A stretch of DNA of 64,000 nucleotides. It comes from Synergistes jonesii. Lineage in GTDB: Bacteria > Synergistota > Synergistia > Synergistales > Synergistaceae. Below the pieces are notes generated by a model. That model was not told the origin of the DNA. It made no database searches and worked only from the letters and a program-made list of their open reading frames with translations. The position numbers were made by a program, and so were the translations under genes. The stretch covers positions 62,001 through 126,000 of the forward strand of contig NZ_JMKI01000021.1 of assembly GCF_000712295.1 (NCBI RefSeq). Direction: 5' to 3'. Positions within the stretch are counted from its first letter, which is position 1; each line of letters opens with the position of its first letter. Of this stretch, positions 1 to 64,000 are shown piece after piece.

Positions 1-420
1 GGAAAAGCGTGGCGGCTGGGGATTCAAGACCCGGGCAAAGCCCGCGGCGAATATTTCGGCGTCGTAGAGACGTCGGACGGCTCGGTCGTAACCTCTGGCC
101 CCTACGAAAGATTTTTTGAAAAGGAGGGCGTCCGTTACCACCACATCTTCGATCCGGAGACGGGGTATCCGGCAAAATCAGAATTTTCGTCCGTCACTGT
201 GGCGGACAGAGATTCGACGAAGGCCGACGCGCTCTGCACCGCCTTCTTCGTGATGGGGCACGCGCGCGCGGAAAAATATCTTGAAAAGCACAAAGAGATC
301 GCCGCTATATTCCTGCTGGACGGCGAAAATAGGATATTGATAACGGACGCGGCGCGCGGGCTCTTCACGCCGACCGACAAATCATTCTCCCTCGAGAGCA
401 TCGGGAAAGGGAAGAAATGA
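1..420 (+). CDS. apbE: FAD:protein FMN transferase (ApbE), C-terminal part
   Basis: The gene is cut by the window edge; reading frame 1 is open from base 1 to the TGA at 418-420, giving 139 residues. ApbE attaches FMN from FAD to a Thr of exported or membrane flavoproteins such as NqrC/RnfG-type subunits, acting on the outer face of the membrane. The family signature RYHHIFDPETGYPA is at about residues 46-59, followed by the conserved stretch SSVTVADRDSTKADALCTAF with the Mg/FAD-site Asp and Thr. The C-terminus ends normally. The stop overlaps the next start (ATGA, 417-420), so it is translationally coupled to the NusG-II gene. The call is sure; only the N-terminal half is missing. Confidence 0.93.
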   Translation, partial: GKAWRLGIQDPGKARGEYFGVVETSDGSVVTSGPYERFFEKEGVRYHHIFDPETGYPAKSEFSSVTVADRDSTKADALCTAFFVMGHARAEKYLEKHKEIAAIFLLDGENRILITDAARGLFTPTDKSFSLESIGKGKK

Positions 421-797
421 GGCGCGGAGACAAAATCATGGCCGCCGTCACCGCCGCCGGCTCTATTATGATGATCGCGGGGGCGCTGCTTCAGCAGAGC
501 GGCGGCAAAAGCGCGGAGGGTAGCAAGACGGCCGAGATACTCGTCAACGGCAAAAGGGAGTACGTCGTCCCGCTGAATAGGCCGCGCGAGTTGCTGATAG
601 AGACGCCCGAGGGCTTCAATATAATAAGGATTGACCGCGGCGGCGCGGCGATAATCTCCGCGGACTGTCCGGACGGCGCGTGCATGAGGATGGGACGCAT
701 AACGAAAGAAGGAAGCGGCGCGGTCTGCCTGCCGCACCGCGTAGTCGTGCGGATCAAGGGAGCGGGCAGGGGCAAGGTCGACAGCGTGAGCTGGTAG
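417..797 (+). CDS. Membrane-anchored NusG domain II protein
   Basis: This 126-residue protein has an N-terminal hydrophobic anchor (about residues 8-25) followed by a NusG domain II. The domain is recognised from the Cys-containing signature CPDGACMRMG at about residues 83-92 and CLPHRVVVRI at 104-113. It would sit on the outer side of the cytoplasmic membrane. The family has no firm biochemical role, but it is often encoded beside apbE and a Gx transporter, exactly as here, and relatives sit in flavin-based extracellular electron-transfer loci. The start overlaps the apbE stop by 4 nt. The family call is strong; the function is not known. Confidence 0.85.
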   Translation: MRRGDKIMAAVTAAGSIMMIAGALLQQSGGKSAEGSKTAEILVNGKREYVVPLNRPRELLIETPEGFNIIRIDRGGAAIISADCPDGACMRMGRITKEGSGAVCLPHRVVVRIKGAGRGKVDSVSW

Positions 798-826
798 AGC
801 GCGGAGGCTTCGAAGGCGATGAAAGC

Positions 827-1336
827 TTGAACAAAACACGAAGAATCGTTTTGACGGGGCTCTTTACGGCCTGCGCCTTCGCGGTCAACATGGCGGAGAG
901 CGCGCTGCCTATGCCGCTGCCCGGAGCCAAGCTCGGACTCGCTAACGCGGTGGCTCTCTGCGCTCTCGTGCTGCTCGGCACGAAGGAAGCCTTCTGCGTC
1001 ACCGTGCTGCGCGTCACGCTGGCGTGGCTGGCGAGCGGGAACCTCTTCTCCTTCGCGTGCAGCATCTGCGGCGCCGTGCCGGCTGTCGCGGCGATGGCTC
1101 TGCTTTATAAAAAATTCGGCGCGGAATTCTCGCTGCCGTGGATAAGCGTCGCCGGCGCGTGGACCTTCAACGCCGGACAGGTCGCCGTAGTATCATATAT
1201 AGTAGGAGACGCGAGAATCGCCTTCTACATCCTGCCGCTCTTCGCGGCCGGCACCGCCGCCGGCTGGGCGTCGGGGCTTCTCTCGCGCAGCGTATGCAGA
1301 AGAATTGGAGGAGACAAAATTGAAAATTTCCATTGA
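827..1336 (+). CDS. Gx transporter family / heptaprenyl-diphosphate synthase component I-like membrane protein
   Basis: The protein has about 169 residues and is almost entirely hydrophobic, with five or six membrane segments. Family features include the PLPGAKLGLANAVAL motif near the N-terminus (the GAKLGLAN block typical of the Hpre_diP_synt_I family). I place the start at the TTG at 827 (LNKTRRIVLTG); codons upstream in the same frame are polar, Arg-rich sequence overlapping the previous gene and look non-coding. No perfect Shine-Dalgarno precedes the TTG, so the start is uncertain. The fold resembles ECF-type S components, and a role in small-molecule or quinone-related transport has been suggested for the family. 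It is the third gene of the apbE cluster. Confidence 0.75.
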   Translation: MNKTRRIVLTGLFTACAFAVNMAESALPMPLPGAKLGLANAVALCALVLLGTKEAFCVTVLRVTLAWLASGNLFSFACSICGAVPAVAAMALLYKKFGAEFSLPWISVAGAWTFNAGQVAVVSYIVGDARIAFYILPLFAAGTAAGWASGLLSRSVCRRIGGDKIENFH

Positions 1337-2024
1337 CAAAGATATATTTGAAAACTTTCCCGAAGCTAAGATAGGCTGGCTCCGCGCCGTGATAACGAAC
1401 GGAAAGGGCTCGCCGCGCGTTGCCGAGATGAAAAAAAATCTTAAAAGGCGTCTGGAGGAGATAGGGCTCTCCGCCGACACGGTCGCGCAGCACCCCGACA
1501 TCCGCCGCTGGCGCGAGACGTTTTCGAAGATGGGCGTTAAGCCGAGCAAATACCGTTCCTCGATCGAAGCGCTGCTGCGCAGGATATTCAAAGGCGACCT
1601 GTGGAGCGTCTCGGACGTCGTCGACTGCTACGACTGCGTATCGGCGCTGAACCTGCTTCCAATGGGGGCACACGACATGTCGAAGCTGCGCGGCGATATG
1701 ACGCTGCGCTACGCGAAGGAAGGAGAAAAATTTTATCCGCTCGGCGCCGGCGACAGCATCGTCGAATGCGGGGCGAAACAGATCGTCTACGCGGACGGTG
1801 AAAAAATCTGCTGCTGGCTCTGGAACTACCGCGACACACGCGACGCTTCGGTCGACGAGGAGACTAAGGAAGCCCTATTCATCGTCGACTGCGCTTTCGA
1901 AAACGAATGGCGCAGCGTAGAGGAGGGGCTCGCCGCTCTCGCGTCCGAGCTTACGCAGATCGGCTGCACTGTGAAAAAAAGCGGCGTCGTAAGCGCCGCA
2001 GAGCCTGAAATGGAAACGGAATAA
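1320..2024 (+). CDS. B3/B4 tRNA-binding domain protein
   Basis: This 234-residue protein matches stand-alone B3/B4 domain proteins, related to the editing domain of phenylalanyl-tRNA synthetase beta. Typical segments are FSKMGVKPSKYRSSIEALLR, the stretch ending SALNLLPMGAHD, and DMTLRYAKEGEKF. The TTG at 1320 is preferred over the in-frame TTG at 1305 because GGAGGAG (1307-1313) lies 6 nt before it. The gene overlaps the end of the Gx transporter by 17 nt. Family members may check or bind aminoacyl-tRNA or free amino acids; the substrate is unknown. Soluble, cytoplasmic. Confidence 0.85.
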   Translation: MKISIDKDIFENFPEAKIGWLRAVITNGKGSPRVAEMKKNLKRRLEEIGLSADTVAQHPDIRRWRETFSKMGVKPSKYRSSIEALLRRIFKGDLWSVSDVVDCYDCVSALNLLPMGAHDMSKLRGDMTLRYAKEGEKFYPLGAGDSIVECGAKQIVYADGEKICCWLWNYRDTRDASVDEETKEALFIVDCAFENEWRSVEEGLAALASELTQIGCTVKKSGVVSAAEPEMETE

Positions 2025-2363
2025 ATGGCTAACACCGGCTGCTGCGGCGCCGACTGCGGCGCCTGCGAAGCGCGCCGCGCGACAGTTCGCCGCGACGCCG
2101 AGGCGCTCGCGAAAATAGCAGCCGCGCAGGAGAGCGAAGGGCACGGCTCATTCATACTCCCATCGCGGCTGCGCTGCAGCGGCTGCCTCGCGCCCGGCGC
2201 GAAGAGCGTGAGCTGCCTCGAGTGCGCGATACGCGAATGCGCGCTCGCAAACAAAATCCCGCACTGCGGCTTCTGCCCCGACTTCCCCTGCCGGCTCGGC
2301 GACGCCGTCTGGGAAGCCGTGCCGGAGTACAAACACAACATAGAAGTCCTGAAAAGCCGCTGA
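2025..2363 (+). CDS. DUF3795 family Cys-rich protein
   Basis: This 112-residue protein starts directly after the previous stop. It is rich in cysteine: GCCGADCGACEA at the N-terminus, CSGC in the middle, then CLECAIRECA and CGFCPDFPC. This spacing fits the DUF3795 family, whose members probably bind a metal or Fe-S cluster. No enzymatic role is established. It is the last gene of the + strand run from apbE, and the next gene is convergent. The 115 bases to the MATE gene show no clear terminator. Confidence 0.8.
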   Translation: MANTGCCGADCGACEARRATVRRDAEALAKIAAAQESEGHGSFILPSRLRCSGCLAPGAKSVSCLECAIRECALANKIPHCGFCPDFPCRLGDAVWEAVPEYKHNIEVLKSR

Positions 2364-2478
2364 TTGGAATAAAATTATTATACCGACGCGGCGCTCTAAA
2401 GGACAAAACCGGGGACCAGTGTCGAGGGGCGACGGGCTTATCCGAGACGCTCTTTTATTTCAGCGGGCGTCGGCGCAA

Positions 2479-3837
2479 TCACTCCCCGCCTTCGGAGGGA
2501 GCCTGCGGTTTTTCCGGGCGTCCGCTTACTATGACGAGCGCCGCCGCGCATATAGCTATTGAAAGCAGAGAGCCGGCCGGAGCCGCCAGCCCCATCGGGA
2601 AGAGCGTGTCTGGAAAATATTTCGACGCGAGGTAGGCGAGGGGTATGCGCGCGCAGACGATCGAAAGCATGTTGTGCAGGAAGGAAACGCCCGGAAGCCC
2701 GCACGCGCAGAAGTAGCCGCTGAAGCAGAAGTGGACCCCGGCAAGGAGGCAGTCCCATACGTAGCCGCGCAGGTACTGCCCGCCGAGCCGCACGACCGCC
2801 GCGCTATCGGAGAAGAGCGCGACCGCCGGCTCCGCGAGAAATTGCATTATAATTGCGGCCGCCGCGCCAAACGAGACGTCGATCAAAATGGCGTACCAAA
2901 GGGCGAGCCGCGCGCGTTCGGGCTTGCCGGCGCCGAAATTCTGCGACGAAACGACCGAGACTGTCGAGAGCATCGACGACGGCACGAGGAAGAGGAGGCA
3001 GATCATCTTTTCAACTATGCCGACGGCGGCCGCGTCGTTCAACCCTCGCCTGTTCGCTATCACCGTGATCACTATGAACGCTATCTGTATAAAGCCGTCC
3101 TGCAGCGCGACCGGGACGCCGAGCCGCAATATCTTCCGAAGGATTTTTTTCTGCGGCCTGAGCTCCTTCGGCGAAACGTGCAGCCCCGTCTTCATCCTCC
3201 TGACGAAGGCGAGCGAAACGATCACGCTCAGCGTCTGCGCCAGCGTCGTGCCGAGAGCCGCGCCGGCCGCGCCGAGGCCGAGCCCCCCGATGAAGAGATA
3301 GTCGAAGGCGATATTCGCCGCGCAGGCGACCGCGACGAAGTACATCGGGCTCTTTGAATCGCCGGTCGCGCGAAACACCGAGCTGATGACGTTGTAAGCC
3401 GTTATGAAGGGAACGCCGATGAAGCAGATCGTGAGGTACGAGGCGGTGCCCGGCGCGGCGTCGAGCGGCGTCGACATCAGGGAGACGATAGGCTTCACAC
3501 AGACGAGCAGAAACGCCGTGATAACGAGCGAGAGCGCCATGAACATCGTGACGGTGTTGCCGACCTCGGCCGACGCCCGTCTTTTATCGCCGGCGCCGAT
3601 CGAGCGCCCTATCATCACCGTAGAACCCATAGCCAACCCTACGATCATCACCGTCAGCATATGCATGACCTGACTTCCGACAGAAACGGCGGTCGTGCTC
3701 TCTACGCCGTTGAACTGGCCTATTATAAAGAGGTCCGCCATGCCGTAAAGAGTCTGAAGAAAGTAAGAAAGCAGATAAGGCAGTGAGAAGTATACGATAT
3801 TTTTGAATACGCCGCCCGTCGTTAGATTCTTTTCCAT
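2479..3837 (-). CDS. MATE family multidrug/cation antiporter
   Basis: A 452-residue integral membrane protein with about 12 hydrophobic segments and the usual MATE length. Typical features are the N-terminal FKNIVYFSLPYLLSYFLQTL, the AMGSTVMIGRSIGAGD stretch near residue 85, and the repeated half in the C-terminal part (SSQNFGAGKPERAR). MATE proteins export cationic drugs or metabolites in exchange for Na+ or H+. It lies alone between convergent DUF3795 and divergent msrAB. The substrate cannot be told from sequence; it is closest in feel to the DinF/NorM-like subfamily found widely in anaerobes. Confidence 0.9.
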   Translation of the reverse strand: MEKNLTTGGVFKNIVYFSLPYLLSYFLQTLYGMADLFIIGQFNGVESTTAVSVGSQVMHMLTVMIVGLAMGSTVMIGRSIGAGDKRRASAEVGNTVTMFMALSLVITAFLLVCVKPIVSLMSTPLDAAPGTASYLTICFIGVPFITAYNVISSVFRATGDSKSPMYFVAVACAANIAFDYLFIGGLGLGAAGAALGTTLAQTLSVIVSLAFVRRMKTGLHVSPKELRPQKKILRKILRLGVPVALQDGFIQIAFIVITVIANRRGLNDAAAVGIVEKMICLLFLVPSSMLSTVSVVSSQNFGAGKPERARLALWYAILIDVSFGAAAAIIMQFLAEPAVALFSDSAAVVRLGGQYLRGYVWDCLLAGVHFCFSGYFCACGLPGVSFLHNMLSIVCARIPLAYLASKYFPDTLFPMGLAAPAGSLLSIAICAAALVIVSGRPEKPQAPSEGGE

Positions 3838-3869
3838 AGAGATCCCGCGCCCTTCGTTCGATTTATTCT

Positions 3870-3900
3870 ATCGTAAACCCTATAATAATCACAGAGTCAA
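3870..3900 (-). promoter_or_regulatory. Candidate promoter of the MATE gene
   Basis: On the minus strand a TTGACT (3900-3895) is followed after 19 bases by TACGAT (3875-3870), about 30 bases before the MATE start. The -35 is 5/6 and the -10 is 4/6, with slightly long spacing, so support is modest. Confidence 0.35.
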
Positions 3901-4057
3901 GGGGTAAAATAAAAAATTCACACGCGGTTGCGCGAGCCCGCCGACTGCGCGCCGCAGAAAGCTTCCCGGCCTCCCTTCGCGCCGGGCCGGGCGAGGAGCG
4001 TTTTGGGATTTCCCGCAGCGTAAAAATAATTTTTCTTCTGCTTTTACGCTTTCTTAC

Positions 4058-4076
4058 TGTAACGATTAGTGTTACA
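4058..4076. promoter_or_regulatory. Inverted repeat TGTAAC-N7-GTTACA (candidate operator of msrAB)
   Basis: Two perfect 6-base arms, TGTAAC (4058-4063) and GTTACA (4071-4076), are separated by 7 bases. The element ends 15 bases before a TATAAT (4092-4097), so it covers the expected -35 position of the msrAB promoter. This is where a repressor or a sensor-dependent activator would bind. The regulator is unknown; the sequence is not a standard PerR or Fur box. Confidence 0.4.
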
Positions 4077-4091
4077 ATGAAAATAGTAAAC

Positions 4092-4097
4092 TATAAT
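4092..4097 (+). promoter_or_regulatory. -10 element of msrAB promoter
   Basis: A consensus TATAAT lies 23 bases before the msrAB ATG in an A+T-rich stretch. There is no good -35 at 17 bases (the position is occupied by the TGTAAC/GTTACA repeat), which suggests regulated transcription. The rest of 3901-4057 shows no gene. Confidence 0.5.
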
Positions 4098-4120
4098 TAT
4101 TTTGGTTTGGAAGTGATGCT

Positions 4121-5236
4121 ATGAAAAAAACGATATTGCTGACATTCTCGCTGATATTTATGGCCTGCGCGGCGGACTTTATGCTGCGCGCCGCGACTGC
4201 GGCGGACGACAACGGAGAAGCCAGGGCAAAGAAGGAGAGAGAGACAATGGTTAACGACCCGACATATGTCAAAAAAGATGGCGAGGCGATCATTTACCTC
4301 GCCGGCGGCTGTTTCTGGGGGATGGAGAAATACATGGAGGGCATCCCGGGGGTGCTCGACGCCGTTTCAGGCTACGCCAACGGCAGGACTAAAGAGCGCG
4401 TGAGCTACGAGCAGCTCTGCGCCGGCGGCACCGGCTATAAGGAGACGGTGCGCGTCGTCTACGATCCTTCGAAGGTCTCACTTGAGACTCTGCTCTTCGC
4501 CTTCTTCAAGGTAGTCGACCCAAGCGTGCGCGACCGTCAGGGAAACGACGTCGGCGCTCAGTATCAGACGGGCGTCTTTTACACGGACGCCGCGGCGGAG
4601 GCCGTCGTCAGGCGCGTCGCCGAAATCGAGAGGCGGCGCGCGGCAGGCGGCTTCTATGTGCTTGTCGAGCCGCTGCGGATATTCCACGAGGCGGAGGAAT
4701 ATCATCAAAACTATCTGACGAAGCACCCGAACGGCTACTGCCACATCTCCCGCGAGGAGATGGAGGAGGCGCGGGGGATAAAAATCGACGCAGCCCCCTA
4801 TCGGAAGCCGGCGGACGACGAATTGAAAAAGAGGCTGACGGAGCGGCAGTACGCGGTCACGCAGAAGAACGGCACCGAGCCGCCTTTCGACAACGAGTAT
4901 TACGACAACCAAGAGCGCGGCATCTACGTCGACGTCGTCACCGGCGAACCGCTCTTCTCCTCTAAGGACAAATACGGCAGCTCATGCGGCTGGCCGGCCT
5001 TTACGAAGGGACTCGACGACGGCGCGCTGGTCTACAAAGAGGACGCCTCCTACGGAATGCGCCGCACCGAGGTACGCAGCCGCGCGGGGGATTCGCACCT
5101 CGGACACGTCTTCACCGGCGACCGCGAGTCGCCGAACGGCGTGCGCTACTGCATCAACAGCGCCGCGCTGCGCTTCATCCCCTATGAGGAGATGGACAAA
5201 GAGGGATACGGAGAGTTCAAGAAGTACGTGGAATGA
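4121..5236 (+). CDS. msrAB: Exported bifunctional methionine sulfoxide reductase MsrAB
   Basis: The 371-residue protein reduces both S- and R-epimers of methionine sulfoxide. An N-terminal hydrophobic stretch (about 5-27, ending RAATA-ADD) looks like a signal peptide, so the enzyme acts outside the cytoplasm. The MsrA domain (about 55-205) has the catalytic GCFWG with Cys64. The MsrB domain (about 225-365) has [13 protein letters not shown] and [11 protein letters not shown] with catalytic Cys344; the zinc-binding CxxC pairs of many MsrB proteins are absent, as in other fused forms. The SD is weak (GGAAG). Single gene behind a TATAAT and an inverted repeat. Electron donors (thioredoxin-like or CcdA) are not encoded nearby. 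Confidence 0.95.
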
Positions 5237-5443
5237 GGACTGCGGGCTCCTCCGCCGCGCCATGTTTTGCCTGGGACATTTGCAGCGCGCCTGTATGCCC
5301 GCATTAAATAAGAAATCCGTACCAGGCAGACGAACGGCGTGTTATCATATAGCCGAGGGCGCGCGGGAAATAATTTACTGAAAAAGGCGGCCAAATCGCA
5401 GCGCTGCCCGGCCGGGAGAATAAATATGGCGGAGGCGGATAAT

Positions 5444-7021
5444 ATGCGGAAGATGCCTGCAAGCATTTTCAACGACGTTATAGGGCCGGTGATGCGCGGC
5501 CCTTCGAGCTCGCACACGGCGGCCTCGGCGAGGATAGGCGAGATCGTCCGTCAGTCCGTCGCGAACGAGCCGCTGCGTGCATTCTGCGACTTCGACGTCA
5601 ACGGCTCTATCGCGGCAACGCACGAGGGGCACGGCACCGATATGGGCTTCATATGCGGGCTGCTCGGCAAAAAGCTGACCGAAGAGGGCGTGGACGACTA
5701 CCGACGGCTCGCCGAAAAGGCCGGAGTCGGCGTGGAGTACCGCGTCTTCGACTACGGCGCCTCTCATCCCAACAATTACAGGATAGAGCTGTGGTGGCGC
5801 GGAGGCGAGCATCACAAATGGAACGGCGTATCCTCCGGCGGCGGCATGATAGAAATGCAGGATTTCGACTCCTTCCCCGTCTCGATAGTCGGCGACTTTT
5901 ACGAAGTGCTGATAAAATTTCCCGATGCGGCGGGCGCGGAGCGAATGAAAAAATTCTGCTGCGGGGCCCTACCGGCGCCGGATTTTTCGCGGGTGGAAGA
6001 AAAGGCGGGAGGCGCCCTGCTTTCGCTGAAATTTTCCAAGGAGCCGGACGAAAAAACTTTGAGGGGCGCCGCCGAAAGCTTCGGGCGAACCGATTTCGTA
6101 AAAATCGCGCCGGTGCTGCCGACGCTCTCGCGCTCCGGCTGTTCCGTGCCCTTCGCCACGGCGGAAGAAACGCTCAAGTACAACGAAGGGAAAAGCCTGC
6201 GCATGTGGGAGCTCGCGGCCGAGTACGAAGCGGCGCGCGGCGGCACTTCGAAGGAAGAAGTATTCGAAACGATGAGCGGCATAGTCGAAGTGATGGAGCG
6301 CGCGCTGAAAAACGGAATAGCCGGCACCGAATACGCCGACAGGATACTCGGCCCGCAGGCGCACATGATAGCGGAGGCGGAGAGGCGCGGCGCGCTGCTG
6401 CCGTGCGACCTGCTCAACGCGGTGATCGAGTCGATAACGGCGATAATGGAGACTAAAAGTGCGATGGGCGTAATAGTCGCGGCGCCTACCGCCGGCTCTT
6501 GCGGCTGTCTACCTGGCACTCTGCTGGGTGCGGCGCACGCGCTCGGCAAATCGGCGGACGAGGCGACCAAGGCGATGCTCGCCGCAGGGCTCGTCGGGCT
6601 GTATATCGCCGAAAGCGCGACCTTCGCCGCGGAAATCGCCGGCTGCCAGGTCGAATGCGGAGCCGGCTCCGGCATGGCGGCCGCCGGGCTCGTACAGCTG
6701 ATGGGCGGCAGCGTCGAACAGTGCATGGACGCGGCGTCAATGGCGCTTCAGAACGTAACGGGGTTGGCCTGCGATTTCATCGCCGGGCGCGTCGAGGTCC
6801 CCTGCCTAGGCAAAAACGTCATGGGAGGCGCGAACGCGCTTTCTTGCGCGAACATGGCCCTCGCCGGCTTCGACAGGGTGATACCGCTCGACGAAACGAT
6901 CGCGGCGCTCTACGACGCCGGGCAAAAGCTGCCGTCGGAGCTCCGCTGCACCTTCGGCGGCCTCGGCAAAACGCCGGCCGCCGCAAAGCTGCTTGAAAAG
7001 CTGAAAAATATCAAAAAGTAA
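5444..7021 (+). CDS. sdaA: L-serine ammonia-lyase, iron-sulfur type, fused beta-alpha
   Basis: This 525-residue enzyme deaminates L-serine to pyruvate using a [4Fe-4S] cluster. The beta domain comes first with the GPSSSHTA signature near the N-terminus; the alpha domain in the C-terminal half has the cluster cysteines in CGCLPG, CQVECGAGSG and VPCLGKN. The frame is open from 5339, but I choose ATG 5444 because GGAGG (5431-5435) sits 8 bases upstream; ATG 5426 is a weaker alternative. It is longer than E. coli SdaA (about 454 residues) by an insert between the domains. Single gene; it fits amino-acid fermentation. The 207-base gap from msrAB has no confident promoter. Confidence 0.93.
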   Translation: MRKMPASIFNDVIGPVMRGPSSSHTAASARIGEIVRQSVANEPLRAFCDFDVNGSIAATHEGHGTDMGFICGLLGKKLTEEGVDDYRRLAEKAGVGVEYRVFDYGASHPNNYRIELWWRGGEHHKWNGVSSGGGMIEMQDFDSFPVSIVGDFYEVLIKFPDAAGAERMKKFCCGALPAPDFSRVEEKAGGALLSLKFSKEPDEKTLRGAAESFGRTDFVKIAPVLPTLSRSGCSVPFATAEETLKYNEGKSLRMWELAAEYEAARGGTSKEEVFETMSGIVEVMERALKNGIAGTEYADRILGPQAHMIAEAERRGALLPCDLLNAVIESITAIMETKSAMGVIVAAPTAGSCGCLPGTLLGAAHALGKSADEATKAMLAAGLVGLYIAESATFAAEIAGCQVECGAGSGMAAAGLVQLMGGSVEQCMDAASMALQNVTGLACDFIAGRVEVPCLGKNVMGGANALSCANMALAGFDRVIPLDETIAALYDAGQKLPSELRCTFGGLGKTPAAAKLLEKLKNIKK

Positions 7022-7075
7022 TGCGTGCGCTGGCGCGCTTTAAAGAAGAACGAAAGGACGGAGCCTCGGGGAGCG

Positions 7076-8914
7076 CTATCTCAAAGGCCTCTTCCATCCC
7101 GCAACCGCGTCGAGGAAGGCTCTGCCGTAGCGCGCGAGCTTCGCGGCTCCCACGCCGGGAACTTCCAGGAACTCCTCCTCGTCCGCGGGCAGCGTTTCGC
7201 ATATTGCGGCGAGCGTCTTGTCGGTGAAAACGACGTAGGGCGGCACGCCTTCCTCTTTCGCTATAGCGCGGCGGAGCTCGCGCAGCAGTTCGAAGAGATC
7301 GTCGTGCGCCGAAAGGGGGCGTGTAGCGCTCTTTTTTATTTTTCCCGCGCTTTCGGCGCGCTCGTCGAACTTGCGCATGAAGAGACGCCCGGGCGAGCGC
7401 AGAAAGGGCGCCGTCTCTTCGGTGAAAGAGATGACGGGAAAATCCCCGTCGCCCGCGGAAAGGTAATTCGACGCGATGAGAAAATCTATCATTTCGCGCA
7501 CGTCGTGCGCGCTCGCGTCTTTGAGTATCCCCCACGTCGAGATTCTTTCGAAGCCGAGCCGCATTATTTCCGCGCGCCGCGAGCCGCGCAGCACGTCGAC
7601 CAGCATCGAAGCGCCGAACTTTTTCCCTCCTGTGGCCTGCGCCATCCTGTAGACGCAGGAGATTATCTTTTGTGCATCGGTCGTTATCTCGGCCAGCTCG
7701 GCGTCGCCGGTGCAGCTGCCGCACGAGCCGCACTTTTCAGGGACGCCGCCTTCTCCGAAATATTTGAGCATGAACGCGCGCAGACAGCCGCCCGTGTGGC
7801 AGTAGTCCATCATCGCGCGCAGTTTGCGCCGCGCCGCCTCCCTCGTCTCCCCGGGCGCCCGCTCGATGAACCATCGCGCGGTCGCTACATCACGTGCGCC
7901 GTAAAAGAGCGCGCAGTCGGCCGGCAGCCCGTCGCGCCCGGCGCGTCCCGCCTCCTGATAGTAGGCGTCTATATTCTGCGGCATGTTGTAATGGGCGACG
8001 TAGCGCACGTTGGATTTGTCTATCCCCATACCGAAAGCGTTCGTTGCGACCATCACGTCGGCCCGGTCGTAGATGAAGGCCTCCTGATTCCGCGCACGCT
8101 CGTCATCGGAGAGCCCCGCGTGATAGCGCACAGCGCTTATTCCGCGGGCACGCAGCGCTTCGCAGATAGCCTCGACGTTTTTCCTCGTCGAAGCGTAGAC
8201 TATGCCCGATGCTCCTTTGAACTGCTTTATGTATCTCAGCAGCGCGGCGTTTTTGTCGCTCGGATGTTCGACGTGAAAAAATAGATTCGCGCGGTCGAAG
8301 CCCGTCGTAAGCGTGAAGGGCTCTCGCAGCGCGAGCTGCGCGACTATATCGTCGCGCACCTCCGGCGTCGCGGTAGCGGTGAAGGCGGCGACGGTCGGCC
8401 GCTTCGGAAGCGACGCCACGGTCGGCGCTATGCCGAGATAGGATGGGCGGAAGTCGTGCCCCCAGTGCGAGACGCAGTGCGCCTCGTCGACGACGACAAG
8501 GCGCACGTCGACGTCGCGCAGGAAATCGCCGAAGCTTCCGGCGTCGAGGCGTTCCGGCGCGATGTAGAGCAGCTTGATCATTTTTCTGCGCGCGTGCGAA
8601 AAGGCGGAGGAGAGCTCCTCCCGCTCCAGGGAGCTGTTTATCGACGCAGCTCCTATGCCGTTCTGCAAAAGCGCGTCTACCTGATCTTTCATCAACGAAA
8701 TAAGCGGTGAGATAACGACGGTGAGCCCGTCGGACATTACAGCGGGGATCTGATAACAGAGGGACTTTCCCGCGCCGGTCGGCATTATGCAAAGCGCGTC
8801 GCGGCCGCCGCAGAGGGCCTCGATGATCTCTTTTTGTCCCTTTCTGAAAGAACTGTAGCCGAATACTTTTTTTAATACTTTGAGAGCGCCATCAGCGCCC
8901 GTGCTCTCCTTCAT
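7076..8914 (-). CDS. recQ: ATP-dependent DNA helicase RecQ
   Basis: A 612-residue 3'-5' DNA helicase for recombination and fork repair. Walker A is at about 45-51 (TGAGKS), the DEAH box with the aromatic-rich loop DEAHCVSHWGHDF at 143-155, the zinc-binding cysteines in the segment around 365-395 (CHTGGC, CGSCGSC), a winged helix, and a C-terminal HRDC domain (about 530-605, EEEFLEVPGVGAAKLARYG). The length is normal. The ATG at 8914 is preferred to an in-frame GTG at 8932, because that GTG falls inside a strong extended -10 box. There is no Shine-Dalgarno before 8914. Confidence 0.95.
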   Translation of the reverse strand: MKESTGADGALKVLKKVFGYSSFRKGQKEIIEALCGGRDALCIMPTGAGKSLCYQIPAVMSDGLTVVISPLISLMKDQVDALLQNGIGAASINSSLEREELSSAFSHARRKMIKLLYIAPERLDAGSFGDFLRDVDVRLVVVDEAHCVSHWGHDFRPSYLGIAPTVASLPKRPTVAAFTATATPEVRDDIVAQLALREPFTLTTGFDRANLFFHVEHPSDKNAALLRYIKQFKGASGIVYASTRKNVEAICEALRARGISAVRYHAGLSDDERARNQEAFIYDRADVMVATNAFGMGIDKSNVRYVAHYNMPQNIDAYYQEAGRAGRDGLPADCALFYGARDVATARWFIERAPGETREAARRKLRAMMDYCHTGGCLRAFMLKYFGEGGVPEKCGSCGSCTGDAELAEITTDAQKIISCVYRMAQATGGKKFGASMLVDVLRGSRRAEIMRLGFERISTWGILKDASAHDVREMIDFLIASNYLSAGDGDFPVISFTEETAPFLRSPGRLFMRKFDERAESAGKIKKSATRPLSAHDDLFELLRELRRAIAKEEGVPPYVVFTDKTLAAICETLPADEEEFLEVPGVGAAKLARYGRAFLDAVAGWKRPLR

Positions 8915-8922
8915 AACGCAAG

Positions 8923-8951
8923 AGTATAGCACAGCGGCGGGAATTTTTCAG
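8923..8951 (-). promoter_or_regulatory. recQ promoter, predicted near-leaderless mRNA
   Basis: On the minus strand, an extended -10 TGCTATACT (8931-8923) is preceded after 17 bases by CTGAAA (8951-8946, 4/6). The ATG of recQ begins only 8 bases after the -10, so transcription would start at or 1-2 bases before the start codon. The promoter overlaps the last codons of the TPR gene. Confidence 0.5.
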
Positions 8952-10219
8952 TTGACGAGGCGCAGCAGCGGTAAGTCGTTCAGGTTGTCTATGCCGGTCT
9001 CGCCCTTATGGACGCGCAGCAGCTTGCGCTCCGCCTCCGTGCCTTCTTCGTTCAGCCCGGAGGCGTAGAAGGTCAGTCCCCCGCCCCTAGCGAGGCAGAG
9101 CAGCGTCCCGTTCTCGGCGCTCCTGCGCCATTTTATCTTATCTTTGTTCTTCGGCAGCAGGAAGTTGGAGATGCCGAGCCCTTCTTCGGTCTTATAGGCA
9201 GGCGACGCCGTCTCTATCTCGTTGACGCTGTTCGCGATTAATATCAGCCTGATCTCGCGCCGCGGGTCGCCTTTGTTGTAGAGCCATATCTCGACCGGCT
9301 GCTCCGCCATCATCGACTTGCCGCCGACGACGCCGAAGCTTTTCTCATCAGGCGGCGCCCCTCCCATAGCTTCCTTGACCTCCTCCTTGCCGGCTCCGAG
9401 CTTTATGAGGCCGAGAGACTCGCCGGGCCTGATGACGAATTTTTCCTCGGTCGGCAGCCCGAGCATCGCCTTCGCCGCGGCGGCTCCGTGCAGCGCGCGG
9501 GCGTCGCCCGCCCCAGCCCCCTTGGCCGCGGCGTCGAATACCTCCAGCGCGCGGCGGTAATCCTTCAGCGCCAGCAGCTCCCTGGCGTAGGCCAGCACCT
9601 TTTCGTTGTCCTTTTTACAGAGCTTCGAAAGCTGCATCAGAGCGTCGCCGGCCGCCTCCGCGTCTTCCGCGCCTCGCGCCGCGTCGGCCGTCATACGCCA
9701 CAGCTCTTCGTTTTTTTTGTCGCGGCGCACGGCCTCCTGGAACCAGTGCAGCGCCTTGACGTAGTCGCCCTTTTTCATATAGAGCCAGCCGAGGCGCGTC
9801 ATGGCGCGCGCGTCGTTCTTCGCCGTCTTCAGATGCTCTTCGTAAAACGCTGTCGCCCCATCCGCGTCTCCCATCCCCTCCCTGCAGGCGGCGATGTTGA
9901 AGAGCACGTCCCTGCGCTCGGGGCGTATTTTGATTATCTTTTCGTAAAGCTCCTCGGCCTGCGCGTAATTGCCGTCCTTCATCAGCACCTCGGCACGCAG
10001 GTTATATTTCTCCGGCATCACGTTCGTCCTGTAATACCAGAGCCCTCCTCCTGCGAAGGCGACTGCCAGCACGACCGCTGCCGCAGTGAAGACGTACCTC
10101 GGCACGCGCGGCTTCGGCGGAGCCTTTACGCTCCATTCGCGCTCCTCTTCCGTCATCCCCTTCTGATCTTCGGGAACGACGTCCGGGCATTTAATTTCTT
10201 CATCCTTCCTGTCGTTCAT
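8948..10219 (-). CDS. Membrane-anchored TPR protein
   Basis: The 423-residue protein has a charged cytoplasmic N-terminus, one membrane segment (about 42-65) and at least three to four tetratricopeptide repeats between about 70 and 260 (for example NYAQAEELYEKIIKIRPERR and GDYVKALHWFQEAVRRDKKN). The C-terminal domain (about 265-423) is of no recognised family. TPR regions usually mediate protein-protein contacts, here probably on the outer side of the membrane. It is divergent from the DUF2156 gene. The start ATG has only a distant AGGAAAGG. Function unknown. Confidence 0.7.
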   Translation of the reverse strand: MNDRKDEEIKCPDVVPEDQKGMTEEEREWSVKAPPKPRVPRYVFTAAAVVLAVAFAGGGLWYYRTNVMPEKYNLRAEVLMKDGNYAQAEELYEKIIKIRPERRDVLFNIAACREGMGDADGATAFYEEHLKTAKNDARAMTRLGWLYMKKGDYVKALHWFQEAVRRDKKNEELWRMTADAARGAEDAEAAGDALMQLSKLCKKDNEKVLAYARELLALKDYRRALEVFDAAAKGAGAGDARALHGAAAAKAMLGLPTEEKFVIRPGESLGLIKLGAGKEEVKEAMGGAPPDEKSFGVVGGKSMMAEQPVEIWLYNKGDPRREIRLILIANSVNEIETASPAYKTEEGLGISNFLLPKNKDKIKWRRSAENGTLLCLARGGGLTFYASGLNEEGTEAERKLLRVHKGETGIDNLNDLPLLRLVN

Positions 10220-10378
10220 CTATTATTCTTGCCTTTCCTGACAGACGTACATAAAAGCGCGCAAAAGCGCTTATATTGCAATTCTAACAGAAATATTTTT
10301 TTTTGCTATGGCAAATTTCAGCGAAAGAGTATATTCTTGTTTGAGCGAAAAACATGAGACTTTACGGAGGTCATCTGC

Positions 10379-11284
10379 TTGCATTTAAACTTTCAGGAAA
10401 TAACGCTCGACGATGCCGAAAGATACGTCGCCCACTGGAACATGTGTGCTCAGCGCACGTCGGACTACTCTTTTCCGATTTTATGGAGCCTCGGCCCCGA
10501 CTTCGGCACGAAGCTCGCCTACGACGAAAGCACCGACCTTTACTGGTTCCATCAGGACAAAAATTCTCTGACCGACCTGGCGCCGGTCGGAGAGTGGCAG
10601 CGCGGCGACTGGCCGGAGATATTGAACGCGCGCTACGGCCGCGAAATAGAATTCTACCTCGTGCCCGAAAAGCTCGCCCATATATGGCGCATGGAGCTCG
10701 AAGGAGTCGCCGACGTCGAAATCATAGACGACCGCGGCACCTGGGAGTACCTTTACGACATTCGCGCCCTCGCTTCGCTCTCCGGCAACAAATATATGAA
10801 AAAACGCAACCGCGTCAACCAGTTCAAGAAAAATTACGATTACGCCTTCGAAGCAGTCACCGACGAGATTCTCGCGGAGATAGCCGACTTCCAGTACTCC
10901 TGGTGCCAGGTGAACCGCTGCGGCACTACGGCGGGGCTGATGCAGGAAAACCACGGCATACAGAAAATACTTCAGAACTGGCACCGCATACCGAACCTCT
11001 GCGGCGGCGTGATCAGGATAAAGGGGGAGATAGCGGCCTACACTATAGGCGAGCTCGCCGGCGACATGCTGATAGTCCACTACGAAAAGGCGAGCCTCGA
11101 ATACGGCGCGGCCTATCAGGTGATAAACAAAGAGTTTCTCGCGCATATCGTCGAAGAGCACCCGGAGCTGAAGGTCGTCAACCGCGAGGAGGACATGAAC
11201 GACGCGGGGCTCCGCTCGGCTAAATTGTCCTATCTGCCGACGGGCTTTCTTAAAGAGTGCAGCGTCAAAATAAAGTTTTTATAA
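10379..11284 (+). CDS. DUF2156 (phosphatidylglycerol lysyltransferase C-terminal domain) protein
   Basis: A 301-residue cytosolic protein made only of the GNAT-like DUF2156 domain found at the C-terminus of MprF-type aminoacyl-phosphatidylglycerol synthases, without the membrane flippase part. Recognisable segments are GNKYMKKRNRVNQFKKNY (about 140-157) and the C-terminal REEDMNDAGLRSAKLSYLP. The start is TTG 10379 with GGAGG (10366-10370) at 8 bases. Such stand-alone proteins probably transfer an acyl or aminoacyl group; the substrate is unknown. The 159-base gap to the TPR gene carries A+T-rich promoter-like sequence for both genes but no unambiguous box pair. Confidence 0.85.
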   Translation: MHLNFQEITLDDAERYVAHWNMCAQRTSDYSFPILWSLGPDFGTKLAYDESTDLYWFHQDKNSLTDLAPVGEWQRGDWPEILNARYGREIEFYLVPEKLAHIWRMELEGVADVEIIDDRGTWEYLYDIRALASLSGNKYMKKRNRVNQFKKNYDYAFEAVTDEILAEIADFQYSWCQVNRCGTTAGLMQENHGIQKILQNWHRIPNLCGGVIRIKGEIAAYTIGELAGDMLIVHYEKASLEYGAAYQVINKEFLAHIVEEHPELKVVNREEDMNDAGLRSAKLSYLPTGFLKECSVKIKFL

Positions 11285-11289
11285 AAGTG

Positions 11290-11298
11290 TGGTAAAAT
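11290..11298 (+). promoter_or_regulatory. Extended -10 of the cyclophilin gene
   Basis: TGGTAAAAT (TGn plus TAAAAT, 5/6) lies 36 bases before the start codon, just after the DUF2156 stop. No clear -35 is seen. Confidence 0.45.
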
Positions 11299-11334
11299 TG
11301 CCAAGGCAATAACAAGTTGAAATGGAGGATTCAC

Positions 11335-11889
11335 ATGATGAAAATTTTAGCGCTCAGCGCGATGGTGGCCGCGGCGGCAATGCTCCCCTTTGCGGCGCAG
11401 CGGGCCGAAGCGGCCGAAGCCGCGCCGAAACGTCAGATCGCGACCTTCGAAACGAACTACGGCACGATCAAGATCGAGCTTTACAACGACCTTGCACCGA
11501 AGACGGCAAAGAACTTCGCCGACCTCGCGAAGAAGGGCTTTTACAACGGGCTCACCTTCCACCGCATCATCGATCAGTTTATGATTCAGGGCGGCTGCCC
11601 GATCGGCGACGGCACGGGCGGCCCGGGCTACGCGATTCCCGACGAATTCGGCAAGGGGCTGAAGCACGACAGGCCTGGGATTCTTTCGATGGCGAACGCC
11701 GGCCCCGACACGGGCGGCTCGCAGTTCTTCATCACGCTCGTCCCGACTCCGTGGCTCGACGGCAAGCACGCGATATTCGGCCGCGTCGCGGACGGCATGA
11801 AGGTCGTCGAGACGATAGGCAAGCTCCCGACGGACTCAAGAGACCGGCCGCTTAAGAAAGTAGTCATCGAGAAGGTCACGATAGAATAA
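11335..11889 (+). CDS. Periplasmic cyclophilin-type peptidyl-prolyl isomerase
   Basis: The 184-residue precursor has a cleavable signal peptide (cut about after residue 26, AQRAEA). The rest is a complete cyclophilin domain of the short bacterial PpiA/PpiB kind: [13 protein letters not shown] with the catalytic Arg, then [17 protein letters not shown] and the C-terminal [13 protein letters not shown]. It assists folding of exported proteins. ATG 11335 lies 6 bases after GGAGG (11324-11328); the open frame from 11317 is not needed. A strong terminator follows, so the gene is monocistronic. Confidence 0.93.
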
Positions 11890-11905
11890 AAAATAGAGAT
11901 CGAGT

Positions 11906-11936
11906 AGGAGCCCGGCGCGCCGGGCTCCTCTTTTTT
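11906..11936 (+). terminator. Rho-independent terminator after the cyclophilin gene
   Basis: AGGAGCCCGGCG (11906-11917) pairs perfectly with CGCCGGGCTCCT (11918-11929); the 24-base palindrome folds into a G+C-rich stem with a tight loop and is followed by CTTTTTT. Confidence 0.95.
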
Positions 11937-12064
11937 GCCGCGGGCGTCCGCCGGGAAGCGGAGCACCGAAGCTTATTTTTACAGCTTTCTTTCGACGAAA
12001 ACGCCGCTAAAAATCAAGATCATAGATAATTTATCTTAAAAAACAGCTATTCCACCGCTTTTTA

Positions 12065-12073
12065 TGTTAAAAT
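12065..12073 (+). promoter_or_regulatory. Extended -10 of the nucleoside kinase gene
   Basis: TGTTAAAAT (12065-12073) would start transcription near 12080. This makes the in-frame ATG at 12064 unusable and supports the start at 12130. Between the terminator and this box (11937-12064) the sequence is A+T-rich with no gene. Confidence 0.5.
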
Positions 12074-12129
12074 GGCTTAATGAAGATTTGCGTCCCGCTA
12101 CTTTGCATAAATGGGGGGAAATTAATTTG

Positions 12130-13767
12130 ATGGTGAAGATAGAGTTTGCGGACAGAGCTCCGCTTCTTTGCGAAAAAGGGACCGCGGTGCGCGAACTTTT
12201 CACGAACGCCGGCTACCCGCAAATGAAAAATGCCGTCGCCTGCCGCGTCAACCACCTGCAGCGCCCTCTCTCGTGGAAGCTCGTTATGGATTCTTTCGTC
12301 GAGCCAGTAACGACCGACAGCATCGAGGGCATAGAGGTCTACACGCGCACCGTCGCCTTCATGCTTACGGCCGCCGCGACGCGCATAAAGGGAATCCGCC
12401 TGCATCTGACACAGTCGATCTCCTACTCCTACTACTACGAATCGCCGGAGGGCGAGATCACTCAGAAGGACTGCCTCGAAATAGAGGCCGAGATGCGCCG
12501 CATGGTAAAGGACTGCGAGCCGATAACGCGCGAAGTCTTCTCCGCCGACGAGGCGCGCGCGATAATGCTGAAACAGCGCTACGCCGACAAGGAGCGCCTC
12601 ATATTCTACACGGGGGAGGACCCCGTAATACTCTACAAATGCTGCGGCGTCTACGACTTTTTCGGAGGTACTCTCGCCGACAACGCCGGCATCACGCCTA
12701 CATTCGAGCTCCGCAGCTATAGGGGCGGGATATTCATATCGGGGCCTACGCTCGCCGACCCGTCGCACACTATGGCCTTCATAGAATCGCCGCGCCTCTT
12801 CAGCCTCATCGACAGCCACACCGACTGGCTGCAGAAGATGCGCATAAGCACAGTCGCCGAGATACACAAACACGTCGTCGACGGACATTCGCGCGACCTG
12901 ATAATGAGCTGCGAGGCCCTGCACACAAAGCTGCTGACGAACATCGCGGCGCAAATAGAGGCGCGCCCCGACGTCAGGCTCCTCTGCCTCGCCGGGCCGT
13001 CGAGCTCCGGCAAGACTACGTCCTCGCGCCGCCTGCGTGTACAGCTGCTGACCTCCGGCATCAACTCGGCGACGCTCGAACTCGACAACTATTTCGTGAA
13101 CCGCGACAAAACGCCCGTCGGGCGCGACGGCAAATACGACTTCGAGGCTCTCGAAGCTCTCGATCTCGAATTGATAAACGAACAGATATCAGAGCTGCTC
13201 GAAGGCAGGGAGGTAGAGGTCCCGAGGTTCGACTTCCTCACCGGCAGGAGGACTAAGGGAAGTAGGATGAAGCTCGCGCCCGGCGAGCTGCTCGTGATAG
13301 AGGGCATACACGGCCTCAACGAAAAGCTGACCGAGCGCGTCGCGCCCGAGAAGAAATACAAGATATTTATCTGCCCTCTGACCGGCACGAACATAGACTT
13401 CCACAACCGCATCGGGACGACGGACACGCGCCTCCTCCGCAGGATGGTGCGCGACGCGCGGAGGCGCGGGCATTCGGCAGAAGCCACTCTGAAGATGTGG
13501 CCTTCCGTCGTGCGCGGCTCCCACCGCCATATCTTCCCCTACCAGGAGAACGCCGAGACACTTTTCAACACCTCGCTCGCATACGAAATGTCGGTGCTGA
13601 AGGGCTACGTCATGCCGCTGCTGATGACGGTCGGAGAGGACTCCCCGGTATTCGGCGAGGCGACGCGCCTCCTCTCGCTGCTGCAGTACGTTCCGGTCAT
13701 CCCCTCCGACGACGTCCCCAATCTTTCGGTGCTCAGAGAGTTCATAGGAGGAAGCTGCTTTGAATGA
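12130..13767 (+). CDS. Nucleoside kinase (TGS/ThrRS-like N-terminus plus uridine-kinase domain)
   Basis: The 545-residue protein combines an N-terminal half related to the TGS and second additional domains of threonyl-tRNA synthetase with a C-terminal uridine kinase/phosphoribulokinase domain. The P-loop GPSSSGKTT is at about residue 288, followed by LELDNYFVNRDKTP and the VIEGIHGLNE block. It probably phosphorylates a nucleoside with ATP or GTP. GGGGGG (12113-12118) lies 11 bases before ATG 12130; the neighbouring TTG 12127 and GTG 12133 cannot be excluded. This architecture is common in Firmicutes, Thermotogae and Synergistota and is annotated there simply as nucleoside kinase. Confidence 0.88.
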   Translation: MVKIEFADRAPLLCEKGTAVRELFTNAGYPQMKNAVACRVNHLQRPLSWKLVMDSFVEPVTTDSIEGIEVYTRTVAFMLTAAATRIKGIRLHLTQSISYSYYYESPEGEITQKDCLEIEAEMRRMVKDCEPITREVFSADEARAIMLKQRYADKERLIFYTGEDPVILYKCCGVYDFFGGTLADNAGITPTFELRSYRGGIFISGPTLADPSHTMAFIESPRLFSLIDSHTDWLQKMRISTVAEIHKHVVDGHSRDLIMSCEALHTKLLTNIAAQIEARPDVRLLCLAGPSSSGKTTSSRRLRVQLLTSGINSATLELDNYFVNRDKTPVGRDGKYDFEALEALDLELINEQISELLEGREVEVPRFDFLTGRRTKGSRMKLAPGELLVIEGIHGLNEKLTERVAPEKKYKIFICPLTGTNIDFHNRIGTTDTRLLRRMVRDARRRGHSAEATLKMWPSVVRGSHRHIFPYQENAETLFNTSLAYEMSVLKGYVMPLLMTVGEDSPVFGEATRLLSLLQYVPVIPSDDVPNLSVLREFIGGSCFE

Positions 13768-13830
13768 TCGCCGCGCTAAAAGCGCCGTGCGTGCGGCGCG
13801 GCGGCAATAAAAAGGATAAGAGAGGTTTCC

Positions 13831-16800
13831 ATGCTTATTCTTCACACCGCCTTCGAGAAGGACTTCATATATCTCTGGGGCGAACATTCCTTCGAATATT
13901 TTGACGGGGCGCCGGCGGCGGCCGCGCCGCCTCTACCGTGGGGCGCGGAAACCACCGAGCTCGCAGCGGCTCTGAAGGGGGTCGGAGTCAAGCGCTCGCG
14001 CAGGAGCGCGGAGCCCGTAGGCGCGCAGTTGCTACTGCCGAGCCGCGAAGGCGTCCCTCTGCCGTCGAGCCCGATGCTCGGCGACGTGCCGTCGAAGGGC
14101 GGCGCGCTTTCGCTGTCGCCCTTCTCCGTCTGCGCGTTGCCGCTGAGCTTCCAAGAATTTCTTCAACTCGCGCGCGTCGTCCGCGAAAGCGGCGAACGCC
14201 TCGCGGCGCCCGGCGTGCTCTTCGCCGACGACGTCAAATTCATCTGCAGCGCGCTCGAATACTCGGCCTACCTCGTCCAGCGCGGGAACTATTTCCCCGA
14301 CATGGAAAAGCGCGGCGGCGGCTTCGTTTCCCAATGGCGGCCGCTGATACTCGCGAGGAGCCAGGATGAATTTTCAGCCTTTGCCGCCGCGATGCCGCCG
14401 CTTCTCTGCGCCTTCGCGGCGGAGGGGAGGGCGCGGCTCGCACCGAAGCGGGACGCAGCGATGCTGCTGCTCAGCTGCTTCACCGATATGATAGTGCGCG
14501 CCTCTCAGTCGCAGGGCAGAGACAGGGGGCGCCTCATCGACTCCGGCAACCCCCACGAGATATGGCTCCGCTCGCTGCTATGGCAGAAGGCGCCGCTCGA
14601 AAAATGGAAGGAGGAGATGTCAGAGTTTTACCCACAGGTCTGCGCCTGGGCGGATTCGCTGAAGGCCATGACCGCGCAGCCGTGGCGCTTCTTCATACGC
14701 CTCGAGGAGCCGCTCGAAGAGGAGGGGGCGTGGACACTGTCCTGGCATTTGCAGTCGACGCGCGACCTTTCGCTGATAATCCCCGCCGAGCGCGTATGGA
14801 GCCCGACGCGGGCCGAGCGCGAGTGGTTCGAACGCACACAGACGAATCCGCGCCTCTATATGCTTCAGATACTCGGCCGTCTCGCGGCCGAGCTGCCGGC
14901 CGTCGCGTCGGGGCTGCATACGCCGTGCCCCTGCGAATGCGCTATGACTCTCGACGAATTGTTCGACTTCCTTCACAACCACCTCGCGCGGATAATGGAC
15001 ATGGGCATACAGGTGCAGTTCCCAAAAACGTGGGGACAGATATCCGACCGCCCGAAGCTCTCTGTGCGCGCGAACGTCCGCGAGGAAGGCGCCTTCCAGG
15101 CCGGCGGCAAGATCGACATGTCCGATATGCTCGACGTCGACTGGAACGTCGCACTCGGCGGCGACCTCCTCACCGAAGAAGAATTCACGATGCTGACTGA
15201 GCTCAAGACGCCGCTCGCGAACCTCCGCGGCCGCTGGGTCGTCATATACCGCGACGAAGTTGAGAAAATAACCGCGGCGCTGAAAAAGATGCCGGAAAAA
15301 ATAGAGCGCAGGGAGGCGCTTCTCTCCTCACTGCGTCAGGAATACATGGACGCGCCACTATCGGAGGTCGCCGGCTCGCAGTGGCTCAGCGACGTCCGCG
15401 CGCTGCTATCGGCCTCCGCCCCCCTTGAGGAATCGCCGGCGCCGGAGGGCTTCGCCGGCAAGCTCCGCCCCTATCAGGCGAAGGGGCTCTTCTGGCTCGA
15501 ACGCCTCACAAAGCTGGGCATGGGCGCCTGCCTCGCCGACGACATGGGGCTCGGCAAGACCGTACAGACGCTGGCCCTTATAAAAGAAATGCGCTCAGGC
15601 GGCGAACTGCGCCCGGTGCTTTTGATATGCCCGACCTCAGTGATGGAAAACTGGCGGCGCGAAGCGGAGAGATTCGTCCCCGGCATGAAGACGATCGTAC
15701 ACCACGGGCTCAAGAGAAACAAGAGCGGCGCCTTCACAGCCGAGAAGCTCGCCGGCGCGCTCGTTATATCGTCCTACTCGCTGCTCTACCGCGACAACGC
15801 GCTCTTTTCAAAAATAGAATGGGCCGGCGCGGTGCTCGACGAGGCGCAGAACATAAAAAATCCCGACACAAGGCAGGCGCGCGCCGCGCGTTCGCTGCGC
15901 GCGGGTTGGCACGTCGCTCTCACCGGTACGCCGGTCGAAAACCACGTCGGCGACATGTGGTCGATAATGGAGTTCCTGATGCCCGGCCTGATGCCGAACC
16001 GCGCGAAATTCTCGCGCGAGATACTGCGCCCGGTGCAGGCCGGAGAGAAGAAGGCGATGGAAAAGGTACGCCGCATGACCGCGCCCTTCATACTCCGCCG
16101 CCTCAAGAGCGACAAAGAGATAATAAGCGACCTGCCGGAAAAGATAGAGAGCCGCGAATTCTGCCCGCTGACGCGCGAGCAGGCGACGCTCTACGGCGCA
16201 GTAACCTCGTCGCTCGAAAAAGAGCTCTCGGGCGCCAGCGGCATAAAGCGCAAAGGCATAGTGCTCGGCGCTATAACGGCGCTGAAACAGATATGCGACC
16301 ATCCGCTGCTCTACCTGAAGGATAAATCCGAGATCGACGGCCGCTCCGGCAAAATCGCGCGCGTCGCTGAGCTCGCCGAGGAGATGATCGCGGCCGGCGA
16401 CCGCGCTCTGATATTCACGCAGTACGCCGAAATGGGGGGGCTGCTGAAAAAATTCATACAGGAGACCTTCGGGCGCGAGGCGCTCTTCCTGCACGGCGGG
16501 GTGCCGCGCGAAAAGCGCGACGAAATGGTGCGCCGCTTCCAGCAGGAAGAAAAGGGGCCCCCCTTCTTCATCCTCTCCCTCAAGGCCGGCGGCACGGGGC
16601 TGAACCTCACACGCGCAAACCACGTGATAATGTTCGACCGCTGGTGGAACCCCGCCGTCGAACAGCAGGCCGTCGACCGAGCATACAGGATAGGGCAGAG
16701 CAGCAGCGTACAGGTACACTACTTCTGCTGCCGCGGCACGCTCGAAGAAAAGATAGAAGAGCTGATAGACGAGAAGAGAGAGCTCGCCGAGATGGTCGTC

Positions 16801-16890
16801 GGCAGCGGGGAGGCGCGCCTCTCCGAACTAAGCGACAGCGACCTTCAGGAGCTCTTCATGCTCGAAAAAGAGGCGGTGGAAAACCTGTGA
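13831..16890 (+). CDS. SNF2-family DNA-dependent ATPase/helicase
   Basis: The 1019-residue protein has a long N-terminal region (1-540) of the type that precedes bacterial SNF2 motors, then the two RecA-like lobes. Walker A is in CLADDMGLGKTVQTLALIK (about 569-587), the DEAQ box in AVLDEAQNIKNP (about 669), the TGTPVENHVGDMWSI motif follows, and helicase motif VI QQAVDRAYRIGQ is near 955. It would remodel or translocate on double-stranded DNA rather than unwind it. The SD is GAGAGG. It overlaps the next gene by 4 nt, forming a SNF2-SWIM pair that recurs in many bacteria and has been linked to DNA repair. Confidence 0.93.
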   Translation: MLILHTAFEKDFIYLWGEHSFEYFDGAPAAAAPPLPWGAETTELAAALKGVGVKRSRRSAEPVGAQLLLPSREGVPLPSSPMLGDVPSKGGALSLSPFSVCALPLSFQEFLQLARVVRESGERLAAPGVLFADDVKFICSALEYSAYLVQRGNYFPDMEKRGGGFVSQWRPLILARSQDEFSAFAAAMPPLLCAFAAEGRARLAPKRDAAMLLLSCFTDMIVRASQSQGRDRGRLIDSGNPHEIWLRSLLWQKAPLEKWKEEMSEFYPQVCAWADSLKAMTAQPWRFFIRLEEPLEEEGAWTLSWHLQSTRDLSLIIPAERVWSPTRAEREWFERTQTNPRLYMLQILGRLAAELPAVASGLHTPCPCECAMTLDELFDFLHNHLARIMDMGIQVQFPKTWGQISDRPKLSVRANVREEGAFQAGGKIDMSDMLDVDWNVALGGDLLTEEEFTMLTELKTPLANLRGRWVVIYRDEVEKITAALKKMPEKIERREALLSSLRQEYMDAPLSEVAGSQWLSDVRALLSASAPLEESPAPEGFAGKLRPYQAKGLFWLERLTKLGMGACLADDMGLGKTVQTLALIKEMRSGGELRPVLLICPTSVMENWRREAERFVPGMKTIVHHGLKRNKSGAFTAEKLAGALVISSYSLLYRDNALFSKIEWAGAVLDEAQNIKNPDTRQARAARSLRAGWHVALTGTPVENHVGDMWSIMEFLMPGLMPNRAKFSREILRPVQAGEKKAMEKVRRMTAPFILRRLKSDKEIISDLPEKIESREFCPLTREQATLYGAVTSSLEKELSGASGIKRKGIVLGAITALKQICDHPLLYLKDKSEIDGRSGKIARVAELAEEMIAAGDRALIFTQYAEMGGLLKKFIQETFGREALFLHGGVPREKRDEMVRRFQQEEKGPPFFILSLKAGGTGLNLTRANHVIMFDRWWNPAVEQQAVDRAYRIGQSSSVQVHYFCCRGTLEEKIEELIDEKRELAEMVVGSGEARLSELSDSDLQELFMLEKEAVENL

Positions 16891-17825
16891 GCGGAACGCG
16901 CGGAGGATTTTATAAATACCGTAAGCCGCGCGAGGCGAGAGGCGGCATAAAGGCGCGCACCGCGCGCGGGCACGCCTTCGCGTCGAATTGGTGGTCGCGC
17001 CGTTGGATAGAGGTGATGGAGGAGTCCATAGACGCTGGACGCCTCGCCCGTGGCAAAAGCTACGCGCGCAAGGGGCAGGTCGTCGGCATAAGCATTGAGC
17101 CGGGGCTAGTCACAGCGTGCGTGCAGGGCTCGCGCAAAACTCCCTACCAGGTGCGCTTCGGCATCGAAACGATAAGCGGCGAAGCGCGCGAGATGATACT
17201 CTTCCGTTTCCGCGAAAACGCGGCGTTCGCGGCGCGCCTATTGGCCGGCGAGCTGCCGGAGGAGACCGAAGAAATATTCAAAGATGCGAAGGCCCCGCTC
17301 TTTCCGACGAAAAGCGCGCTGCGCCGCTTCAAATGCTCCTGCCCCGACGACGCGGCCCCCTGCAAGCACATAGTCGCGGTCCTCCTTCTGCTCGGCGAAG
17401 AGATAAGCGACGATCCTTTCTTACTGCTCAAGCTGCGCGGGCTCGAAAAAGAATCGCTGATAAACATGCTGACGCTCGAAAGCGCGCGCGACGAGGAAAT
17501 CGAAGCCCGTGACTTCGGCGAAGCCTGCGAGCTCTCCGGCGGCGCGGAAGCTTCCGAAAGCGCCGCTCCGCCCATGGAAGGCGAAGAACTGCCCGCAGAC
17601 GAAAACTGGTTCCGCGGCGGCGAATTCTCCTTCGAACGCGCCGAAACCGACAACAGACGGCGCGCAGCGGCGCTCGAAGTTATGAACGACTTTCCCTTCT
17701 GGCGCGGCGAGCACCCCTTCCGCCAGACGCTCGCGCCGATATACGAGCAGGCCGCGACCTACGCCGGAGAAATACTGACCGGCGAGAAGAAAAAGCCGAT
17801 CGGCCGGCCGAGAAAAATGATATAA
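16887..17825 (+). CDS. SWIM zinc-finger protein
   Basis: The 312-residue protein starts at GTG 16887, overlapping the helicase stop (GTGA). The open frame runs back to 16644, but that part is a shadow of the helicase gene. The N-terminal segment AFASNWWSRRWIEVME is typical of SWIM partners of SNF2 proteins. The SWIM finger CxCxnCxH is at CSCPDDAAPCKHIVA (about residues 149-163); the C-terminus is acidic then basic (KKKPIGRPRKM). SWIM fingers bind DNA or protein. The overlap implies a fixed ratio and a complex with the SNF2 motor. Confidence 0.9.
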   Translation: MSGTRGGFYKYRKPREARGGIKARTARGHAFASNWWSRRWIEVMEESIDAGRLARGKSYARKGQVVGISIEPGLVTACVQGSRKTPYQVRFGIETISGEAREMILFRFRENAAFAARLLAGELPEETEEIFKDAKAPLFPTKSALRRFKCSCPDDAAPCKHIVAVLLLLGEEISDDPFLLLKLRGLEKESLINMLTLESARDEEIEARDFGEACELSGGAEASESAAPPMEGEELPADENWFRGGEFSFERAETDNRRRAAALEVMNDFPFWRGEHPFRQTLAPIYEQAATYAGEILTGEKKKPIGRPRKMI

Positions 17826-17854
17826 GCATCCGCCCAGGCGGAGGAGAAAAACAA

Positions 17855-17886
17855 GCGGCCCCGCACGCTAAAAGGAGCGGGGCCGC
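17855..17886 (-). terminator. Terminator of the liv operon (possibly bidirectional)
   Basis: GCGGCCCCGC (17855-17864) and GCGGGGCCGC (17877-17886) form a perfect 10-bp stem with a 12-base loop. On the minus strand the stem is followed by TTGTTTTT, so it mainly terminates livF; on the plus strand the T content is weak but it may also stop the SWIM transcript. Confidence 0.85.
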
Positions 17887-17911
17887 CTTCCTTATTCTTG
17901 TCTTTTGCCCC

Positions 17912-18616
17912 TCAGCCGCCGAGATAGGCGCTTATCACGCGGCTGTCGTTAAGCAGCTCTTCGCCTTTGCCCTGCAGCGTTATCTGCCCGACCTCGAGCA
18001 CGTAGGCGTAGTCCGCTATTTTCAGCGCGGCGAAGGCGTTCTGCTCCACGAGCAGGACCGTCCTCCCCTCCTTGTTTATCTGGCGGATTATCTCGAAGAC
18101 CTCCTCGACGAGTATCGGGGCGAGCCCCATCGACGGTTCGTCGAACATCACCAGCTCCGGAGAGCTCATCAGCGCGCGCCCCACCGCGAGCATCTGCTGC
18201 TCGCCGCCAGAGAGCGTGCCGCCCTTCTGCCACGAACGCTCGCGCAGGCGCGGGAAGAGCGCGAAGGCCCTTTCGACCGCGGCGTCGGCCTCGCCCCTGC
18301 TTTTGCACGAATAGCCGCCGAGCCGCAGATTTTCGAGCACCGTGAGGTGGGGGAATATCCTCCGCCCCTCGGGGCAGAGCGCTATGCCGCTTTCGAGCAC
18401 GCGCTCCGGCTGCATGCCTGTGATGTTTTTGCCTTTCCACGTCACGCTTCCGCTTTTGTTGCGCACTAGCCCGGCTATAGCGCGGAGCGTGCTGCTCTTC
18501 CCGGCACCGTTCGCGCCGATCAGCGTGACTATCCCGCCCTCCGGCACTTCGAGCGATATTCCGCGCAAAGCCTGTATCCCGCCGTAATTGACGCAGAGAT
18601 TTTCCACCCTGAGCAT
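17912..18616 (-). CDS. livF: Branched-chain amino acid ABC transporter ATPase LivF
   Basis: The 234-residue ATPase energises uptake of Leu/Ile/Val-type amino acids. Walker A is GANGAGKSS (about 34-42), the signature LSGGEQQMLAVGRAL (about 134-148), Walker B LVMFDEPSMGLAP. It has the LivF length and the C-terminal VISAYLGG ending. It is the last gene of livKHMGF, starting right after the livG stop (18617). A second ATPase with distinct features (livG) is upstream. Confidence 0.95.
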   Translation of the reverse strand: MLRVENLCVNYGGIQALRGISLEVPEGGIVTLIGANGAGKSSTLRAIAGLVRNKSGSVTWKGKNITGMQPERVLESGIALCPEGRRIFPHLTVLENLRLGGYSCKSRGEADAAVERAFALFPRLRERSWQKGGTLSGGEQQMLAVGRALMSSPELVMFDEPSMGLAPILVEEVFEIIRQINKEGRTVLLVEQNAFAALKIADYAYVLEVGQITLQGKGEELLNDSRVISAYLGG

Positions 18617-19408
18617 CTACTTCGCCTCCGCCCTCTCGGCCGCCTCTTTGCCGAGGTACGCCTCGATGACCTTCGGATTCGCACGGATGTCCGCCGGAGT
18701 CCCTTCGGCTATCAGCTGCCCGTAGTCAAGGACGCGAATCCATTCGGAAACGCCCATCACGACCTTCATGTCGTGCTCTATCATCAAAATCGTCACGCTG
18801 AATTTGTCGCGTATCCGCCTTATGAAGTCCATCAGATCCCGGCTTTCCTGCGGGTTCATGCCGGCGGCCGGCTCGTCAAGCAGCAGCAGCTCCGGCTCAG
18901 TCGCCAGCGCGCGCGCTATCTCAAGGCGGCGCTGCGCCCCGTAAGGAAGCCCTGTCGCCACCTCTTCCGCGAATTTATCGAGCCCGACGGCCTCAAGCAG
19001 CTTCAGCGAGCGCTCGCGCATCTCGCGTTCCTCGCGGCGGAAGAGCGGCAGCTGAAGCGGCGCGCTCCACCACGGCGACTTCTGGCGCACCCAGCAGCCG
19101 GCCATGACGTTCTGCAACACACTGCCGCCCGTGAAGAGGCGTATGTTCTGGAAGGTGCGCGCTATGCCGATCTTGCAGACGACGTGCGGCTCAAGGGGCG
19201 TTATGTCTCTGCCGTTGAATATCACGCGCCCCGACGTCGGCTTGTAAAAGCCGGTGATTATGTTGAAGCAGGTCGTTTTGCCGGCGCCGTTCGGCCCTAT
19301 AATGCTCGTTATCGAGCCGCGCTCCACTTCGATGGCAAAGCCGCTGACGGCCGTGAGCCCGCCGAATTTTATCATAACGTCTTCCGTCTTCAGTATAATA
19401 TCAGCCAT
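18617..19408 (-). CDS. livG: Branched-chain amino acid ABC transporter ATPase LivG
   Basis: The 263-residue ATPase pairs with LivF. Walker A is GPNGAGKTT (about 37-45). The LivG-specific insert after NIRLF, the non-standard signature LPYGAQRRLEIARAL, Walker B LLLLDEPAAGMNP and the IEHDMKVVM H-loop are all present. It overlaps the end of livM by 8 nt. Confidence 0.95.
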   Translation of the reverse strand: MADIILKTEDVMIKFGGLTAVSGFAIEVERGSITSIIGPNGAGKTTCFNIITGFYKPTSGRVIFNGRDITPLEPHVVCKIGIARTFQNIRLFTGGSVLQNVMAGCWVRQKSPWWSAPLQLPLFRREEREMRERSLKLLEAVGLDKFAEEVATGLPYGAQRRLEIARALATEPELLLLDEPAAGMNPQESRDLMDFIRRIRDKFSVTILMIEHDMKVVMGVSEWIRVLDYGQLIAEGTPADIRANPKVIEAYLGKEAAERAEAK

Positions 19409-20459
19409 TGGCGCGCGCGCCCTTTCTCGTTATGCGCTTGGCAAAGCGTGCTGCGCTCTCCCAGCTGAACTCGTAGCCGCCGATTATCCCTTCGCGGCGG
19501 TAAAGGATTATGAATAGCAGCAGCAGCGAAAATATCAGCATCCTCATGCCGGGCATTCCCGCGATCTCCCAGGAACCTATCTTTATCGTATCCTCCACGA
19601 AGCGCAGCCATTCGAGCAGCACCGTGATGACCAGCGTGCCGACGAGCGAGCCCGTTATCGAGCCGAGCCCGCCGACGACGACGAACATCAGTATGTTGAA
19701 GGTCAGCTGGAAGTTGAACATCTTCGGGTCTATCGTCGTGATAAGGCTGCCCATCAGCGAGCCGCCGACGCCGGCGAAAAACGCGCCGACTACGAAGGAG
19801 ATGGTCTTCGCCCTGAAGGTGTTTATCCCCATCGCCTTCGCCGCGACCTCGTCGTCGCGCACCGCGCGCAGCGTATTGCCGAAGTTGCTCGAAAGCAGCT
19901 TCGCTATCACATAGATAGTAAGCACGCACCAGAAATAATTCCAGCCGAGGTTGGCGTAGGCGGGGATGCCCTTAAGACCGAGCGCTCCGTTCGTGACGGG
20001 CGTCATATTCGTGAAAACGACGCGGATGATCTCGCCGAAGCCGAGCGTCGCGATGCCGAGGTAGTCGCCGCCGAGGCGCAGGCAGGGAAGCGCCATCAGA
20101 AGTCCGACGAACGCCGCGGCGAGTCCCCCGGCCACGACCGCGACGAAGAAGGGAGCGTGCATCACAGAGAAGGGCCAGAGCATCGGCTCAAGGATGTACA
20201 TCATCTCCTTCTGCGCGGCTGGAAGAATCAAAATGGCCGTCACGTAGGCGCCTATCGCCATGAAGCCCGCGTGAGCGAGAGAAAACATCCCGGTGAAGCC
20301 GTAGATGAGGTTGAGGCTTATCGCCAGGATAGCGTTCACCGCTACGAGGTTCAGCACCTGCACCTTATAGCCGTCCAGATGCCCCTGGGCCCACCAGAGG
20401 AAGAGCGCGAGCAACGCCACGCTTGCGGCGTCGAGCAGTAATTTCGTCGAACTTTTCAT
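19401..20459 (-). CDS. livM: Branched-chain amino acid ABC transporter permease LivM
   Basis: The 352-residue permease has about 10 hydrophobic segments. Typical LivM blocks are NLIYGFTGMFSLAHAGFMAIG and the EAA-like loop RAVRDDEVAAKAMGINTFRAK (about 218-238), which docks on the ATPase. The start codon shares one base with the livH stop (TAATG), so the two permeases are coupled. Confidence 0.95.
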   Translation of the reverse strand: MKSSTKLLLDAASVALLALFLWWAQGHLDGYKVQVLNLVAVNAILAISLNLIYGFTGMFSLAHAGFMAIGAYVTAILILPAAQKEMMYILEPMLWPFSVMHAPFFVAVVAGGLAAAFVGLLMALPCLRLGGDYLGIATLGFGEIIRVVFTNMTPVTNGALGLKGIPAYANLGWNYFWCVLTIYVIAKLLSSNFGNTLRAVRDDEVAAKAMGINTFRAKTISFVVGAFFAGVGGSLMGSLITTIDPKMFNFQLTFNILMFVVVGGLGSITGSLVGTLVITVLLEWLRFVEDTIKIGSWEIAGMPGMRMLIFSLLLLFIILYRREGIIGGYEFSWESAARFAKRITRKGARANG

Positions 20460-21352
20460 TATATTTTATCCTCCAGCTTCTCGCCCATCAGTCCCGTCGG
20501 CCTGTAAAAGAGAATCAATATCAGCAGGATGAACGCGAAGGCGTCGCGGTAGCCGGAGAGCGACGGGAAGAGCGCTACGAGCATTATCTCCATAAAGCCG
20601 AGCAGCAGGCCGCCTATCATCGCGCCCTGCACGGAGCCGATGCCGCCGAGCACCGCGGCGATGAAAGCCTTCAGCCCGGGGAAGACTCCCATGAACGGAT
20701 GAATCTGCGGATAGCGCAGAGCCCACATGATGCCGGCCGCGGCCGCGAGCGCCGAGCCTATAGCGAAGGTCAGAGCGATGATGCGATCGACCTTGACGCC
20801 CATCAGCCTCGTCGTTTCAATATCACGCGAGATGGCGCGCATCGCGAGTCCTGGCTTCGTCCTGTAAAGCATCCAGAGCAGAGCGCCGACGAGAATAAAA
20901 GATATCGCCGGCACGAAGACGGCGAGCGGCAGGATGCGTGCGCCCCCCAGCGACATAACGCGGACCAGGGGCTCAAAGCGCGGCATCGGCTTCGGGACTC
21001 CGGTGAAGATGACGAGGCAGAGATTCTCAATGAAGAACGAGACGCCGATCGCCGAAATAAGCGCCGAAATCCGAGGCGCGTTGCGCAGCGGCTGATACGC
21101 GATGCGGTCCACCATCACGCCGAAGAGCGCGGTCGCCGCGATCGAGAGCGCGACGGCGGGAATCCACGGCAGACGCATCCCCGCTATCGCAATAAAGACG
21201 AAATACGTGCTTATCATGAAAATATCGCCGTGGGCGAAGTTTATCAGCCTCAAAATGCCGTAAACCATCGTATAGCCGATGGCGATGAGCCCATAAAGGC
21301 TGCCCAGCATCAGAGCGTTGAAAAAATGCTGGACTATCATATCAAACGTCAT
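20459..21352 (-). CDS. livH: Branched-chain amino acid ABC transporter permease LivH
   Basis: The 297-residue permease has 8 or so membrane segments. LivH hallmarks are GSLYGLIAIGYTMVYGILRL near the N-terminus and the coupling loop MRAISRDIETTRLMGV (about 169-184). GAGGAG lies 8 bases before the ATG. A 196-base spacer with two hairpins separates it from livK. Confidence 0.95.
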   Translation of the reverse strand: MTFDMIVQHFFNALMLGSLYGLIAIGYTMVYGILRLINFAHGDIFMISTYFVFIAIAGMRLPWIPAVALSIAATALFGVMVDRIAYQPLRNAPRISALISAIGVSFFIENLCLVIFTGVPKPMPRFEPLVRVMSLGGARILPLAVFVPAISFILVGALLWMLYRTKPGLAMRAISRDIETTRLMGVKVDRIIALTFAIGSALAAAAGIMWALRYPQIHPFMGVFPGLKAFIAAVLGGIGSVQGAMIGGLLLGFMEIMLVALFPSLSGYRDAFAFILLILILFYRPTGLMGEKLEDKI

Positions 21353-21428
21353 AAGATTTCTCCTCTTGCCCCCCCGTGATTCGAGCGGGGGAAGAATATT
21401 TTTGTTTTTGTTTTAAAAAAGTGCGGGA

Positions 21429-21448
21429 GCCCTCCACGGCGGGAGGGC
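21429..21448 (-). terminator. Hairpin between livK and livH with downstream T-tract (attenuator?)
   Basis: GCCCTCC (21429-21435) and GGAGGGC (21442-21448) form a 7-bp stem. On the minus strand TTTTTT follows about 8 bases later, then a long A/T-rich stretch. Partial termination here would lower livHMGF relative to livK, as is usual for a binding protein needed in excess. Confidence 0.5.
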
Positions 21449-21509
21449 GCGCAGGGCAAAAAAATTTCTCAGACGCCATTCTCCACTCGCCACGGCGCCG
21501 AAAAGAGCG

Positions 21510-21540
21510 GGCGCGCCGCACTGCTCTGTGCCGGCGCGCC
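21510..21540 (-). other. Stable hairpin directly after livK
   Basis: GGCGCGCC at 21510-21517 and at 21533-21540 pair, and the stem continues with GCAC/GTGC after one bulged base around a loop AGAGCA. It sits 8 bases after the livK stop and is followed by TCTTTT. It could stabilise the 3' end of livK mRNA or act as a leaky terminator. Confidence 0.6.
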
Positions 21541-21548
21541 GCGTCGCG

Positions 21549-22685
21549 CTATTTAGGGTTCACTATGGCGTGGAACACCTGCTTACCGTTTTCTATGCGG
21601 ATGATGCCGACGGACTTCTCCGCGTCGTGCGTCTGGTTGATCGTCGTCGTTCCGGTGACGCCCGGCATGTCCTTCGTCGCCGCTATCGCCGCGGTGATCT
21701 TCTCCGGATCCGTGCTCTTGCTGCTCTTGATCGCGTTGTAGATAAGGAGATAGGCGTCGTAGCCGCAGCCCGTGAGAGCCGCGGGATCCTTGCCCGGGTA
21801 GGCCTTGCGCCACTGAGCCGTGAACTGCTTCTGAATCGGGCTCATCAGCTTCTCAGGCATATTCGGCGAGTAGGCGAACGTAGTGTAGCTGAAGCCTTCG
21901 ACCGACTGGCCGCCGATCTTCACCATCTCGGGGTTGTCCATCGCGTCGCCGCCGAGAATCTTGAACTTCGCGCCGAGCTCGCGCGCCTGACGCATGATGA
22001 TCGCGCCCTCCGCAAAGTTAGCGGGGATATAAAGGACGTCGGGGTTCTTGCTGATGATCTCCGTCAGCTGGGCCGTGAAGTCCTGATCGCCCTTCTGATA
22101 ATTCATCACGGAGAGGACCTTGCCGCCGTTCTTCGTGAAATTCTGCTTGAAGAAATTGCCGAGACCGACGCTGTAGTCCTCCGTGACCTCTATCAGCATC
22201 GCTGCCGTCTTGGCCTTGAGCTCCTTCAGCGCATAATCGGCGGCGCCCGCGCCCTGGAACGGGTCGATGAAGCAGACGCGGAAGACGTACTTCTTTCCCT
22301 GCGTGACGAGCGGGTTCGTACACGACGTCCCCACCATCGGGACGCCGGCCTTCTCGGCGACCTCCCCTCCGGCCATCGCGAGCGACGAACCGTAAGTTCC
22401 GACGATAGCCCTTACCTTGTCCTTCTCGATAAGGCGCTTCACCGCGTTCGCCGCTTCGACCTTGTCGCTCTTGTTGTCCACCACGACGAGCTCGATCTTC
22501 TTTCCATCCACCGTCGGATACTGATTATGAGCGAGCTTCACTCCATCGAGCTCAAGCTGCCCGCCGACCGCGTTTCCGCCCGTAATGGGAAGATAGACGC
22601 CGATCTTCACGCTCTCCGCCGCCGCCGCGCCGGCCGTCAACACGACAAACAATAAAGCTGCCGACAATTTTTTGCTAAAACTCAT
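21549..22685 (-). CDS. livK: Branched-chain amino acid ABC transporter substrate-binding protein LivK
   Basis: The 378-residue precursor has a signal peptide ending near AGAAAAES. The mature part is a periplasmic binding protein type 1 fold (VKIGVYLPITGG, VVVDNKSDKVEAANAVKRLI, GTYGSSLAMAGGEVAEKAGV, the Ser/Thr ligand region around VGTSCTNPL). It delivers branched-chain or related amino acids to LivHMGF. ATG 22685 with AGAGGTG 6 bases upstream is preferred to the in-frame GTG 22694. The exact ligand cannot be read from the sequence. Confidence 0.95.
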   Translation of the reverse strand: MSFSKKLSAALLFVVLTAGAAAAESVKIGVYLPITGGNAVGGQLELDGVKLAHNQYPTVDGKKIELVVVDNKSDKVEAANAVKRLIEKDKVRAIVGTYGSSLAMAGGEVAEKAGVPMVGTSCTNPLVTQGKKYVFRVCFIDPFQGAGAADYALKELKAKTAAMLIEVTEDYSVGLGNFFKQNFTKNGGKVLSVMNYQKGDQDFTAQLTEIISKNPDVLYIPANFAEGAIIMRQARELGAKFKILGGDAMDNPEMVKIGGQSVEGFSYTTFAYSPNMPEKLMSPIQKQFTAQWRKAYPGKDPAALTGCGYDAYLLIYNAIKSSKSTDPEKITAAIAATKDMPGVTGTTTINQTHDAEKSVGIIRIENGKQVFHAIVNPK

Positions 22686-22723
22686 TTTCTGCACCTCTGC
22701 CTCTTTCTAAAGTAAAACGCTCG

Positions 22724-22750
22724 TTTGATTATATCGTAAGTTTAATCAAA
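22724..22750. promoter_or_regulatory. livK promoter with inverted repeat TTTGATTA-N11-TAATCAAA
   Basis: Perfect 8-base arms at 22724-22731 and 22743-22750 overlap the -10 TATAAT (minus strand 22733-22728) of livK. The -35 is poor (CTGTTA at 22756-22751), so an activator or a nutrient-responsive repressor is likely. The Lrp-type gene lies just upstream on the same strand and is an obvious candidate regulator. Confidence 0.5.
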
Positions 22751-22800
22751 TAACAGCGGCGGATGCCGATATTTTAACGATATTTTTTAATAAAAATCTC

Positions 22801-22823
22801 AGCGCCAAGTCGCCCGCGGCGCT
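22801..22823 (-). terminator. Terminator after the Lrp-family gene
   Basis: On the minus strand AGCGCC (22823-22818) and GGCGCT (22806-22801) form a 6-bp stem with an 11-base loop followed by GAGATTTTTATT. It separates the lrp operon from livK. Confidence 0.55.
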
Positions 22824-22890
22824 TTCGAGGGGCAAAATGACAGGCGGGTGCGGGCGCCACGTCATATTCCACTGTCAAAGGCCGGATGTC

Positions 22891-23343
22891 TTATGGCTTT
22901 TCCGGGACTTCGTATATTTCCCTAAGAATCAGCAGAGTATAGGTCCTGCCGACCGTCCTGTACAAATAATCCATGAAATTCCCCAGATCATCTTTATTGG
23001 CTATATACACCTCAAGCATATAATCGTATTCGCCGGAGACCATATACAAGTTAAAGACCTCGTCCCTGTCTTTCAGAAAATAGGGGACGTCGCCGATGAA
23101 TCTATCGTCTTTCAACAAAATGAAGGCGTGTATCGAATAGCCGAATTTTCCCCAGTCGACTTTGGCGTTATAAGACAATATCACATTCTTCTCCTCCATC
23201 TTTTTGGTCCTCTCGTAGACCAAAGAGGGGGACAAGGAGATAGCGCCGCCCAACTGCTTGTATGAGATACGGCAGTCGTTTTTCAGCTCGTAGGCGATGC
23301 GGAAGTCGATATCGTCCAAGTTTTGTTTAACCATTTTTATCAT
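22891..23343 (-). CDS. Lrp/AsnC family transcriptional regulator
   Basis: The 150-residue regulator has the N-terminal helix-turn-helix (LDDIDFRIAYELKNDCRIS, then LGGAISLSPSLVYERTKKME) and the C-terminal RAM effector domain (FNLYMVSGEYDYMLEVYIA). Lrp proteins sense amino acids and control their transport and catabolism. ATG 23343 has GGAGGTG 7 bases upstream; the earlier in-frame ATG at 23361 overlaps that SD and is rejected. It is last in the symporter-dehydrogenase-EutH operon and upstream of liv, so it may control both. Confidence 0.92.
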   Translation of the reverse strand: MIKMVKQNLDDIDFRIAYELKNDCRISYKQLGGAISLSPSLVYERTKKMEEKNVILSYNAKVDWGKFGYSIHAFILLKDDRFIGDVPYFLKDRDEVFNLYMVSGEYDYMLEVYIANKDDLGNFMDYLYRTVGRTYTLLILREIYEVPEKP

Positions 23344-23470
23344 TTTGTCACCTCCAATCAATGCGACAATCTGCGGCTTCTGTGCAGCAAGCTATTTCAG
23401 CGTTCGGCGGCGACGCCGACTTCGCCCGCACAAGAGGATATAGATACGGCATGCGCGGAACACGGCCAAG

Positions 23471-23489
23471 ATGACGCTTAGGCCGTCAT
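23471..23489 (-). other. Inverted repeat between eutH-like and lrp genes
   Basis: ATGACG (23471-23476) and CGTCAT (23484-23489) flank 7 bases. There is no T-tract on either side, so it is an intercistronic hairpin or a binding site rather than a terminator. The rest of 23344-23512 shows no gene. Confidence 0.4.
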
Positions 23490-23512
23490 ACTTCGTTATA
23501 TTATAGCGGAAG

Positions 23513-24595
23513 TTACTCGTTCAAAGATACGTGGTCGCAATACCACAGAGCCGCCATGACCGCCAGGAGGCCTCCCGACAGTTTGCCGGCCGCCAGCGGG
23601 AATAGCAGCGAGCGTTCGAAGCCGGCCGTGAAGCCCAGGTGGTCCCCTATCGCGTAGGCAGCCGGAACCGCAAAGGCCATGTTGACGATCACGCCTCTCG
23701 GCGTCATCTTATTAAGCATCGGTATAACGGGGAAAAAATTTGCCGACGTGGTTATAAGTCCGATCACGGAAATATCATTCACCTTCATAGCGGAGGAGAG
23801 GCGCGGCAAATGTCTGTTGAGCGCCCTTTTCAACAGATGGAGCAGCGGGAATATCCCCGCCAGCGCGACGCCGATCTGCCCGAGTATCACGAACGCCTCC
23901 TCTATAGGAGCCATCCCTTGGATAACGCTGACGCCGGTAAGCGCAGCGACCGCCGAGGCGGCAAAGCCGAAGAGGGCGACGAATAGTATCGCTTTTCCCA
24001 AGAATATCATAATTCTGACCGTGCACGACTGTGCGTAAAGCAGCGCCGCGGCGATCATGGCCGCCAGGACCGCGATGGGCAGCAGGTTATAAAACAACAC
24101 GCCCCCGTCCATCCCGGCGATCAATCCGGAGATCAAGGCAGACGGCGGTATCGCAATAAATCCTATCAGCAGCCCTAAAACCGCATATCGCCGTCTTTCC
24201 GCGTCCACTGCGGCAAGCACTATTGGAATAACGCCAATCGAGGCCCCCATCATAGAGGCCACTATCGCTCCGTTGAGCAACCCCGCCTCGCGTGAACGGC
24301 AGATGTTCATGGCAAGCGCCGCCCCCCCGCAGTCATTTGCCAATACCGCGCCTACAAAGAGCGACGGGTCGGCCTTTATCAGCGGCAGCACCCGTGACGC
24401 TGTGGGATAAAGCGTCCGGGCGATCACCGGAGAAAGAGTGATCATCCCTATCATTATCGGCGCCAGCGCCCCCAGCGTATAAAAACCTTCGTCGATGAGG
24501 GCGCCGAGCCCGAATCTGTTTCCCATAAATTTATCTGCGCAGGCTAAGCAGAGAAACGCCGCCACCAGCGACATCACGGCCGTATTTGTATCCAC
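23513..24595 (-). CDS. EutH-family ethanolamine/amino-compound permease
   Basis: The 360-residue protein has about 10 membrane segments. It is recognised as EutH by DEGFYTLGALAPIMIGMITL, the DPSLFVGAVLANDCGGAALA block and AYAIGDHLGFTAG near the C-terminus, all close to enterobacterial EutH. The frame is open to 24652, but GTG 24595 (SD GAGGGG just upstream) aligns exactly with the E. coli EutH N-terminus, and the extra 19 codons overlap a hairpin. No eutABC or microcompartment gene is in the window. Placed after a lysine-dehydrogenase-like gene, it may carry an amine or amino acid other than ethanolamine. Confidence 0.85.
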   Translation of the reverse strand: MDTNTAVMSLVAAFLCLACADKFMGNRFGLGALIDEGFYTLGALAPIMIGMITLSPVIARTLYPTASRVLPLIKADPSLFVGAVLANDCGGAALAMNICRSREAGLLNGAIVASMMGASIGVIPIVLAAVDAERRRYAVLGLLIGFIAIPPSALISGLIAGMDGGVLFYNLLPIAVLAAMIAAALLYAQSCTVRIMIFLGKAILFVALFGFAASAVAALTGVSVIQGMAPIEEAFVILGQIGVALAGIFPLLHLLKRALNRHLPRLSSAMKVNDISVIGLITTSANFFPVIPMLNKMTPRGVIVNMAFAVPAAYAIGDHLGFTAGFERSLLFPLAAGKLSGGLLAVMAALWYCDHVSLNE

Positions 24596-24631
24596 ACGCT
24601 TCCCCTCTTCAATTTTTTGCCGGATATGATG

Positions 24632-24674
24632 AATCAGCCGCCCAATCATCATGCTAATAACCGAGCGGCTGATT
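24632..24674 (-). other. 10-bp inverted repeat between dehydrogenase and EutH-like genes
   Basis: AATCAGCCGC (24632-24641) and GCGGCTGATT (24665-24674) pair perfectly around 23 bases. It lies between the dehydrogenase stop and the GTG start of the EutH-like gene, with no T-tract on the minus strand. It is probably an mRNA stability or translation element. Confidence 0.65.
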
Positions 24675-24707
24675 CTTACTTCAAACTATTGCGCGAAAAG
24701 CTCTCTA

Positions 24708-25850
24708 TTATTTTTCTTCTGTCAGCACGCTGTGCTTGAAGACGATGTCATACTTCGCCAGCTCGGGCATGAGGTAGTCGTAGAAAGCGTCGTCGCCCGC
24801 AAGCTCCTCCGGAGCGTGGAAGCCCGGCGCCGATATCATGCCGTTCGCGACCGCCCTGGCGGTCGTCGAGCAGGCGTAGCCGGTGGTGCGCGCCATCGAA
24901 TGGAGCATCAGCTTTTCGTCGAAGCGGTCGACCAAATCCCAGCAGTTCGTAACATATTTGCCGCCCTTAGGCCCCTTGGCCACCACCCTCATGACGGTAA
25001 GGTCGCGGTCTCCTTTTTCCGGCCGAAGCGTCCAGCGCGGACGGAACAGCTCCGTGGTGACGTTGAAAGGAATAACCTCTTTGCCGTCGACGACCACCGG
25101 CTCCTTATCGAAGCAGCCGGCCGCCTTCATTATATTGATGGCGTCGACATAACCGGGCCAGCGCATGGTTTTTTCGGCTACGAAGCGGCCTTTGACGTTC
25201 AGCGCGGCCGAACGGAGCCCGTCGGTGAAGAAGGCCTCGAGCCTGCCGACGCCGGGGAAGTCTATCTCCTCAAGGCCGCTGAGCGCGGGGGCCTCCGCCA
25301 GCTTATAATCTTTCACATATTTGGCCGGCATGCAATATTCGTTCATCGTGTCCTCCAGACAGAAGACGGTGCGGTAATTGAAGGGCGGATCGAGCTTTTC
25401 CGGGATACCGCCGACATATATGCAGCCGAAATCGAGTTCGTCGACCATAGCAGCGCCGCGGGCGACGAGGTAGTTCGACATGCCGGGGGCGATCCCCATA
25501 TCGAAGACGGCCACGGCGCCGGTACGCTTCGCGATCGCGTCCATCCCCTCGCTGTGGAGGTATCCGCTGGGGCTGACGTACTTCTTCCCCATCTCGAGAA
25601 TCTGTTTCTGAGAAGCGCCTTCAAGGTGGCTCGGCAGCAGCCCGCAGACGACATCCACTTCCTTAGCCGCCTCGCGGAGGGCGGCCGCGTCGTCGGCCGG
25701 CTTGCGGATCTTTTTTATATCGTCCCTCTCCGCCAGAGAGGCCAGCGCCTTCTCATAGGGATCCATCACGGACACTTCAAAATCCTTCGCCAAATCAAGC
25801 GCAACCGTCTTGCCGACCAGCCCGCAGCCCAAAACTAATGCTTTCTTCAT
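24708..25850 (-). CDS. Lysine 6-dehydrogenase / saccharopine-dehydrogenase-like oxidoreductase
   Basis: The 380-residue protein has an N-terminal Rossmann fold (ALVLGCGLVGKTVALDLAK) and the saccharopine-dehydrogenase-like C-terminal domain. The segments VFDMGIAPGMSNYL, CIYVGGIPEKLDPP and VGRLEAFFTDG match the layout of characterised L-lysine 6-dehydrogenase of Geobacillus, which oxidises the epsilon-amino group with NAD+. A lysine or related diamino-acid catabolic role is the best guess; other saccharopine-reductase-like substrates are possible. AAGGAG lies 10-11 bases before the ATG. It sits between the symporter and the EutH-like permease. Confidence 0.8.
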   Translation of the reverse strand: MKKALVLGCGLVGKTVALDLAKDFEVSVMDPYEKALASLAERDDIKKIRKPADDAAALREAAKEVDVVCGLLPSHLEGASQKQILEMGKKYVSPSGYLHSEGMDAIAKRTGAVAVFDMGIAPGMSNYLVARGAAMVDELDFGCIYVGGIPEKLDPPFNYRTVFCLEDTMNEYCMPAKYVKDYKLAEAPALSGLEEIDFPGVGRLEAFFTDGLRSAALNVKGRFVAEKTMRWPGYVDAINIMKAAGCFDKEPVVVDGKEVIPFNVTTELFRPRWTLRPEKGDRDLTVMRVVAKGPKGGKYVTNCWDLVDRFDEKLMLHSMARTTGYACSTTARAVANGMISAPGFHAPEELAGDDAFYDYLMPELAKYDIVFKHSVLTEEK

Positions 25851-25880
25851 AACGAGAACACTCCTTTTATGTATTGTGAT

Positions 25881-25901
25881 TGAGTCAAACCGCCTGACTC
25901 A
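25881..25901 (-). other. Hairpin between symporter and dehydrogenase genes
   Basis: TGAGTCA (25881-25887) and TGACTCA (25895-25901) form a perfect 7-bp stem with a 7-base loop in the 72-base spacer; no T-tract follows. Confidence 0.6.
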
Positions 25902-25922
25902 CATGGACAAACACGCACAGAA

Positions 25923-27347
25923 CTAATCGACCTTGACTTCGCTGTATTCTCCGAGGCCGAAGAGCTTACCCGCCCCCTCGTAATCTTTCAATATCGCCAC
26001 GAAGGTTCCGGAGAGCAGCAGCAGCACTATCAGGTTGACGTATGTCGGCACCGACGATGAGATATCGACTATCAGCCACGCATAGGAGACATTCGTATTC
26101 AATACGTCGATCATATAGGCCATTATCAGGCCGAAGAAGGGCGTCGTTATCCTGAGTATCCACAGCGCGGCCTTTCTTACGGGCATATTGTTCTTGAAGA
26201 CATATTCAAGTATCGAATGGAAGTATGAATACCATCCCGTCACAGTCGTCCAAGAGAAAAGGAAGAGCGATATCGCGATGAAATAGGCCGCGAACTTTTT
26301 CCCCAGTCCGTGCGCGAAGGCGTTGATCGTCAGCGTGGAGCCGGAGACGCCGGAGCTCCATTCGCCGGTCAGCACGATGACCAGCCCCGTGACCGTGCAC
26401 ACAACTATAGTATCGACGAAGACCTCCATTACGCCCCACATCCCCTGCTCTACGGGGTGCCTGTTGTCCGCCGTGGCATGCACCATGGGGCTAGTTCCCC
26501 ATCCGGCCTCATTGCTGAAGAGCCCGCGGGCGATGCCGGTGCGCGCCGCCAGCATGAAAGAGGCCCCCGCGAAACCGCCGACCGCGGCGACCGGGGTAAA
26601 GGCGGACTTTACGATCAAAGCTACCGCGGCAGGGATGTGCACAGCGTTTATAACGATAATATATGCGCCGAAGACGATATATAAAATGGACATGAAGGGC
26701 ATCATGAAGGAGGCAAATCCTATGACCCTCTTCAAGCCGCCCCAGATGACCAAGGCGCACATGAGACAGAAGAAGGCCGAGAGATAAATGACTCTGAAGC
26801 CAGTCATCTCATGCAGCGACTCCCCTACCGTATAGGCTTCGGGGGCGAGGATGAGCTGCATAAAGATTCCCACGGTAAATAAAACGGAGAATATCCCCCA
26901 GAACTTAAACCTGCGGCCAAGTCCCTTTTCGATATAGAACAACGGCCCGCCGGTCTTTTTTCCGTCCGGATCCTGTTTCCTATAGTAGACGGCCAGAGTG
27001 ACCTCCGCCATCTTCGTCATCATGCCCACCAGCGCGGTCATCCACATCCAGAAAAGTACCCCTGGGCCGCCGAGCGCTATCGCGCTCGCCACGCCGCCGA
27101 TATTGCCCGAACCTATGCTGCCGGCTATAGCGACGCAGGCCGCCTGATACGGAGTTACCCGACTTTTGTCGGCGGGCAGCAGTTCGCCTTTTTTATCGGG
27201 AAGAAAACAAAAACGAAACGAGTCAAAGAAATGCCTTAGCTGCCAGAACCTGGTTATTACGCTGAAGTACAGCCCCGTGCCCAGGAGCCCGACGAGTAAA
27301 GTGGGGCCCCATAAAATCCCTACGACAGAATCTAAGAATTGCTCCAT
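25923..27347 (-). CDS. Sodium:alanine/glycine symporter (AGCS family)
   Basis: The 474-residue transporter has about 11 membrane segments and AGCS signatures: the GSIGSGNIGGVASAIALGGPG stretch near residue 90 and the block ending IARGLFSNEAGWGTSPMVH (about 280). It imports alanine, glycine or a similar amino acid with Na+. ATG 27347 is preceded by AGGTGAGGAG at about 11 bases; the in-frame GTG 27365 falls within that SD. It is the first gene of the operon leading to the dehydrogenase, EutH-like permease and Lrp regulator. Confidence 0.93.
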   Translation of the reverse strand: MEQFLDSVVGILWGPTLLVGLLGTGLYFSVITRFWQLRHFFDSFRFCFLPDKKGELLPADKSRVTPYQAACVAIAGSIGSGNIGGVASAIALGGPGVLFWMWMTALVGMMTKMAEVTLAVYYRKQDPDGKKTGGPLFYIEKGLGRRFKFWGIFSVLFTVGIFMQLILAPEAYTVGESLHEMTGFRVIYLSAFFCLMCALVIWGGLKRVIGFASFMMPFMSILYIVFGAYIIVINAVHIPAAVALIVKSAFTPVAAVGGFAGASFMLAARTGIARGLFSNEAGWGTSPMVHATADNRHPVEQGMWGVMEVFVDTIVVCTVTGLVIVLTGEWSSGVSGSTLTINAFAHGLGKKFAAYFIAISLFLFSWTTVTGWYSYFHSILEYVFKNNMPVRKAALWILRITTPFFGLIMAYMIDVLNTNVSYAWLIVDISSSVPTYVNLIVLLLLSGTFVAILKDYEGAGKLFGLGEYSEVKVD

Positions 27348-27392
27348 GATACTATCACTCCTCACCTGATTTATTCAGCGCTGAACGATAGT

Positions 27393-27421
27393 ATTGTATA
27401 TGATAAAAAGTAGAAGCACAA
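27393..27421 (-). promoter_or_regulatory. Promoter of the AGCS operon
   Basis: On the minus strand TTGTGC (27421-27416) and TACAAT (27398-27393) are 17 bases apart, about 45 bases before the start codon, in an A+T-rich stretch. The -10 is 5/6. Confidence 0.5.
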
Positions 27422-27551
27422 TAAATATTATTCTACAAAATCGACTGCAAACAAATAATTATCTGAAAAATCCGCCGTTTCCAAATTATTTTTTGCGGAT
27501 ATACCCTATGCGATATACGTTCTTACACTCATACTGCCTGCCTATGCGTTT

Positions 27552-27581
27552 TTGACATCCGAACCGCTTTTGGCGAATAAT
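27552..27581 (+). promoter_or_regulatory. Plus-strand promoter-like sequence antisense to the C1 peptidase gene
   Basis: TTGACA (27552-27557) and AATAAT (27576-27581) are spaced by 18 bases, a good sigma70 match. There is no plus-strand gene until 30022, so a transcript would run antisense into the 3' end of the peptidase gene. The rest of 27366-27618 is A+T-rich and shows no gene. Confidence 0.35.
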
Positions 27582-27618
27582 GTTATAAACTTAAAGCTGC
27601 GTCAGGCTGTCAAAAAAC

Positions 27619-29796
27619 CTACGGCCTCCGGCCCCGCCGTCCCCTTCCCGCCAGCGCAAGCGGCGCCAGCAGCGCCAGCGCCGACGCGCAGGTAGCTGCG
27701 GCACAGCCACCGCCCTCCGACGACCGACCGGGCGGCACGGAATCCCGAACGTCCGCGACCGTTATATATGCCTCCGAAAAATATTCGTTAAGATCGCCGA
27801 CGGAGAAAGAGAGCTTCCCCGTCAGATATTCCGCGGGCAGGGCGGAGAATCCGCCGCTATTGTTTCCGCGGAGGATCACGTAGGGGACGCCCAAGAATTC
27901 CAGCTCCGTGGAGAGCGGTACGGCGAACGAGGCCGGGCCGCCCGTATGTTCGACCGTCATCGCAAAGACTCCTTTGAGATCGACGTTCTTGTCGGCGGCG
28001 ACGCCGATTACGCGCTCTTCGCGCAGAGCCTTCATCACTTCTCGTTCCCGCTCTTCGCGCCTTGCCGCTGAAAGGGCGGCAGCAGAGGCCGCAGCTCCTG
28101 CTTCGGCGTCGACCGTCACCTCGCCGGGAAGTTCTATGGCCGCGCCCCTCGCCGTATGCTGCCGCTCGCCGAAGGCTTTGAGACAGACGCTCACAGTTCC
28201 CTTCCCGTCGGCGTCGGCTATGTCATAGAAACTCACACCGTCTTTTGAGAACCAACCCTCGCCGCGCGCCGCCGCGGCCATTTCGGAATATCCGGAAACG
28301 CGGCACTCTACGGGGACGGTATATTTGTAGCCGTCGGCTTCTACCGCCGCCTTCACGACGACGGAAAACTTCGTCCCCGCGGCGACGTCAACCGGAGCTG
28401 CGAGCGTTACGCTGTTATAGCCCGGGACGAGGCCGTCGGCATCCGTCGCCGAGGCAAGGCTGCCGCCGATCGGCGAACCCCCGCAGTCTTTATAAACGCT
28501 TATCTCATATCTGTTGCCCGGCGAAGGGACATAAAAGGCGACCGACGATATCCTGTCGTCTCCCGCCGCCGCAAAGATATTCGCAAAATAAGAGATATTC
28601 CCCTCTTCATTCTCTTCGTGCGGCGAGAACCAGCGGACGCAGCCGAGCGGGTCATACTGGTATACCCGCTCGCCCGAAAGGGCGGCGGAGCTATCGTACG
28701 CGACGCCGTCGTAGAGCGTCCCCTCTTCGTAGGAGACGTAGTAATAGCCTGCGTCTCCCCAGCCGCTTCCCCAGCTGTTGCGGACTATCCAGGCGCCGTT
28801 TTCTCGCGGACGGTTGTCTTTCGCAAATCTCTCCTTCGGGTAATCGTCGTCCCAGCCGACCAAAGCGACGGCGTGGTTGGGTACAAAATCGGCTGCGGCC
28901 CCGCCTATTTCGTCCGCACCATCATATCCCAGCCCCGTGTAATACGATAGGCCGTCTTCAGAAAATACGCTGCGGCCGGCATCTTCGCGCGACTGGTCGT
29001 TGTCGCTGAACTGGTAGACGCCTACGGAGACGGCCCCGTACTCCAGCATCGCCCTTTTGATCATCTCGCGCCGCGCCGCCGAGAGCGGGACCTCCCGTGA
29101 ACCGCCGCTGCCCAGGTAGAACGCGTTGTTGAGCTTATATTTCCTCGGCTTCGGCGCCGGCGTATATACTTCGCCGTGCGAGGCCGGCGTCGGAGCGTCG
29201 AGCTCCGGCAGCGAACCTGTGCCGCGTCCCAGCAGCGCCACGGCGCGCCAGTCGTCGCCGCCCACGAGGTAATAGGGCTTGGCGCTCGGGTTGGAGAAGG
29301 GGACAAAGCCGTCGCCGGCATTGTAGGCGTAATAGGTGATATACCATTCCGAAAGCCTGATATCGGAGGAGGAAGCGAGCCCCAGCCCTATCAGGCGGGA
29401 TTCCGTGGCGGCCATAGCGCTGTAGGTCCAGCAATTGTTGAAGTCGGCCTGATCCCTCACTGCCGGCATGGAGGGACGCAGATCACAGCGGGCCGGCAGC
29501 GCTGCGCGGGCCGGGAGCGGCCCTTCTCGACCGGCGCGCCGGAGCGTGCCGTAGACGGCGCCGTCAAGATGCGACCAATTCAGCGGCGAAGGTACGTAGC
29601 CGAAATTCCGGCCCGCGGCTTTATATGCGGCCTCTCCACCCATCCTGTTTCCATGGCGGGGAGCTTCGGCATCCCTCATATATTCGTCGAAAGCAGCGCT
29701 CACAGGAACGAAGGCCGCCCGTGCCGGCCCCGCCGAGAAAAGCGCCGCACATGCGAGCGAAAACACCAGCCATTTTTTTATATTTATTTTCTTCAT
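27619..29796 (-). CDS. Exported C1-family (papain-like) peptidase with Synergist-CTERM tail
   Basis: The 725-residue precursor has a signal peptide (about 1-27, ending ARA). The papain-like catalytic set is in order: QADFNNCWTYSA with Cys122, NHAVALVGWDDD with His308, and RNSWGSGWGD with Asn340. A lectin-like beta domain follows (about 370-540), then a region of unknown fold. The last about 30 residues, beginning EGGGCAAATC and ending in an Arg-rich GRRGRRP, fit the Synergist-CTERM sorting signal, so the enzyme is probably anchored or processed at the envelope. GGAAAGGAG lies 8 bases before the ATG. A short GGCC/GGCC hairpin and TTTTTT at the stop may terminate it. Confidence 0.9.
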   Translation of the reverse strand: MKKINIKKWLVFSLACAALFSAGPARAAFVPVSAAFDEYMRDAEAPRHGNRMGGEAAYKAAGRNFGYVPSPLNWSHLDGAVYGTLRRAGREGPLPARAALPARCDLRPSMPAVRDQADFNNCWTYSAMAATESRLIGLGLASSSDIRLSEWYITYYAYNAGDGFVPFSNPSAKPYYLVGGDDWRAVALLGRGTGSLPELDAPTPASHGEVYTPAPKPRKYKLNNAFYLGSGGSREVPLSAARREMIKRAMLEYGAVSVGVYQFSDNDQSREDAGRSVFSEDGLSYYTGLGYDGADEIGGAAADFVPNHAVALVGWDDDYPKERFAKDNRPRENGAWIVRNSWGSGWGDAGYYYVSYEEGTLYDGVAYDSSAALSGERVYQYDPLGCVRWFSPHEENEEGNISYFANIFAAAGDDRISSVAFYVPSPGNRYEISVYKDCGGSPIGGSLASATDADGLVPGYNSVTLAAPVDVAAGTKFSVVVKAAVEADGYKYTVPVECRVSGYSEMAAAARGEGWFSKDGVSFYDIADADGKGTVSVCLKAFGERQHTARGAAIELPGEVTVDAEAGAAASAAALSAARREEREREVMKALREERVIGVAADKNVDLKGVFAMTVEHTGGPASFAVPLSTELEFLGVPYVILRGNNSGGFSALPAEYLTGKLSFSVGDLNEYFSEAYITVADVRDSVPPGRSSEGGGCAAATCASALALLAPLALAGRGRRGRRP

Positions 29797-29889
29797 CGAT
29801 ACTCTCCTTTCCCGTCAAGGACGTCGGCGGATACTGATACGGCGCGCCCGTCGGACGAACGGCGGGGCGGCTTCCGCAAAAACGTTTTT

Positions 29890-29921
29890 ATTTTATCATC
29901 TCGCGCCCGCGCTGTCGTCAA
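29890..29921 (-). promoter_or_regulatory. Candidate promoter of the C1 peptidase gene
   Basis: On the minus strand TTGACG (29921-29916) precedes an extended -10 TGATAAAAT (ending at 29890). The 20-base spacing is long, but both boxes are good. The leader would be about 85 bases. Confidence 0.4.
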
Positions 29922-29966
29922 GGCATCTGCGGCAACACCCCAACGACACAGGGCCGTCGCGCCCTC

Positions 29967-29995
29967 TTGACAGAATCAGCGGCATCGTTTATATA
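29967..29995 (+). promoter_or_regulatory. Promoter of the TetR gene
   Basis: TTGACA (29967-29972), 17 bases, TATATA (29990-29995): a near-consensus sigma70 promoter ending 26 bases before the TetR GTG start. Confidence 0.8.
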
Positions 29996-30008
29996 TAACA
30001 CTGTTATA
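29994..30008. promoter_or_regulatory. TetR operator palindrome TATAACA-C-TGTTATA
   Basis: A perfect 15-base palindrome with 7-base arms overlaps the end of the -10 and the transcription start of the TetR gene. This is the classic place and size for autorepression by a TetR-family protein. Confidence 0.7.
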
Positions 30009-30021
30009 CAGGAGCGCGCGG

Positions 30022-30639
30022 GTGGATAATTGCGACATAGGAACACAGCGGAATATTATTGAGGCCGGCAGGCGAGAATTTCTGGAGAAGGGATTCCGCG
30101 GCGCGTCGCTGCGCCGCATCGTCAAAGAGGCGGGCGTGACCACGGGCGCCTTTTACGGCTATTATAAAAGCAAAGAGGAACTCTTCGACGCTTTGGCCGG
30201 CGGAGCCGCAAGAGCCTTTCTGGACAAATTCACCGAAGCCCAGAGGACTTTCGCCGCCCTGCCGCCGGCCGAGCAGCCCGACGGCATGGGGCGGATCAGC
30301 GCAGAGTGCATGACGTGGATGGTCGACTACATCTACGCGCACTTTGACGAATTCAAGCTGCTCTTGTGCTGCGCCGAGGGGACAAAGCATGAGCGCTTTC
30401 TGCACACGCTGGTGGAGATGGAGGTGGAGGCGACGCACCGCTTCATCGAAGTGCTGAAAGGGCTGGGGCGCGGTGCGTCCTACATCGACCGACAGCTGGA
30501 GCACATCCTGGTCAGCGGCCTCTTTTCCGCGTTCTTCGAGCCTGTGCTGCACGACATGCCGCGGGAAAAGGCCCTCCTGTACACGGAGGAGCTGCGGGAA
30601 TTTTACAGTGCGGGGTGGCGGAAAATATTGGGGCTTTGA
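30022..30639 (+). CDS. TetR/AcrR family transcriptional regulator
   Basis: The 205-residue protein has an N-terminal TetR helix-turn-helix (IIEAGRREFLEKGFRGASLR, then VTTGAFYGYYKSKEELF) and a ligand-binding C-terminal domain of usual size. The start is GTG 30022 with GGAG (30011-30014) 7 bases upstream. It is followed on the same strand, after 90 bases, by two ABC half-transporters, which it most likely represses together with itself. The ligand is unknown. Confidence 0.92.
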   Translation: MDNCDIGTQRNIIEAGRREFLEKGFRGASLRRIVKEAGVTTGAFYGYYKSKEELFDALAGGAARAFLDKFTEAQRTFAALPPAEQPDGMGRISAECMTWMVDYIYAHFDEFKLLLCCAEGTKHERFLHTLVEMEVEATHRFIEVLKGLGRGASYIDRQLEHILVSGLFSAFFEPVLHDMPREKALLYTEELREFYSAGWRKILGL

Positions 30640-30662
30640 GGCCCTATATTTTTTCGTCTCAG

Positions 30663-30680
30663 AGTTAGCTTAAGCTAACT
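30663..30680. promoter_or_regulatory. 18-base perfect palindrome upstream of the ABC pair
   Basis: AGTTAGCTTAAGCTAACT is self-complementary over all 18 bases and lies 50 bases before the first ABC start, just after the TetR stop. It differs from the TetR operator at 29994. The GTTAG/CTAAC half-sites loosely recall DtxR-family iron boxes, but the centre is different. A regulatory protein site is more likely than a terminator (no loop, no T-tract). Confidence 0.55.
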
Positions 30681-30729
30681 ATACATGTGCGGCTGTCAAT
30701 TAAAACGGCCTTTAAGGAGGACGATCAAG

Positions 30730-32499
30730 GTGAAAGAAAAGTCCAATCTTGCGATATTGATGGAGTATGCCGGCGGTTACCGGTATTTTACCTATGCCTC
30801 GTGGGGCCTCTCGGCGCTCTCCGCGCTCTTGGCATTGGCCCCCTTTTGCTATATCTGGATTATCATCAGGGAGGCGCTGTCGGCTGCGCCGGATTTCTCC
30901 GCAGCGCGCGGGCTCGTGTATAACGGCTGGATGGCGCTGTTTTTTGCCGTTATTTCCCTGTTGGTATATATCGCCGGGCTGATGTGCTCACACGTGGCGG
31001 CGTTCCGCGTCGCCGCCAATATCCGCCGTGAGCTGATGCGCCATATTGTGAAGCTGCCGCTGGGCTTCACTGGGAATTTCGGCAGCGGCAGGCTGCGCAA
31101 AATCGTCAACGAGTCCAGCGTCGCCACCGAGAGCTACCTGGCCCATCAGCTTCCCGACCGGGCGGGCGCAATCGCGACGCCGGTCGGACTGCTCGTCCTG
31201 CTTCTAATTTTTGACTGGCGGCTCGGAGCGCTGAGCCTCGTTCCTGTGCTGATGGGCTTCTCCATCATGGCGAGGATGACCGGCGGGCAGATGCGGGCAA
31301 AGATGCAAGAATACCAGAACGCGCTGGAGGAGATGTCGAACGAGGCGGTAGAATACGTACGCGGCATTCCCGTCGTGAAGACTTTCGGTCAAACGGTATT
31401 CTCCTTTAGGAAGTTCAAAGATTCCATAGACCGATACTGCAAGTGGGTGACCGCCTACACAGAAGAGTGCCGCCGTCCCATGCTTTGTTACACCGCGGCG
31501 GTCAACAGCGTCTTTGCCTTTCTCGTCGCCGCAGGGCTTTTCTTTACGCGGGAGGGCGTGACGGAGGAATTTCTCCTAAATTTGCTCTTTTATATCATCG
31601 CTACGCCGGTCATCTCGGTAACGCTGACGAAGATCATGTTCCAGAGCAGGGACGCCATGATCGTGGACGACGCCTTAAAACGCATCGGCAATGTGAAGGC
31701 GGCGCGCCCCCTTCCAGAAAGCGCCGCGCCGGCGCATCCGCACGGCGCTTCCGTAGATGTCGAAGACGCCAGCTACAGCTACGACGGCCAAAGGAACGCG
31801 GTGACGGATATCTCTCTGCGCGTAAGGGCCGGGGAGATAGCCGCCCTCGTCGGCCCCTCCGGCGGCGGAAAGACGACGCTGGCCAGCCTGATCCCCCGCT
31901 TTTTTGATCCGCAGCACGGCCGGGTGCTGGCCGGAGACGCAGACGTGCGTGAGATAGACAAGGATGAGCTGATGGAAACGGTATCTTTCGTCTTTCAGGA
32001 CAGCCGGCTCATCAAAGCGACGGTTTTGGAAAATGTGCGCATGGGAAATCCCGGCGCCTCCCGCGACGAGGTGATGGGCGCGCTGGCGGCTGCACAATGT
32101 GCGGAGATCATCGAAAAACTTCCCTGCGGGATCGACAGCGTCGTCGGCGCGGACGGCGTATATCTTTCCGGAGGCGAACAGCAGAGGATAGCCATTGCCA
32201 GAGTGATGCTGAAAAATTCCCCCATCGTCGTCCTTGACGAAGCCACCTCCTTCGCCGACCCGGACAACGAAACGCGGGTGCAGGAGGCCTTCTCGGCGCT
32301 CTCAAAGGAAAAGAGCGTGATTCTAATCGCGCACCGGCTCTCTACAGTCGTTAACGCCGACCGGATATTCGTCATAAAGGAGGGCGGAATCTGCGAGAGC
32401 GGAAGTTTTTCGGAGCTGAAAAAACGAGGCGGGCTCTTCTGCAAGATGTGGGACGATTATCTTACTTCCGTAAAGTGGAAATTGGCTAAGGAAGCTTGA
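30730..32499 (+). CDS. ABC half-transporter (permease-ATPase), YbtPQ/IrtAB-like, first
   Basis: The 589-residue protein has six membrane segments (about 20-330) fused to an ATPase domain: Walker A GPSGGGKTT, signature LSGGEQQRIAIARVML, Walker B IVVLDEATSFADP, H-loop IAHRLSTV. The GTG at 30730 is chosen since AAGGAGG (30714-30720) lies 9 bases upstream; the open frame from 30685 is spurious. It pairs with the next gene as a heterodimer. Sequence style resembles the siderophore importers YbtPQ and IrtAB as much as drug exporters, so the transport direction is open. The Walker B Glu is present. Confidence 0.88.
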   Translation: MKEKSNLAILMEYAGGYRYFTYASWGLSALSALLALAPFCYIWIIIREALSAAPDFSAARGLVYNGWMALFFAVISLLVYIAGLMCSHVAAFRVAANIRRELMRHIVKLPLGFTGNFGSGRLRKIVNESSVATESYLAHQLPDRAGAIATPVGLLVLLLIFDWRLGALSLVPVLMGFSIMARMTGGQMRAKMQEYQNALEEMSNEAVEYVRGIPVVKTFGQTVFSFRKFKDSIDRYCKWVTAYTEECRRPMLCYTAAVNSVFAFLVAAGLFFTREGVTEEFLLNLLFYIIATPVISVTLTKIMFQSRDAMIVDDALKRIGNVKAARPLPESAAPAHPHGASVDVEDASYSYDGQRNAVTDISLRVRAGEIAALVGPSGGGKTTLASLIPRFFDPQHGRVLAGDADVREIDKDELMETVSFVFQDSRLIKATVLENVRMGNPGASRDEVMGALAAAQCAEIIEKLPCGIDSVVGADGVYLSGGEQQRIAIARVMLKNSPIVVLDEATSFADPDNETRVQEAFSALSKEKSVILIAHRLSTVVNADRIFVIKEGGICESGSFSELKKRGGLFCKMWDDYLTSVKWKLAKEA

Positions 32500-34247
32500 G
32501 CGTCGTGATGATGATGAAAATCCAGAAAACTTTCGCGCTCTCGGAGCAGGGGGCTAATGATCTGATAAAGGGCTGCGCCGCCTGCGCCCTTCATAACGTA
32601 GCGCTGATATTCCCCGTATGGCTGCTCTATGCTCTGGTGAAAGACCTTATGGGCGGAGGGGGCGAAGCCGGCAGAGCGGCCTTCTATTCCGCCGCATGCC
32701 TGGCCTGCGTCGCGTTCATCCTGGCCACGTACCGCTTCCAGTATAACGCCACCTTTCTCGCCACCTACGTGGAAAGCGGCGTACGCCGCATAGCCGTCGC
32801 CGAAAGGCTACGTAAGATACCCCTCGCCTTTTTTGGCAAGAGGGACCTCGCTGACCTTACCAGCGTCATCATGGCCGACTGCACCTCTCTGGAGGAAGCC
32901 TTCTCCCACTTCATCCCCGAGCTCTTAGGCGCGATAGCCTCCACTCTGCTGGTCGGCGCAGGCCTCTTGACCGTCGACTGGCGTATGGCGCTGGCGGCGC
33001 TGTGGGTGGCGCCGGCGGCCTTCGCCGTAGTAGGCTTTTCCGCAAAGGTGCAGAAGAGGCTGAACGAACGTCAGATGTCTGCGAAGATGGCCTGCGCCGA
33101 CGGCATTCAGGAGTGCATCGAAGCGGCGCGCGACCTTAAGGCCAATAACTCGGAGGTTGCCTACCTCGAAGGGCTCGATAAAAAAATCAAGGAGGTCGAG
33201 AGCCGCGCCGTAATCTCGGAATTCGGCACGGCGGCCTTTGTCGTCTCCGCTTCGCTGATACTCAAACTGGGCATCGCCACCACCGCCCTTGTGGGGGCGC
33301 TCCTGCTCGTGGACGGACGGCTCGACCTCTTGACCTTCTTCATGTTCCTGCTGGTCGCCTCAAGGATATACGACCCGCTGCAGGGCGCCCTGCAAAATCT
33401 CGCCGTCATCGTCGCCGTGCGCACCAACATCGCGAGGATGAACGAGATACTTTACCATCCCGTGCAGAGCGGCGAAAGCGGGCTTACAAACAAAGGCTGC
33501 GACATCGTCTTCGACCGCGTCGGTTTCGCCTATGACGGAGGAAGGACGGTGCTCGAAGATATTTCTTTCACGGCGAGGCAGGGGGAGGTAACGGCCCTCG
33601 TAGGCCCCTCGGGCGGCGGCAAGACAACGGTGTCGCGCCTCGCGGCGCGCTTCTGGGACGTCGACAGAGGAAAGATATCCGTCGGCGGCATGGATATTTC
33701 GCAGGCGGATCCGGAGGAGCTGCTGTCGCTCTACGCGATCGTCTTTCAGGAGGTGACCCTCTTCGACAACACCGTCATGGAAAACATCCGCGTCGGCAGA
33801 AAAGACGCGTCGGACGAGGAGGTGCTCGCGGCCGGCAGGCTCGCCAACTGCGAGCGGTTCGTCGAGCGGCTTCCGCAGGGCTGGCAGAGCCGGATCGGCG
33901 AAAACGGCTGCGCGCTCTCCGGCGGCGAACGTCAGCGGATTTCCATCGCGCGGGCCTTTTTGAAGGACGCGCCTATCATACTGCTGGACGAGGCGACGGC
34001 CTCCCTCGACGTAGAGAACGAAACGCAGATCCAAGGCGCGCTTTCGCGGCTGATCAAGGACAAGACAGTGTTGGTGATCGCCCATCGCATGCGGACCGTG
34101 GCGGGGGCCGACAAGATCGTCGTCTTGGCGGAGGGGCGCGTAGCCGAGCAGGGCAGCCCCGCGGAGCTGATAAAGGCCCGCGGCCTCTATTGGCGGATGA
34201 CGTCGCTTCAGAGTAGAGGGGGGAGATGGTCTCTGCGGAGCGCGTAA
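32496..34247 (+). CDS. ABC half-transporter (permease-ATPase), YbtPQ/IrtAB-like, second
   Basis: The 583-residue partner has six membrane segments, then Walker A GPSGGGKTT, signature LSGGERQRISIARAFL, Walker B IILLDEATASLDV and H-loop IAHRMRTVAG. The segment around VFQEVTLFDNTVMENIRVG is strikingly like YbtP. The TTG at 32496 overlaps the previous stop (TTGA); GTG 32505 and ATGs from 32508 are alternatives, and none has a good SD, so coupling is likely. The end of the operon shows palindrome-rich sequence. Confidence 0.88.
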   Translation: MSVVMMMKIQKTFALSEQGANDLIKGCAACALHNVALIFPVWLLYALVKDLMGGGGEAGRAAFYSAACLACVAFILATYRFQYNATFLATYVESGVRRIAVAERLRKIPLAFFGKRDLADLTSVIMADCTSLEEAFSHFIPELLGAIASTLLVGAGLLTVDWRMALAALWVAPAAFAVVGFSAKVQKRLNERQMSAKMACADGIQECIEAARDLKANNSEVAYLEGLDKKIKEVESRAVISEFGTAAFVVSASLILKLGIATTALVGALLLVDGRLDLLTFFMFLLVASRIYDPLQGALQNLAVIVAVRTNIARMNEILYHPVQSGESGLTNKGCDIVFDRVGFAYDGGRTVLEDISFTARQGEVTALVGPSGGGKTTVSRLAARFWDVDRGKISVGGMDISQADPEELLSLYAIVFQEVTLFDNTVMENIRVGRKDASDEEVLAAGRLANCERFVERLPQGWQSRIGENGCALSGGERQRISIARAFLKDAPIILLDEATASLDVENETQIQGALSRLIKDKTVLVIAHRMRTVAGADKIVVLAEGRVAEQGSPAELIKARGLYWRMTSLQSRGGRWSLRSA

Positions 34248-34252
34248 ACGGA

Positions 34253-34268
34253 GCGGAGCCGGCTCCGC
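34253..34268. other. Palindrome after the ABC pair
   Basis: GCGGAGCCGGCTCCGC is a perfect 16-base palindrome just after the second ABC stop, in the 95-base convergent gap with the OPT gene. There is no T-tract; it could help 3'-end formation. Confidence 0.35.
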
Positions 34269-34342
34269 AGCTAAGCGCGCCCTCCGAGCATGGAGAAGGC
34301 GCACGAGTGGCGCCGAAGGCAAAAAAGTCGGCCCGCGCGCCC

Positions 34343-35974
34343 TTACCCAAAAGCTTTAATAACTGCCATTATGAAGCTGTATATGCCGTCTCCGGCAATA
34401 AGTCCGGATTCCCGAAGCTCCATGCTTTTGCTCCCCCAGATCGCCCTGTACACGACGGCGGCTACGACGCCAAGCCCGTACATGGGGCTGTTGATCAACA
34501 ACCCCGTCGCCAGCAGCACGCCGACCGTCTTTTTTATTCCAAAGACAAGCTGTATCAGCGCGCCAAAGGCTCCCCATTTTATGAGCTGTCCGAGGATTTC
34601 CGGGTTTCGGCCGGCTTCGATCGCAGCGGCAAAAACCTTCGACACTGGAGCGAACGTACCAAGCTTGAAATATACGGAAACAAAGCAGGCTACCACGGCA
34701 AAACCGATCAGCGCGCCGATCATTTCCGCTATGAGCTGCTGCCTACGCCCGTCAAGCTCGTAAGCCAGGTTTCCGCTCTTTCCTCTCAGTATCCATCCCG
34801 TCTTCAAGTCGTACCCCATATCGGCAAAACACGGGCCGGTACAGGCAACATATCCCGTAAGGATGACTAGGGGCATTGTGGGAAACCCCATAAGCAGACC
34901 AAGAGAGAGGAATATAGTGGTGATGGCGAAGGCAGGGAACCATCCCGAGCGCATGGCGCAGATCCCGACAAGCATGGGAGAGATAACCGACGAAAGCGTC
35001 ACCCAGAGGACCCAGATAATAATCTTAGCCGGGTCCATCTGCGCCATCATACCGGTTACCGCGGCAAGTACCGTCGCCGCAAGCGCGTTCAGGACAAGCG
35101 ACGTACAGATCGCTTTCTGTACGCCGCGGTTCGAAACCGTGTAACTGTAAACCATGCCGTCCTCTTCCACCGTGTCGGAAGTATCTTTACCGCTCTTGTA
35201 AAGCATATTGCCCACTTGCAGCAGAGACATAAGCCCTGCGCCGACCATCACGCCCTGGGGGATGTAGGTCGCTCCTATATTAAAACCAAAAAACACCGGC
35301 GCATATGCGCGTATTAGCAGGCCGACGGCAAGGGCCGACATTGACCATATATTGGCAAGGAAAACTATGCCGATTCCCGCCATGGGCAGGCCGAACGATG
35401 CCCCGCCCGGGATTCCTATCCAAGCTGAGGGAATCCTTATCATATTGCCGACCGCGCCAGCCGCGATCCCCTGCAAAAGCCTCCGAATCTTCTCTCCACC
35501 CCTGTCTCCCGCCTCTATCGTCTCAGCTGTGGCGACGCCCGGGGGCCACGACGCCGAGGCCGGGTAGACCTTCGAATCGTATAGTTTATAAACAAAATAG
35601 ATGCTGATAGCGGTAGCGGCGAAGGCGCCGACAAACATCGCCGGAATATACGGGCGCGCCCCCTTCACATAATAGATGATGCCGAGCGCGAGTATGCCGC
35701 AGTTTGACGCCGCGAAAGCCGCTCCGGAGCACATCGTCTGTACGAGGTTTTGTCTGTCCACGGAACGGAACTTGTCCATGCAGGAAAACGGTATCCTCGC
35801 AAGGGACATTGCGATTATCGCGCCCAAAATCGAAGTATTGGCGCCGAAGCCTGTTTTGACCAGCACCTGCATAGAAATTATAGCGGAGACTGCGGATACG
35901 AGGACGCTCAATAAAAAAGTCGCAGGCTCCGCAGTTTTTACATGAGTGATGCTCTTTGCCGTCTTCCGTTCCAT
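34343..35974 (-). CDS. OPT family oligopeptide transporter
   Basis: The 543-residue protein has about 14-16 membrane segments and OPT/YSL features, including the N-terminal [19 protein letters not shown] region, the [13 protein letters not shown] block and the [15 protein letters not shown] motif near residue 400. OPT proteins import small peptides or metal-chelate complexes with protons. AAGGAGG lies 9 bases before the ATG. It is downstream of the M29/NicX-like gene, consistent with uptake of the substrate of that enzyme or of the M20 dipeptidase across the divergent promoter. Confidence 0.9.
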
Positions 35975-36008
35975 TTACTACGCCTCCTTTGCAGCGGTAA
36001 TGGGAAAA

Positions 36009-36029
36009 GCCGGCCCTTTGCAGACCGGC
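36009..36029 (-). terminator. Weak hairpin between the M29/NicX-like and OPT genes
   Basis: GCCGG (36009-36013) and CCGGC (36025-36029) form a 5-bp stem followed on the minus strand by TTTT. It is too weak for full termination and may attenuate the OPT gene. Confidence 0.35.
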
Positions 36030-36039
36030 CGCACATGCT

Positions 36040-37104
36040 CTAATATCCCGCGATTCCGAGTTTACGGCAGTATTCCCTTATCTCCGGATGCCGATAGACG
36101 CCCTCCTCTTCAAATATTTTCCCGTCAAGAATGATCGTGGGATTTAAAACTATGCCGTCGGTATGTCCGGCCGCAGCCCACTCCTTGCCGAGAATGGACT
36201 TTCCCTGGCTCCCGACGCCAAATTCTATACAGCCGAAGACGCGCTCGTCCTCCACTATACGACCGGTCACCGCTCTGACACCCGGATTGAAACCGAGCGA
36301 ATAATGCGCCAGCCTATACATATTTTCAGGGTCATTCAGCCCCTCCATCCACTGACTGAACACTCTCGCTTCGCGGCCACCGCGAATTTCGCTGACGCGT
36401 CCCTCGCGGAGAGTCATCGCAACCGGCTCGCTGAGCTTTCCGAGGCTCATAGGAGGAAAGAGCGCTCCGTCAAAAACGAGAGTACCCTCAATAGTTTCTT
36501 CTATCGGACACCAAGAGACTTGCCCTGCGAGCATAATGGGATAACCCTTTTCCGTCGCAAGCTTTCCTGAAAGCCGGACCCTACGTCCGCGATTGTACCC
36601 TTTAAGATCGGTACCCGCTTGGCTTTTCACAATTACCTCGTCGCTCTGCTGTATTATCCGCTGGATAGCGCCGCCCATTTCAACGACGAGAGGATAATCG
36701 ATATTGCCGATAGTCCTTACCATCATCATAGCGTCCATGCCTGTAAGGTTTATATATCGCACACCTGCGGCAAGCGCCGCCCGGAAACAATTCGAATGCA
36801 TGATCGAGGAATAGGTGAATTCGATCCAAACATCGCAGTGTTCGACCGCCGCCGCGATCGGCGCATAAGGTTCAAGGCAGGTCTCCGGCGCGGTAGGATA
36901 ATATATGACCGCCGGATGACCGCCTATCGTGAAGACGGCGTTGGCTGTTACCTCCACGACCCTGCGGTCGGTACACGAGTCGCCGGTAATCACGACGCTT
37001 TCCCCGGGTTTGACCAACATAACGTCGCGCGCCAGCGTCATTGCCCCCTTAGCAAGTTCAAAACTCATATATTCGTCACGCGGTTCCATTCCGATTGTGA
37101 ACAT
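36040..37104 (-). CDS. M29 aminopeptidase / NicX-fold metalloenzyme
   Basis: The 354-residue protein belongs to the COG2309 superfamily, which includes M29 aminopeptidases and 2,5-dihydroxypyridine dioxygenase NicX. Conserved candidates for metal ligands are His267 (LAHYSLGF), Glu294 (CIEFGVG) and the HxD pair His314/Asp316 (AAGHTDGIVL). The length (about 350) and ligand spacing are nearer NicX than the about 410-residue M29 peptidases. ATG 37104 has GGAGG 6 bases upstream; an in-frame ATG at 37110 abuts the SD and is rejected. With OPT downstream, a peptidase role is plausible; a ring-opening oxygenase is unlikely in a strict anaerobe. Confidence 0.75.
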   Translation of the reverse strand: MFTIGMEPRDEYMSFELAKGAMTLARDVMLVKPGESVVITGDSCTDRRVVEVTANAVFTIGGHPAVIYYPTAPETCLEPYAPIAAAVEHCDVWIEFTYSSIMHSNCFRAALAAGVRYINLTGMDAMMMVRTIGNIDYPLVVEMGGAIQRIIQQSDEVIVKSQAGTDLKGYNRGRRVRLSGKLATEKGYPIMLAGQVSWCPIEETIEGTLVFDGALFPPMSLGKLSEPVAMTLREGRVSEIRGGREARVFSQWMEGLNDPENMYRLAHYSLGFNPGVRAVTGRIVEDERVFGCIEFGVGSQGKSILGKEWAAAGHTDGIVLNPTIILDGKIFEEEGVYRHPEIREYCRKLGIAGY

Positions 37105-37416
37105 GGACATCCTCCTTCAGCGATGGATATGATATTAAGAGATTTTTATTGCATAAAGTTTATATCTTTTATTATTTAAAGTCATCGTTTATAAAGACAA
37201 ATAATATTTCTAAATTTTACAATAAAAGATAAGTGCCCTTCGAGGGTTGATGTTTTTTATAAGAAAATGAAAAATATAGCCGTCTATTTTATATAAAACG
37301 ACACATATCATTGTAATTTATAATTTTTACTATTAATTAACGCAATCTTCCTTGTACGTTATATAATATATTGCTGTAAGTGATTATAATTTTGCATAAC
37401 TCAGATGTGATAAAAG
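37105..37416. promoter_or_regulatory. A+T-rich divergent promoter region between M29/NicX-like gene and pucR
   Basis: These 312 bases hold no gene and are much richer in A+T than the surroundings. They include a 12-base palindrome TTTTATATAAAA near 37286 and TATAAT-like boxes before the PucR gene. They must drive both divergent units and are the expected binding region for PucR. No single -35/-10 pair stands out. Confidence 0.55.
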
Positions 37417-39027
37417 ATGATAAGAGTACGTCCAACGGTAAAACAGATGATCGAACAGGGCGGTTTTTCCGACTTCCGCGTTTTAGCCGGCGAAGCGGGC
37501 TTGGCAAAAAGAGAGGTAAAAACCGTGTGCGTCGTCGACGTGCCGGATATCGAGGGATGGATATTCGGCGGCGAATTTTTGCTAACGTCGGGCTATATCT
37601 TCAAAGACGATCCAGAGATGCTAATTCAGCTGATAGAGACCGCCGACAGGTACAATGCGGCAGCGCTCGGAGTAAAGGTGGAAAGATACATGGACCGGAT
37701 GCCGCAAAACGTACTGCGGACGGCCGACAGGTTATCGTTCCCGCTGATAAGCATCCCCAGCCATTACGCACATACGGAGATAATAAACCCGGTGCTTATC
37801 ACAATGTCGGAGCAGACGATTGAAATGGCGAACCTATCCGATAAGATTCACATGGAATTTTTTAACCTGCTGCTTTCGGACGGCTCAATCGATTCCATAC
37901 TGTCGCTCATAAACAAATATATATCCCGAGAGCTGCTCTTCGTAGACGCGGCGACGGGAGAACGATACGCTCATACCACGTCGATGGAATTTAGCCAGCT
38001 GATCGACGACGTTCCCTTGCCCTCACTGATCGGACATTTCAGCCACGAAGAGATCGTCCTATGCGAGAAAATCCGCGGATATCTCTTCATGGACAGACAG
38101 ATAAGCGGCGCCGTTCCCAAGATCGTCCTGAACCATGCGAAGGAGGCTTTGCTGCTTTCGCTAAAATGGAAACAAGAAAGATGGAAGTTGTTAAACGAAA
38201 GAGAGATTCATTTCGTTCAGGACATTCTCTATAAACGTTTCCGCCAAAAGTCGGAGGTCATGAGCCGCGGGCGCACGCTCGGCTGGAACACCGAGGGAGA
38301 AAAGGCCGTGGCGCTTGTAGGCATAAGCGCCGGCCGTTCCATGCAGCGTCCGCTTCACGAACCATATGCGCGCGCATTCAAAAAGATCCATTCCTTTATG
38401 AACGATATTCAAAAAGATATTCCCTATGCCATCCTTGAAAACGAAATGGCCTTTATTATGCACGCCCCTAAGGACGACTGGCTTCAAATAAAAAGGAAGA
38501 TGACAAGTGCCTTTCGTGTCGCCGTGCGCAACATAAAGGCGCAGAGCGGACTTCAACTGATAATGGGGGTAGGTTCCCCTGTGGAAAATATCGTTTATTG
38601 CAACAAAAGCTTCCGCGAGGCCTCCAAGGCGCTGGTGCTGGCGCGGCAGAGGGAAGAGGCTAATGATCCGGTTTATTGGGAGGAAATGGGAGCTTACAAA
38701 TTCCTCGCACCGATTCAAAATTCCAGGGAATCGCAGGAATTCGTCGACGAATATCTGGGAAAGCTTGTGGAGCTTGACGACGATGAAGACGACAAAGATT
38801 CTCTTTTGGGCACGCTTTTCTGTATCATAAACAACAACTGGCACCTGAAAGCGGCGGCGGCACAGATGGGGCTGCATTATAACACTATGAAATACAGGTG
38901 TAGAAAAATAGGCGAAATAATCGGTATGGATATGGACTCCCCTTCCGTCAGAATAAATCTTTCGTTCGCAATGGAGCTATATAAATTAAACAAAATCGGG
39001 AAGGAGCACGCAAAATGGGAAGAGTGA
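37417..39027 (+). CDS. PucR family transcriptional regulator
   Basis: The 536-residue regulator has an N-terminal PucR sensor domain (TVKQMIEQGGFSDFRVLAGE, then VVDVPDIEGWIFGGEFLLT), a GGDEF-like central part and a C-terminal PucR helix-turn-helix (about 470-530, NNWHLKAAAAQMGLHYNTMK). PucR-type proteins activate catabolic genes, first known for purine use. It is divergent from the M29/NicX-like gene and overlaps the downstream dipeptidase gene by 13 nt. Base composition is lower in G+C than the neighbours. Confidence 0.92.
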   Translation: MIRVRPTVKQMIEQGGFSDFRVLAGEAGLAKREVKTVCVVDVPDIEGWIFGGEFLLTSGYIFKDDPEMLIQLIETADRYNAAALGVKVERYMDRMPQNVLRTADRLSFPLISIPSHYAHTEIINPVLITMSEQTIEMANLSDKIHMEFFNLLLSDGSIDSILSLINKYISRELLFVDAATGERYAHTTSMEFSQLIDDVPLPSLIGHFSHEEIVLCEKIRGYLFMDRQISGAVPKIVLNHAKEALLLSLKWKQERWKLLNEREIHFVQDILYKRFRQKSEVMSRGRTLGWNTEGEKAVALVGISAGRSMQRPLHEPYARAFKKIHSFMNDIQKDIPYAILENEMAFIMHAPKDDWLQIKRKMTSAFRVAVRNIKAQSGLQLIMGVGSPVENIVYCNKSFREASKALVLARQREEANDPVYWEEMGAYKFLAPIQNSRESQEFVDEYLGKLVELDDDEDDKDSLLGTLFCIINNNWHLKAAAAQMGLHYNTMKYRCRKIGEIIGMDMDSPSVRINLSFAMELYKLNKIGKEHAKWEE

Positions 39028-40379
39028 ACAAAATGATACATGAAACAGTGGAGAGAAATTTTGACGAACAATTGCGCCGAACCAGAGAGATGATCCGTAT
39101 AAAAAGCCTCCTCTGCGAAGAAAAGGCGACGGGAGATGATCCGTTGGGTCCAGACCTTTCCGCCGCGCTTGACACTTTTTTGTCGATAGCTCAGGAAATG
39201 GGTTTTAAAACAAAAAATATGGGCGGCTACGTCGGCTACGTAGAAATGGGAGTCGCAGACGCTCCGCTCATAGGCATACTGGCGCATCTCGACGTTGTCC
39301 CGGAGGGCGCTGCGGAACATTGGAAATACCCGCCTTACGCGGCGGTTATAGCGGACGATTGTCTTTACGGCAGAGGGGCGGTAGACGACAAGGGACCTGC
39401 AGTTGCAGCGCTTTTCGCCATGGCGGCGCTGCGCGGCTCAATGCCGCTGCACCGTAGATTCAGGCTAATTCTGGGGCTTGACGAAGAGAACGACTCCCGC
39501 TGCATAAAATACTACAAAGAGCACGAAGAGATACCAAGATACAGTTTCTCGCCCGACGCCTCCTTCCCTGCGGTCAATGCGGAAAAGGGTATTTTACGGG
39601 TCGTCGTGACAATAAAAGGGGAGCGGCGCGCCGCAGCGAGCGGGGGAGCCGAGCTGCTGTCGCTTCAAGGCGGAGACAAATTCAATGTCGTACCGGACAG
39701 CGCAAAGGCCGAGATATTGGACGACGGCGAGCTGATAGCGCTGCGAACCTCGGGCAGGGCTGCGCACGCGATGGAACCATATAAGGGCGACAACGCCGTA
39801 CAGAAAATGCTACGAAAGCTTTTAACCGTGCCTTTACGCAAAGAGGACCATAAATTGATAGAGACGGCGGCGGCCATCGCGGGAGATGACTGGTCGGGAA
39901 GCTCTCTCTCCGTAAAATGCTCGGATGACATATCAGGAGAGCTGACTTGCAACTGCGCCGCAGCTGAGGGCAGGGTAAAGGACGGCGCTGCAGAGATACT
40001 CCTGAAATTCGACATCAGATACCCCGTTACCGTCCTTGCCGATAAAATAATCTCAAATATAGAAGCGACGGCGGCACGCTTCGGGGCTTCAATGAAAACA
40101 GCGACTCATAAGCCCCCTCTTTATGTGCCTGCGGAAAGCCACCTCGTTCAAACCTTACTGTATGCATACGAAGAAGTCACGGGCGAACGTCCCGAGCCGA
40201 TCAGCATGGGCGGAGGCACTTACTGTCGATTCTTACCGAATTCCGTTTCGTTCGGTCCGGTGTTCCCCGACGAAGAAGAGGTCGCGCATCGTCCGAACGA
40301 GAGAATCTCATTAGATAATCTTCGCAAATGTACACATATATATGCCGAAGCGCTGATGAAACTTAACAAAGCGGAGTAG
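39015..40379 (+). CDS. M20 family dipeptidase (PepV/Sapep type)
   Basis: The 454-residue metalloenzyme has the M20 di-metal site: ILAHLDVVPEG with the His ligand, YGRGAVDDKGP with the bridging Asp, and LDEENDSR with the catalytic/ligand Glu. The C-terminal GGGTYCRFLPNSVSFGPVFP block is typical of the Sapep/PepV branch. It would cleave dipeptides inside the cell. AAGGAG (39001-39006) lies 8 bases before the ATG, within the end of pucR, so the two are co-transcribed. Confidence 0.9.
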   Translation: MGRVNKMIHETVERNFDEQLRRTREMIRIKSLLCEEKATGDDPLGPDLSAALDTFLSIAQEMGFKTKNMGGYVGYVEMGVADAPLIGILAHLDVVPEGAAEHWKYPPYAAVIADDCLYGRGAVDDKGPAVAALFAMAALRGSMPLHRRFRLILGLDEENDSRCIKYYKEHEEIPRYSFSPDASFPAVNAEKGILRVVVTIKGERRAAASGGAELLSLQGGDKFNVVPDSAKAEILDDGELIALRTSGRAAHAMEPYKGDNAVQKMLRKLLTVPLRKEDHKLIETAAAIAGDDWSGSSLSVKCSDDISGELTCNCAAAEGRVKDGAAEILLKFDIRYPVTVLADKIISNIEATAARFGASMKTATHKPPLYVPAESHLVQTLLYAYEEVTGERPEPISMGGGTYCRFLPNSVSFGPVFPDEEEVAHRPNERISLDNLRKCTHIYAEALMKLNKAE

Positions 40380-40442
40380 GAAGCGGAAACAACGGCGCCC
40401 ACATCTGCTTAAAGGCACGGCAAAAAGACGCCGGTCCGCTTC
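40380..40442. terminator. Long inverted repeat between convergent dipeptidase and alr genes
   Basis: GAAGCGGA (40380-40387) and TCCGCTTC (40435-40442) pair perfectly, with an inner CGGCG/CGCCG pairing. It lies exactly between the two convergent stops. There is no clear T-tract, so its terminator role is an inference. Confidence 0.4.
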
Positions 40443-41622
40443 AGTCTTCGAAATAGTCCTCGCAGCCGCAGAATTTTCCTTCTTTGAAAAATATCCTCGG
40501 TACTCTTTTGCTTATGCCGCAGGTTATTTCGTAGTTTATCGTCCCGGCGAGCCTCGCTATCTCGTCGGCGGTGATTTTTTCTCCGCCGCTTTCGCCGATC
40601 AGCGTCGCTTCGTCGCCGTCTTCGACGCCTTCTATGTCGGTGACGTCGGCCATCAGCTGATCCATGCAGATATTTCCGGCGATCGGCGCTTTTTTGCCTC
40701 TTATGACGACGCTGCCTTTGTTCGAAAGGGCGCGCGGATAGCCGTCCGCATAGCCGACGGGGATCGTCGCGAGCGTCGTCGGACGCGTCGTCACAAAGGT
40801 ACCGCCGTAGCCGACGGGCGTCGACGGCGCTATCTTTTTGACGTATACCACGCGGCTCTTCAGCTGCAGCGCCGGGCGCAGATCGAGCTCCATGTCGTTG
40901 AGCTGATTAGAAGGGAACATGCCGTATAGCGCGACGCCGGCGCGCGCTGCGCTGAAACCATGGTATCCGCAGTCCATTATCGCAGCGCTGTTCTCGCAGT
41001 GCGTCAGCGGAAATTTTATGCCGCGGGCCGCCAGTTTCTCTATCATTTCGCGGAAGAGCGCGACCTGCCTGTCGCTCGGCGCTTTGTCGCGCTCGTCGGC
41101 TCTCGCCAAGTGCGTGAATATCCCCTCGAGGCGGACGTTAGGCAGGCGGCTTATTTTTTCTATTTCGTCGACGGACGCGTCGTTCGGCTCAAAGCCGATT
41201 CTTCTCATGCCGGTGTCGATTTTTATATGCATTTCGGCGGTGAGGCCTATTTCCGACGCGACGCGCGAGGCTTTTTCCGCGAATTTTCTTTCGTAGACGG
41301 TCAAGCGTATTTTATTTTTAACGGCGTCGGCGATTCTGTAGGATGGCATGAAGCCGAGCGTGTAGATCGGCTTTCCCGTTCCTTTCTTCCGCAGCTGCAG
41401 CGCCTCTTCTACGGTCGCCACCGCGTAGGCGTCGGCGACGCCGGCGAGCGCGGCCGAGACTTGAGGCGCCCCGTGTCCGTAGGCGTCGGCCTTCACGACG
41501 GCGACGAATTTTTCGCCGGCGGGCATCATGCGTCGCAGCAGCTCCGCGTTGTGCACGATTTCGTCCAAATTTATTTCCGCGTATACGCGGCAGCATTTTT
41601 CTTTTGCTTCAATTTCTTTCAT
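40441..41622 (-). CDS. alr: Alanine racemase
   Basis: The 393-residue PLP enzyme makes D-alanine for peptidoglycan. The PLP lysine is in AVVKADAYGHG (Lys44), the second catalytic Tyr in TPVGYGGTF (about 275), and the C-terminal ITCGISKRVPRIF is typical. ATG 41622 is chosen; an in-frame TTG at 41637 is an alternative with no better SD. It follows recG after 71 bases and may be the end of the long minus-strand operon. Confidence 0.95.
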   Translation of the reverse strand: MKEIEAKEKCCRVYAEINLDEIVHNAELLRRMMPAGEKFVAVVKADAYGHGAPQVSAALAGVADAYAVATVEEALQLRKKGTGKPIYTLGFMPSYRIADAVKNKIRLTVYERKFAEKASRVASEIGLTAEMHIKIDTGMRRIGFEPNDASVDEIEKISRLPNVRLEGIFTHLARADERDKAPSDRQVALFREMIEKLAARGIKFPLTHCENSAAIMDCGYHGFSAARAGVALYGMFPSNQLNDMELDLRPALQLKSRVVYVKKIAPSTPVGYGGTFVTTRPTTLATIPVGYADGYPRALSNKGSVVIRGKKAPIAGNICMDQLMADVTDIEGVEDGDEATLIGESGGEKITADEIARLAGTINYEITCGISKRVPRIFFKEGKFCGCEDYFED

Positions 41623-41693
41623 TACGCACCAGCTCAAATGATTCTTTTTCCGCGGGGCGCCCCGCGCTCCTCTTGATTATACCGCGCCCGCGT

Positions 41694-43715
41694 CTATTTG
41701 TTTTTCAGATATTCTTCGGCGTCCTTTCTCGCTTCTTCGGCGAGCGAAAAATCTTTTCTGAGGTCGGCTATTTTGAAGTTCGCGAGCCCGTGCTGCGCCA
41801 AGCCGGCGAGCTCGCCTTCACCGCGCTGTTCGAGGTCGGCCCTCGCTATCGCGAATCCGTCGTCGGTCGCGGCGAAGGCTCTGAGGCGTTCCGTCTCGCC
41901 TCCGCTCCCGGCGATGAGCACGCAGACGCCGCGGCGCGCGCCGCGGCCGACGCGTCCGCGCAGCTGATGCAGCTGCGAGAGGCCGTAGCGCTCGGGGGAT
42001 TCTATCACGATGACCGTGGCCTCGGGCACGTCGACTCCGACTTCGAGGACCGTCGTTCCGACGAGCAGCTGCGATTTTCCGTCGCGGAAGGAGGCTATCG
42101 CCGCGTCTTTCTGTTCCGCGCCCATGCGGCCGTGTATCAGCGAGATTTTTATCGGCGGAAGTTTTTTCTTCAGCCATTCGAAGCGCTGTCCCGCGGCCGG
42201 GAGCGTAGAGCCTTCATCTTCCTCGACGCGCGGACATATCCAGTAGACGCGCCCGCCGTGCGCTATTTCTTCGGCGATGAAGCGCAGCAGCTTCGGCAGC
42301 GCCGCGACGTCTATCACACGCGTTGCCGGAGGCACACGCCCCGCCGGCTTTTCGTCTATCACGGATATGTCCATGTCGCCGCAGAGGGTCTGCGCCATCG
42401 TGCGCGGTATCGGCGTCGCGCTCATCATCAGCAGGTGCGGCCTCCCGCCGTCTTTCAGCAGGCACGCGCGCTGCCTGACGCCGAAGCGCTGTTGTTCGTC
42501 TATTATCACGGCTCCGAGGTTTTTGAAGTGCAGTTCGTCGGAGAGCAGCGCCTGGGTGCCGGTGACGACGTCGATCGAACCGTCGAGCGCTCCCGCTAAA
42601 GTTTCGCGCCGCACGCGAGCCGGCATTTTGGATTTCAGCATCGCGCAGACGACGCCGGCAGGAGCCAAGTATTTCAGCGCCTGGGCGTGCAGCTGCTCGA
42701 CGAGCGTTTCCGTGGGGGCCATCAGCGCGCACTGCGCGCCGCCGTCGCAGACGCAGGCCGCGAAGGCCGCCGCGACGAGCGTTTTGCCGGAGCCTACGTC
42801 GCCCTGCAGCAGGCGCGATATCGGAGCGCCGGAGGCACCGTCGTTTATTATCTCGTCGAGGGCTTTCTTTTGCGACGAGGTGAGAGAAAAGGGAAGGGAG
42901 GAGACGAACGCGTCGAAGCGAGCGCCTTTGACGAGCGGGAACGAGCGGCAGCACTCGCGCTCTCTGCGCCGTTCCGCGAGCAGCAGATGGAGCTTGAAAA
43001 GTTCTTCGTAGGCGAGGCGCCTGCGCGCCTCTTTCCAGCTTTCCGGCGACTGCGGGAAGTGCATCTCGCGCAGCGCGTCGGCGGCGGAGAGCAGTCCGTT
43101 TTTACGGGCGACGCTCTGCGGCAGCTCTTCGGGCATGAAGGGAAGGTATTCTTCGACCGCTCGCTTCGCGGCGGAGCGCAGCGTTTTCTGCGTTATTCCT
43201 TCGACGGCCGGATAGATCGGTATTATGCCGCAGAAGGAGCTTTCCTCTTGTTCGTCCCGCCCGCGGCATATTGTGAATTCCGGCTCGGTCATTTCGAATA
43301 CGTCGCCGTGCAGCAGCGGCGTGCCGTAGAGCAGCAGCGCCGCGCCGTCCGCAAGGGTCTTTTCCAGCCGGCGGCGGTTGAACCAGGCGGCGCGCAGCTC
43401 TCCGGTGCCGTCCGATAGGAGGCAGGTCGTTATGCGCCGCCCTCCCGAGAGCATCTTCGTCTCCGCGCAGCGCACCGAGGCGCGGACGACGGCCGGGAAG
43501 CCCGGCACGAGGGCTGAGATATTTTTCTTGCCGCGCCTGTCTTCGTAGCGGCGCGGCAAAAGAAAGAGAAGGTCGCGGACGCTGCGTACGCCGAGTTTTT
43601 CAAAGAGCGCGCGGCGGCGCGGCCCGATGCCTTTCAATTCGGATATCGGAGAGTCTATTTTGTCCTGCCGGGCTTTTCCCGACGCTCCGGCTTTATTTTC
43701 AGTCCTGTTTGCCAA
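41694..43715 (-). CDS. recG: ATP-dependent DNA helicase RecG
   Basis: The 673-residue helicase reverses stalled forks and processes Holliday junctions. The N-terminal wedge domain precedes Walker A LLQGDVGSGKT (about 285), motif II IIDEQQRFGVRQR (DEQQ instead of the usual DEQH) and the C-terminal QLHQLRGRVGRG block. TTG 43715 has GAGG 7 bases upstream; it lies within the last codons of divIVA (17-nt overlap). Length is normal. Confidence 0.95.
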   Translation of the reverse strand: MANRTENKAGASGKARQDKIDSPISELKGIGPRRRALFEKLGVRSVRDLLFLLPRRYEDRRGKKNISALVPGFPAVVRASVRCAETKMLSGGRRITTCLLSDGTGELRAAWFNRRRLEKTLADGAALLLYGTPLLHGDVFEMTEPEFTICRGRDEQEESSFCGIIPIYPAVEGITQKTLRSAAKRAVEEYLPFMPEELPQSVARKNGLLSAADALREMHFPQSPESWKEARRRLAYEELFKLHLLLAERRRERECCRSFPLVKGARFDAFVSSLPFSLTSSQKKALDEIINDGASGAPISRLLQGDVGSGKTLVAAAFAACVCDGGAQCALMAPTETLVEQLHAQALKYLAPAGVVCAMLKSKMPARVRRETLAGALDGSIDVVTGTQALLSDELHFKNLGAVIIDEQQRFGVRQRACLLKDGGRPHLLMMSATPIPRTMAQTLCGDMDISVIDEKPAGRVPPATRVIDVAALPKLLRFIAEEIAHGGRVYWICPRVEEDEGSTLPAAGQRFEWLKKKLPPIKISLIHGRMGAEQKDAAIASFRDGKSQLLVGTTVLEVGVDVPEATVIVIESPERYGLSQLHQLRGRVGRGARRGVCVLIAGSGGETERLRAFAATDDGFAIARADLEQRGEGELAGLAQHGLANFKIADLRKDFSLAEEARKDAEEYLKNK

Positions 43716-44334
43716 TCAGATCCTCAGGATTCACGCCGAGCAGTCCGTAGGCGGCCTCAAGATCTTTGCGGCTGTTTTTCTGCTCCTGACCCTCCGGCTG
43801 GTTCTGAGATTCGGCCGGGCTCTCCGCTTCGTCCTTCGGTGCGTCTTCGAGCACCGCTTCGACGGCGCCCCTCAGCTGCGACGCGTTGATGGACTGCGTC
43901 AGCTGGTTGTCGAATTTCGCGAGCATTCCGCGGAATTCCTGCGCGTACATGTCGCGGATGTTGCGTATCTGCTCCACTCCGGCGCGGAGACGCTTCACCT
44001 CTTCGGCGGTGTCACGGCGCATCGCCTCGGCCTCGGCACGCGCGTCCTCGAGGATTTTGTTCGCCTGCTCGCGAGCGCTCTTCACGCGGTCGTCTGCGCT
44101 CTTCTGAGCCATCAGCAGCGCCTCGTGCAGCACGTCCTTCATGCGATCGTATTCGGCAAGGCTCTCCTGCTTCGCGGCCAGCTCCTGCTCGAGTTCCTTG
44201 TTTTTCTTGTTGTACGCCTGCAGGGCCTCGGCGACGTTGTCAAGAAATTCGTCCACCTCGGCGGTATCGTACCCTCTGAGGCTCTTCTTGAACGACTGAT
44301 TGACGATATCAAGCGATGTCAAAAGCTCCGGCAT
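43699..44334 (-). CDS. divIVA: DivIVA domain protein
   Basis: The 211-residue protein has the DivIVA membrane-binding N-terminus (LTSLDIVNQSFKKSLRGYD, then EVDEFLDNVAEAL) followed by a long coiled coil (about 35-150) and an acidic, Gln-rich tail. DivIVA/GpsB proteins mark curved membranes and organise growth or division. It directly follows yggS, as in Gram-positive ylm-divIVA clusters, which is notable for a diderm lineage. Confidence 0.92.
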   Translation of the reverse strand: MPELLTSLDIVNQSFKKSLRGYDTAEVDEFLDNVAEALQAYNKKNKELEQELAAKQESLAEYDRMKDVLHEALLMAQKSADDRVKSAREQANKILEDARAEAEAMRRDTAEEVKRLRAGVEQIRNIRDMYAQEFRGMLAKFDNQLTQSINASQLRGAVEAVLEDAPKDEAESPAESQNQPEGQEQKNSRKDLEAAYGLLGVNPEDLIGKQD

Positions 44335-45069
44335 TTATTCCGCTCCTTTGTCGATAGTATTTTTATTATTATAATTTCTTTTCCCAAAAATCGCACTCCC
44401 GATGCGCACGATGGTGCTTCCCTCTTCTATCGCGACGCGGAAGTCGCCGCTCATGCCCATCGAGAGTTCAGGCAGCGGGAGCCCCGAGGAGCGCCGCAGC
44501 TTTTCGCGGAGCTCGCGCAGCGCGGAGAAGATCCTTCTCAGCTCGCCTTCGTCGTCGGTGTCGCGCGCGACCGTCATGAGGCCGCGCACCTCTACGCGCG
44601 GGCAGCTTTCGAGTACGGCGCCGAGCGCCGCGGGCGCCGCCTCCGGCGCCAGACCGCCCTTCGCTTCTTCGCCGGAGACGTTCACCTCGATGAAGACCGG
44701 ATAAGCGGAGACGCACTTCTCACCCGCTATTCTGTTTATGGCCGCCGCGATCCCGGCCGAATCGACGCTCTCTATAAGGTCGAAGGTCTCCATCGCGCGG
44801 CGGATTTTGTTTTTCTGAAGCCTGCCGATCATATGCCACGGGCAGGACGTAAGCCCCGGCGGCCAGGCCGCGCGCTTCGCGGCCGCCTCCTGGACTCTGT
44901 TCTCCCCGATAAGGTCGACGAGCGGTGCGGCCTCCTCCATCGCTTCAAGCGAATGATACTTAGTCACGCCCATCAGCTTTACCCTCGACGCGGCGCGCCC
45001 GCTTTTCGCCGCGGCTTCGGCTATCTCTTCCCTGACCTTCGCGACCTTTTCCGCGATCCCGGCTACCAT
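44335..45069 (-). CDS. YggS family PLP homeostasis protein
   Basis: The 244-residue protein is the PLP-binding barrel of the YggS/YlmE/PROSC family. Segments include VKLMGVTKYHSLEAM (with the PLP lysine), HMIGRLQKNKIRRAM, and LSMGMSGDFRVAIEEGSTIVR. It buffers PLP and has no known catalysis. It overlaps the HlyD-like gene by 7 nt and is adjacent to divIVA. Confidence 0.95.
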   Translation of the reverse strand: MVAGIAEKVAKVREEIAEAAAKSGRAASRVKLMGVTKYHSLEAMEEAAPLVDLIGENRVQEAAAKRAAWPPGLTSCPWHMIGRLQKNKIRRAMETFDLIESVDSAGIAAAINRIAGEKCVSAYPVFIEVNVSGEEAKGGLAPEAAPAALGAVLESCPRVEVRGLMTVARDTDDEGELRRIFSALRELREKLRRSSGLPLPELSMGMSGDFRVAIEEGSTIVRIGSAIFGKRNYNNKNTIDKGAE

Positions 45070-45998
45070 AGCTGTATCCTTCCCTCACGCGCCTCCGCGG
45101 CGTTTTCAACTATCGCGTCTCCTACGGAGACGCCATTTGTCACGAGAAATTTATTGTTCTCTATCATAATGCCTTCGACGGGCGTGAATATGACGCGCGC
45201 GCCGCGCACGAGATACAGCCCGCGGCTGCCGTTTTTCTCCAGTATGGCGCTCTCCGGCACGAGCGCACCCTTCGTGAGCCCCGCGTCGATAGTCAGAGTG
45301 TAGTTGCGCGAAAGCACGAGGTCGGGAGGGAACCACGGCATCGTCACGTATATCTTCGTAAGCTCGCCCGACTTCTGCGTGACGCGTATGTCAGCTCTTG
45401 AGACGGTGTCGTCGACATCCATTCTGACGCGGAATTTTTTGCGCCGTATCTGCTCCTCGGCGTCGCCCTTCAGCTTCATATAGCCGAGAAAGCGGAGGTC
45501 CTGCGGCTGCTCGATTATCTTGCCTATAGTCCCGCCGCGCGATGCCGACGCGCCGTCCGCTATGAAGCGCAGCTTGGCAGGCTTCTGGAAGAATTCGGCG
45601 CTCTCCTGCCAGAGCTCCGAGTAGCGCCACCTGCTCTCCTGTCCGTCGACGCCGGCGACGAAGTAGCCCTGCTGGAAGGCCTTCACCTCGCGCCCTCCGA
45701 CCCGCGCGACGACGGCGCCGCGCGCGACGCGGACAGGCCCCTTGCCGAGCGGGAAGGAAAGCTGCCCCGAGGCCGGAGCCTTCAGCAGTGCCTCTTTCCA
45801 GAGCAGCAGCCCCTTGACATTTATAACGTTTATCTCTATGCCGGGGACGGCCCACGTTATCCCGGGGTGCAGATATTCGTAGCGGTTGAAGTAGGACTTG
45901 AAGCCCCATGCCCACAGCGCTGCTATGGCCGCGACGCCGAGCCAGTATGTTATGCGGAAACTTCTTTTTTTTTCTTCCGGCTTATAGCGTCTGACCAT
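45063..45998 (-). CDS. HlyD-like single-pass membrane protein
   Basis: The 311-residue protein has a basic N-terminus, one membrane segment (about 14-33) and an extracytoplasmic part with HlyD/biotinyl-lipoyl-like strands (LLKAPASGQLSFPLGKGPV, GALVPESAILEKNGSRGLY). It resembles the periplasmic adaptor of efflux pumps, but no pump gene is near. ATG 45998 with AAGGACG upstream is chosen; the open frame to 46064 overlaps the HAD gene. Its place between HAD and yggS-divIVA hints at a cell-envelope or division role. Confidence 0.7.
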   Translation of the reverse strand: MVRRYKPEEKKRSFRITYWLGVAAIAALWAWGFKSYFNRYEYLHPGITWAVPGIEINVINVKGLLLWKEALLKAPASGQLSFPLGKGPVRVARGAVVARVGGREVKAFQQGYFVAGVDGQESRWRYSELWQESAEFFQKPAKLRFIADGASASRGGTIGKIIEQPQDLRFLGYMKLKGDAEEQIRRKKFRVRMDVDDTVSRADIRVTQKSGELTKIYVTMPWFPPDLVLSRNYTLTIDAGLTKGALVPESAILEKNGSRGLYLVRGARVIFTPVEGIMIENNKFLVTNGVSVGDAIVENAAEAREGRIQLW

Positions 45999-46009
45999 TT
46001 TGCCGTCCT

Positions 46010-46657
46010 TTATTCGATTCCGAGCAGCGGCGGAACTTCCGCAATGTCCGCCACGACGCACCACGCGCCGGCTTCGGCTAGCTTTTCTTTTCCGAAGTAG
46101 CCCGTAGCGGAGCCTATGCCGCGCACCGACGCGGCGACCGATGTCTTCATGTCTATATCCGTGTCGCCGACGTAAAAGGAATTTTCGGCGTCCGCGCCGA
46201 GACGTCCCATCGCCGTAAAGAGCGCCTCCGGGTCAGGCTTGGCCTTCGTTATGTCTTCGAGCCCGACGACGGCATCCATGTACGGCGCGATGCCGACGCC
46301 CTCTACGACCTTACGCGCAAAGCGGCGGTTCGACGCGACGCCGGTCTTTACGCCCGCGGCGCGCAGCTTTGAAAGCGTCGGCAACACGTTTGCAAAAAGG
46401 CGGATCTCGCTCTGCTCCAAGCCGCGAAAGTTTTCGCGGTAATACGCCAGCCATTCGTCTTTATAATCGCCCCAATAGAGGCGCCAGCTCTCTTCCACCG
46501 GCAGCCCTATGCCTTCTAGCACTTTCTTTCTTGAAATCGTCGGAAGCCCGAACTTCGCCGCGACAAGATTCGTGCACTTGTGTATCGCGTGGCTGCTGTC
46601 GGCGAGCGTCATGTCAAAGTCAAATATTACCGCCTTCGTATCGTTCACACTAATCAA
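46010..46657 (-). CDS. HAD superfamily hydrolase, phosphoglycolate phosphatase-like
   Basis: The 215-residue phosphatase has HAD motif I FDFDMTLADS (Met where Gly is usual), motif II TGVASNRR, Lys in motif III (TKAKPDPEAL) and motif IV YVGDTDIDM. A cap domain lies between motifs I and II. The substrate is unknown. The TTG at 46657 overlaps the methyltransferase stop; GTG 46648 is an alternative. Confidence 0.85.
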   Translation of the reverse strand: MISVNDTKAVIFDFDMTLADSSHAIHKCTNLVAAKFGLPTISRKKVLEGIGLPVEESWRLYWGDYKDEWLAYYRENFRGLEQSEIRLFANVLPTLSKLRAAGVKTGVASNRRFARKVVEGVGIAPYMDAVVGLEDITKAKPDPEALFTAMGRLGADAENSFYVGDTDIDMKTSVAASVRGIGSATGYFGKEKLAEAGAWCVVADIAEVPPLLGIE

Positions 46658-47846
46658 CTTTTATTACAAATCCCTTCAGATAATTTGTCTCCGGCGCGGA
46701 GAGCAGCGCCGGATGGTCCGCCGGTTGGCATATCTCGCTCGCGACGCGGCAGTTCGCCTTAACGTCCTTAGCGGCCGAGGCCAGCACGTCGAGCAGCATC
46801 TCGCGCGTGAAAGCGTGGCTGCACGACAGGAAAAGCATGTATCCTCCTTCAGAAAGTCGGCGCAGCCCTTGCAACGCGAGCTCCTTATAGCCGCGCCGCG
46901 CCGAATCGAGCTGCCCCTTTCCGGGCGAGAAAGGCGGCGGATCCATGACGACTATATCGTAGCGCGCCCTCTCGGCGTCTAACTCGCGCAGTACGTCGAA
47001 GGCGTTGCCGCATACGAATTTCGCCCTGCCGTCGTCCAGGCCGTTCAACGCGATATTTTCCTTAGCACGGTCGAGCGCTCCTTGAGACTGGTCTACGGCC
47101 GTCACCGATGCCGCGCCGCCGGCGAGGGCGCGAAGTGTGAAATGCCCCTGATACGAGAAACAGTCGAGTACGCTCGCGCCGCCGTAAAGGGAATCGAACA
47201 GCGCGGGAACGCCGCGCACGTCGAGATACGCGCCAGTCTTCTGTCCGCCCGCTACGTCGACGCGCTCCAAAAAACCGCCTATCCGCACCTTCAGCGGCTC
47301 CTCCGGCATATCGCCGAGAAGCGGCTTTATCTCGCGCGGTATCCCCTCTTTTTCGAGGTACTTTGTGTCGTTGCGCAGTATCACCGCGGATAATTTTTTT
47401 ACCTTGCGGAATATCTTCGCCACCTCTTCGGCGTGGCGGTACCAACCCATTATCGAGAGCTGCAGCACGAGCACGTCGCCGTAAAGGTCGGCCGTTATGC
47501 CGGGCAGCCCGTCCCCCTCGCCGTGCACCCAGCGGAAGGCCTCCTCGCCGGCGCACCACTTTTTTCTGTAATCTAGCGCTCTCTCGACGCGCCTGCGCAG
47601 CAGCTCCATCTGGTCCGGCTCGCGGCTGCCGAAGGAGAGCACGCGGAGGCAGAGCTCGCTATCGCTCCACAGCCCCCAGGCGACGCGCTCCCCGCTTCTT
47701 TCTTCGAGCGGCACTATATCGCCGGGCGCGCACTGCGGCAGTTGCAGCAGATTCCCTTTGAATATCCACGGATGCCCGCGCTTTATGCGCTCCGCGCCGG
47801 CCTCGTTCAGCAGAGCGCGGCGGAGCAGCCGCCTGTCGTTAGCCAT
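46650..47846 (-). CDS. Class I SAM-dependent rRNA methyltransferase (RlmI family)
   Basis: The 398-residue protein has an N-terminal PUA domain (KRGHPWIFKGNLLQLP) and a C-terminal Rossmann methyltransferase with motif I VLDCFSYQGHFTLRALAGGA and the catalytic-type VMDPPPFSPGKGQLD (NPP-like PPP) and SCSHAF block. RlmI makes 5-methylcytosine in 23S rRNA; the exact target here is inferred. It overlaps folE2 by 8 nt and the HAD gene by 8 nt. Confidence 0.88.
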   Translation of the reverse strand: MANDRRLLRRALLNEAGAERIKRGHPWIFKGNLLQLPQCAPGDIVPLEERSGERVAWGLWSDSELCLRVLSFGSREPDQMELLRRRVERALDYRKKWCAGEEAFRWVHGEGDGLPGITADLYGDVLVLQLSIMGWYRHAEEVAKIFRKVKKLSAVILRNDTKYLEKEGIPREIKPLLGDMPEEPLKVRIGGFLERVDVAGGQKTGAYLDVRGVPALFDSLYGGASVLDCFSYQGHFTLRALAGGAASVTAVDQSQGALDRAKENIALNGLDDGRAKFVCGNAFDVLRELDAERARYDIVVMDPPPFSPGKGQLDSARRGYKELALQGLRRLSEGGYMLFLSCSHAFTREMLLDVLASAAKDVKANCRVASEICQPADHPALLSAPETNYLKGFVIKVD

Positions 47847-48618
47847 TCCGCTTGTCGCCGACTATCACGGCGAAGGCGTCGTGGTTGTGTATGCTCTCGT
47901 GGCTCGCGACCGAAACGCGGTACCATAAGACGCGCGGCTCGGCCCGCATCGCGAGGGCGAGGTCGCGCACCGCGTCTTCCACGAATTTCGGGTGCATATA
48001 CGCGCGCTCGGTGACGAATTTTTCATCCTCGCGCTTCAGCAGGCTGTATATCGGCGCGGAGGCGCAGTCGTCGGCCATCTTCACAAACTCTTCGAGCCAT
48101 ACGAAGCCGGAAAGCCGCACCTCCATCACGGCGTGAGCGCGCTGATTGTGCGCGCCGAAGTCGGAAATTTCCTTCGAGCAGGGACAGAGAGTCTGTATCG
48201 GCGCCGTCACCGTCGTAACAAGGTCAAATTCGTCGTCTACTAAAGAGGCGTCGAAGCGCACGTCGCAGCGCACGCGCCCCTTAGCGCCGCTGACCGGCGC
48301 GGATTTCGTTATAAAGTACGGGAAATCGAATAGCGCGTGCGCGTCCCTCGCCGCGAGCCTCGCGCGCAAAGTTTCGAGAAGCCCCTCCATGTTGTGGAAG
48401 GTAACGCGCTTTTCCTGAGAGCTCAGCACCTCGACGAATCTGCTCATATGCGTGCCCCTGTAGTCGCGCGGCAATGAGACTGAGAGGCTCACGTTCGCGA
48501 TCGTCTCCTGAGTCCCGCTGTCGCGGTCCGGCACCGCTATCGGCCACGAAATGTCGCGTACGCCGACGCGGTCTATCTCAAGATTTCTGTCGTCCGTTTC
48601 GTTCTGGACGTCACGCAT
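47839..48618 (-). CDS. folE2: GTP cyclohydrolase FolE2 (type IB)
   Basis: The 259-residue enzyme forms 7,8-dihydroneopterin triphosphate from GTP, the first step to folate or queuosine. The family signature is the Cys in TLCPCSKEIS and the GAHNQRAHA block (about 160-170), plus ESIHNHDAFA near the end. FolE2 uses metals other than zinc, which suits zinc-poor conditions. It overlaps queD by 8 nt, which points to the preQ0/queuosine route. Confidence 0.95.
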   Translation of the reverse strand: MRDVQNETDDRNLEIDRVGVRDISWPIAVPDRDSGTQETIANVSLSVSLPRDYRGTHMSRFVEVLSSQEKRVTFHNMEGLLETLRARLAARDAHALFDFPYFITKSAPVSGAKGRVRCDVRFDASLVDDEFDLVTTVTAPIQTLCPCSKEISDFGAHNQRAHAVMEVRLSGFVWLEEFVKMADDCASAPIYSLLKREDEKFVTERAYMHPKFVEDAVRDLALAMRAEPRVLWYRVSVASHESIHNHDAFAVIVGDKRNG

Positions 48619-48982
48619 CTTTTACATCCTCCCTGCGGCACACCACGAAGGAGCCCTCCGTCTCCCAGAGGCACACCTCGCTTAGGCGGCAGTTCTCACG
48701 CACCAGAGCGCCGTCGAGCGCGCGGAATATCCACATCGAAATATATTCCGCTGTAGGCTGCGGCAGGATGTCGTTTATATAAGAGTGGTCGAGCTTGGAA
48801 AGCACGAGTTCGCCGACAATCTTTTTCAGTTCGGCGAAGTCGCAGATCATGCCCTCGGCGTCGGGCGCGCCCTCGAGCGTGACGCGCAGATGGTACGTAT
48901 GGCCGTGCAATCGCTCACATTTGCCGTGATAATGTATAAGGTTGTGCGCGGCGTCGAATTTAAAATCGCGGCATAGCAGCAT
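48611..48982 (-). CDS. queD: 6-carboxytetrahydropterin synthase QueD (6-PTPS family)
   Basis: The 123-residue enzyme converts dihydroneopterin triphosphate to 6-carboxytetrahydropterin. Zinc His residues are in FKFDAAHNL and LHGHTY, and the catalytic Cys in GKCERLHGH. ATG 48982 is chosen: GGGAGGG ends just before an in-frame ATG at 48988, leaving a normal 6-base spacing only for 48982. It opens the long operon queD-folE2-rlmI-HAD-hlyD-yggS-divIVA-recG. An extended -10 TGATACAAT on the minus strand (near 49062-49070) could be its promoter. Confidence 0.92.
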   Translation of the reverse strand: MLLCRDFKFDAAHNLIHYHGKCERLHGHTYHLRVTLEGAPDAEGMICDFAELKKIVGELVLSKLDHSYINDILPQPTAEYISMWIFRALDGALVRENCRLSEVCLWETEGSFVVCRREDVKDA

Positions 48983-49084
48983 AATCATCCCTCCCGATTT
49001 AGCGCCGTCTTTTGCGGCGGGACGTCGTTCGCAAACGCCGGCACAGACACGATAATAGATGATTGTATCACGCAACCGGCGAAA

Positions 49085-49113
49085 TTGCCTATTTTAGGGG
49101 GAAATATTATAAT
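49085..49113 (+). promoter_or_regulatory. Promoter of the flavodoxin-galE unit
   Basis: TTGCCT (49085-49090), 17 bases, then a perfect TATAAT (49108-49113), starting about 30 bases before the gene. Confidence 0.75.
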
Positions 49114-49149
49114 TCACAGACTAAGTATCTGCAAATCGGAGGGATGGGA

Positions 49150-49713
49150 ATGGAAGGTAAAAAGGTTGTAACGCTGCTTCTCGGAAGCCCTCGCAAAGGC
49201 GGCAACAGCGAGCAGCTTGCCGACTCTCTCGCAAAGGGCGCCGAAGAAAAAGGATGCGAGGTCCGCAAGGTGCGCCTCGCGGGCAAAAAACTAAACGGCT
49301 GCTTCGACTGCCGAAAATGCTGGAGCACCGGCGCGCCGTGCGTCCAGCGCGACGACATGGCGCAGGTGTACGAAGACATAGCGGCGGCCGACGTACTCGT
49401 CTTCGCGACGCCGCTCTACTTCTATTCGTGGAGCTCACAAATCAAGCCGGTGTGGGACAGGCTGCTGCCCTTCTACGCCGAAAACGCGAAGATAAAGGTC
49501 GCGTGCAAAAAGGCGGCGCTGCTCGCTGCTGCGGGAGACGCCGAGGATAACGTCTTCGACGGGCTCAAGGCCTCCTTCCGCCTCGCATGCGGCTTCACGA
49601 AATGGGAGATAGCGGGAATGATCTGCGCCGCCGGCATGTACCCGAAGAGCGACATGGCCGAAAAGGGCGGAAAGTTCCTCGCGGAAGCCTATGAGCTCGG
49701 CAAAAAGCTGTAA
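49150..49713 (+). CDS. Flavodoxin-family NAD(P)H-dependent FMN reductase
   Basis: The 187-residue flavoprotein has the FMN loop LLLGSPRKGGNSEQLADSL and a Cys-rich motif GCFDCRKCWSTGAPC as in iron-sulfur flavoprotein-like reductases. It transfers electrons to an unknown acceptor. ATG 49150 has GGAGGG 6 bases upstream; the in-frame ATG 49144 abuts the SD. It precedes galE by 15 bases, so the two are likely co-transcribed. Confidence 0.9.
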   Translation: MEGKKVVTLLLGSPRKGGNSEQLADSLAKGAEEKGCEVRKVRLAGKKLNGCFDCRKCWSTGAPCVQRDDMAQVYEDIAAADVLVFATPLYFYSWSSQIKPVWDRLLPFYAENAKIKVACKKAALLAAAGDAEDNVFDGLKASFRLACGFTKWEIAGMICAAGMYPKSDMAEKGGKFLAEAYELGKKL

Positions 49714-49728
49714 GGCGAACTTGGAAAA

Positions 49729-50727
49729 TTGGAAAACATCCTTGTAACGGGGGGGGCCGGCTTCATCGGCTCCCATACCTGCGTGACGCTGCTCGATGGC
49801 GGATACTCCGTCGTCATAGCGGACGATTTCTCTAACAGCGGGCCGAGGTCCCTCGACGCTATCCGCGCGATAACGGGGCGCGACTTCCTCTTTTACGAGG
49901 TGGACGTTGCGGAGGCGGCGGCCGTCGAGAAAATTTTCGGCGAAAATAAAATCGACGGCGTGATTCATTTCGCAGGCTTCAAAGCGGTCGGCGAATCTGT
50001 GGAAAAGCCGCTCGAATATTACCGCAACAACCTTCTCAGCACGATAGAGCTCGCGCGCGCCTGCGCCGCGCACGGCGTGCCGAAGTTCGTCTTTTCATCG
50101 TCGGCGACGGTCTACGGCGGCGGCGAGCCGCCCTTTCTCGAGAGCGCGCCTCTTATGCCGGCGACAAATCCCTACGGCGAGACGAAGGCCGTCTGCGAAA
50201 AAATCCTGACCGACGCGGCGCGCGCGAACAAAGGCCTGTCGGTCTCGCTGCTGCGCTACTTCAACCCCGTCGGCGCGCACGAGAGCGGGCTGCTGGGCGA
50301 AGCGCCGAACGGCGTTCCCAACAACCTGATGCCCTATATAACGAAGGTCGCGAAGGGCGAGCTGAAAGAGCTGAGAATCTTCGGAGGCGACTACGACACG
50401 GCGGACGGCACCGGCGTGCGCGACTACATACACGTGATGGACCTTGCGGAGGGGCACGTGGCAGCGCTGAAAAAGGCTCCGGCGGGCGTCTCCGTCTACA
50501 ATCTCGGGAGCGGCGTCGGCACCTCGGTGTTGCAGCTCGTCGCGGCTTTCGAACGCGTGAACAGCGTAAAGATAGCGCGCCGGATGGCGCCGCGCAGGCA
50601 CGGCGACATAGCGGCATGCTGGGCCGACGCGGGCAAGGCCGAGCGCGAGCTCGGCTGGAAGACGCGCCGCACGATAGAAGATATGTGCCGCGACGCATGG
50701 AGATTCGAGAAGGGCTTCGCCGGATAA
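49729..50727 (+). CDS. galE: UDP-glucose 4-epimerase GalE
   Basis: The 332-residue SDR enzyme interconverts UDP-glucose and UDP-galactose. The NAD motif is VTGGAGFIGSH, the catalytic Ser-Tyr-Lys set is in FSSSATVYG and NPYGETK, and YNLGSGVGTSVLQLV follows near the C-terminus. TTG 49729 is used, with only a weak SD. It supplies sugars for envelope glycans. Confidence 0.95.
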   Translation: MENILVTGGAGFIGSHTCVTLLDGGYSVVIADDFSNSGPRSLDAIRAITGRDFLFYEVDVAEAAAVEKIFGENKIDGVIHFAGFKAVGESVEKPLEYYRNNLLSTIELARACAAHGVPKFVFSSSATVYGGGEPPFLESAPLMPATNPYGETKAVCEKILTDAARANKGLSVSLLRYFNPVGAHESGLLGEAPNGVPNNLMPYITKVAKGELKELRIFGGDYDTADGTGVRDYIHVMDLAEGHVAALKKAPAGVSVYNLGSGVGTSVLQLVAAFERVNSVKIARRMAPRRHGDIAACWADAGKAERELGWKTRRTIEDMCRDAWRFEKGFAG

Positions 50728-50757
50728 AAAATTTTCCCGTATAAGAGCGCGCCCGCG

Positions 50758-50783
50758 AAATAAAAGCGTGGACGCTCTTATTT
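50758..50783. terminator. Bidirectional terminator between galE and the MocA-like gene
   Basis: AAATAAAAGCG (50758-50768) pairs with CGCTCTTATTT (50773-50783) over 11 bp (one wobble on the minus strand) around a 4-base loop, with T-rich ends on both strands. A second copy ATAAGAGCG (50741-50749) can pair with 50773-50781 instead, giving an alternative fold. Confidence 0.7.
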
Positions 50784-51374
50784 CCCTGCGAGGCGCGCTT
50801 TCGACAGCAGCGCTTCGTACTCTTCCGGCGTGTCCATGTCTTTGAAGTGCGCGGCCGGCGCCGGGACGAGCTCGACCTCTTCGGCGAAGCGCTTCAGCAT
50901 GTTTCTTCCGCCGGCGTCGCCGCTCGCGTCGGCGAATCTTTTCTTCCACAGAGCGCGGTAGAACATCGGGTGCCCGAAGACGCCCTCCCGGCACGGTGCG
51001 AGGACGCTCTTGCCGGGCGACAGCGCCGAAAATTTTTCTGCGAGCGCCGCCATATCCTCCGAGCTAACGAGGGGAAGGTCCCCCAGCATTATGCAGAAGT
51101 CCGCGCCCTCCGGCAGCATCGCGAGCCCTATCGCAAGAGAGCTCGACTGCCCGCGCTCCGGGGCCTCGTTAACGCGCGTCTCCACGCCGGGCGACGACGC
51201 TATTGCGGCCGCGACCTCGCGCGAAAGTACCGCGTTTATCTTCGAAAAGCCGGCGCCGCGAAGGTTGTCGATGACGCTCTCGACCACCGTTTTGCCGCCG
51301 AAGGGCAAAAGCAGCTTTTGGCGCCCCATCCGCGTAGAAAGCCCCGCGGCGAGCAGTATCGCCTGCATCTTCAT
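50778..51374 (-). CDS. MocA/MobA-like molybdopterin nucleotidyltransferase
   Basis: The 198-residue enzyme has the NTP-transferase start AILLAAGLSTRMGRQKLL and the Mg-binding MLGDLPLVSSED. MocA adds CMP to molybdopterin for molybdenum hydroxylases. It overlaps yqeC by 4 nt, and that pairing is typical of selenium-dependent molybdenum hydroxylase maturation. CTP versus GTP specificity is inferred from the pairing. Confidence 0.85.
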   Translation of the reverse strand: MKMQAILLAAGLSTRMGRQKLLLPFGGKTVVESVIDNLRGAGFSKINAVLSREVAAAIASSPGVETRVNEAPERGQSSSLAIGLAMLPEGADFCIMLGDLPLVSSEDMAALAEKFSALSPGKSVLAPCREGVFGHPMFYRALWKKRFADASGDAGGRNMLKRFAEEVELVPAPAAHFKDMDTPEEYEALLSKARLAGK

Positions 51375-52153
51375 CTCTCCGTATATCCGTATAATATGTT
51401 TTCCCGCTCAGAGGCGCAGAGCACCGCGTCATAGCTTTCCAGCAGCGCCGGGATGATCCACGCGAGCCGGCCGCGCGCCCCTTCGTCCGCTTCGTCCCAC
51501 TTGTTGAGGATGAGGATTTTTTCCGCCGCGCGCGGCGCGTTTTTCAGCGGCCCGTTTTCTTCGCAGCGCAGGTATTTTAAATACTCGCGCTCCGTTATCG
51601 CAGCGCCCTCTTCGAGGCCGTGAAGGGCGCGGAACGCTTCGGCGCGGAAGACGCTTTCCTCGTCCGCCCTTTTCCCAAGGGCGTCGACGCCGGCGACCGC
51701 GAGCACGAAGCGGCAGTCTTGAGGCACCGGAGGCTCGTGGTCGCCGTAGCACTTCAGCGAGCGCCCGCGCGATCCGTCGCACTCTGCCACAACGAAGTCC
51801 GCCGCTCCGCCCGCAAGAAGCATTTCCAGCTCCTGCGGAGAGTAGCCGTGAAGTTTGTTCTTTTCATCCCGCAGCACCCCAGCCGCGGTGAGCGAAGGGC
51901 GCGGCTTCGCGGCTAAGAACGCGGCGCAGCTCCGTGCGTCGCCGATAAATACGTTTTCGCATTCGTCCGGCGTCGGCGAAAAAATTTTCGTCGTCGCCGT
52001 AAACAGCACGCGGCGCCTCTTCGCAAGCTCGCGCCCGAGGCCGTAAAGCAGCGTCGTCTTGCCTCCGCCGCCCGTTATGGCGGCGACCGCTTCGCCGCCT
52101 CGCTCCACCCTGCGCGCCAAAAATGAAAAAAGTTCCGTCACGGGCGCGGCCAT
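51371..52153 (-). CDS. yqeC: Selenium cofactor biosynthesis protein YqeC
   Basis: The 260-residue protein has a P-loop TGGGGKTTLLYGLG near residue 28 and the VVAECDGSRGRSLKC block typical of YqeC. It is a putative ATPase needed for selenium-dependent molybdenum hydroxylases (xanthine dehydrogenase type). It starts directly after the PPDK-like stop and overlaps the MocA-like gene. No hydroxylase gene is in the window. Confidence 0.88.
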   Translation of the reverse strand: MAAPVTELFSFLARRVERGGEAVAAITGGGGKTTLLYGLGRELAKRRRVLFTATTKIFSPTPDECENVFIGDARSCAAFLAAKPRPSLTAAGVLRDEKNKLHGYSPQELEMLLAGGAADFVVAECDGSRGRSLKCYGDHEPPVPQDCRFVLAVAGVDALGKRADEESVFRAEAFRALHGLEEGAAITEREYLKYLRCEENGPLKNAPRAAEKILILNKWDEADEGARGRLAWIIPALLESYDAVLCASERENILYGYTER

Positions 52154-53908
52154 TTATCGACGCGCGCCGCTCTGCGGCAGATTTTTATCGACGATCACGC
52201 CTCTGTTAGTTTCGCCGTCCATATAGACCGCGAAGCTGCCGCGATAGACGCGCACCGCGTCGTTTTTGCAGGTCTCGCACTCAACGCCTTCGAACCATTC
52301 GGAATTGAAAATGTTCCTATCTTCTCCGGCGAAGACCGGCATGTAAAGCACACCGTCGACCTCGAGGTCGGAGAAGAAGTGCGTGCCGTAGGAGAGCTCC
52401 GGCATGAAGCCGAGGCGCGGTATGCCGAGCTCCACCATCACGCGGCAGTGCGTCAGCTCGCTGTACTGCACAGGGACGCCGAGTTCGGGGTTGCTCGAGC
52501 CGATGCGCCCCGGCGCGACTAATATATACGGTTCGTCGGAGGCTCCGTTGATGTCGCCTATCAGCCTCGCGGTGCCGTAGAAGTCGCGATTCGCGTAGTA
52601 GCGCCCGTAATCGACGTAGATTATTTTCGAAATGCCGGCTATAGAGCCGTGTGTGACCATCCTGTCGGCCTGAAGCAGTATCTGTTTCTCCGCTACGGCG
52701 GGAATGCCGCCTTCGTTCTGGGCGTTCGACCAGAAGGGACGCGACTGTATAAGGCAGAGGGAGTCCTCCGTCGGTTCATAGGCGAACTCCATGTCAGCCG
52801 GCAGCCCCATCTCCGCTTCAAGAAGTTTCAGAGTCTTCTTCATCCTTTTATAAAAGCCGGGATATTTCTGCGGGAATTCGTCGAAGGTGAAGCATATCTT
52901 CGTTCCCGGCTGCAGCGCCGACATGTTTTTCATGACTTGCGAGAAGGCCCCCTCGCCGTCGGCGTAGCCGTATATCTGAGCGTAGGCGCTGAAATCCGGA
53001 TGGTATTTTATCAGCTGGCGCCACTCCTTTTTTATGTCGAGCGTCGTCAGCGCGTCGGGGTTATCCCTGTCTATGACGTGGAAGGATTCCTGCGCTATCG
53101 CGGCGATCTTCTCCGGAGAAAAACCCTCGGGGCGCAGTATCGGATTGGAGAGCGAGACCGTGCGCGCGTATCCGCGCTTCGTGCTCATGGTCCCCATCCC
53201 GAAGACCATGCGCATCAGGCCGTCCTCCTGCCTTATTCGTGTCGTCCAGCGCCGGAAGTTCTGCGAATAGCCGACGCCGGCGATCGTCGGATAGTAATAT
53301 CTGCCTCGCCAGCGTCCAGCCATGCGGATTATTATTATCCCCATGTCGTCCTCTCCGAGCCTGTGCCTCTCCCTGTACTCCTCCGCGGCGGGGAAGAAGG
53401 TGCGCGAATAGACGCGCTTCACCTCCCTTTCGACGGCAGCGGCACGCTCGGCGGCGCCGCCCTTGTCGTTGCAGAGGAAGGTCGTCAGATATTTTCCCGC
53501 GAAAGAATGCTTGACGTCGTCTTCAAGGCGGCTCGAACTCCTTATCGCGACGGGATCGTTCATCTCGGCTAAGAACTCCTCGATGAATTTCCGCGCGTCT
53601 GCGGGCAGGGGGGCCGCAAGAAAAGCCTCTTCGACGCGCCGCGGCTCTTTGCAGGAAAGCAGAGCCCGCAGCCCCGGCACGTTTTCAAGAAAGCGGTGGA
53701 ATATCTCTACGCTCAGATATATCGAGCTCGGAAGCTTCGTCTTCGCGAGCTCCTCGTCGCCGCTGTCGCGCAGCTTCCGCAGCGCGAAGAGCAGAGAGCG
53801 CCCCTTGCCGCCTATCGTGCCTTTGCCGAGTATCAGCGGCGCGAACTCCGGATCGTCTTGAGGCTCCCACTCAAAATAAAGTTTTTTCGCCCGAGGGTCT
53901 TCCATCAT
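52154..53908 (-). CDS. PPDK/PEP-synthase-type ATP-grasp protein, copy A (no phospho-His domain)
   Basis: The 584-residue protein has an N-terminal PEP/pyruvate-dikinase ATP-grasp domain: IGGKGRSLLFALRKL (about 32-46), AIRSSSRLEDDVKHSFAGKY (121-140), MEFAYEPTEDSLCLIQSRPF (about 375-394). The usual swivelling domain with the phospho-accepting His (GGxTSHxA) and the TIM barrel are absent; instead the C-terminal region has VAPGRIGSSNPELGVPV and ELSYGTHFFSDLEVDG, known from large PEP/pyruvate-binding proteins. It overlaps copy B by 4 nt. The substrate is unknown. Confidence 0.8.
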   Translation of the reverse strand: MMEDPRAKKLYFEWEPQDDPEFAPLILGKGTIGGKGRSLLFALRKLRDSGDEELAKTKLPSSIYLSVEIFHRFLENVPGLRALLSCKEPRRVEEAFLAAPLPADARKFIEEFLAEMNDPVAIRSSSRLEDDVKHSFAGKYLTTFLCNDKGGAAERAAAVEREVKRVYSRTFFPAAEEYRERHRLGEDDMGIIIIRMAGRWRGRYYYPTIAGVGYSQNFRRWTTRIRQEDGLMRMVFGMGTMSTKRGYARTVSLSNPILRPEGFSPEKIAAIAQESFHVIDRDNPDALTTLDIKKEWRQLIKYHPDFSAYAQIYGYADGEGAFSQVMKNMSALQPGTKICFTFDEFPQKYPGFYKRMKKTLKLLEAEMGLPADMEFAYEPTEDSLCLIQSRPFWSNAQNEGGIPAVAEKQILLQADRMVTHGSIAGISKIIYVDYGRYYANRDFYGTARLIGDINGASDEPYILVAPGRIGSSNPELGVPVQYSELTHCRVMVELGIPRLGFMPELSYGTHFFSDLEVDGVLYMPVFAGEDRNIFNSEWFEGVECETCKNDAVRVYRGSFAVYMDGETNRGVIVDKNLPQSGARR

Positions 53909-55641
53909 TTTTCCCCCTTTCCTCCTACGCTTCGGTCTATCACGACGCCGACCTCGCTCTCTCCGTCGAGCAGAACGTCGAAGAGTCCTTCATACAGGCG
54001 TACCGCGGGATGCCCCGTCTTCTTCCAAGGATGTCCGTCGAACCACTCCCTGTTGAAGACGTCACCTTTCTCCCCTTCGAAGACAGGCAGATAAAGGGTG
54101 TTGTCGCCGTCCAGGTCGAGGAAGAAGTGGGTCCCGTAGGAGAGCTCCGGCGCCATTCCCTTCTGCGGGATGCCGAGCTCGGCGAGACAGCCCGAATTCG
54201 ATATCTCATTATAGCGCACCGGCACGCCGAGCAGCGGGTTCGAACTGCCCCAACGCCCCGGGCCGACCAGTATGTAACGTTCGTCCTTCATCGTATCGTT
54301 AACGTCGCCGACGGCGCGCGCGACGTCTGAGAAGTCCGGCCGCTTGCCGTAAATGTCGGGGTCGACGTAGACGATGTGGCGCGCCCCTTCGAGCCTTCCA
54401 TTCGCGACCATGCGGCTGCCGCGCAGAATCACTTCGTCGGGCGGTGTCTCGGGAATCTCGACGCGTCCCCTGTCGTCGTAGACGGAAAGCGGGCGCAGCT
54501 GCACCAGCGTTAAGCGGTCGGAATCCGCCTCGTAGGCGAACTCCATGTCGACCGGCAGCTGAAGCTCTTCTTCGAATAGGGAAAGCAGCGCTTTGAGGCG
54601 CGAGAAGAGCTTCGGGCAGCGCGACGGCAGCTCGGAAAAGGTGAACACCGGGCGCGGCATCACGAGGTTGCCGCGGTCCGTGTGTATCCAGTGGAAGGAA
54701 TTTTCGCTGAACCATTCGAGGTACGCCGAAGCCATCTTATGCTTTTTCAGCACCTCTTTGACGTGTTTCGAGATGTGCAGCGAGGAAAATTTCCGCTCGT
54801 CGAGGTCGACGTAGTCGAAGTGCTCCTGCGAGTGGGTGACTATCTCTCGAGGCTTCGTCCCCTCAGGGCGCAGGTTCGGATTTGTAAGGTAAAAGGTCCT
54901 GGCGTAGGCGCGGTCGACGGTGCGCGTGCCGAGGCCGAAGCAGATGCGCGCGACGCCGTCCTCCTTCCTAATGCGCGGCGACGGACGGCGGAAGACCTTC
55001 GAAAACGCCGCGCCGGCCATCTCCGGGTAGAACATGCTGCCGTAGCGGCGCCCCTCTATCGGCTGAATCAGCACCGCCATGCGCTCGCCGCCCCATTTTA
55101 TACCGTGCTTGCGCTTATATTCGCGCGCCGACGCGTTGTAGGTCGACGCGTAGACCATCTTTATCGCGCTTTCGAGCTCCGCGCGGCGCGCCTCCTTCGT
55201 ACCGGCGTTCGACGAAAAGACCGTCGCGTACTTGCCGGCGAAGGAAAGGTTCACGTCATCCTCGAGCGTCGACGAAGAGCGGACGGAGATAGGGACCTCG
55301 ATGAAAGAAAGAATTTTTTCCAGCGGCTCCTCCAACGACGGGGGCAGAGAGGCCTCCGCGCAGATCCTGTACAGCTCCGGCGCGTCGGAATGCTCGCGCA
55401 GACTCTCGAGGCGCTCCCAAAGGCCGTTGAGCTCCATAAATTCGTCGAAGGCCGACGTAGTGACGACGAACGAATATTCCGGCATATGCACGTCTTCGAG
55501 AAGCCCGTTTTTTTCGAGCACGTGATGGGCGAAGGAGAGCCCCTTGGCCTTGCCCCCGATGCGTCCGCCGCCTATCATCCAGCCGCGCTCCAGATAAAAA
55601 GGCTCCGGTTCAAAGCTCCTGTAAAAATCTCCATAATTCAT
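53905..55641 (-). CDS. PPDK/PEP-synthase-type ATP-grasp protein, copy B (no phospho-His domain)
   Basis: The 578-residue paralogue has RIGGKAKGLSFAHHVL (about 28-43), SVRSSSTLEDDVNLSFAGKY (119-138) and MEFAYEADSDRLTLVQLRPL, then VGPGRWGSSNPLLGVPVRYN and ELSYGTHFFLDLDGDN. It has the same architecture as copy A and clearly arose by duplication, but the copies are well diverged, so they may form a heterodimer. It is the first gene of the operon with copy A, yqeC and the MocA-like gene. GGGGGG is the likely SD. Confidence 0.8.
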   Translation of the reverse strand: MNYGDFYRSFEPEPFYLERGWMIGGGRIGGKAKGLSFAHHVLEKNGLLEDVHMPEYSFVVTTSAFDEFMELNGLWERLESLREHSDAPELYRICAEASLPPSLEEPLEKILSFIEVPISVRSSSTLEDDVNLSFAGKYATVFSSNAGTKEARRAELESAIKMVYASTYNASAREYKRKHGIKWGGERMAVLIQPIEGRRYGSMFYPEMAGAAFSKVFRRPSPRIRKEDGVARICFGLGTRTVDRAYARTFYLTNPNLRPEGTKPREIVTHSQEHFDYVDLDERKFSSLHISKHVKEVLKKHKMASAYLEWFSENSFHWIHTDRGNLVMPRPVFTFSELPSRCPKLFSRLKALLSLFEEELQLPVDMEFAYEADSDRLTLVQLRPLSVYDDRGRVEIPETPPDEVILRGSRMVANGRLEGARHIVYVDPDIYGKRPDFSDVARAVGDVNDTMKDERYILVGPGRWGSSNPLLGVPVRYNEISNSGCLAELGIPQKGMAPELSYGTHFFLDLDGDNTLYLPVFEGEKGDVFNREWFDGHPWKKTGHPAVRLYEGLFDVLLDGESEVGVVIDRSVGGKGEK

Positions 55642-55700
55642 GAAACATATCCCCCCTGTACAAACGGCAAAAGTCCCGCGTAAATTTTTTATAGCTTATC

Positions 55701-55706
55701 ATTATA
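55701..55706 (-). promoter_or_regulatory. -10 element of the ATP-grasp pair operon
   Basis: A consensus TATAAT on the minus strand lies about 60 bases before the start of copy B. No clear -35 is seen. The gap 55642-55825 otherwise holds only this and the gpmA terminator. Confidence 0.45.
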
Positions 55707-55764
55707 AACTATTTCTGCGTTTAAGTTATGAAAAAACGGGGAATATTACGCAGCCGTCGGAGGA

Positions 55765-55801
55765 AAATATAAAAAATGCGGCCCGGCAAAACGCCGGCCG
55801 C
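55765..55801 (-). terminator. Terminator of gpmA
   Basis: On the minus strand GCGGCCGGC pairs with GCCGGGCCGC (one bulge) around GTTTT, followed by ATTTTTTATATTTT. Confidence 0.85.
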
Positions 55802-55825
55802 ATTCACAGCGCAATTAGGCGAGCT

Positions 55826-56575
55826 CTACTTTTTCGCCGCACCCTGCTTGGCGACCGCAGCCTGAGCGGCCGCTATCGCTTCAGCGTCGCCGAGGTAGTA
55901 GTGCCTTATCGGCTTCATGTCGTCTCCAAGCTCGTAGACTAGGGGCACGCCAGTCGGTATGTTTATCTCAAGGATATCTTTTTCCGAAACGTCGTCAAGG
56001 TATTTGACGAGCGCACGGATGCTGTTGCCGTGCGCCGCGACGATGACGCGCCGGCCGGCCTTCACGTCGGGGACTATGGCCTGTTCCCAATACGGCACGA
56101 CGCGCGATACCGTGTCGGCGAGACATTCGCCGAGTGGAAGCTCCTCTGCGGAAAGCGACGCGTAGCGGCTCTCGCGTCCGGGCCAGCGCTCGTCGGATTT
56201 TTCTAGGAGAGGCGGGCGCGTCGCGTAGCTGCGGCGCCATATCTTCACCTGCGCGTCCCCGTACTTCGCCGCGGTGTCGGCCTTGTTCAGCCCCTGCAGC
56301 GCGCCGTAGTGGCGCTCGTTGAGGCGCCACGACTTCTCCACGGGGATCCACATCAAATCCGTTTCTTCGAGGACTGCCCAGAGCGTTTTTATCGCGCGGC
56401 GCAGCACCGACGTAAAGGCCTTGTCGAATACGTAGCCTTCCTTCTTCAGCAGCGCTCCGGCGGCCTTCGCCTCCGCGAGCCCCTTCTCGGAAAGCGGCAC
56501 ATCCTGCCAGCCCGTGAAACGGTTCTCTTTATTCCACTCGCTTTCACCGTGTCTTATCAGAACTATCTTATACAT
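55826..56575 (-). CDS. gpmA: 2,3-bisphosphoglycerate-dependent phosphoglycerate mutase
   Basis: The 249-residue glycolytic enzyme has the catalytic His in [25 protein letters not shown], and the second His in [18 protein letters not shown] 56575 has GGAGG 8 bases upstream; the open frame to 56692 is upstream sequence. The C-terminus has a short Ala/Lys-rich tail. A good promoter lies just before it and a terminator after it. Confidence 0.96.
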
Positions 56576-56614
56576 AAGAGCGCCTCCAGCTGATTTTGTA
56601 GGAACTTCGGCTAC

Positions 56615-56643
56615 ATTGTCGGCCGTCGCCGGCGCGTTGTCAA
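56615..56643 (-). promoter_or_regulatory. gpmA promoter
   Basis: On the minus strand TTGACA (56643-56638), 17 bases, GACAAT (56620-56615). The -35 contains the stop codon of the upstream ydcF-like gene, so gpmA can be transcribed independently of it. Confidence 0.6.
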
Positions 56644-57434
56644 GTGAGCGGGAATATGCGCCGGCAGAGCGAGGCGAGCTTGTGGGCCGCAATGCCCGCG
56701 TATTCGCGGAGGCCGGCGCAGGAGAGCGCGAAGCTGCCGCCGTCGGGGAGGAGGGATTGATATCCTCTTATAAGGGGATCCGTAATGCGCCACGGCGCGT
56801 AAGGATATAAGCCGACGTCGGGCAGCGCCTCTTTCGCGATCATCGTTGCACGGGGCAGATGATAGGCGTTCGTCACGACGATCAGGCGCTTTATGCCAAG
56901 CCGCCGGACGAGCTCCGCCGCGTATCTCATATTTTCGGCGGTAGTACGTGAGCGCTCTTCGAGCATTATCGCGCCGCGCCAGCCCATTTCACGCGCGGCC
57001 CGCGCGAGCGCAATCGCCTCGGAGCGGTCGCGGTCGCCGAAGGCGTTGCCGCCGGACATTATCATGACGGTTTTTCCTCCACGCGAAGCCGCGAGGCGGA
57101 CGGCTGCGTAGAGCCGCTCAAGCGTAAGCGGCGAAGGGGCGATTGAAGAGCCCTCGCCGTCGTACGACGAACCGCCGGCGGGCACGAGGAGCGCGGCTTC
57201 GGCTTTATCAGGCGGCAGCGCGCTTTCAGTCATGCCCTCAAGCGTCCCCGTTATCAGCGCGGAGCCCGCCGGCGCGCTCATCAGGTAAAAGAGCGCCGCC
57301 AGCGCGGCGAGCAGCGCGGACAGGGACTTCCCGCGCGGGCGGCGCGACGCCGCGAACGCCGAAAAAAGCAACAGCAGGATGAAAAGCCCGGGAGGCACGG
57401 CGAGGGAGCCGGCCAGCTTGTAAATGAAGAACAT
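56640..57434 (-). CDS. YdcF/ElyC family (DUF218) membrane protein
   Basis: The 264-residue protein has two N-terminal membrane segments (about 12-30 and 38-58) and a DUF218 domain: [51 protein letters not shown] and [15 protein letters not shown]. ElyC-type members affect envelope polymer synthesis; the catalytic activity is not settled. TAAGGAG lies just before the ATG, directly after a strong hairpin. Confidence 0.9.
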
Positions 57435-57450
57435 TATCCGCTCCTTACGC

Positions 57451-57480
57451 CCGGGCCCCGCGCTCCCGCACGGGGCCCGG
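57451..57480 (-). terminator. Very stable hairpin between gyrB and ydcF-like gene
   Basis: CCGGGCCCCG (57451-57460) and CGGGGCCCGG (57471-57480) form a perfect 10-bp G+C stem with a 10-base loop. No T-tract follows; the SD of the next gene comes at once. It may protect gyrB mRNA or partly stop transcription. Confidence 0.5.
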
Positions 57481-57526
57481 AACTACGCGCCGCGGACGCA
57501 CGCCCTGCCCGTCGTCCCTCCGCGCG

Positions 57527-59470
57527 CTATATATCCAGATTCTTGACGTCCTTGCCGAACTGTTCGATGAACTTCCTGCGCGGCTCGACGACGTCGCCCA
57601 TCAGCACTCCGAAGAGCTCGTCGGCTTCGACGGCATCCTGCACCTCGACACGGTTGATCACACGGTGCTCGGGGTTCATCGTCGTATCCCACAGCTGCTC
57701 GGCGTTCATCTCGCCGAGCCCTTTATAGCGCTGGACTTCGACCTTTTTGCCGTTAGCCTTGCTCTGCGCCTCCTTCATCTCTTTTTCGGAGAAGCAGTAG
57801 GTCGTATCCTTGCCGCACTGCACGCGGAAGAGCGGCGGCTGCGCGACGTAAAGGTAGCCCTTTTCGATTATCTGCGGCATGTAGCGGAAGAAGAGCGTCA
57901 GCAGCAGCGTCCTGATGTGCGCGCCGTCGACGTCGGCGTCCGCCATGATGAATATCTTGTGGTAGCGCAGCTTCTCTTCGTTGAAGTCGTCGCCTACGCC
58001 GCAGCCGAGCGCGAGGATTATGTTGCGTATCGTCTCGCTGCTAAGTATCTTTTCAAGGCGCGCCTTTTCGACGTTTAGAATCTTTCCGCGAAGCGGAAGT
58101 ATCGCCTGGAATTCGCGGTTGCGCCCCTGCTTCGCACTGCCCCCCGCGGAGTCTCCCTCGACGATGTATATCTCGCAGTCGGCGGGATTCCTGTTCGAAC
58201 AGTCGGAAAGCTTGCCGGGTAGCGTCAGTCCGCTCATCGCGGATTTGCGGCGCACGAGCTCTTTGGCCTTTTTAGCGGCCTCGCGGGCCTGGCGCGCGCG
58301 TATGGCGCTTTCGACTATCGGCTTGAGTATTTCGGGGCGCTCGTCGAGCGCCTCTTTTAGACCGTCGTAGACTATCGAATCGACGATGCCCTTGACGTCG
58401 CTGTTGCCGAGCTTGGTCTTCGTCTGCCCCTCGAACTGCGGCTCCATCACCTTGACCGATATCACCGCGGTGAGCCCCTCTTTGAGGTCGTCACCAGAGA
58501 GGTTGGCGTCCTTTTCCTTCAGTATCTTGAGTTTACGCGCCTCGTCGTTCACCGCGCGCGTGAGTGCGCTGCGGAAGCCGGCGACGTGGGTGCCGCCCTC
58601 TATCGTGTTGATGAGGTTGACGAAGCCGTAGAGCCTTTCAAGATACGAATCGTTGTACTGTATCGCGACCTCGACCTGCGTCCGCTCCTTCTCGCCGGAA
58701 ATCAGCAGCGGCTCTTTGAATAGAGCTTCTTTGCCCTTGTTGAGATATTCCACGAACGCCGAGATGCCGCCCGGATAGTTGTACGTCCTCTTCTCCGGTT
58801 TCTCCGGGCGCAGGTCCTCGTAATTGATCGTGATGTGCGAGTTGAGGAAGGCAAGCTCGCGCAGCCGCTGCTTCAAAATATCCGACTGGAACTCCGCCGC
58901 CTGGAAAATCTCTTCGTCCGGCATGAACTGCACGCGCGTGCCGCGAAGCTCGGTGTCGCCGGCGACAGAAAGCCGCGTGACCGGTACGCCGCGCTCGTAG
59001 CGCTGGCGATATTCCTTGCCGCCGCGCCAAATAGTCAGCTCGAGCCACCGCGAAAGCGCGTTCACGACGGAGACGCCGACGCCGTGCAGGCCGCCGGAGA
59101 CCTGATAGGCGCTCTTGTCGAACTTGCCGCCGGCGTGTAGGACGGTGAGGACGACTTCGGCGGCGGGCCTGCCCGACTCGTGCATCTCCGTCGGGATGCC
59201 GCGCCCGTTGTCCACGACCGTGACGCTGCCGTCTTCGTTGACCGAGACGTCGATCGTGTCGCAGAAGCCGGCGAGGGATTCGTCGATCGAGTTGTCTACC
59301 ACCTCATAGACGAGATGGTGCAGGCCGCGCTGCCCCTGGTCGCCGATGTACATGCCCGGGCGCTTTCTCACCGCCTCGAGCCCTTCGAGCACGTGGATGT
59401 CCTTCGCAGTATAAGCCGACGCGTCCGCCCCGTTCTGCTGCGGGGCCGCCGGAATATCAAAATCTGACAT
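57527..59470 (-). CDS. gyrB: DNA gyrase subunit B
   Basis: The 647-residue ATPase subunit of gyrase has [31 protein letters not shown] with the ATP-site Asn, the [15 protein letters not shown] loop, and the TOPRIM motifs [16 protein letters not shown] and [17 protein letters not shown] 59470 has GAAGGAG 9 bases upstream; the in-frame TTG 59491 is rejected because it carries the SD itself. It follows remB by 24 bases. Confidence 0.97.
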
Positions 59471-59494
59471 ATATAAAAGCTCCTTCGCCAAAAA

Positions 59495-59689
59495 TTACAA
59501 TTTTTCCGCCCGCAGATAAAGGGCTCCCTTCAGGAAAGCCCTGCTCCTGTCAGCGAGCGTGGGCGGCGTGAACGCGGCCTTCTCCTTTGCGCCGCTCCGC
59601 CTCAGAATCACCGTTTCGCCGCCTTCTCTGTAGATGGCGGCGACGTTTGCGAGACATAGGATGTTTTCGCCGCCAAGAGGAATAAACAT
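59495..59689 (-). CDS. remB: RemB-like DUF370 protein
   Basis: The 64-residue protein begins MFIPLGGENILCLANVAAIY, the pattern of the small DUF370 family (RemA/RemB). In Bacillus the remB gene (yaaB) lies directly upstream of gyrB, as here, and RemA-type proteins act as DNA-binding activators of matrix genes. GGAGG precedes the ATG. The function in a non-Bacillus background is unproven. Confidence 0.8.
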   Translation of the reverse strand: MFIPLGGENILCLANVAAIYREGGETVILRRSGAKEKAAFTPPTLADRSRAFLKGALYLRAEKL

Positions 59690-59715
59690 TTGTAGAATCC
59701 TCCAATCAGTTTATA

Positions 59716-59724
59716 ATTATACCA
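59716..59724 (-). promoter_or_regulatory. Extended -10 for remB-gyrB
   Basis: TGGTATAAT on the minus strand (59724-59716) is a full extended -10. A TATAAT on the plus strand (59712-59717) overlaps it and may serve the divergent LpxB-like gene, so the two promoters may compete. Confidence 0.6.
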
Positions 59725-59752
59725 TGTCGTCCGCCTGAAACGGAGTGTATCT

Positions 59753-60940
59753 ATGGAGACATTATTCATACTCACGAACTCGCCCGGAGAACTCTCCGGC
59801 TGGCTTGCGCCGGCTGCGGCGGCGGCCGCGGCGAAAGCGCCGGGTCTGTGCGTAAGCGCGGTCACCCTGCCGTGCCCCTACGCGAGCGGCAGGGAGCTGG
59901 AAAGCGCGCTTCGACTGCGCGGCGTCTCCTCGGCCTCGACCTTCGGCGAAGCGATGAGGCGCGGCGCGGCGCGCGGCGGAAATATCATCCTGCAGCTCGG
60001 CGGCGACCCGATGTACGGCTGGGCCTTGTCGCGCAGGCTGCGCGCGCCGTGGACCATCTACACGGCGCGGCCGAGATGGCGCGGCAGCGTAGCGCATTAC
60101 TTTATCCCGGACGAGGGTGCGCGGAGGCGCTTCGAAAAAGCTGGCGTCGAAGAAGCGCGGCGCACCGTCACAGGCGACCTGATGCTCGACAGCGTGCCGG
60201 AGCGCGGCGCCTGCCGCCCCGAAGATTTTCTCAGAAGCCGCGGCCTCGAAGGCGAAAAGCTGATCTGCTTCATGGCCGGTAGCCGCCCCTTCGAATACGG
60301 GCAGACGATAGGATTTTTCAGCGAATGCGCGAGGGCCCTCTACGAAAGATATCCTTCGTGGCGGGCGATATTCCCTCTGGCCCCGACGGTCGACGAAAAA
60401 ATTCTGCGCGAAGGGATCGAAAGCGCCGGCTTCAAATGGCGCGGCGGCGGGTTTGCCGAAGAAATAGAAATTTTCGGCGGGCGTTCAGCTCTGCTCGTGC
60501 GCGAAAATCACTTCGACGCGATAGCGGCGTCGTCACTCGCGGTCGCCCTGCCGGGGACGAACAACCTACAGATCGCTTCGCTCGGCGTTCCGCTCTTCGT
60601 CGCGGCCCCGCTGAACCGCGCCGAGGAGATACCGCTCGACGGCATCGCCGGCGCGATACCTGCGGACAACAAGGCGATGCGCGCTCTCAAAAAAAAGCTC
60701 GTCTTTTACTACAACGGCCGCGAAAAATTCGTCTCGCTGCCGAACCGCATCTGCGGGCGCGCGCTCGTCGCGGAGCGGCGCGAGCTGATGACGCCGGAGA
60801 GCGCTTTTCGCTGTCTCTCGGAGCTCATAGAGGAGCCGGCCAAGCGCGAGAAGATCAGGGAAAATTACTCCGCGCTCAGCCTGAAGCGCGGCGCCGCCGA
60901 AAGAATCGTCGCTAAAATACTCGAACTGCTGCGAGCGTGA
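59753..60940 (+). CDS. LpxB-like (lipid-A-disaccharide synthase-related) glycosyltransferase
   Basis: The 395-residue protein is a GT-B enzyme related to LpxB: TNSPGELSGWLAPAA at the N-terminus, QLGGDPMYGW, then ICFMAGSRPFEYGQ and ALPGTNNLQIASLGVPLFV near the acceptor/donor site. True LpxB joins two acylated glucosamines; the divergence here means the acceptor may differ. GGAG lies 8 bases before the ATG. It is divergent from remB. Confidence 0.8.
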   Translation: METLFILTNSPGELSGWLAPAAAAAAAKAPGLCVSAVTLPCPYASGRELESALRLRGVSSASTFGEAMRRGAARGGNIILQLGGDPMYGWALSRRLRAPWTIYTARPRWRGSVAHYFIPDEGARRRFEKAGVEEARRTVTGDLMLDSVPERGACRPEDFLRSRGLEGEKLICFMAGSRPFEYGQTIGFFSECARALYERYPSWRAIFPLAPTVDEKILREGIESAGFKWRGGGFAEEIEIFGGRSALLVRENHFDAIAASSLAVALPGTNNLQIASLGVPLFVAAPLNRAEEIPLDGIAGAIPADNKAMRALKKKLVFYYNGREKFVSLPNRICGRALVAERRELMTPESAFRCLSELIEEPAKREKIRENYSALSLKRGAAERIVAKILELLRA

Positions 60941-61032
60941 GGCGTGCTGGGCCTCCCGCGCCCCTTCCGGACAAACGGCGGGCGCTGGTTTCTTTTTCCA
61001 CCCGCTCGGAACGCGCGGAAATGTTTTTAAAC

Positions 61033-61129
61033 TGATATAATGGAACAGCGGATTTGCCGTTGCTGAACGGCTGAAAAATTGAGCTGCTTCCCCCTCGCGG
61101 AACGCGGGCGTTCGGAAGAGGCGGGGAGC
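61033..61129 (+). promoter_or_regulatory. Promoter and structured leader of the patatin gene
   Basis: An extended -10 TGATATAAT (61033-61041) would start transcription near 61048. The leader then holds GCCGTT-GCTG-AACGGC (61056-61071), a perfect 6-bp stem, and a larger stem-loop (about 61085-61129) with an inner perfect GAACGC/GCGTTC stem, ending just before the SD GGAAAGG. It may regulate translation. The rest of 60941-61140 has no gene. Confidence 0.5.
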
Positions 61130-61140
61130 GGAAAGGTCGA

Positions 61141-63330
61141 ATGAGCGTGAAATTTTTAAAACATAAAATTCTGCTTTCAGCCGTGCTGATAATCGCGACC
61201 GCGGCGAACTGCGCGGCCGCGCAGTTCGCCGCCGACAGCGGCGAAACGCGGGATCACATGAGGGAGTGGGGCTTCCGGCACAACGACGGCGTGGTGCTCG
61301 CGCTCTGCGGCGGCGGCATGAAGGGGCTCGCCCACATAGGAGTCTTCGAAGTGCTCGAACGCGAAAACATCCCTATCTCCGCCATCATCGGCACGAGCAT
61401 GGGCGCGATAATGGGGGGGCTTTACGCTTCCGGCAGGACGCCGGCGGAGATGCGCGAGATACTTTCAAAGTCCAACCTGATGGAGATAATGTCCGGACGC
61501 AGCCGCTCCGATACCTCCGGCGGATACAACGCTCCGCCCGTGCAGGGGGACGCGCTCTTTTCGATAACGGTCGACAAAAACAAAAACGAACGCGGCAGGC
61601 TCGGCATACTCGACGCAAAGGATCTTTACTCCTTCCTGAGCGAGCTCACCTCGAACGTAACAGTCACGGACTTCGACTATCTTCCGATACCATTCGCCGC
61701 GGTAGCGACCAACCTCGGCAACGGAGACACGGTCCTCCTGCGAAACGGCAACCTCGCTTCGGCTCTGCGCGCTTCGATGTCCATACCGGTCATCTTCGAC
61801 CCGTGGCCGCTGAACGGCATGCTTTTGGTAGACGGCGGCATAAAAGCCAACCTTCCCGTGCTCGAGGCGAAGAAATTATTTCCCGGACACCCCGTCGTCG
61901 CGGTGAATCTATCGCCGGAGCAGTTAGACATGAGGCCGGAGCGCTTCAAATCGATCCTCGACGTCGCCTCCCAGACTCTTGACATATTAATGATGCAGTC
62001 GATCCGTGAAAACCTCGCTGCCGCGGACCTCGTCATAACACCGGACATCAGAGGTGTGAACACCTTCGAGACCGGCGGCTACGACAGAATAATAGACCTC
62101 GGCACGGCGGCCGCGGACGAAAAGGCCGGCGAGCTGAAAAAGCTCGTCGAGGAAAAGTGCGGCGTCTGGGACCACAGCAGGGCCGAGCGCCCGCAGCGCA
62201 CGCCGCCGACTGTCAGCGAAGTCCGCTTCGAGGGGATGCCGAGCGGCGTCGCCGAAGAGCTGCACGAAAAATATGAGAGCTGGATAGGCAAGCCTCTCGA
62301 CATGGCGCTTGTAGCCAACGCGGTAAAGAGCCTCTCCGAGCGCGACGACGTAAGATCCGTAGACGACCATATCGAGATACTTTCGTACGGCTCCGTCGCC
62401 GTCGTTTTCAAGATAGAAAGCCCGGCCAAATTCGAATTCAGCATCGACGGCTTTGCTAGCAACCTCTACTGGAACCGCTGGATCGCGCTGACAGGCACCG
62501 CGCGCGACACGATAATGCCGGGCGACGTCGCGTCGCTCGAACTGCGCCTCGGCACGACGTGGGGCGCGATGCTGCGCTACTTCACGGCCAACGACGAAAG
62601 GGACTCGCAGTGGGGGCTCACTCTCGCGGCACGGCGCGAAGAGTTCGAACCTTTCGAATACGGCGGAGATACGCAATTTGAAAGATATACTGCGAAGATC
62701 GCGTGGTACAAGACCTTCTCGAACCGCGCGCGGCTCGGCGTCGGCTACGCGGGACAGCGCGTGACGTCCCTCGGCGACGACTCGATACAGGGGCACGGAC
62801 CATACCTCGCGTTCACCTTCAACACGCTTGACGACCAGATACTGCCGACTAAGGGCTTCGTCGTAAAGAGCGAGATGTGGTACCCGACGGACGAGACCCT
62901 CGTATCAGACACACGCTTCCGCGCCTACTTGCCGCTATTTAAGGGGAACAAGGTTATATTCGGCGGAGGTTTCAAAACGGGGGATGCCGATACGCTCGCT
63001 TACGCGGCCATGCTCGGAGCGAACGAAGAACTGTACAGCCTCGGGCAGCATCCGATAGCCGCCGACCAGGCTTACTGGCTACACCTCGGCTTCGAGCGCG
63101 CCTTCCTGCGCTCGTGGTGGGGCGGCGTGAACCTAGAGCTGTTCGGCAACTACGCTCAGGCCTTCCGCGACTGGGACAAGAGCGCGAGCCGCTGGGAGCT
63201 CGGCGCGGCGCTCTCGATCCCTACGAACAGGATACGCAGCAAGCTCGTCTTCGTTTACGACGACGAAGGTGGCTTCACCGTCGGTTACACGATAGGGATA
63301 CCAAGATTCTGGGACGGCCCGATGCCGTAA
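61141..63330 (+). CDS. Patatin-like phospholipase with POTRA/outer-membrane barrel
   Basis: The 729-residue precursor has a signal peptide (about 1-27). The patatin domain (about 48-320) has the oxyanion loop CGGGMKGLAHIG (56-67), the nucleophile GTSMG with Ser86 and the DGG with Asp near 233, so it should be active. A POTRA-like segment follows (about 355-440), then a BamA/TamA-type beta barrel to the C-terminus (NTLDDQILPTKGFVVKSEMW). This is a PlpD-like type V-related architecture: the lipase is carried through its own barrel. It confirms a diderm envelope. Confidence 0.92.
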   Translation: MSVKFLKHKILLSAVLIIATAANCAAAQFAADSGETRDHMREWGFRHNDGVVLALCGGGMKGLAHIGVFEVLERENIPISAIIGTSMGAIMGGLYASGRTPAEMREILSKSNLMEIMSGRSRSDTSGGYNAPPVQGDALFSITVDKNKNERGRLGILDAKDLYSFLSELTSNVTVTDFDYLPIPFAAVATNLGNGDTVLLRNGNLASALRASMSIPVIFDPWPLNGMLLVDGGIKANLPVLEAKKLFPGHPVVAVNLSPEQLDMRPERFKSILDVASQTLDILMMQSIRENLAAADLVITPDIRGVNTFETGGYDRIIDLGTAAADEKAGELKKLVEEKCGVWDHSRAERPQRTPPTVSEVRFEGMPSGVAEELHEKYESWIGKPLDMALVANAVKSLSERDDVRSVDDHIEILSYGSVAVVFKIESPAKFEFSIDGFASNLYWNRWIALTGTARDTIMPGDVASLELRLGTTWGAMLRYFTANDERDSQWGLTLAARREEFEPFEYGGDTQFERYTAKIAWYKTFSNRARLGVGYAGQRVTSLGDDSIQGHGPYLAFTFNTLDDQILPTKGFVVKSEMWYPTDETLVSDTRFRAYLPLFKGNKVIFGGGFKTGDADTLAYAAMLGANEELYSLGQHPIAADQAYWLHLGFERAFLRSWWGGVNLELFGNYAQAFRDWDKSASRWELGAALSIPTNRIRSKLVFVYDDEGGFTVGYTIGIPRFWDGPMP

Positions 63331-63413
63331 AACATTCGGACGCAGCGTGAATCCACGAAGACGCCGGAAACTTTCGGCACCTTCGCTTTTATATCGAACA
63401 ATTCCTCCGTGAG

Positions 63414-63449
63414 ACACGTCAACCATTATTGATTATCAGGTTGACATGT
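63414..63449. promoter_or_regulatory. BirA-type biotin operator upstream of bioY
   Basis: ACACGTCAACC (63414-63424) and GGTTGACATGT (63439-63449) pair with one mismatch, spaced by 14 bases. The core GTCAACC-N14-GGTTGAC has the arm layout and spacing of BirA operators (TTGTTAACC-N14/15-GGTTAACAA) and lies over the bioY promoter. Confidence 0.75.
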
Positions 63450-63469
63450 TTGCGCATCGGAGTTACTAT
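63441..63469 (+). promoter_or_regulatory. bioY promoter, predicted leaderless
   Basis: TTGACA (63441-63446, inside the right operator arm), 17 bases, TACTAT (63464-63469). The start codon at 63476 is 7 bases after the -10, the normal distance of a transcription start, and no SD lies at the right distance. Confidence 0.65.
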
Positions 63470-63475
63470 TTCGCC

Positions 63476-64000
63476 ATGAAGATAAAATCGATGGTGCTGA
63501 TATCGACATTCGCGGTATTGACGGCGGTCGGCGCAAGGCTGACGGTGCCTCTCCCCGTCATTCCCTTCACGCTGCAGACACTCTTTGCGATGCTCGCCGG
63601 ACTCGTGCTCGGTCCGAAAAAAGGCGCGGCCTCCCAGCTGCTTTATATGGCGATGGGGCTCGCAGGCATCCCGGTATTCACGTCGGTCTGCGGCCCCGCG
63701 GCGCTCTTTTCGCCCTCGTTCGGCTATATCGTCGGCTTTTCGCTCTGCGCGCTGATCGGCGGCACGCTGAGGGATTATTTCAAGAAAAAGCGCGGCGAAG
63801 CGACGCGCGCGGCGCTCTTCGCCGCGGCCCTCGCAGGAGTCGCGGCGACCTACGCGGTCGGCGTCGCCTACCTTTACGCCGTGCTCAACGTCTGGGGAGG
63901 CGGAGCGACCTTATTCAAGGTACTATCGATAGGCTTTTTAACTACCGCGCCAGGCGACGTGATAAAAGCCGTAGTCGCCGCCGAAATAGCGCGCCGCCTC
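63476..64000 (+). CDS. bioY: Biotin transporter BioY (3' end beyond the window)
   Basis: The open frame gives 175 residues up to the window edge with no stop yet. It is a hydrophobic S component of a biotin ECF transporter with the BioY signatures LTVPLPVIPFTLQTLFAML and MAMGLAGIPVF, the GPAALFSPSFGYIVGF segment and the C-terminal GFLTTAPGDVIKAVVAAEIA. The start ATG 63476 has no SD; it coincides with the predicted transcription start. A biotin repressor site precedes it, as expected for a biotin importer. Confidence 0.93.
   Translation, partial: MKIKSMVLISTFAVLTAVGARLTVPLPVIPFTLQTLFAMLAGLVLGPKKGAASQLLYMAMGLAGIPVFTSVCGPAALFSPSFGYIVGFSLCALIGGTLRDYFKKKRGEATRAALFAAALAGVAATYAVGVAYLYAVLNVWGGGATLFKVLSIGFLTTAPGDVIKAVVAAEIARRL

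Follow-up and report, generated by a model that had tools for sequence, protein, structure and literature searches.

Two PPDK-like proteins of Synergistes jonesii form an ancient pair conserved across Synergistota, with a predicted swivel-type domain and a single invariant histidine

Two adjacent genes of Synergistes jonesii, located within the 64,000-nucleotide stretch of DNA analysed here (the window), encode proteins A and B, which are anciently paired, separately kept orthologous lines conserved across Synergistota. Together they are an uncharacterised, phylum-wide PPDK-like pair, in which a PPDK-type ATP-grasp domain is followed by a C-terminal domain that, judging from structure models, likely has a swivelling beta/beta/alpha fold. 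Our main reading, to which we give a probability of about 0.5, is that A and B are an ancient PPDK-derived dikinase pair in which a cryptic histidine of the swivel domain would be autophosphorylated and its phosphate then transferred in trans to an acceptor. The family is currently annotated just as 'PEP/pyruvate-binding' and its members have the appearance of broken PPDKs. The elements of the locus are as follows.

53905..55641 (-), protein A gene, 578 aa, PPDK-type ATP-grasp domain and a diverged, putatively swivel-like C-terminal domain
52154..53908 (-), protein B gene, 584 aa, ancient paralogue of A with the same architecture
51371..52153 (-), yqeC, selenium cofactor biosynthesis family, a neighbour in this genus only and outside the A/B system
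50778..51374 (-), MocA-like nucleotidyltransferase gene, which travels with yqeC and not with A/B
55826..56692 (-), phosphoglycerate mutase-type gene upstream of A, its family assigned via a cluster member
55701..55706 (-), TATAAT box upstream of A, kept in two congeners in which A/B is deleted

The gene arrangement was as the first-pass annotation had described it, with a 4 nt overlap between A and B, a 0 nt gap between B and yqeC and a 4 nt overlap between yqeC and the mocA-like gene, and the description of A and B as tandem paralogues was borne out by 40% identity over 567 alignment columns (E 7e-131). The yqeC product matched TIGR03172 (2.6e-40), and that of the fourth gene belongs with the MobA-like NTP transferases; MocA/YgfJ is its closest model, matched with a score under the cut-off. 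The TATAAT box is a putative promoter of A and is missing from the list given by a consensus promoter scan. Searches of PHROGs and PADLOC returned no match, so nothing points to a phage or defence role.

Both proteins are real, far beyond chance, and conserved phylum-wide. Matches to A were found in 108 of 188 Synergistota genomes and matches to B in 46 of 61 relatives; the two genes are adjacent in 24 of 46 genomes and most of the other genomes with both have them at separate sites. A rapid maximum-likelihood analysis of 76 proteins grouped all 27 B rows in one clade (SH-aLRT 100) and, in another (SH-aLRT 95), every one of the 27 A rows plus 16 that had been unlabelled beforehand. A distant family had two members in this tree, both outside the two clades, which makes the A/B duplication an old one within Synergistota. 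The S. jonesii genome also encodes a canonical 882-aa enzyme elsewhere, with PPDK_N and a GGMTSH swivel domain.

PPDK_N was the sole Pfam domain found in A (5.6e-40) and in B (1.3e-29), and the ATP-grasp and C-terminal motifs quoted in the first-pass annotation were found in both proteins.

54451..55563 (-), ATP-grasp (PPDK_N) domain of A, residues 27-397, with K31, R121, E367 and R383 invariant in 76/76
52712..53818 (-), ATP-grasp (PPDK_N) domain of B, residues 31-399

The catalytic Lys, Arg, Glu and Gln-x-Arg of PPDK_N are all present in the family: in all 76 homologues K31, R121, E127, D128, E367 and R383 are unchanged, and 74/76 have Q381. When the family was aligned with PPS, K31 fell on the GGK lysine and R121 on the VRSSA arginine. 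Lys22 and Arg117 have been reported as ATP-binding residues of rifampin phosphotransferase (RPH; PMC4844700), as has Arg106 of the mycobacterial protein VadK (PMC13400623). With these residues invariant, A as well as B is expected to bind ATP and to use it. The absence of a TIM barrel, also claimed at first pass, holds, as there was no match to a PEP-utilising barrel in Pfam at E<1 and the proteins end at 578 and 584 aa.

The remainder of each protein, a domain of about 175 aa without annotation, directly adjoins the ATP-grasp domain.

53929..54450 (-), C-terminal domain of A, residues 398-571, predicted swivelling beta/beta/alpha fold
52181..52711 (-), C-terminal domain of B, residues 400-576
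54127..54129 (-), His505 of A (SYGTHFF), the single histidine invariant in 76/76, proposed phospho-acceptor
52379..52381 (-), His510 of B, counterpart of His505 of A
54241..54261 (-), PGRxGSS loop of A, residues 461-467, with P461, R463, G465 and S466 invariant in 76/76

No PEP-utilizers (PF00391) domain was found in A or B by Pfam search, even at E<1, and neither protein has a GGxTSH-type motif. Comparison of the C-terminal domain with the swivel domains of PPS, PPDK and pyruvate kinase by hhalign, in local and global modes, gave no relation (probability ~1% or less). The first-pass statement that there is no phospho-histidine or swivel domain was thus right as regards the GGxTSH motif; the rest of it, and with it the label of orphan proteins lacking a His domain, is probably wrong, given a predicted swivel fold with one invariant histidine.

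Models were built from an input of 4 sequences. The C-terminal domain of A modelled alone reached pLDDT 79 and pTM 0.82, and the full-length model was weak (pLDDT 58). The top VIA-align match of the C-terminal model was the C-terminal domain of Bacillus pyruvate kinase (Z 6.5, rmsd 2.9, 104 residues), followed by the RPH swivel domain at residues 756-867 (Z 6.4, rmsd 3.5, 105 residues), PPDK swivel domains including residues 374-510 (Z up to 6.2, rmsd 3.4, 119 residues) and muramoyltetrapeptide carboxypeptidase, an LD-carboxypeptidase (Z 6.2), with aconitase X, chaperonin apical domains and RraA lower down. The top matches are spread within one Z unit, and those to PPDK and RPH swivel domains, at Z ~6 over 105-122 residues with no sequence signal, lie below the VIA-align warning level of Z 8, under which a match may reflect just a common arrangement. 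Nearly all of these structures are swivelling beta/beta/alpha domains, a single fold class. The full-length model of A aligned to PPDK 1kbl over residues 12..509, and the end of this alignment is the end of the PPDK swivel domain. With Foldseek no swivel domain came near the top for the C-terminal model taken by itself; its matches, mostly thioredoxin-like and chitinase chains, had E >=0.04 and TM ~0.2 and, because of an rmsd mostly >10, were not credited.

Ten C-terminal residues, P461, R463, G465, S466, G472, P474, E488, G503, H505 and F506, are invariant in the 76 homologues. H505 is the sole histidine of the whole protein that is invariant in 76/76, across A, B and the Bacteroidota members, and it lies in the motif SxG[T/S]HFF. 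In the model of A the domain starts with strand 404-409, strand 415-426, helix 437-450 and strand 456-461, followed by the PGRWGSSNPLLGVPV loop with a short helix 477-480, strand 483-489, the loop PELSYG, a helix from T504-H505, strand 516-520 and the final hairpin LFDVLLDGESEVGVVI. The corresponding elements of a Synergistota PPDK are, in order, strand LVKGL, strand AAVGRVVF, a helix, strand AVVLVRP, a short helix, strand QGVLTS, the loop GGMTS, the catalytic His starting helix HAAVVARGLG, strand PCVSG and the final hairpin DILTLDGSSGEVIL. The two sets of elements would correspond one to one, and by their order H505 would sit at the N-terminus of the helix equivalent to the one carrying the catalytic His of PPDK. 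As pLDDT is ~44 at residues 491-510 around H505, the model does not fix precisely where the histidine lies, and it is from element order that we infer its position; H505 could have a structural role instead.

The dikinase reading which we prefer would run as follows. The ATP-grasp domain would bind ATP, and H505 of A or H510 of B, in the SxG[T/S]HFF motif that replaces GGxTSHAA, would take the beta-phosphate, with release of AMP and Pi as in PPS and RPH. Attack of a histidine on the ATP beta-phosphate has been described for RPH (PMC4844700). The swivel domain would then move the phosphate away from the ATP-grasp domain and it would be handed to a protein or small molecule, a transfer which we place in trans because a TIM barrel, or any other domain in cis that could act as acceptor, is absent from both proteins. 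Alternatively, the phospho-form of A/B itself may be the signal, as has been argued for VadK. The invariant PGRxGS loop could serve as a docking site or as a second active site. Because each protein has its own orthologous line and the two genes are often adjacent, A and B probably act together, possibly as an A-B complex.

Among the closest known systems, VadK (Rv1127c of Mycobacterium tuberculosis) consists of an ATP-grasp and a His domain only, autophosphorylates on His422 and regulates metabolism (PMC13400623). Like A and B it is PPDK-derived and without the pyruvate/PEP barrel, but its His domain is recognisable as that of PPDK by overlay, whereas the C-terminal domain of A/B has no detectable sequence similarity, and A and B are two co-conserved paralogues with the histidine in SxG[T/S]HFF. 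PEP synthase and PPDK share with A/B the PPDK_N ATP-grasp domain with its invariant catalytic residues and a swivel-type domain (predicted in A/B) directly after it, and differ in having the TIM barrel and the GGxTSH motif. RPH likewise combines PPDK_N with a C-terminal swivel-type domain (predicted in A/B), but A and B have neither its rifampin-binding middle domain nor any similarity to that domain, and they scored far under the cut-off of the RPH NCBIfam model. If the reading is true, A and B would join VadK and RPH as PPDK parts reused away from pyruvate.

Relatives outside Synergistota were searched for in plasmid and phage collections. Proteins with 27-30% identity to A across ~90% of its residues are encoded in plasmid-collection records from Parabacteroides, Prevotella and Phocaeicola, with one match in each of the Bacteroidota records seen. 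Scans of viral contigs found no relative. The Parabacteroides protein WP_041525632.1 ('PEP/pyruvate-binding domain-containing protein'; 984 aa) is 30% identical to A over 90% and shares PGRWGSS and SxGTHFF, which makes it a member of the family. Unlike A and B it has an extra N-terminus of ~430 aa with a receiver-like domain, followed by PPDK_N and then the A-type C-terminal domain; the receiver reads ELIICMPNMD and apparently lacks the phospho-accepting Asp. It is possible, though doubtful, that Synergistota and Bacteroidota hold a widespread, uncharacterised branch of PPDK-type dikinases in which the swivel domain has passed beyond sequence recognition and the phospho-His has moved to SxG[T/S]HFF, the A-B pair being a barrel-less trans phosphorelay in Synergistota. 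If the cryptic histidine is indeed the phospho-carrier, the family would consist of working kinases, and a family spanning two phyla gains a one-residue test (H505A).

Other readings start from the same conserved residues and from the genes around A and B. We consider it unlikely that A and B are small-molecule phosphotransferases acting in cis, with the PGRxGSSNPxLGVP loop as second substrate site and H505 as phospho-intermediate or ligand, although the PGRxGS...LGxP segment, which belongs to the loop following the third main strand, equals H505 in invariance (76/76), and RPH shows that the superfamily phosphorylates substrates other than pyruvate (PMC4844700). A third substrate domain as in RPH is absent from A/B. 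Neighbouring genes often have roles in central carbon or phosphate metabolism, a weak hint in favour of this reading: glucose-6-phosphate isomerase (PGI) is found near B, polyphosphate kinase (PPK), in some cases with Ppx/GppA, in the closest relatives, and phosphoglycerate mutases in two other families. The neighbours, however, vary by lineage and are mostly outside any A/B operon. About ten B loci carry, besides PGI, a same-strand TtcA-like PP-loop gene, a histidine kinase/response regulator pair, SufC/SufD-like genes and FliD, and separate copies of A lie near asparaginyl-tRNA synthetase, a CobB-like glutamine amidotransferase, an M20 hydrolase and an acyl-CoA ligase. Most neighbours are on the opposite strand or reflect inherited gene order, so the hint at function stays weak.

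That histidine kinase/response regulator pair is also part of the case for A/B as a regulated signalling kinase coupled to receiver or two-component proteins, with the phospho-state of the module as its output. The Bacteroidota homologue P0001 fuses a receiver-like N-terminus (E 2e-6) to the ATP-grasp/C-terminal module, with IICMPNMD at the phospho-Asp site, and a survey of Asp-less receivers (ALR) names pyruvate phosphate dikinases among the enriched effector domains (PMC4395418). In Synergistota, however, the kinase and regulator genes are on the opposite strand within an inherited synteny block and are missing from the tandem loci closest to the window, and we regard this reading as quite improbable. 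The PPDK-type gene DVU0246 of Desulfovibrio lies beside a response regulator and its loss gives nitrate resistance (PMC4001038); it was set aside as evidence for A/B since it is annotated with a normal mobile domain.

The gene order in the window had suggested at first pass that A and B, with YqeC and the MocA-like protein, make or modify a precursor of the selenium/molybdenum cofactor, and the overlapping and abutting genes of S. jonesii do favour it. A neighbourhood survey of the kind that annotation had proposed gave the outcome it had named as refuting and went against this role, which we now find barely credible. Of 61 genomes 15 contain both A/B and yqeC, and the frequency of each taken singly predicts 15.1, so that their presence is independent; A/B is present without yqeC in 31 and yqeC without A/B in 5. 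No relative of the yqeC or mocA of the window was found in the 40 other A/B loci (L033, whose contig is identical to that of L035, and L034-L073). Where other genomes carry both on one contig, tens to hundreds of kilobases separate yqeC and A/B, never less than 60 kb, examples being 153 kb vs 87 kb in G009 and 98 kb vs 3054 kb in G016. The A/B-yqeC-mocA order is genus-specific and is not functional evidence, which removes a misleading selenium link, as A/B can be lost with yqeC retained. In the congeners G001 and G002 mocA-yqeC lies beside gpmA and gyrB in unchanged order, without A/B. Between gpmA and yqeC the start of A remains in both (MNYGDFYRSFEPEPFYRERG-stop and MNYGDFYRSFEPGPFYIKRWWMIGSGRI) together with the upstream TATAAT box; as the first 20-28 codons of A are still present, an empty pre-insertion site is ruled out. 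This 5' remnant makes the arrangement genus-wide, a point in favour of the cofactor role, and indicates, as read from the remnant alone, that A/B was deleted in these two genomes while yqeC-mocA was retained.

Gene A was found to be reduced to its initial 20-28 codons in two same-genus genomes that kept yqeC and the mocA-like gene (loci L107, ~8030-8420, and L108, ~5395-5810), and in both the remnant sits between gpmA and yqeC. The endpoints of the two remnants differ: the loss of A and B in these congeners is recent, and possibly occurred as independent events.

In the closest relatives (loci L034, L035, L036 and L037) a polyphosphate kinase gene is divergent from the A-B pair, and two of these loci have a Ppx/GppA gene beyond it. 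A detached piece that aligns with the C-terminus of B (residues ~519-580, 60-65% identity) was observed in L036 at 14946-15107 (contig coordinates G030:C1:61921-62109), ~6 kb away from the intact pair.

A TtcA-like PP-loop ATPase gene was located upstream of B on the same strand in approximately 10 loci from several families (among them L043, L045, L048, L050, L053, L054, L059 and L067), and may be a functional neighbour of B.

Two faecal 'Bacteriophage sp.' records, which probably contain Bacteroidota chromosomal DNA, hold relatives of A that are nearly full-length and share 28-29% identity with it:
MT835667.1, 13-1611, A relative
MT835811.1, 1787-3349, A relative

Other genes observed in the window were:
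27619-29796, minus strand, 725-aa papain-family protease with a lectin-like domain
47839-49075, minus strand, folE2-type GTP cyclohydrolase adjoining a small gene resembling, as judged by eye only, 6-pyruvoyl-tetrahydropterin synthase/QueD
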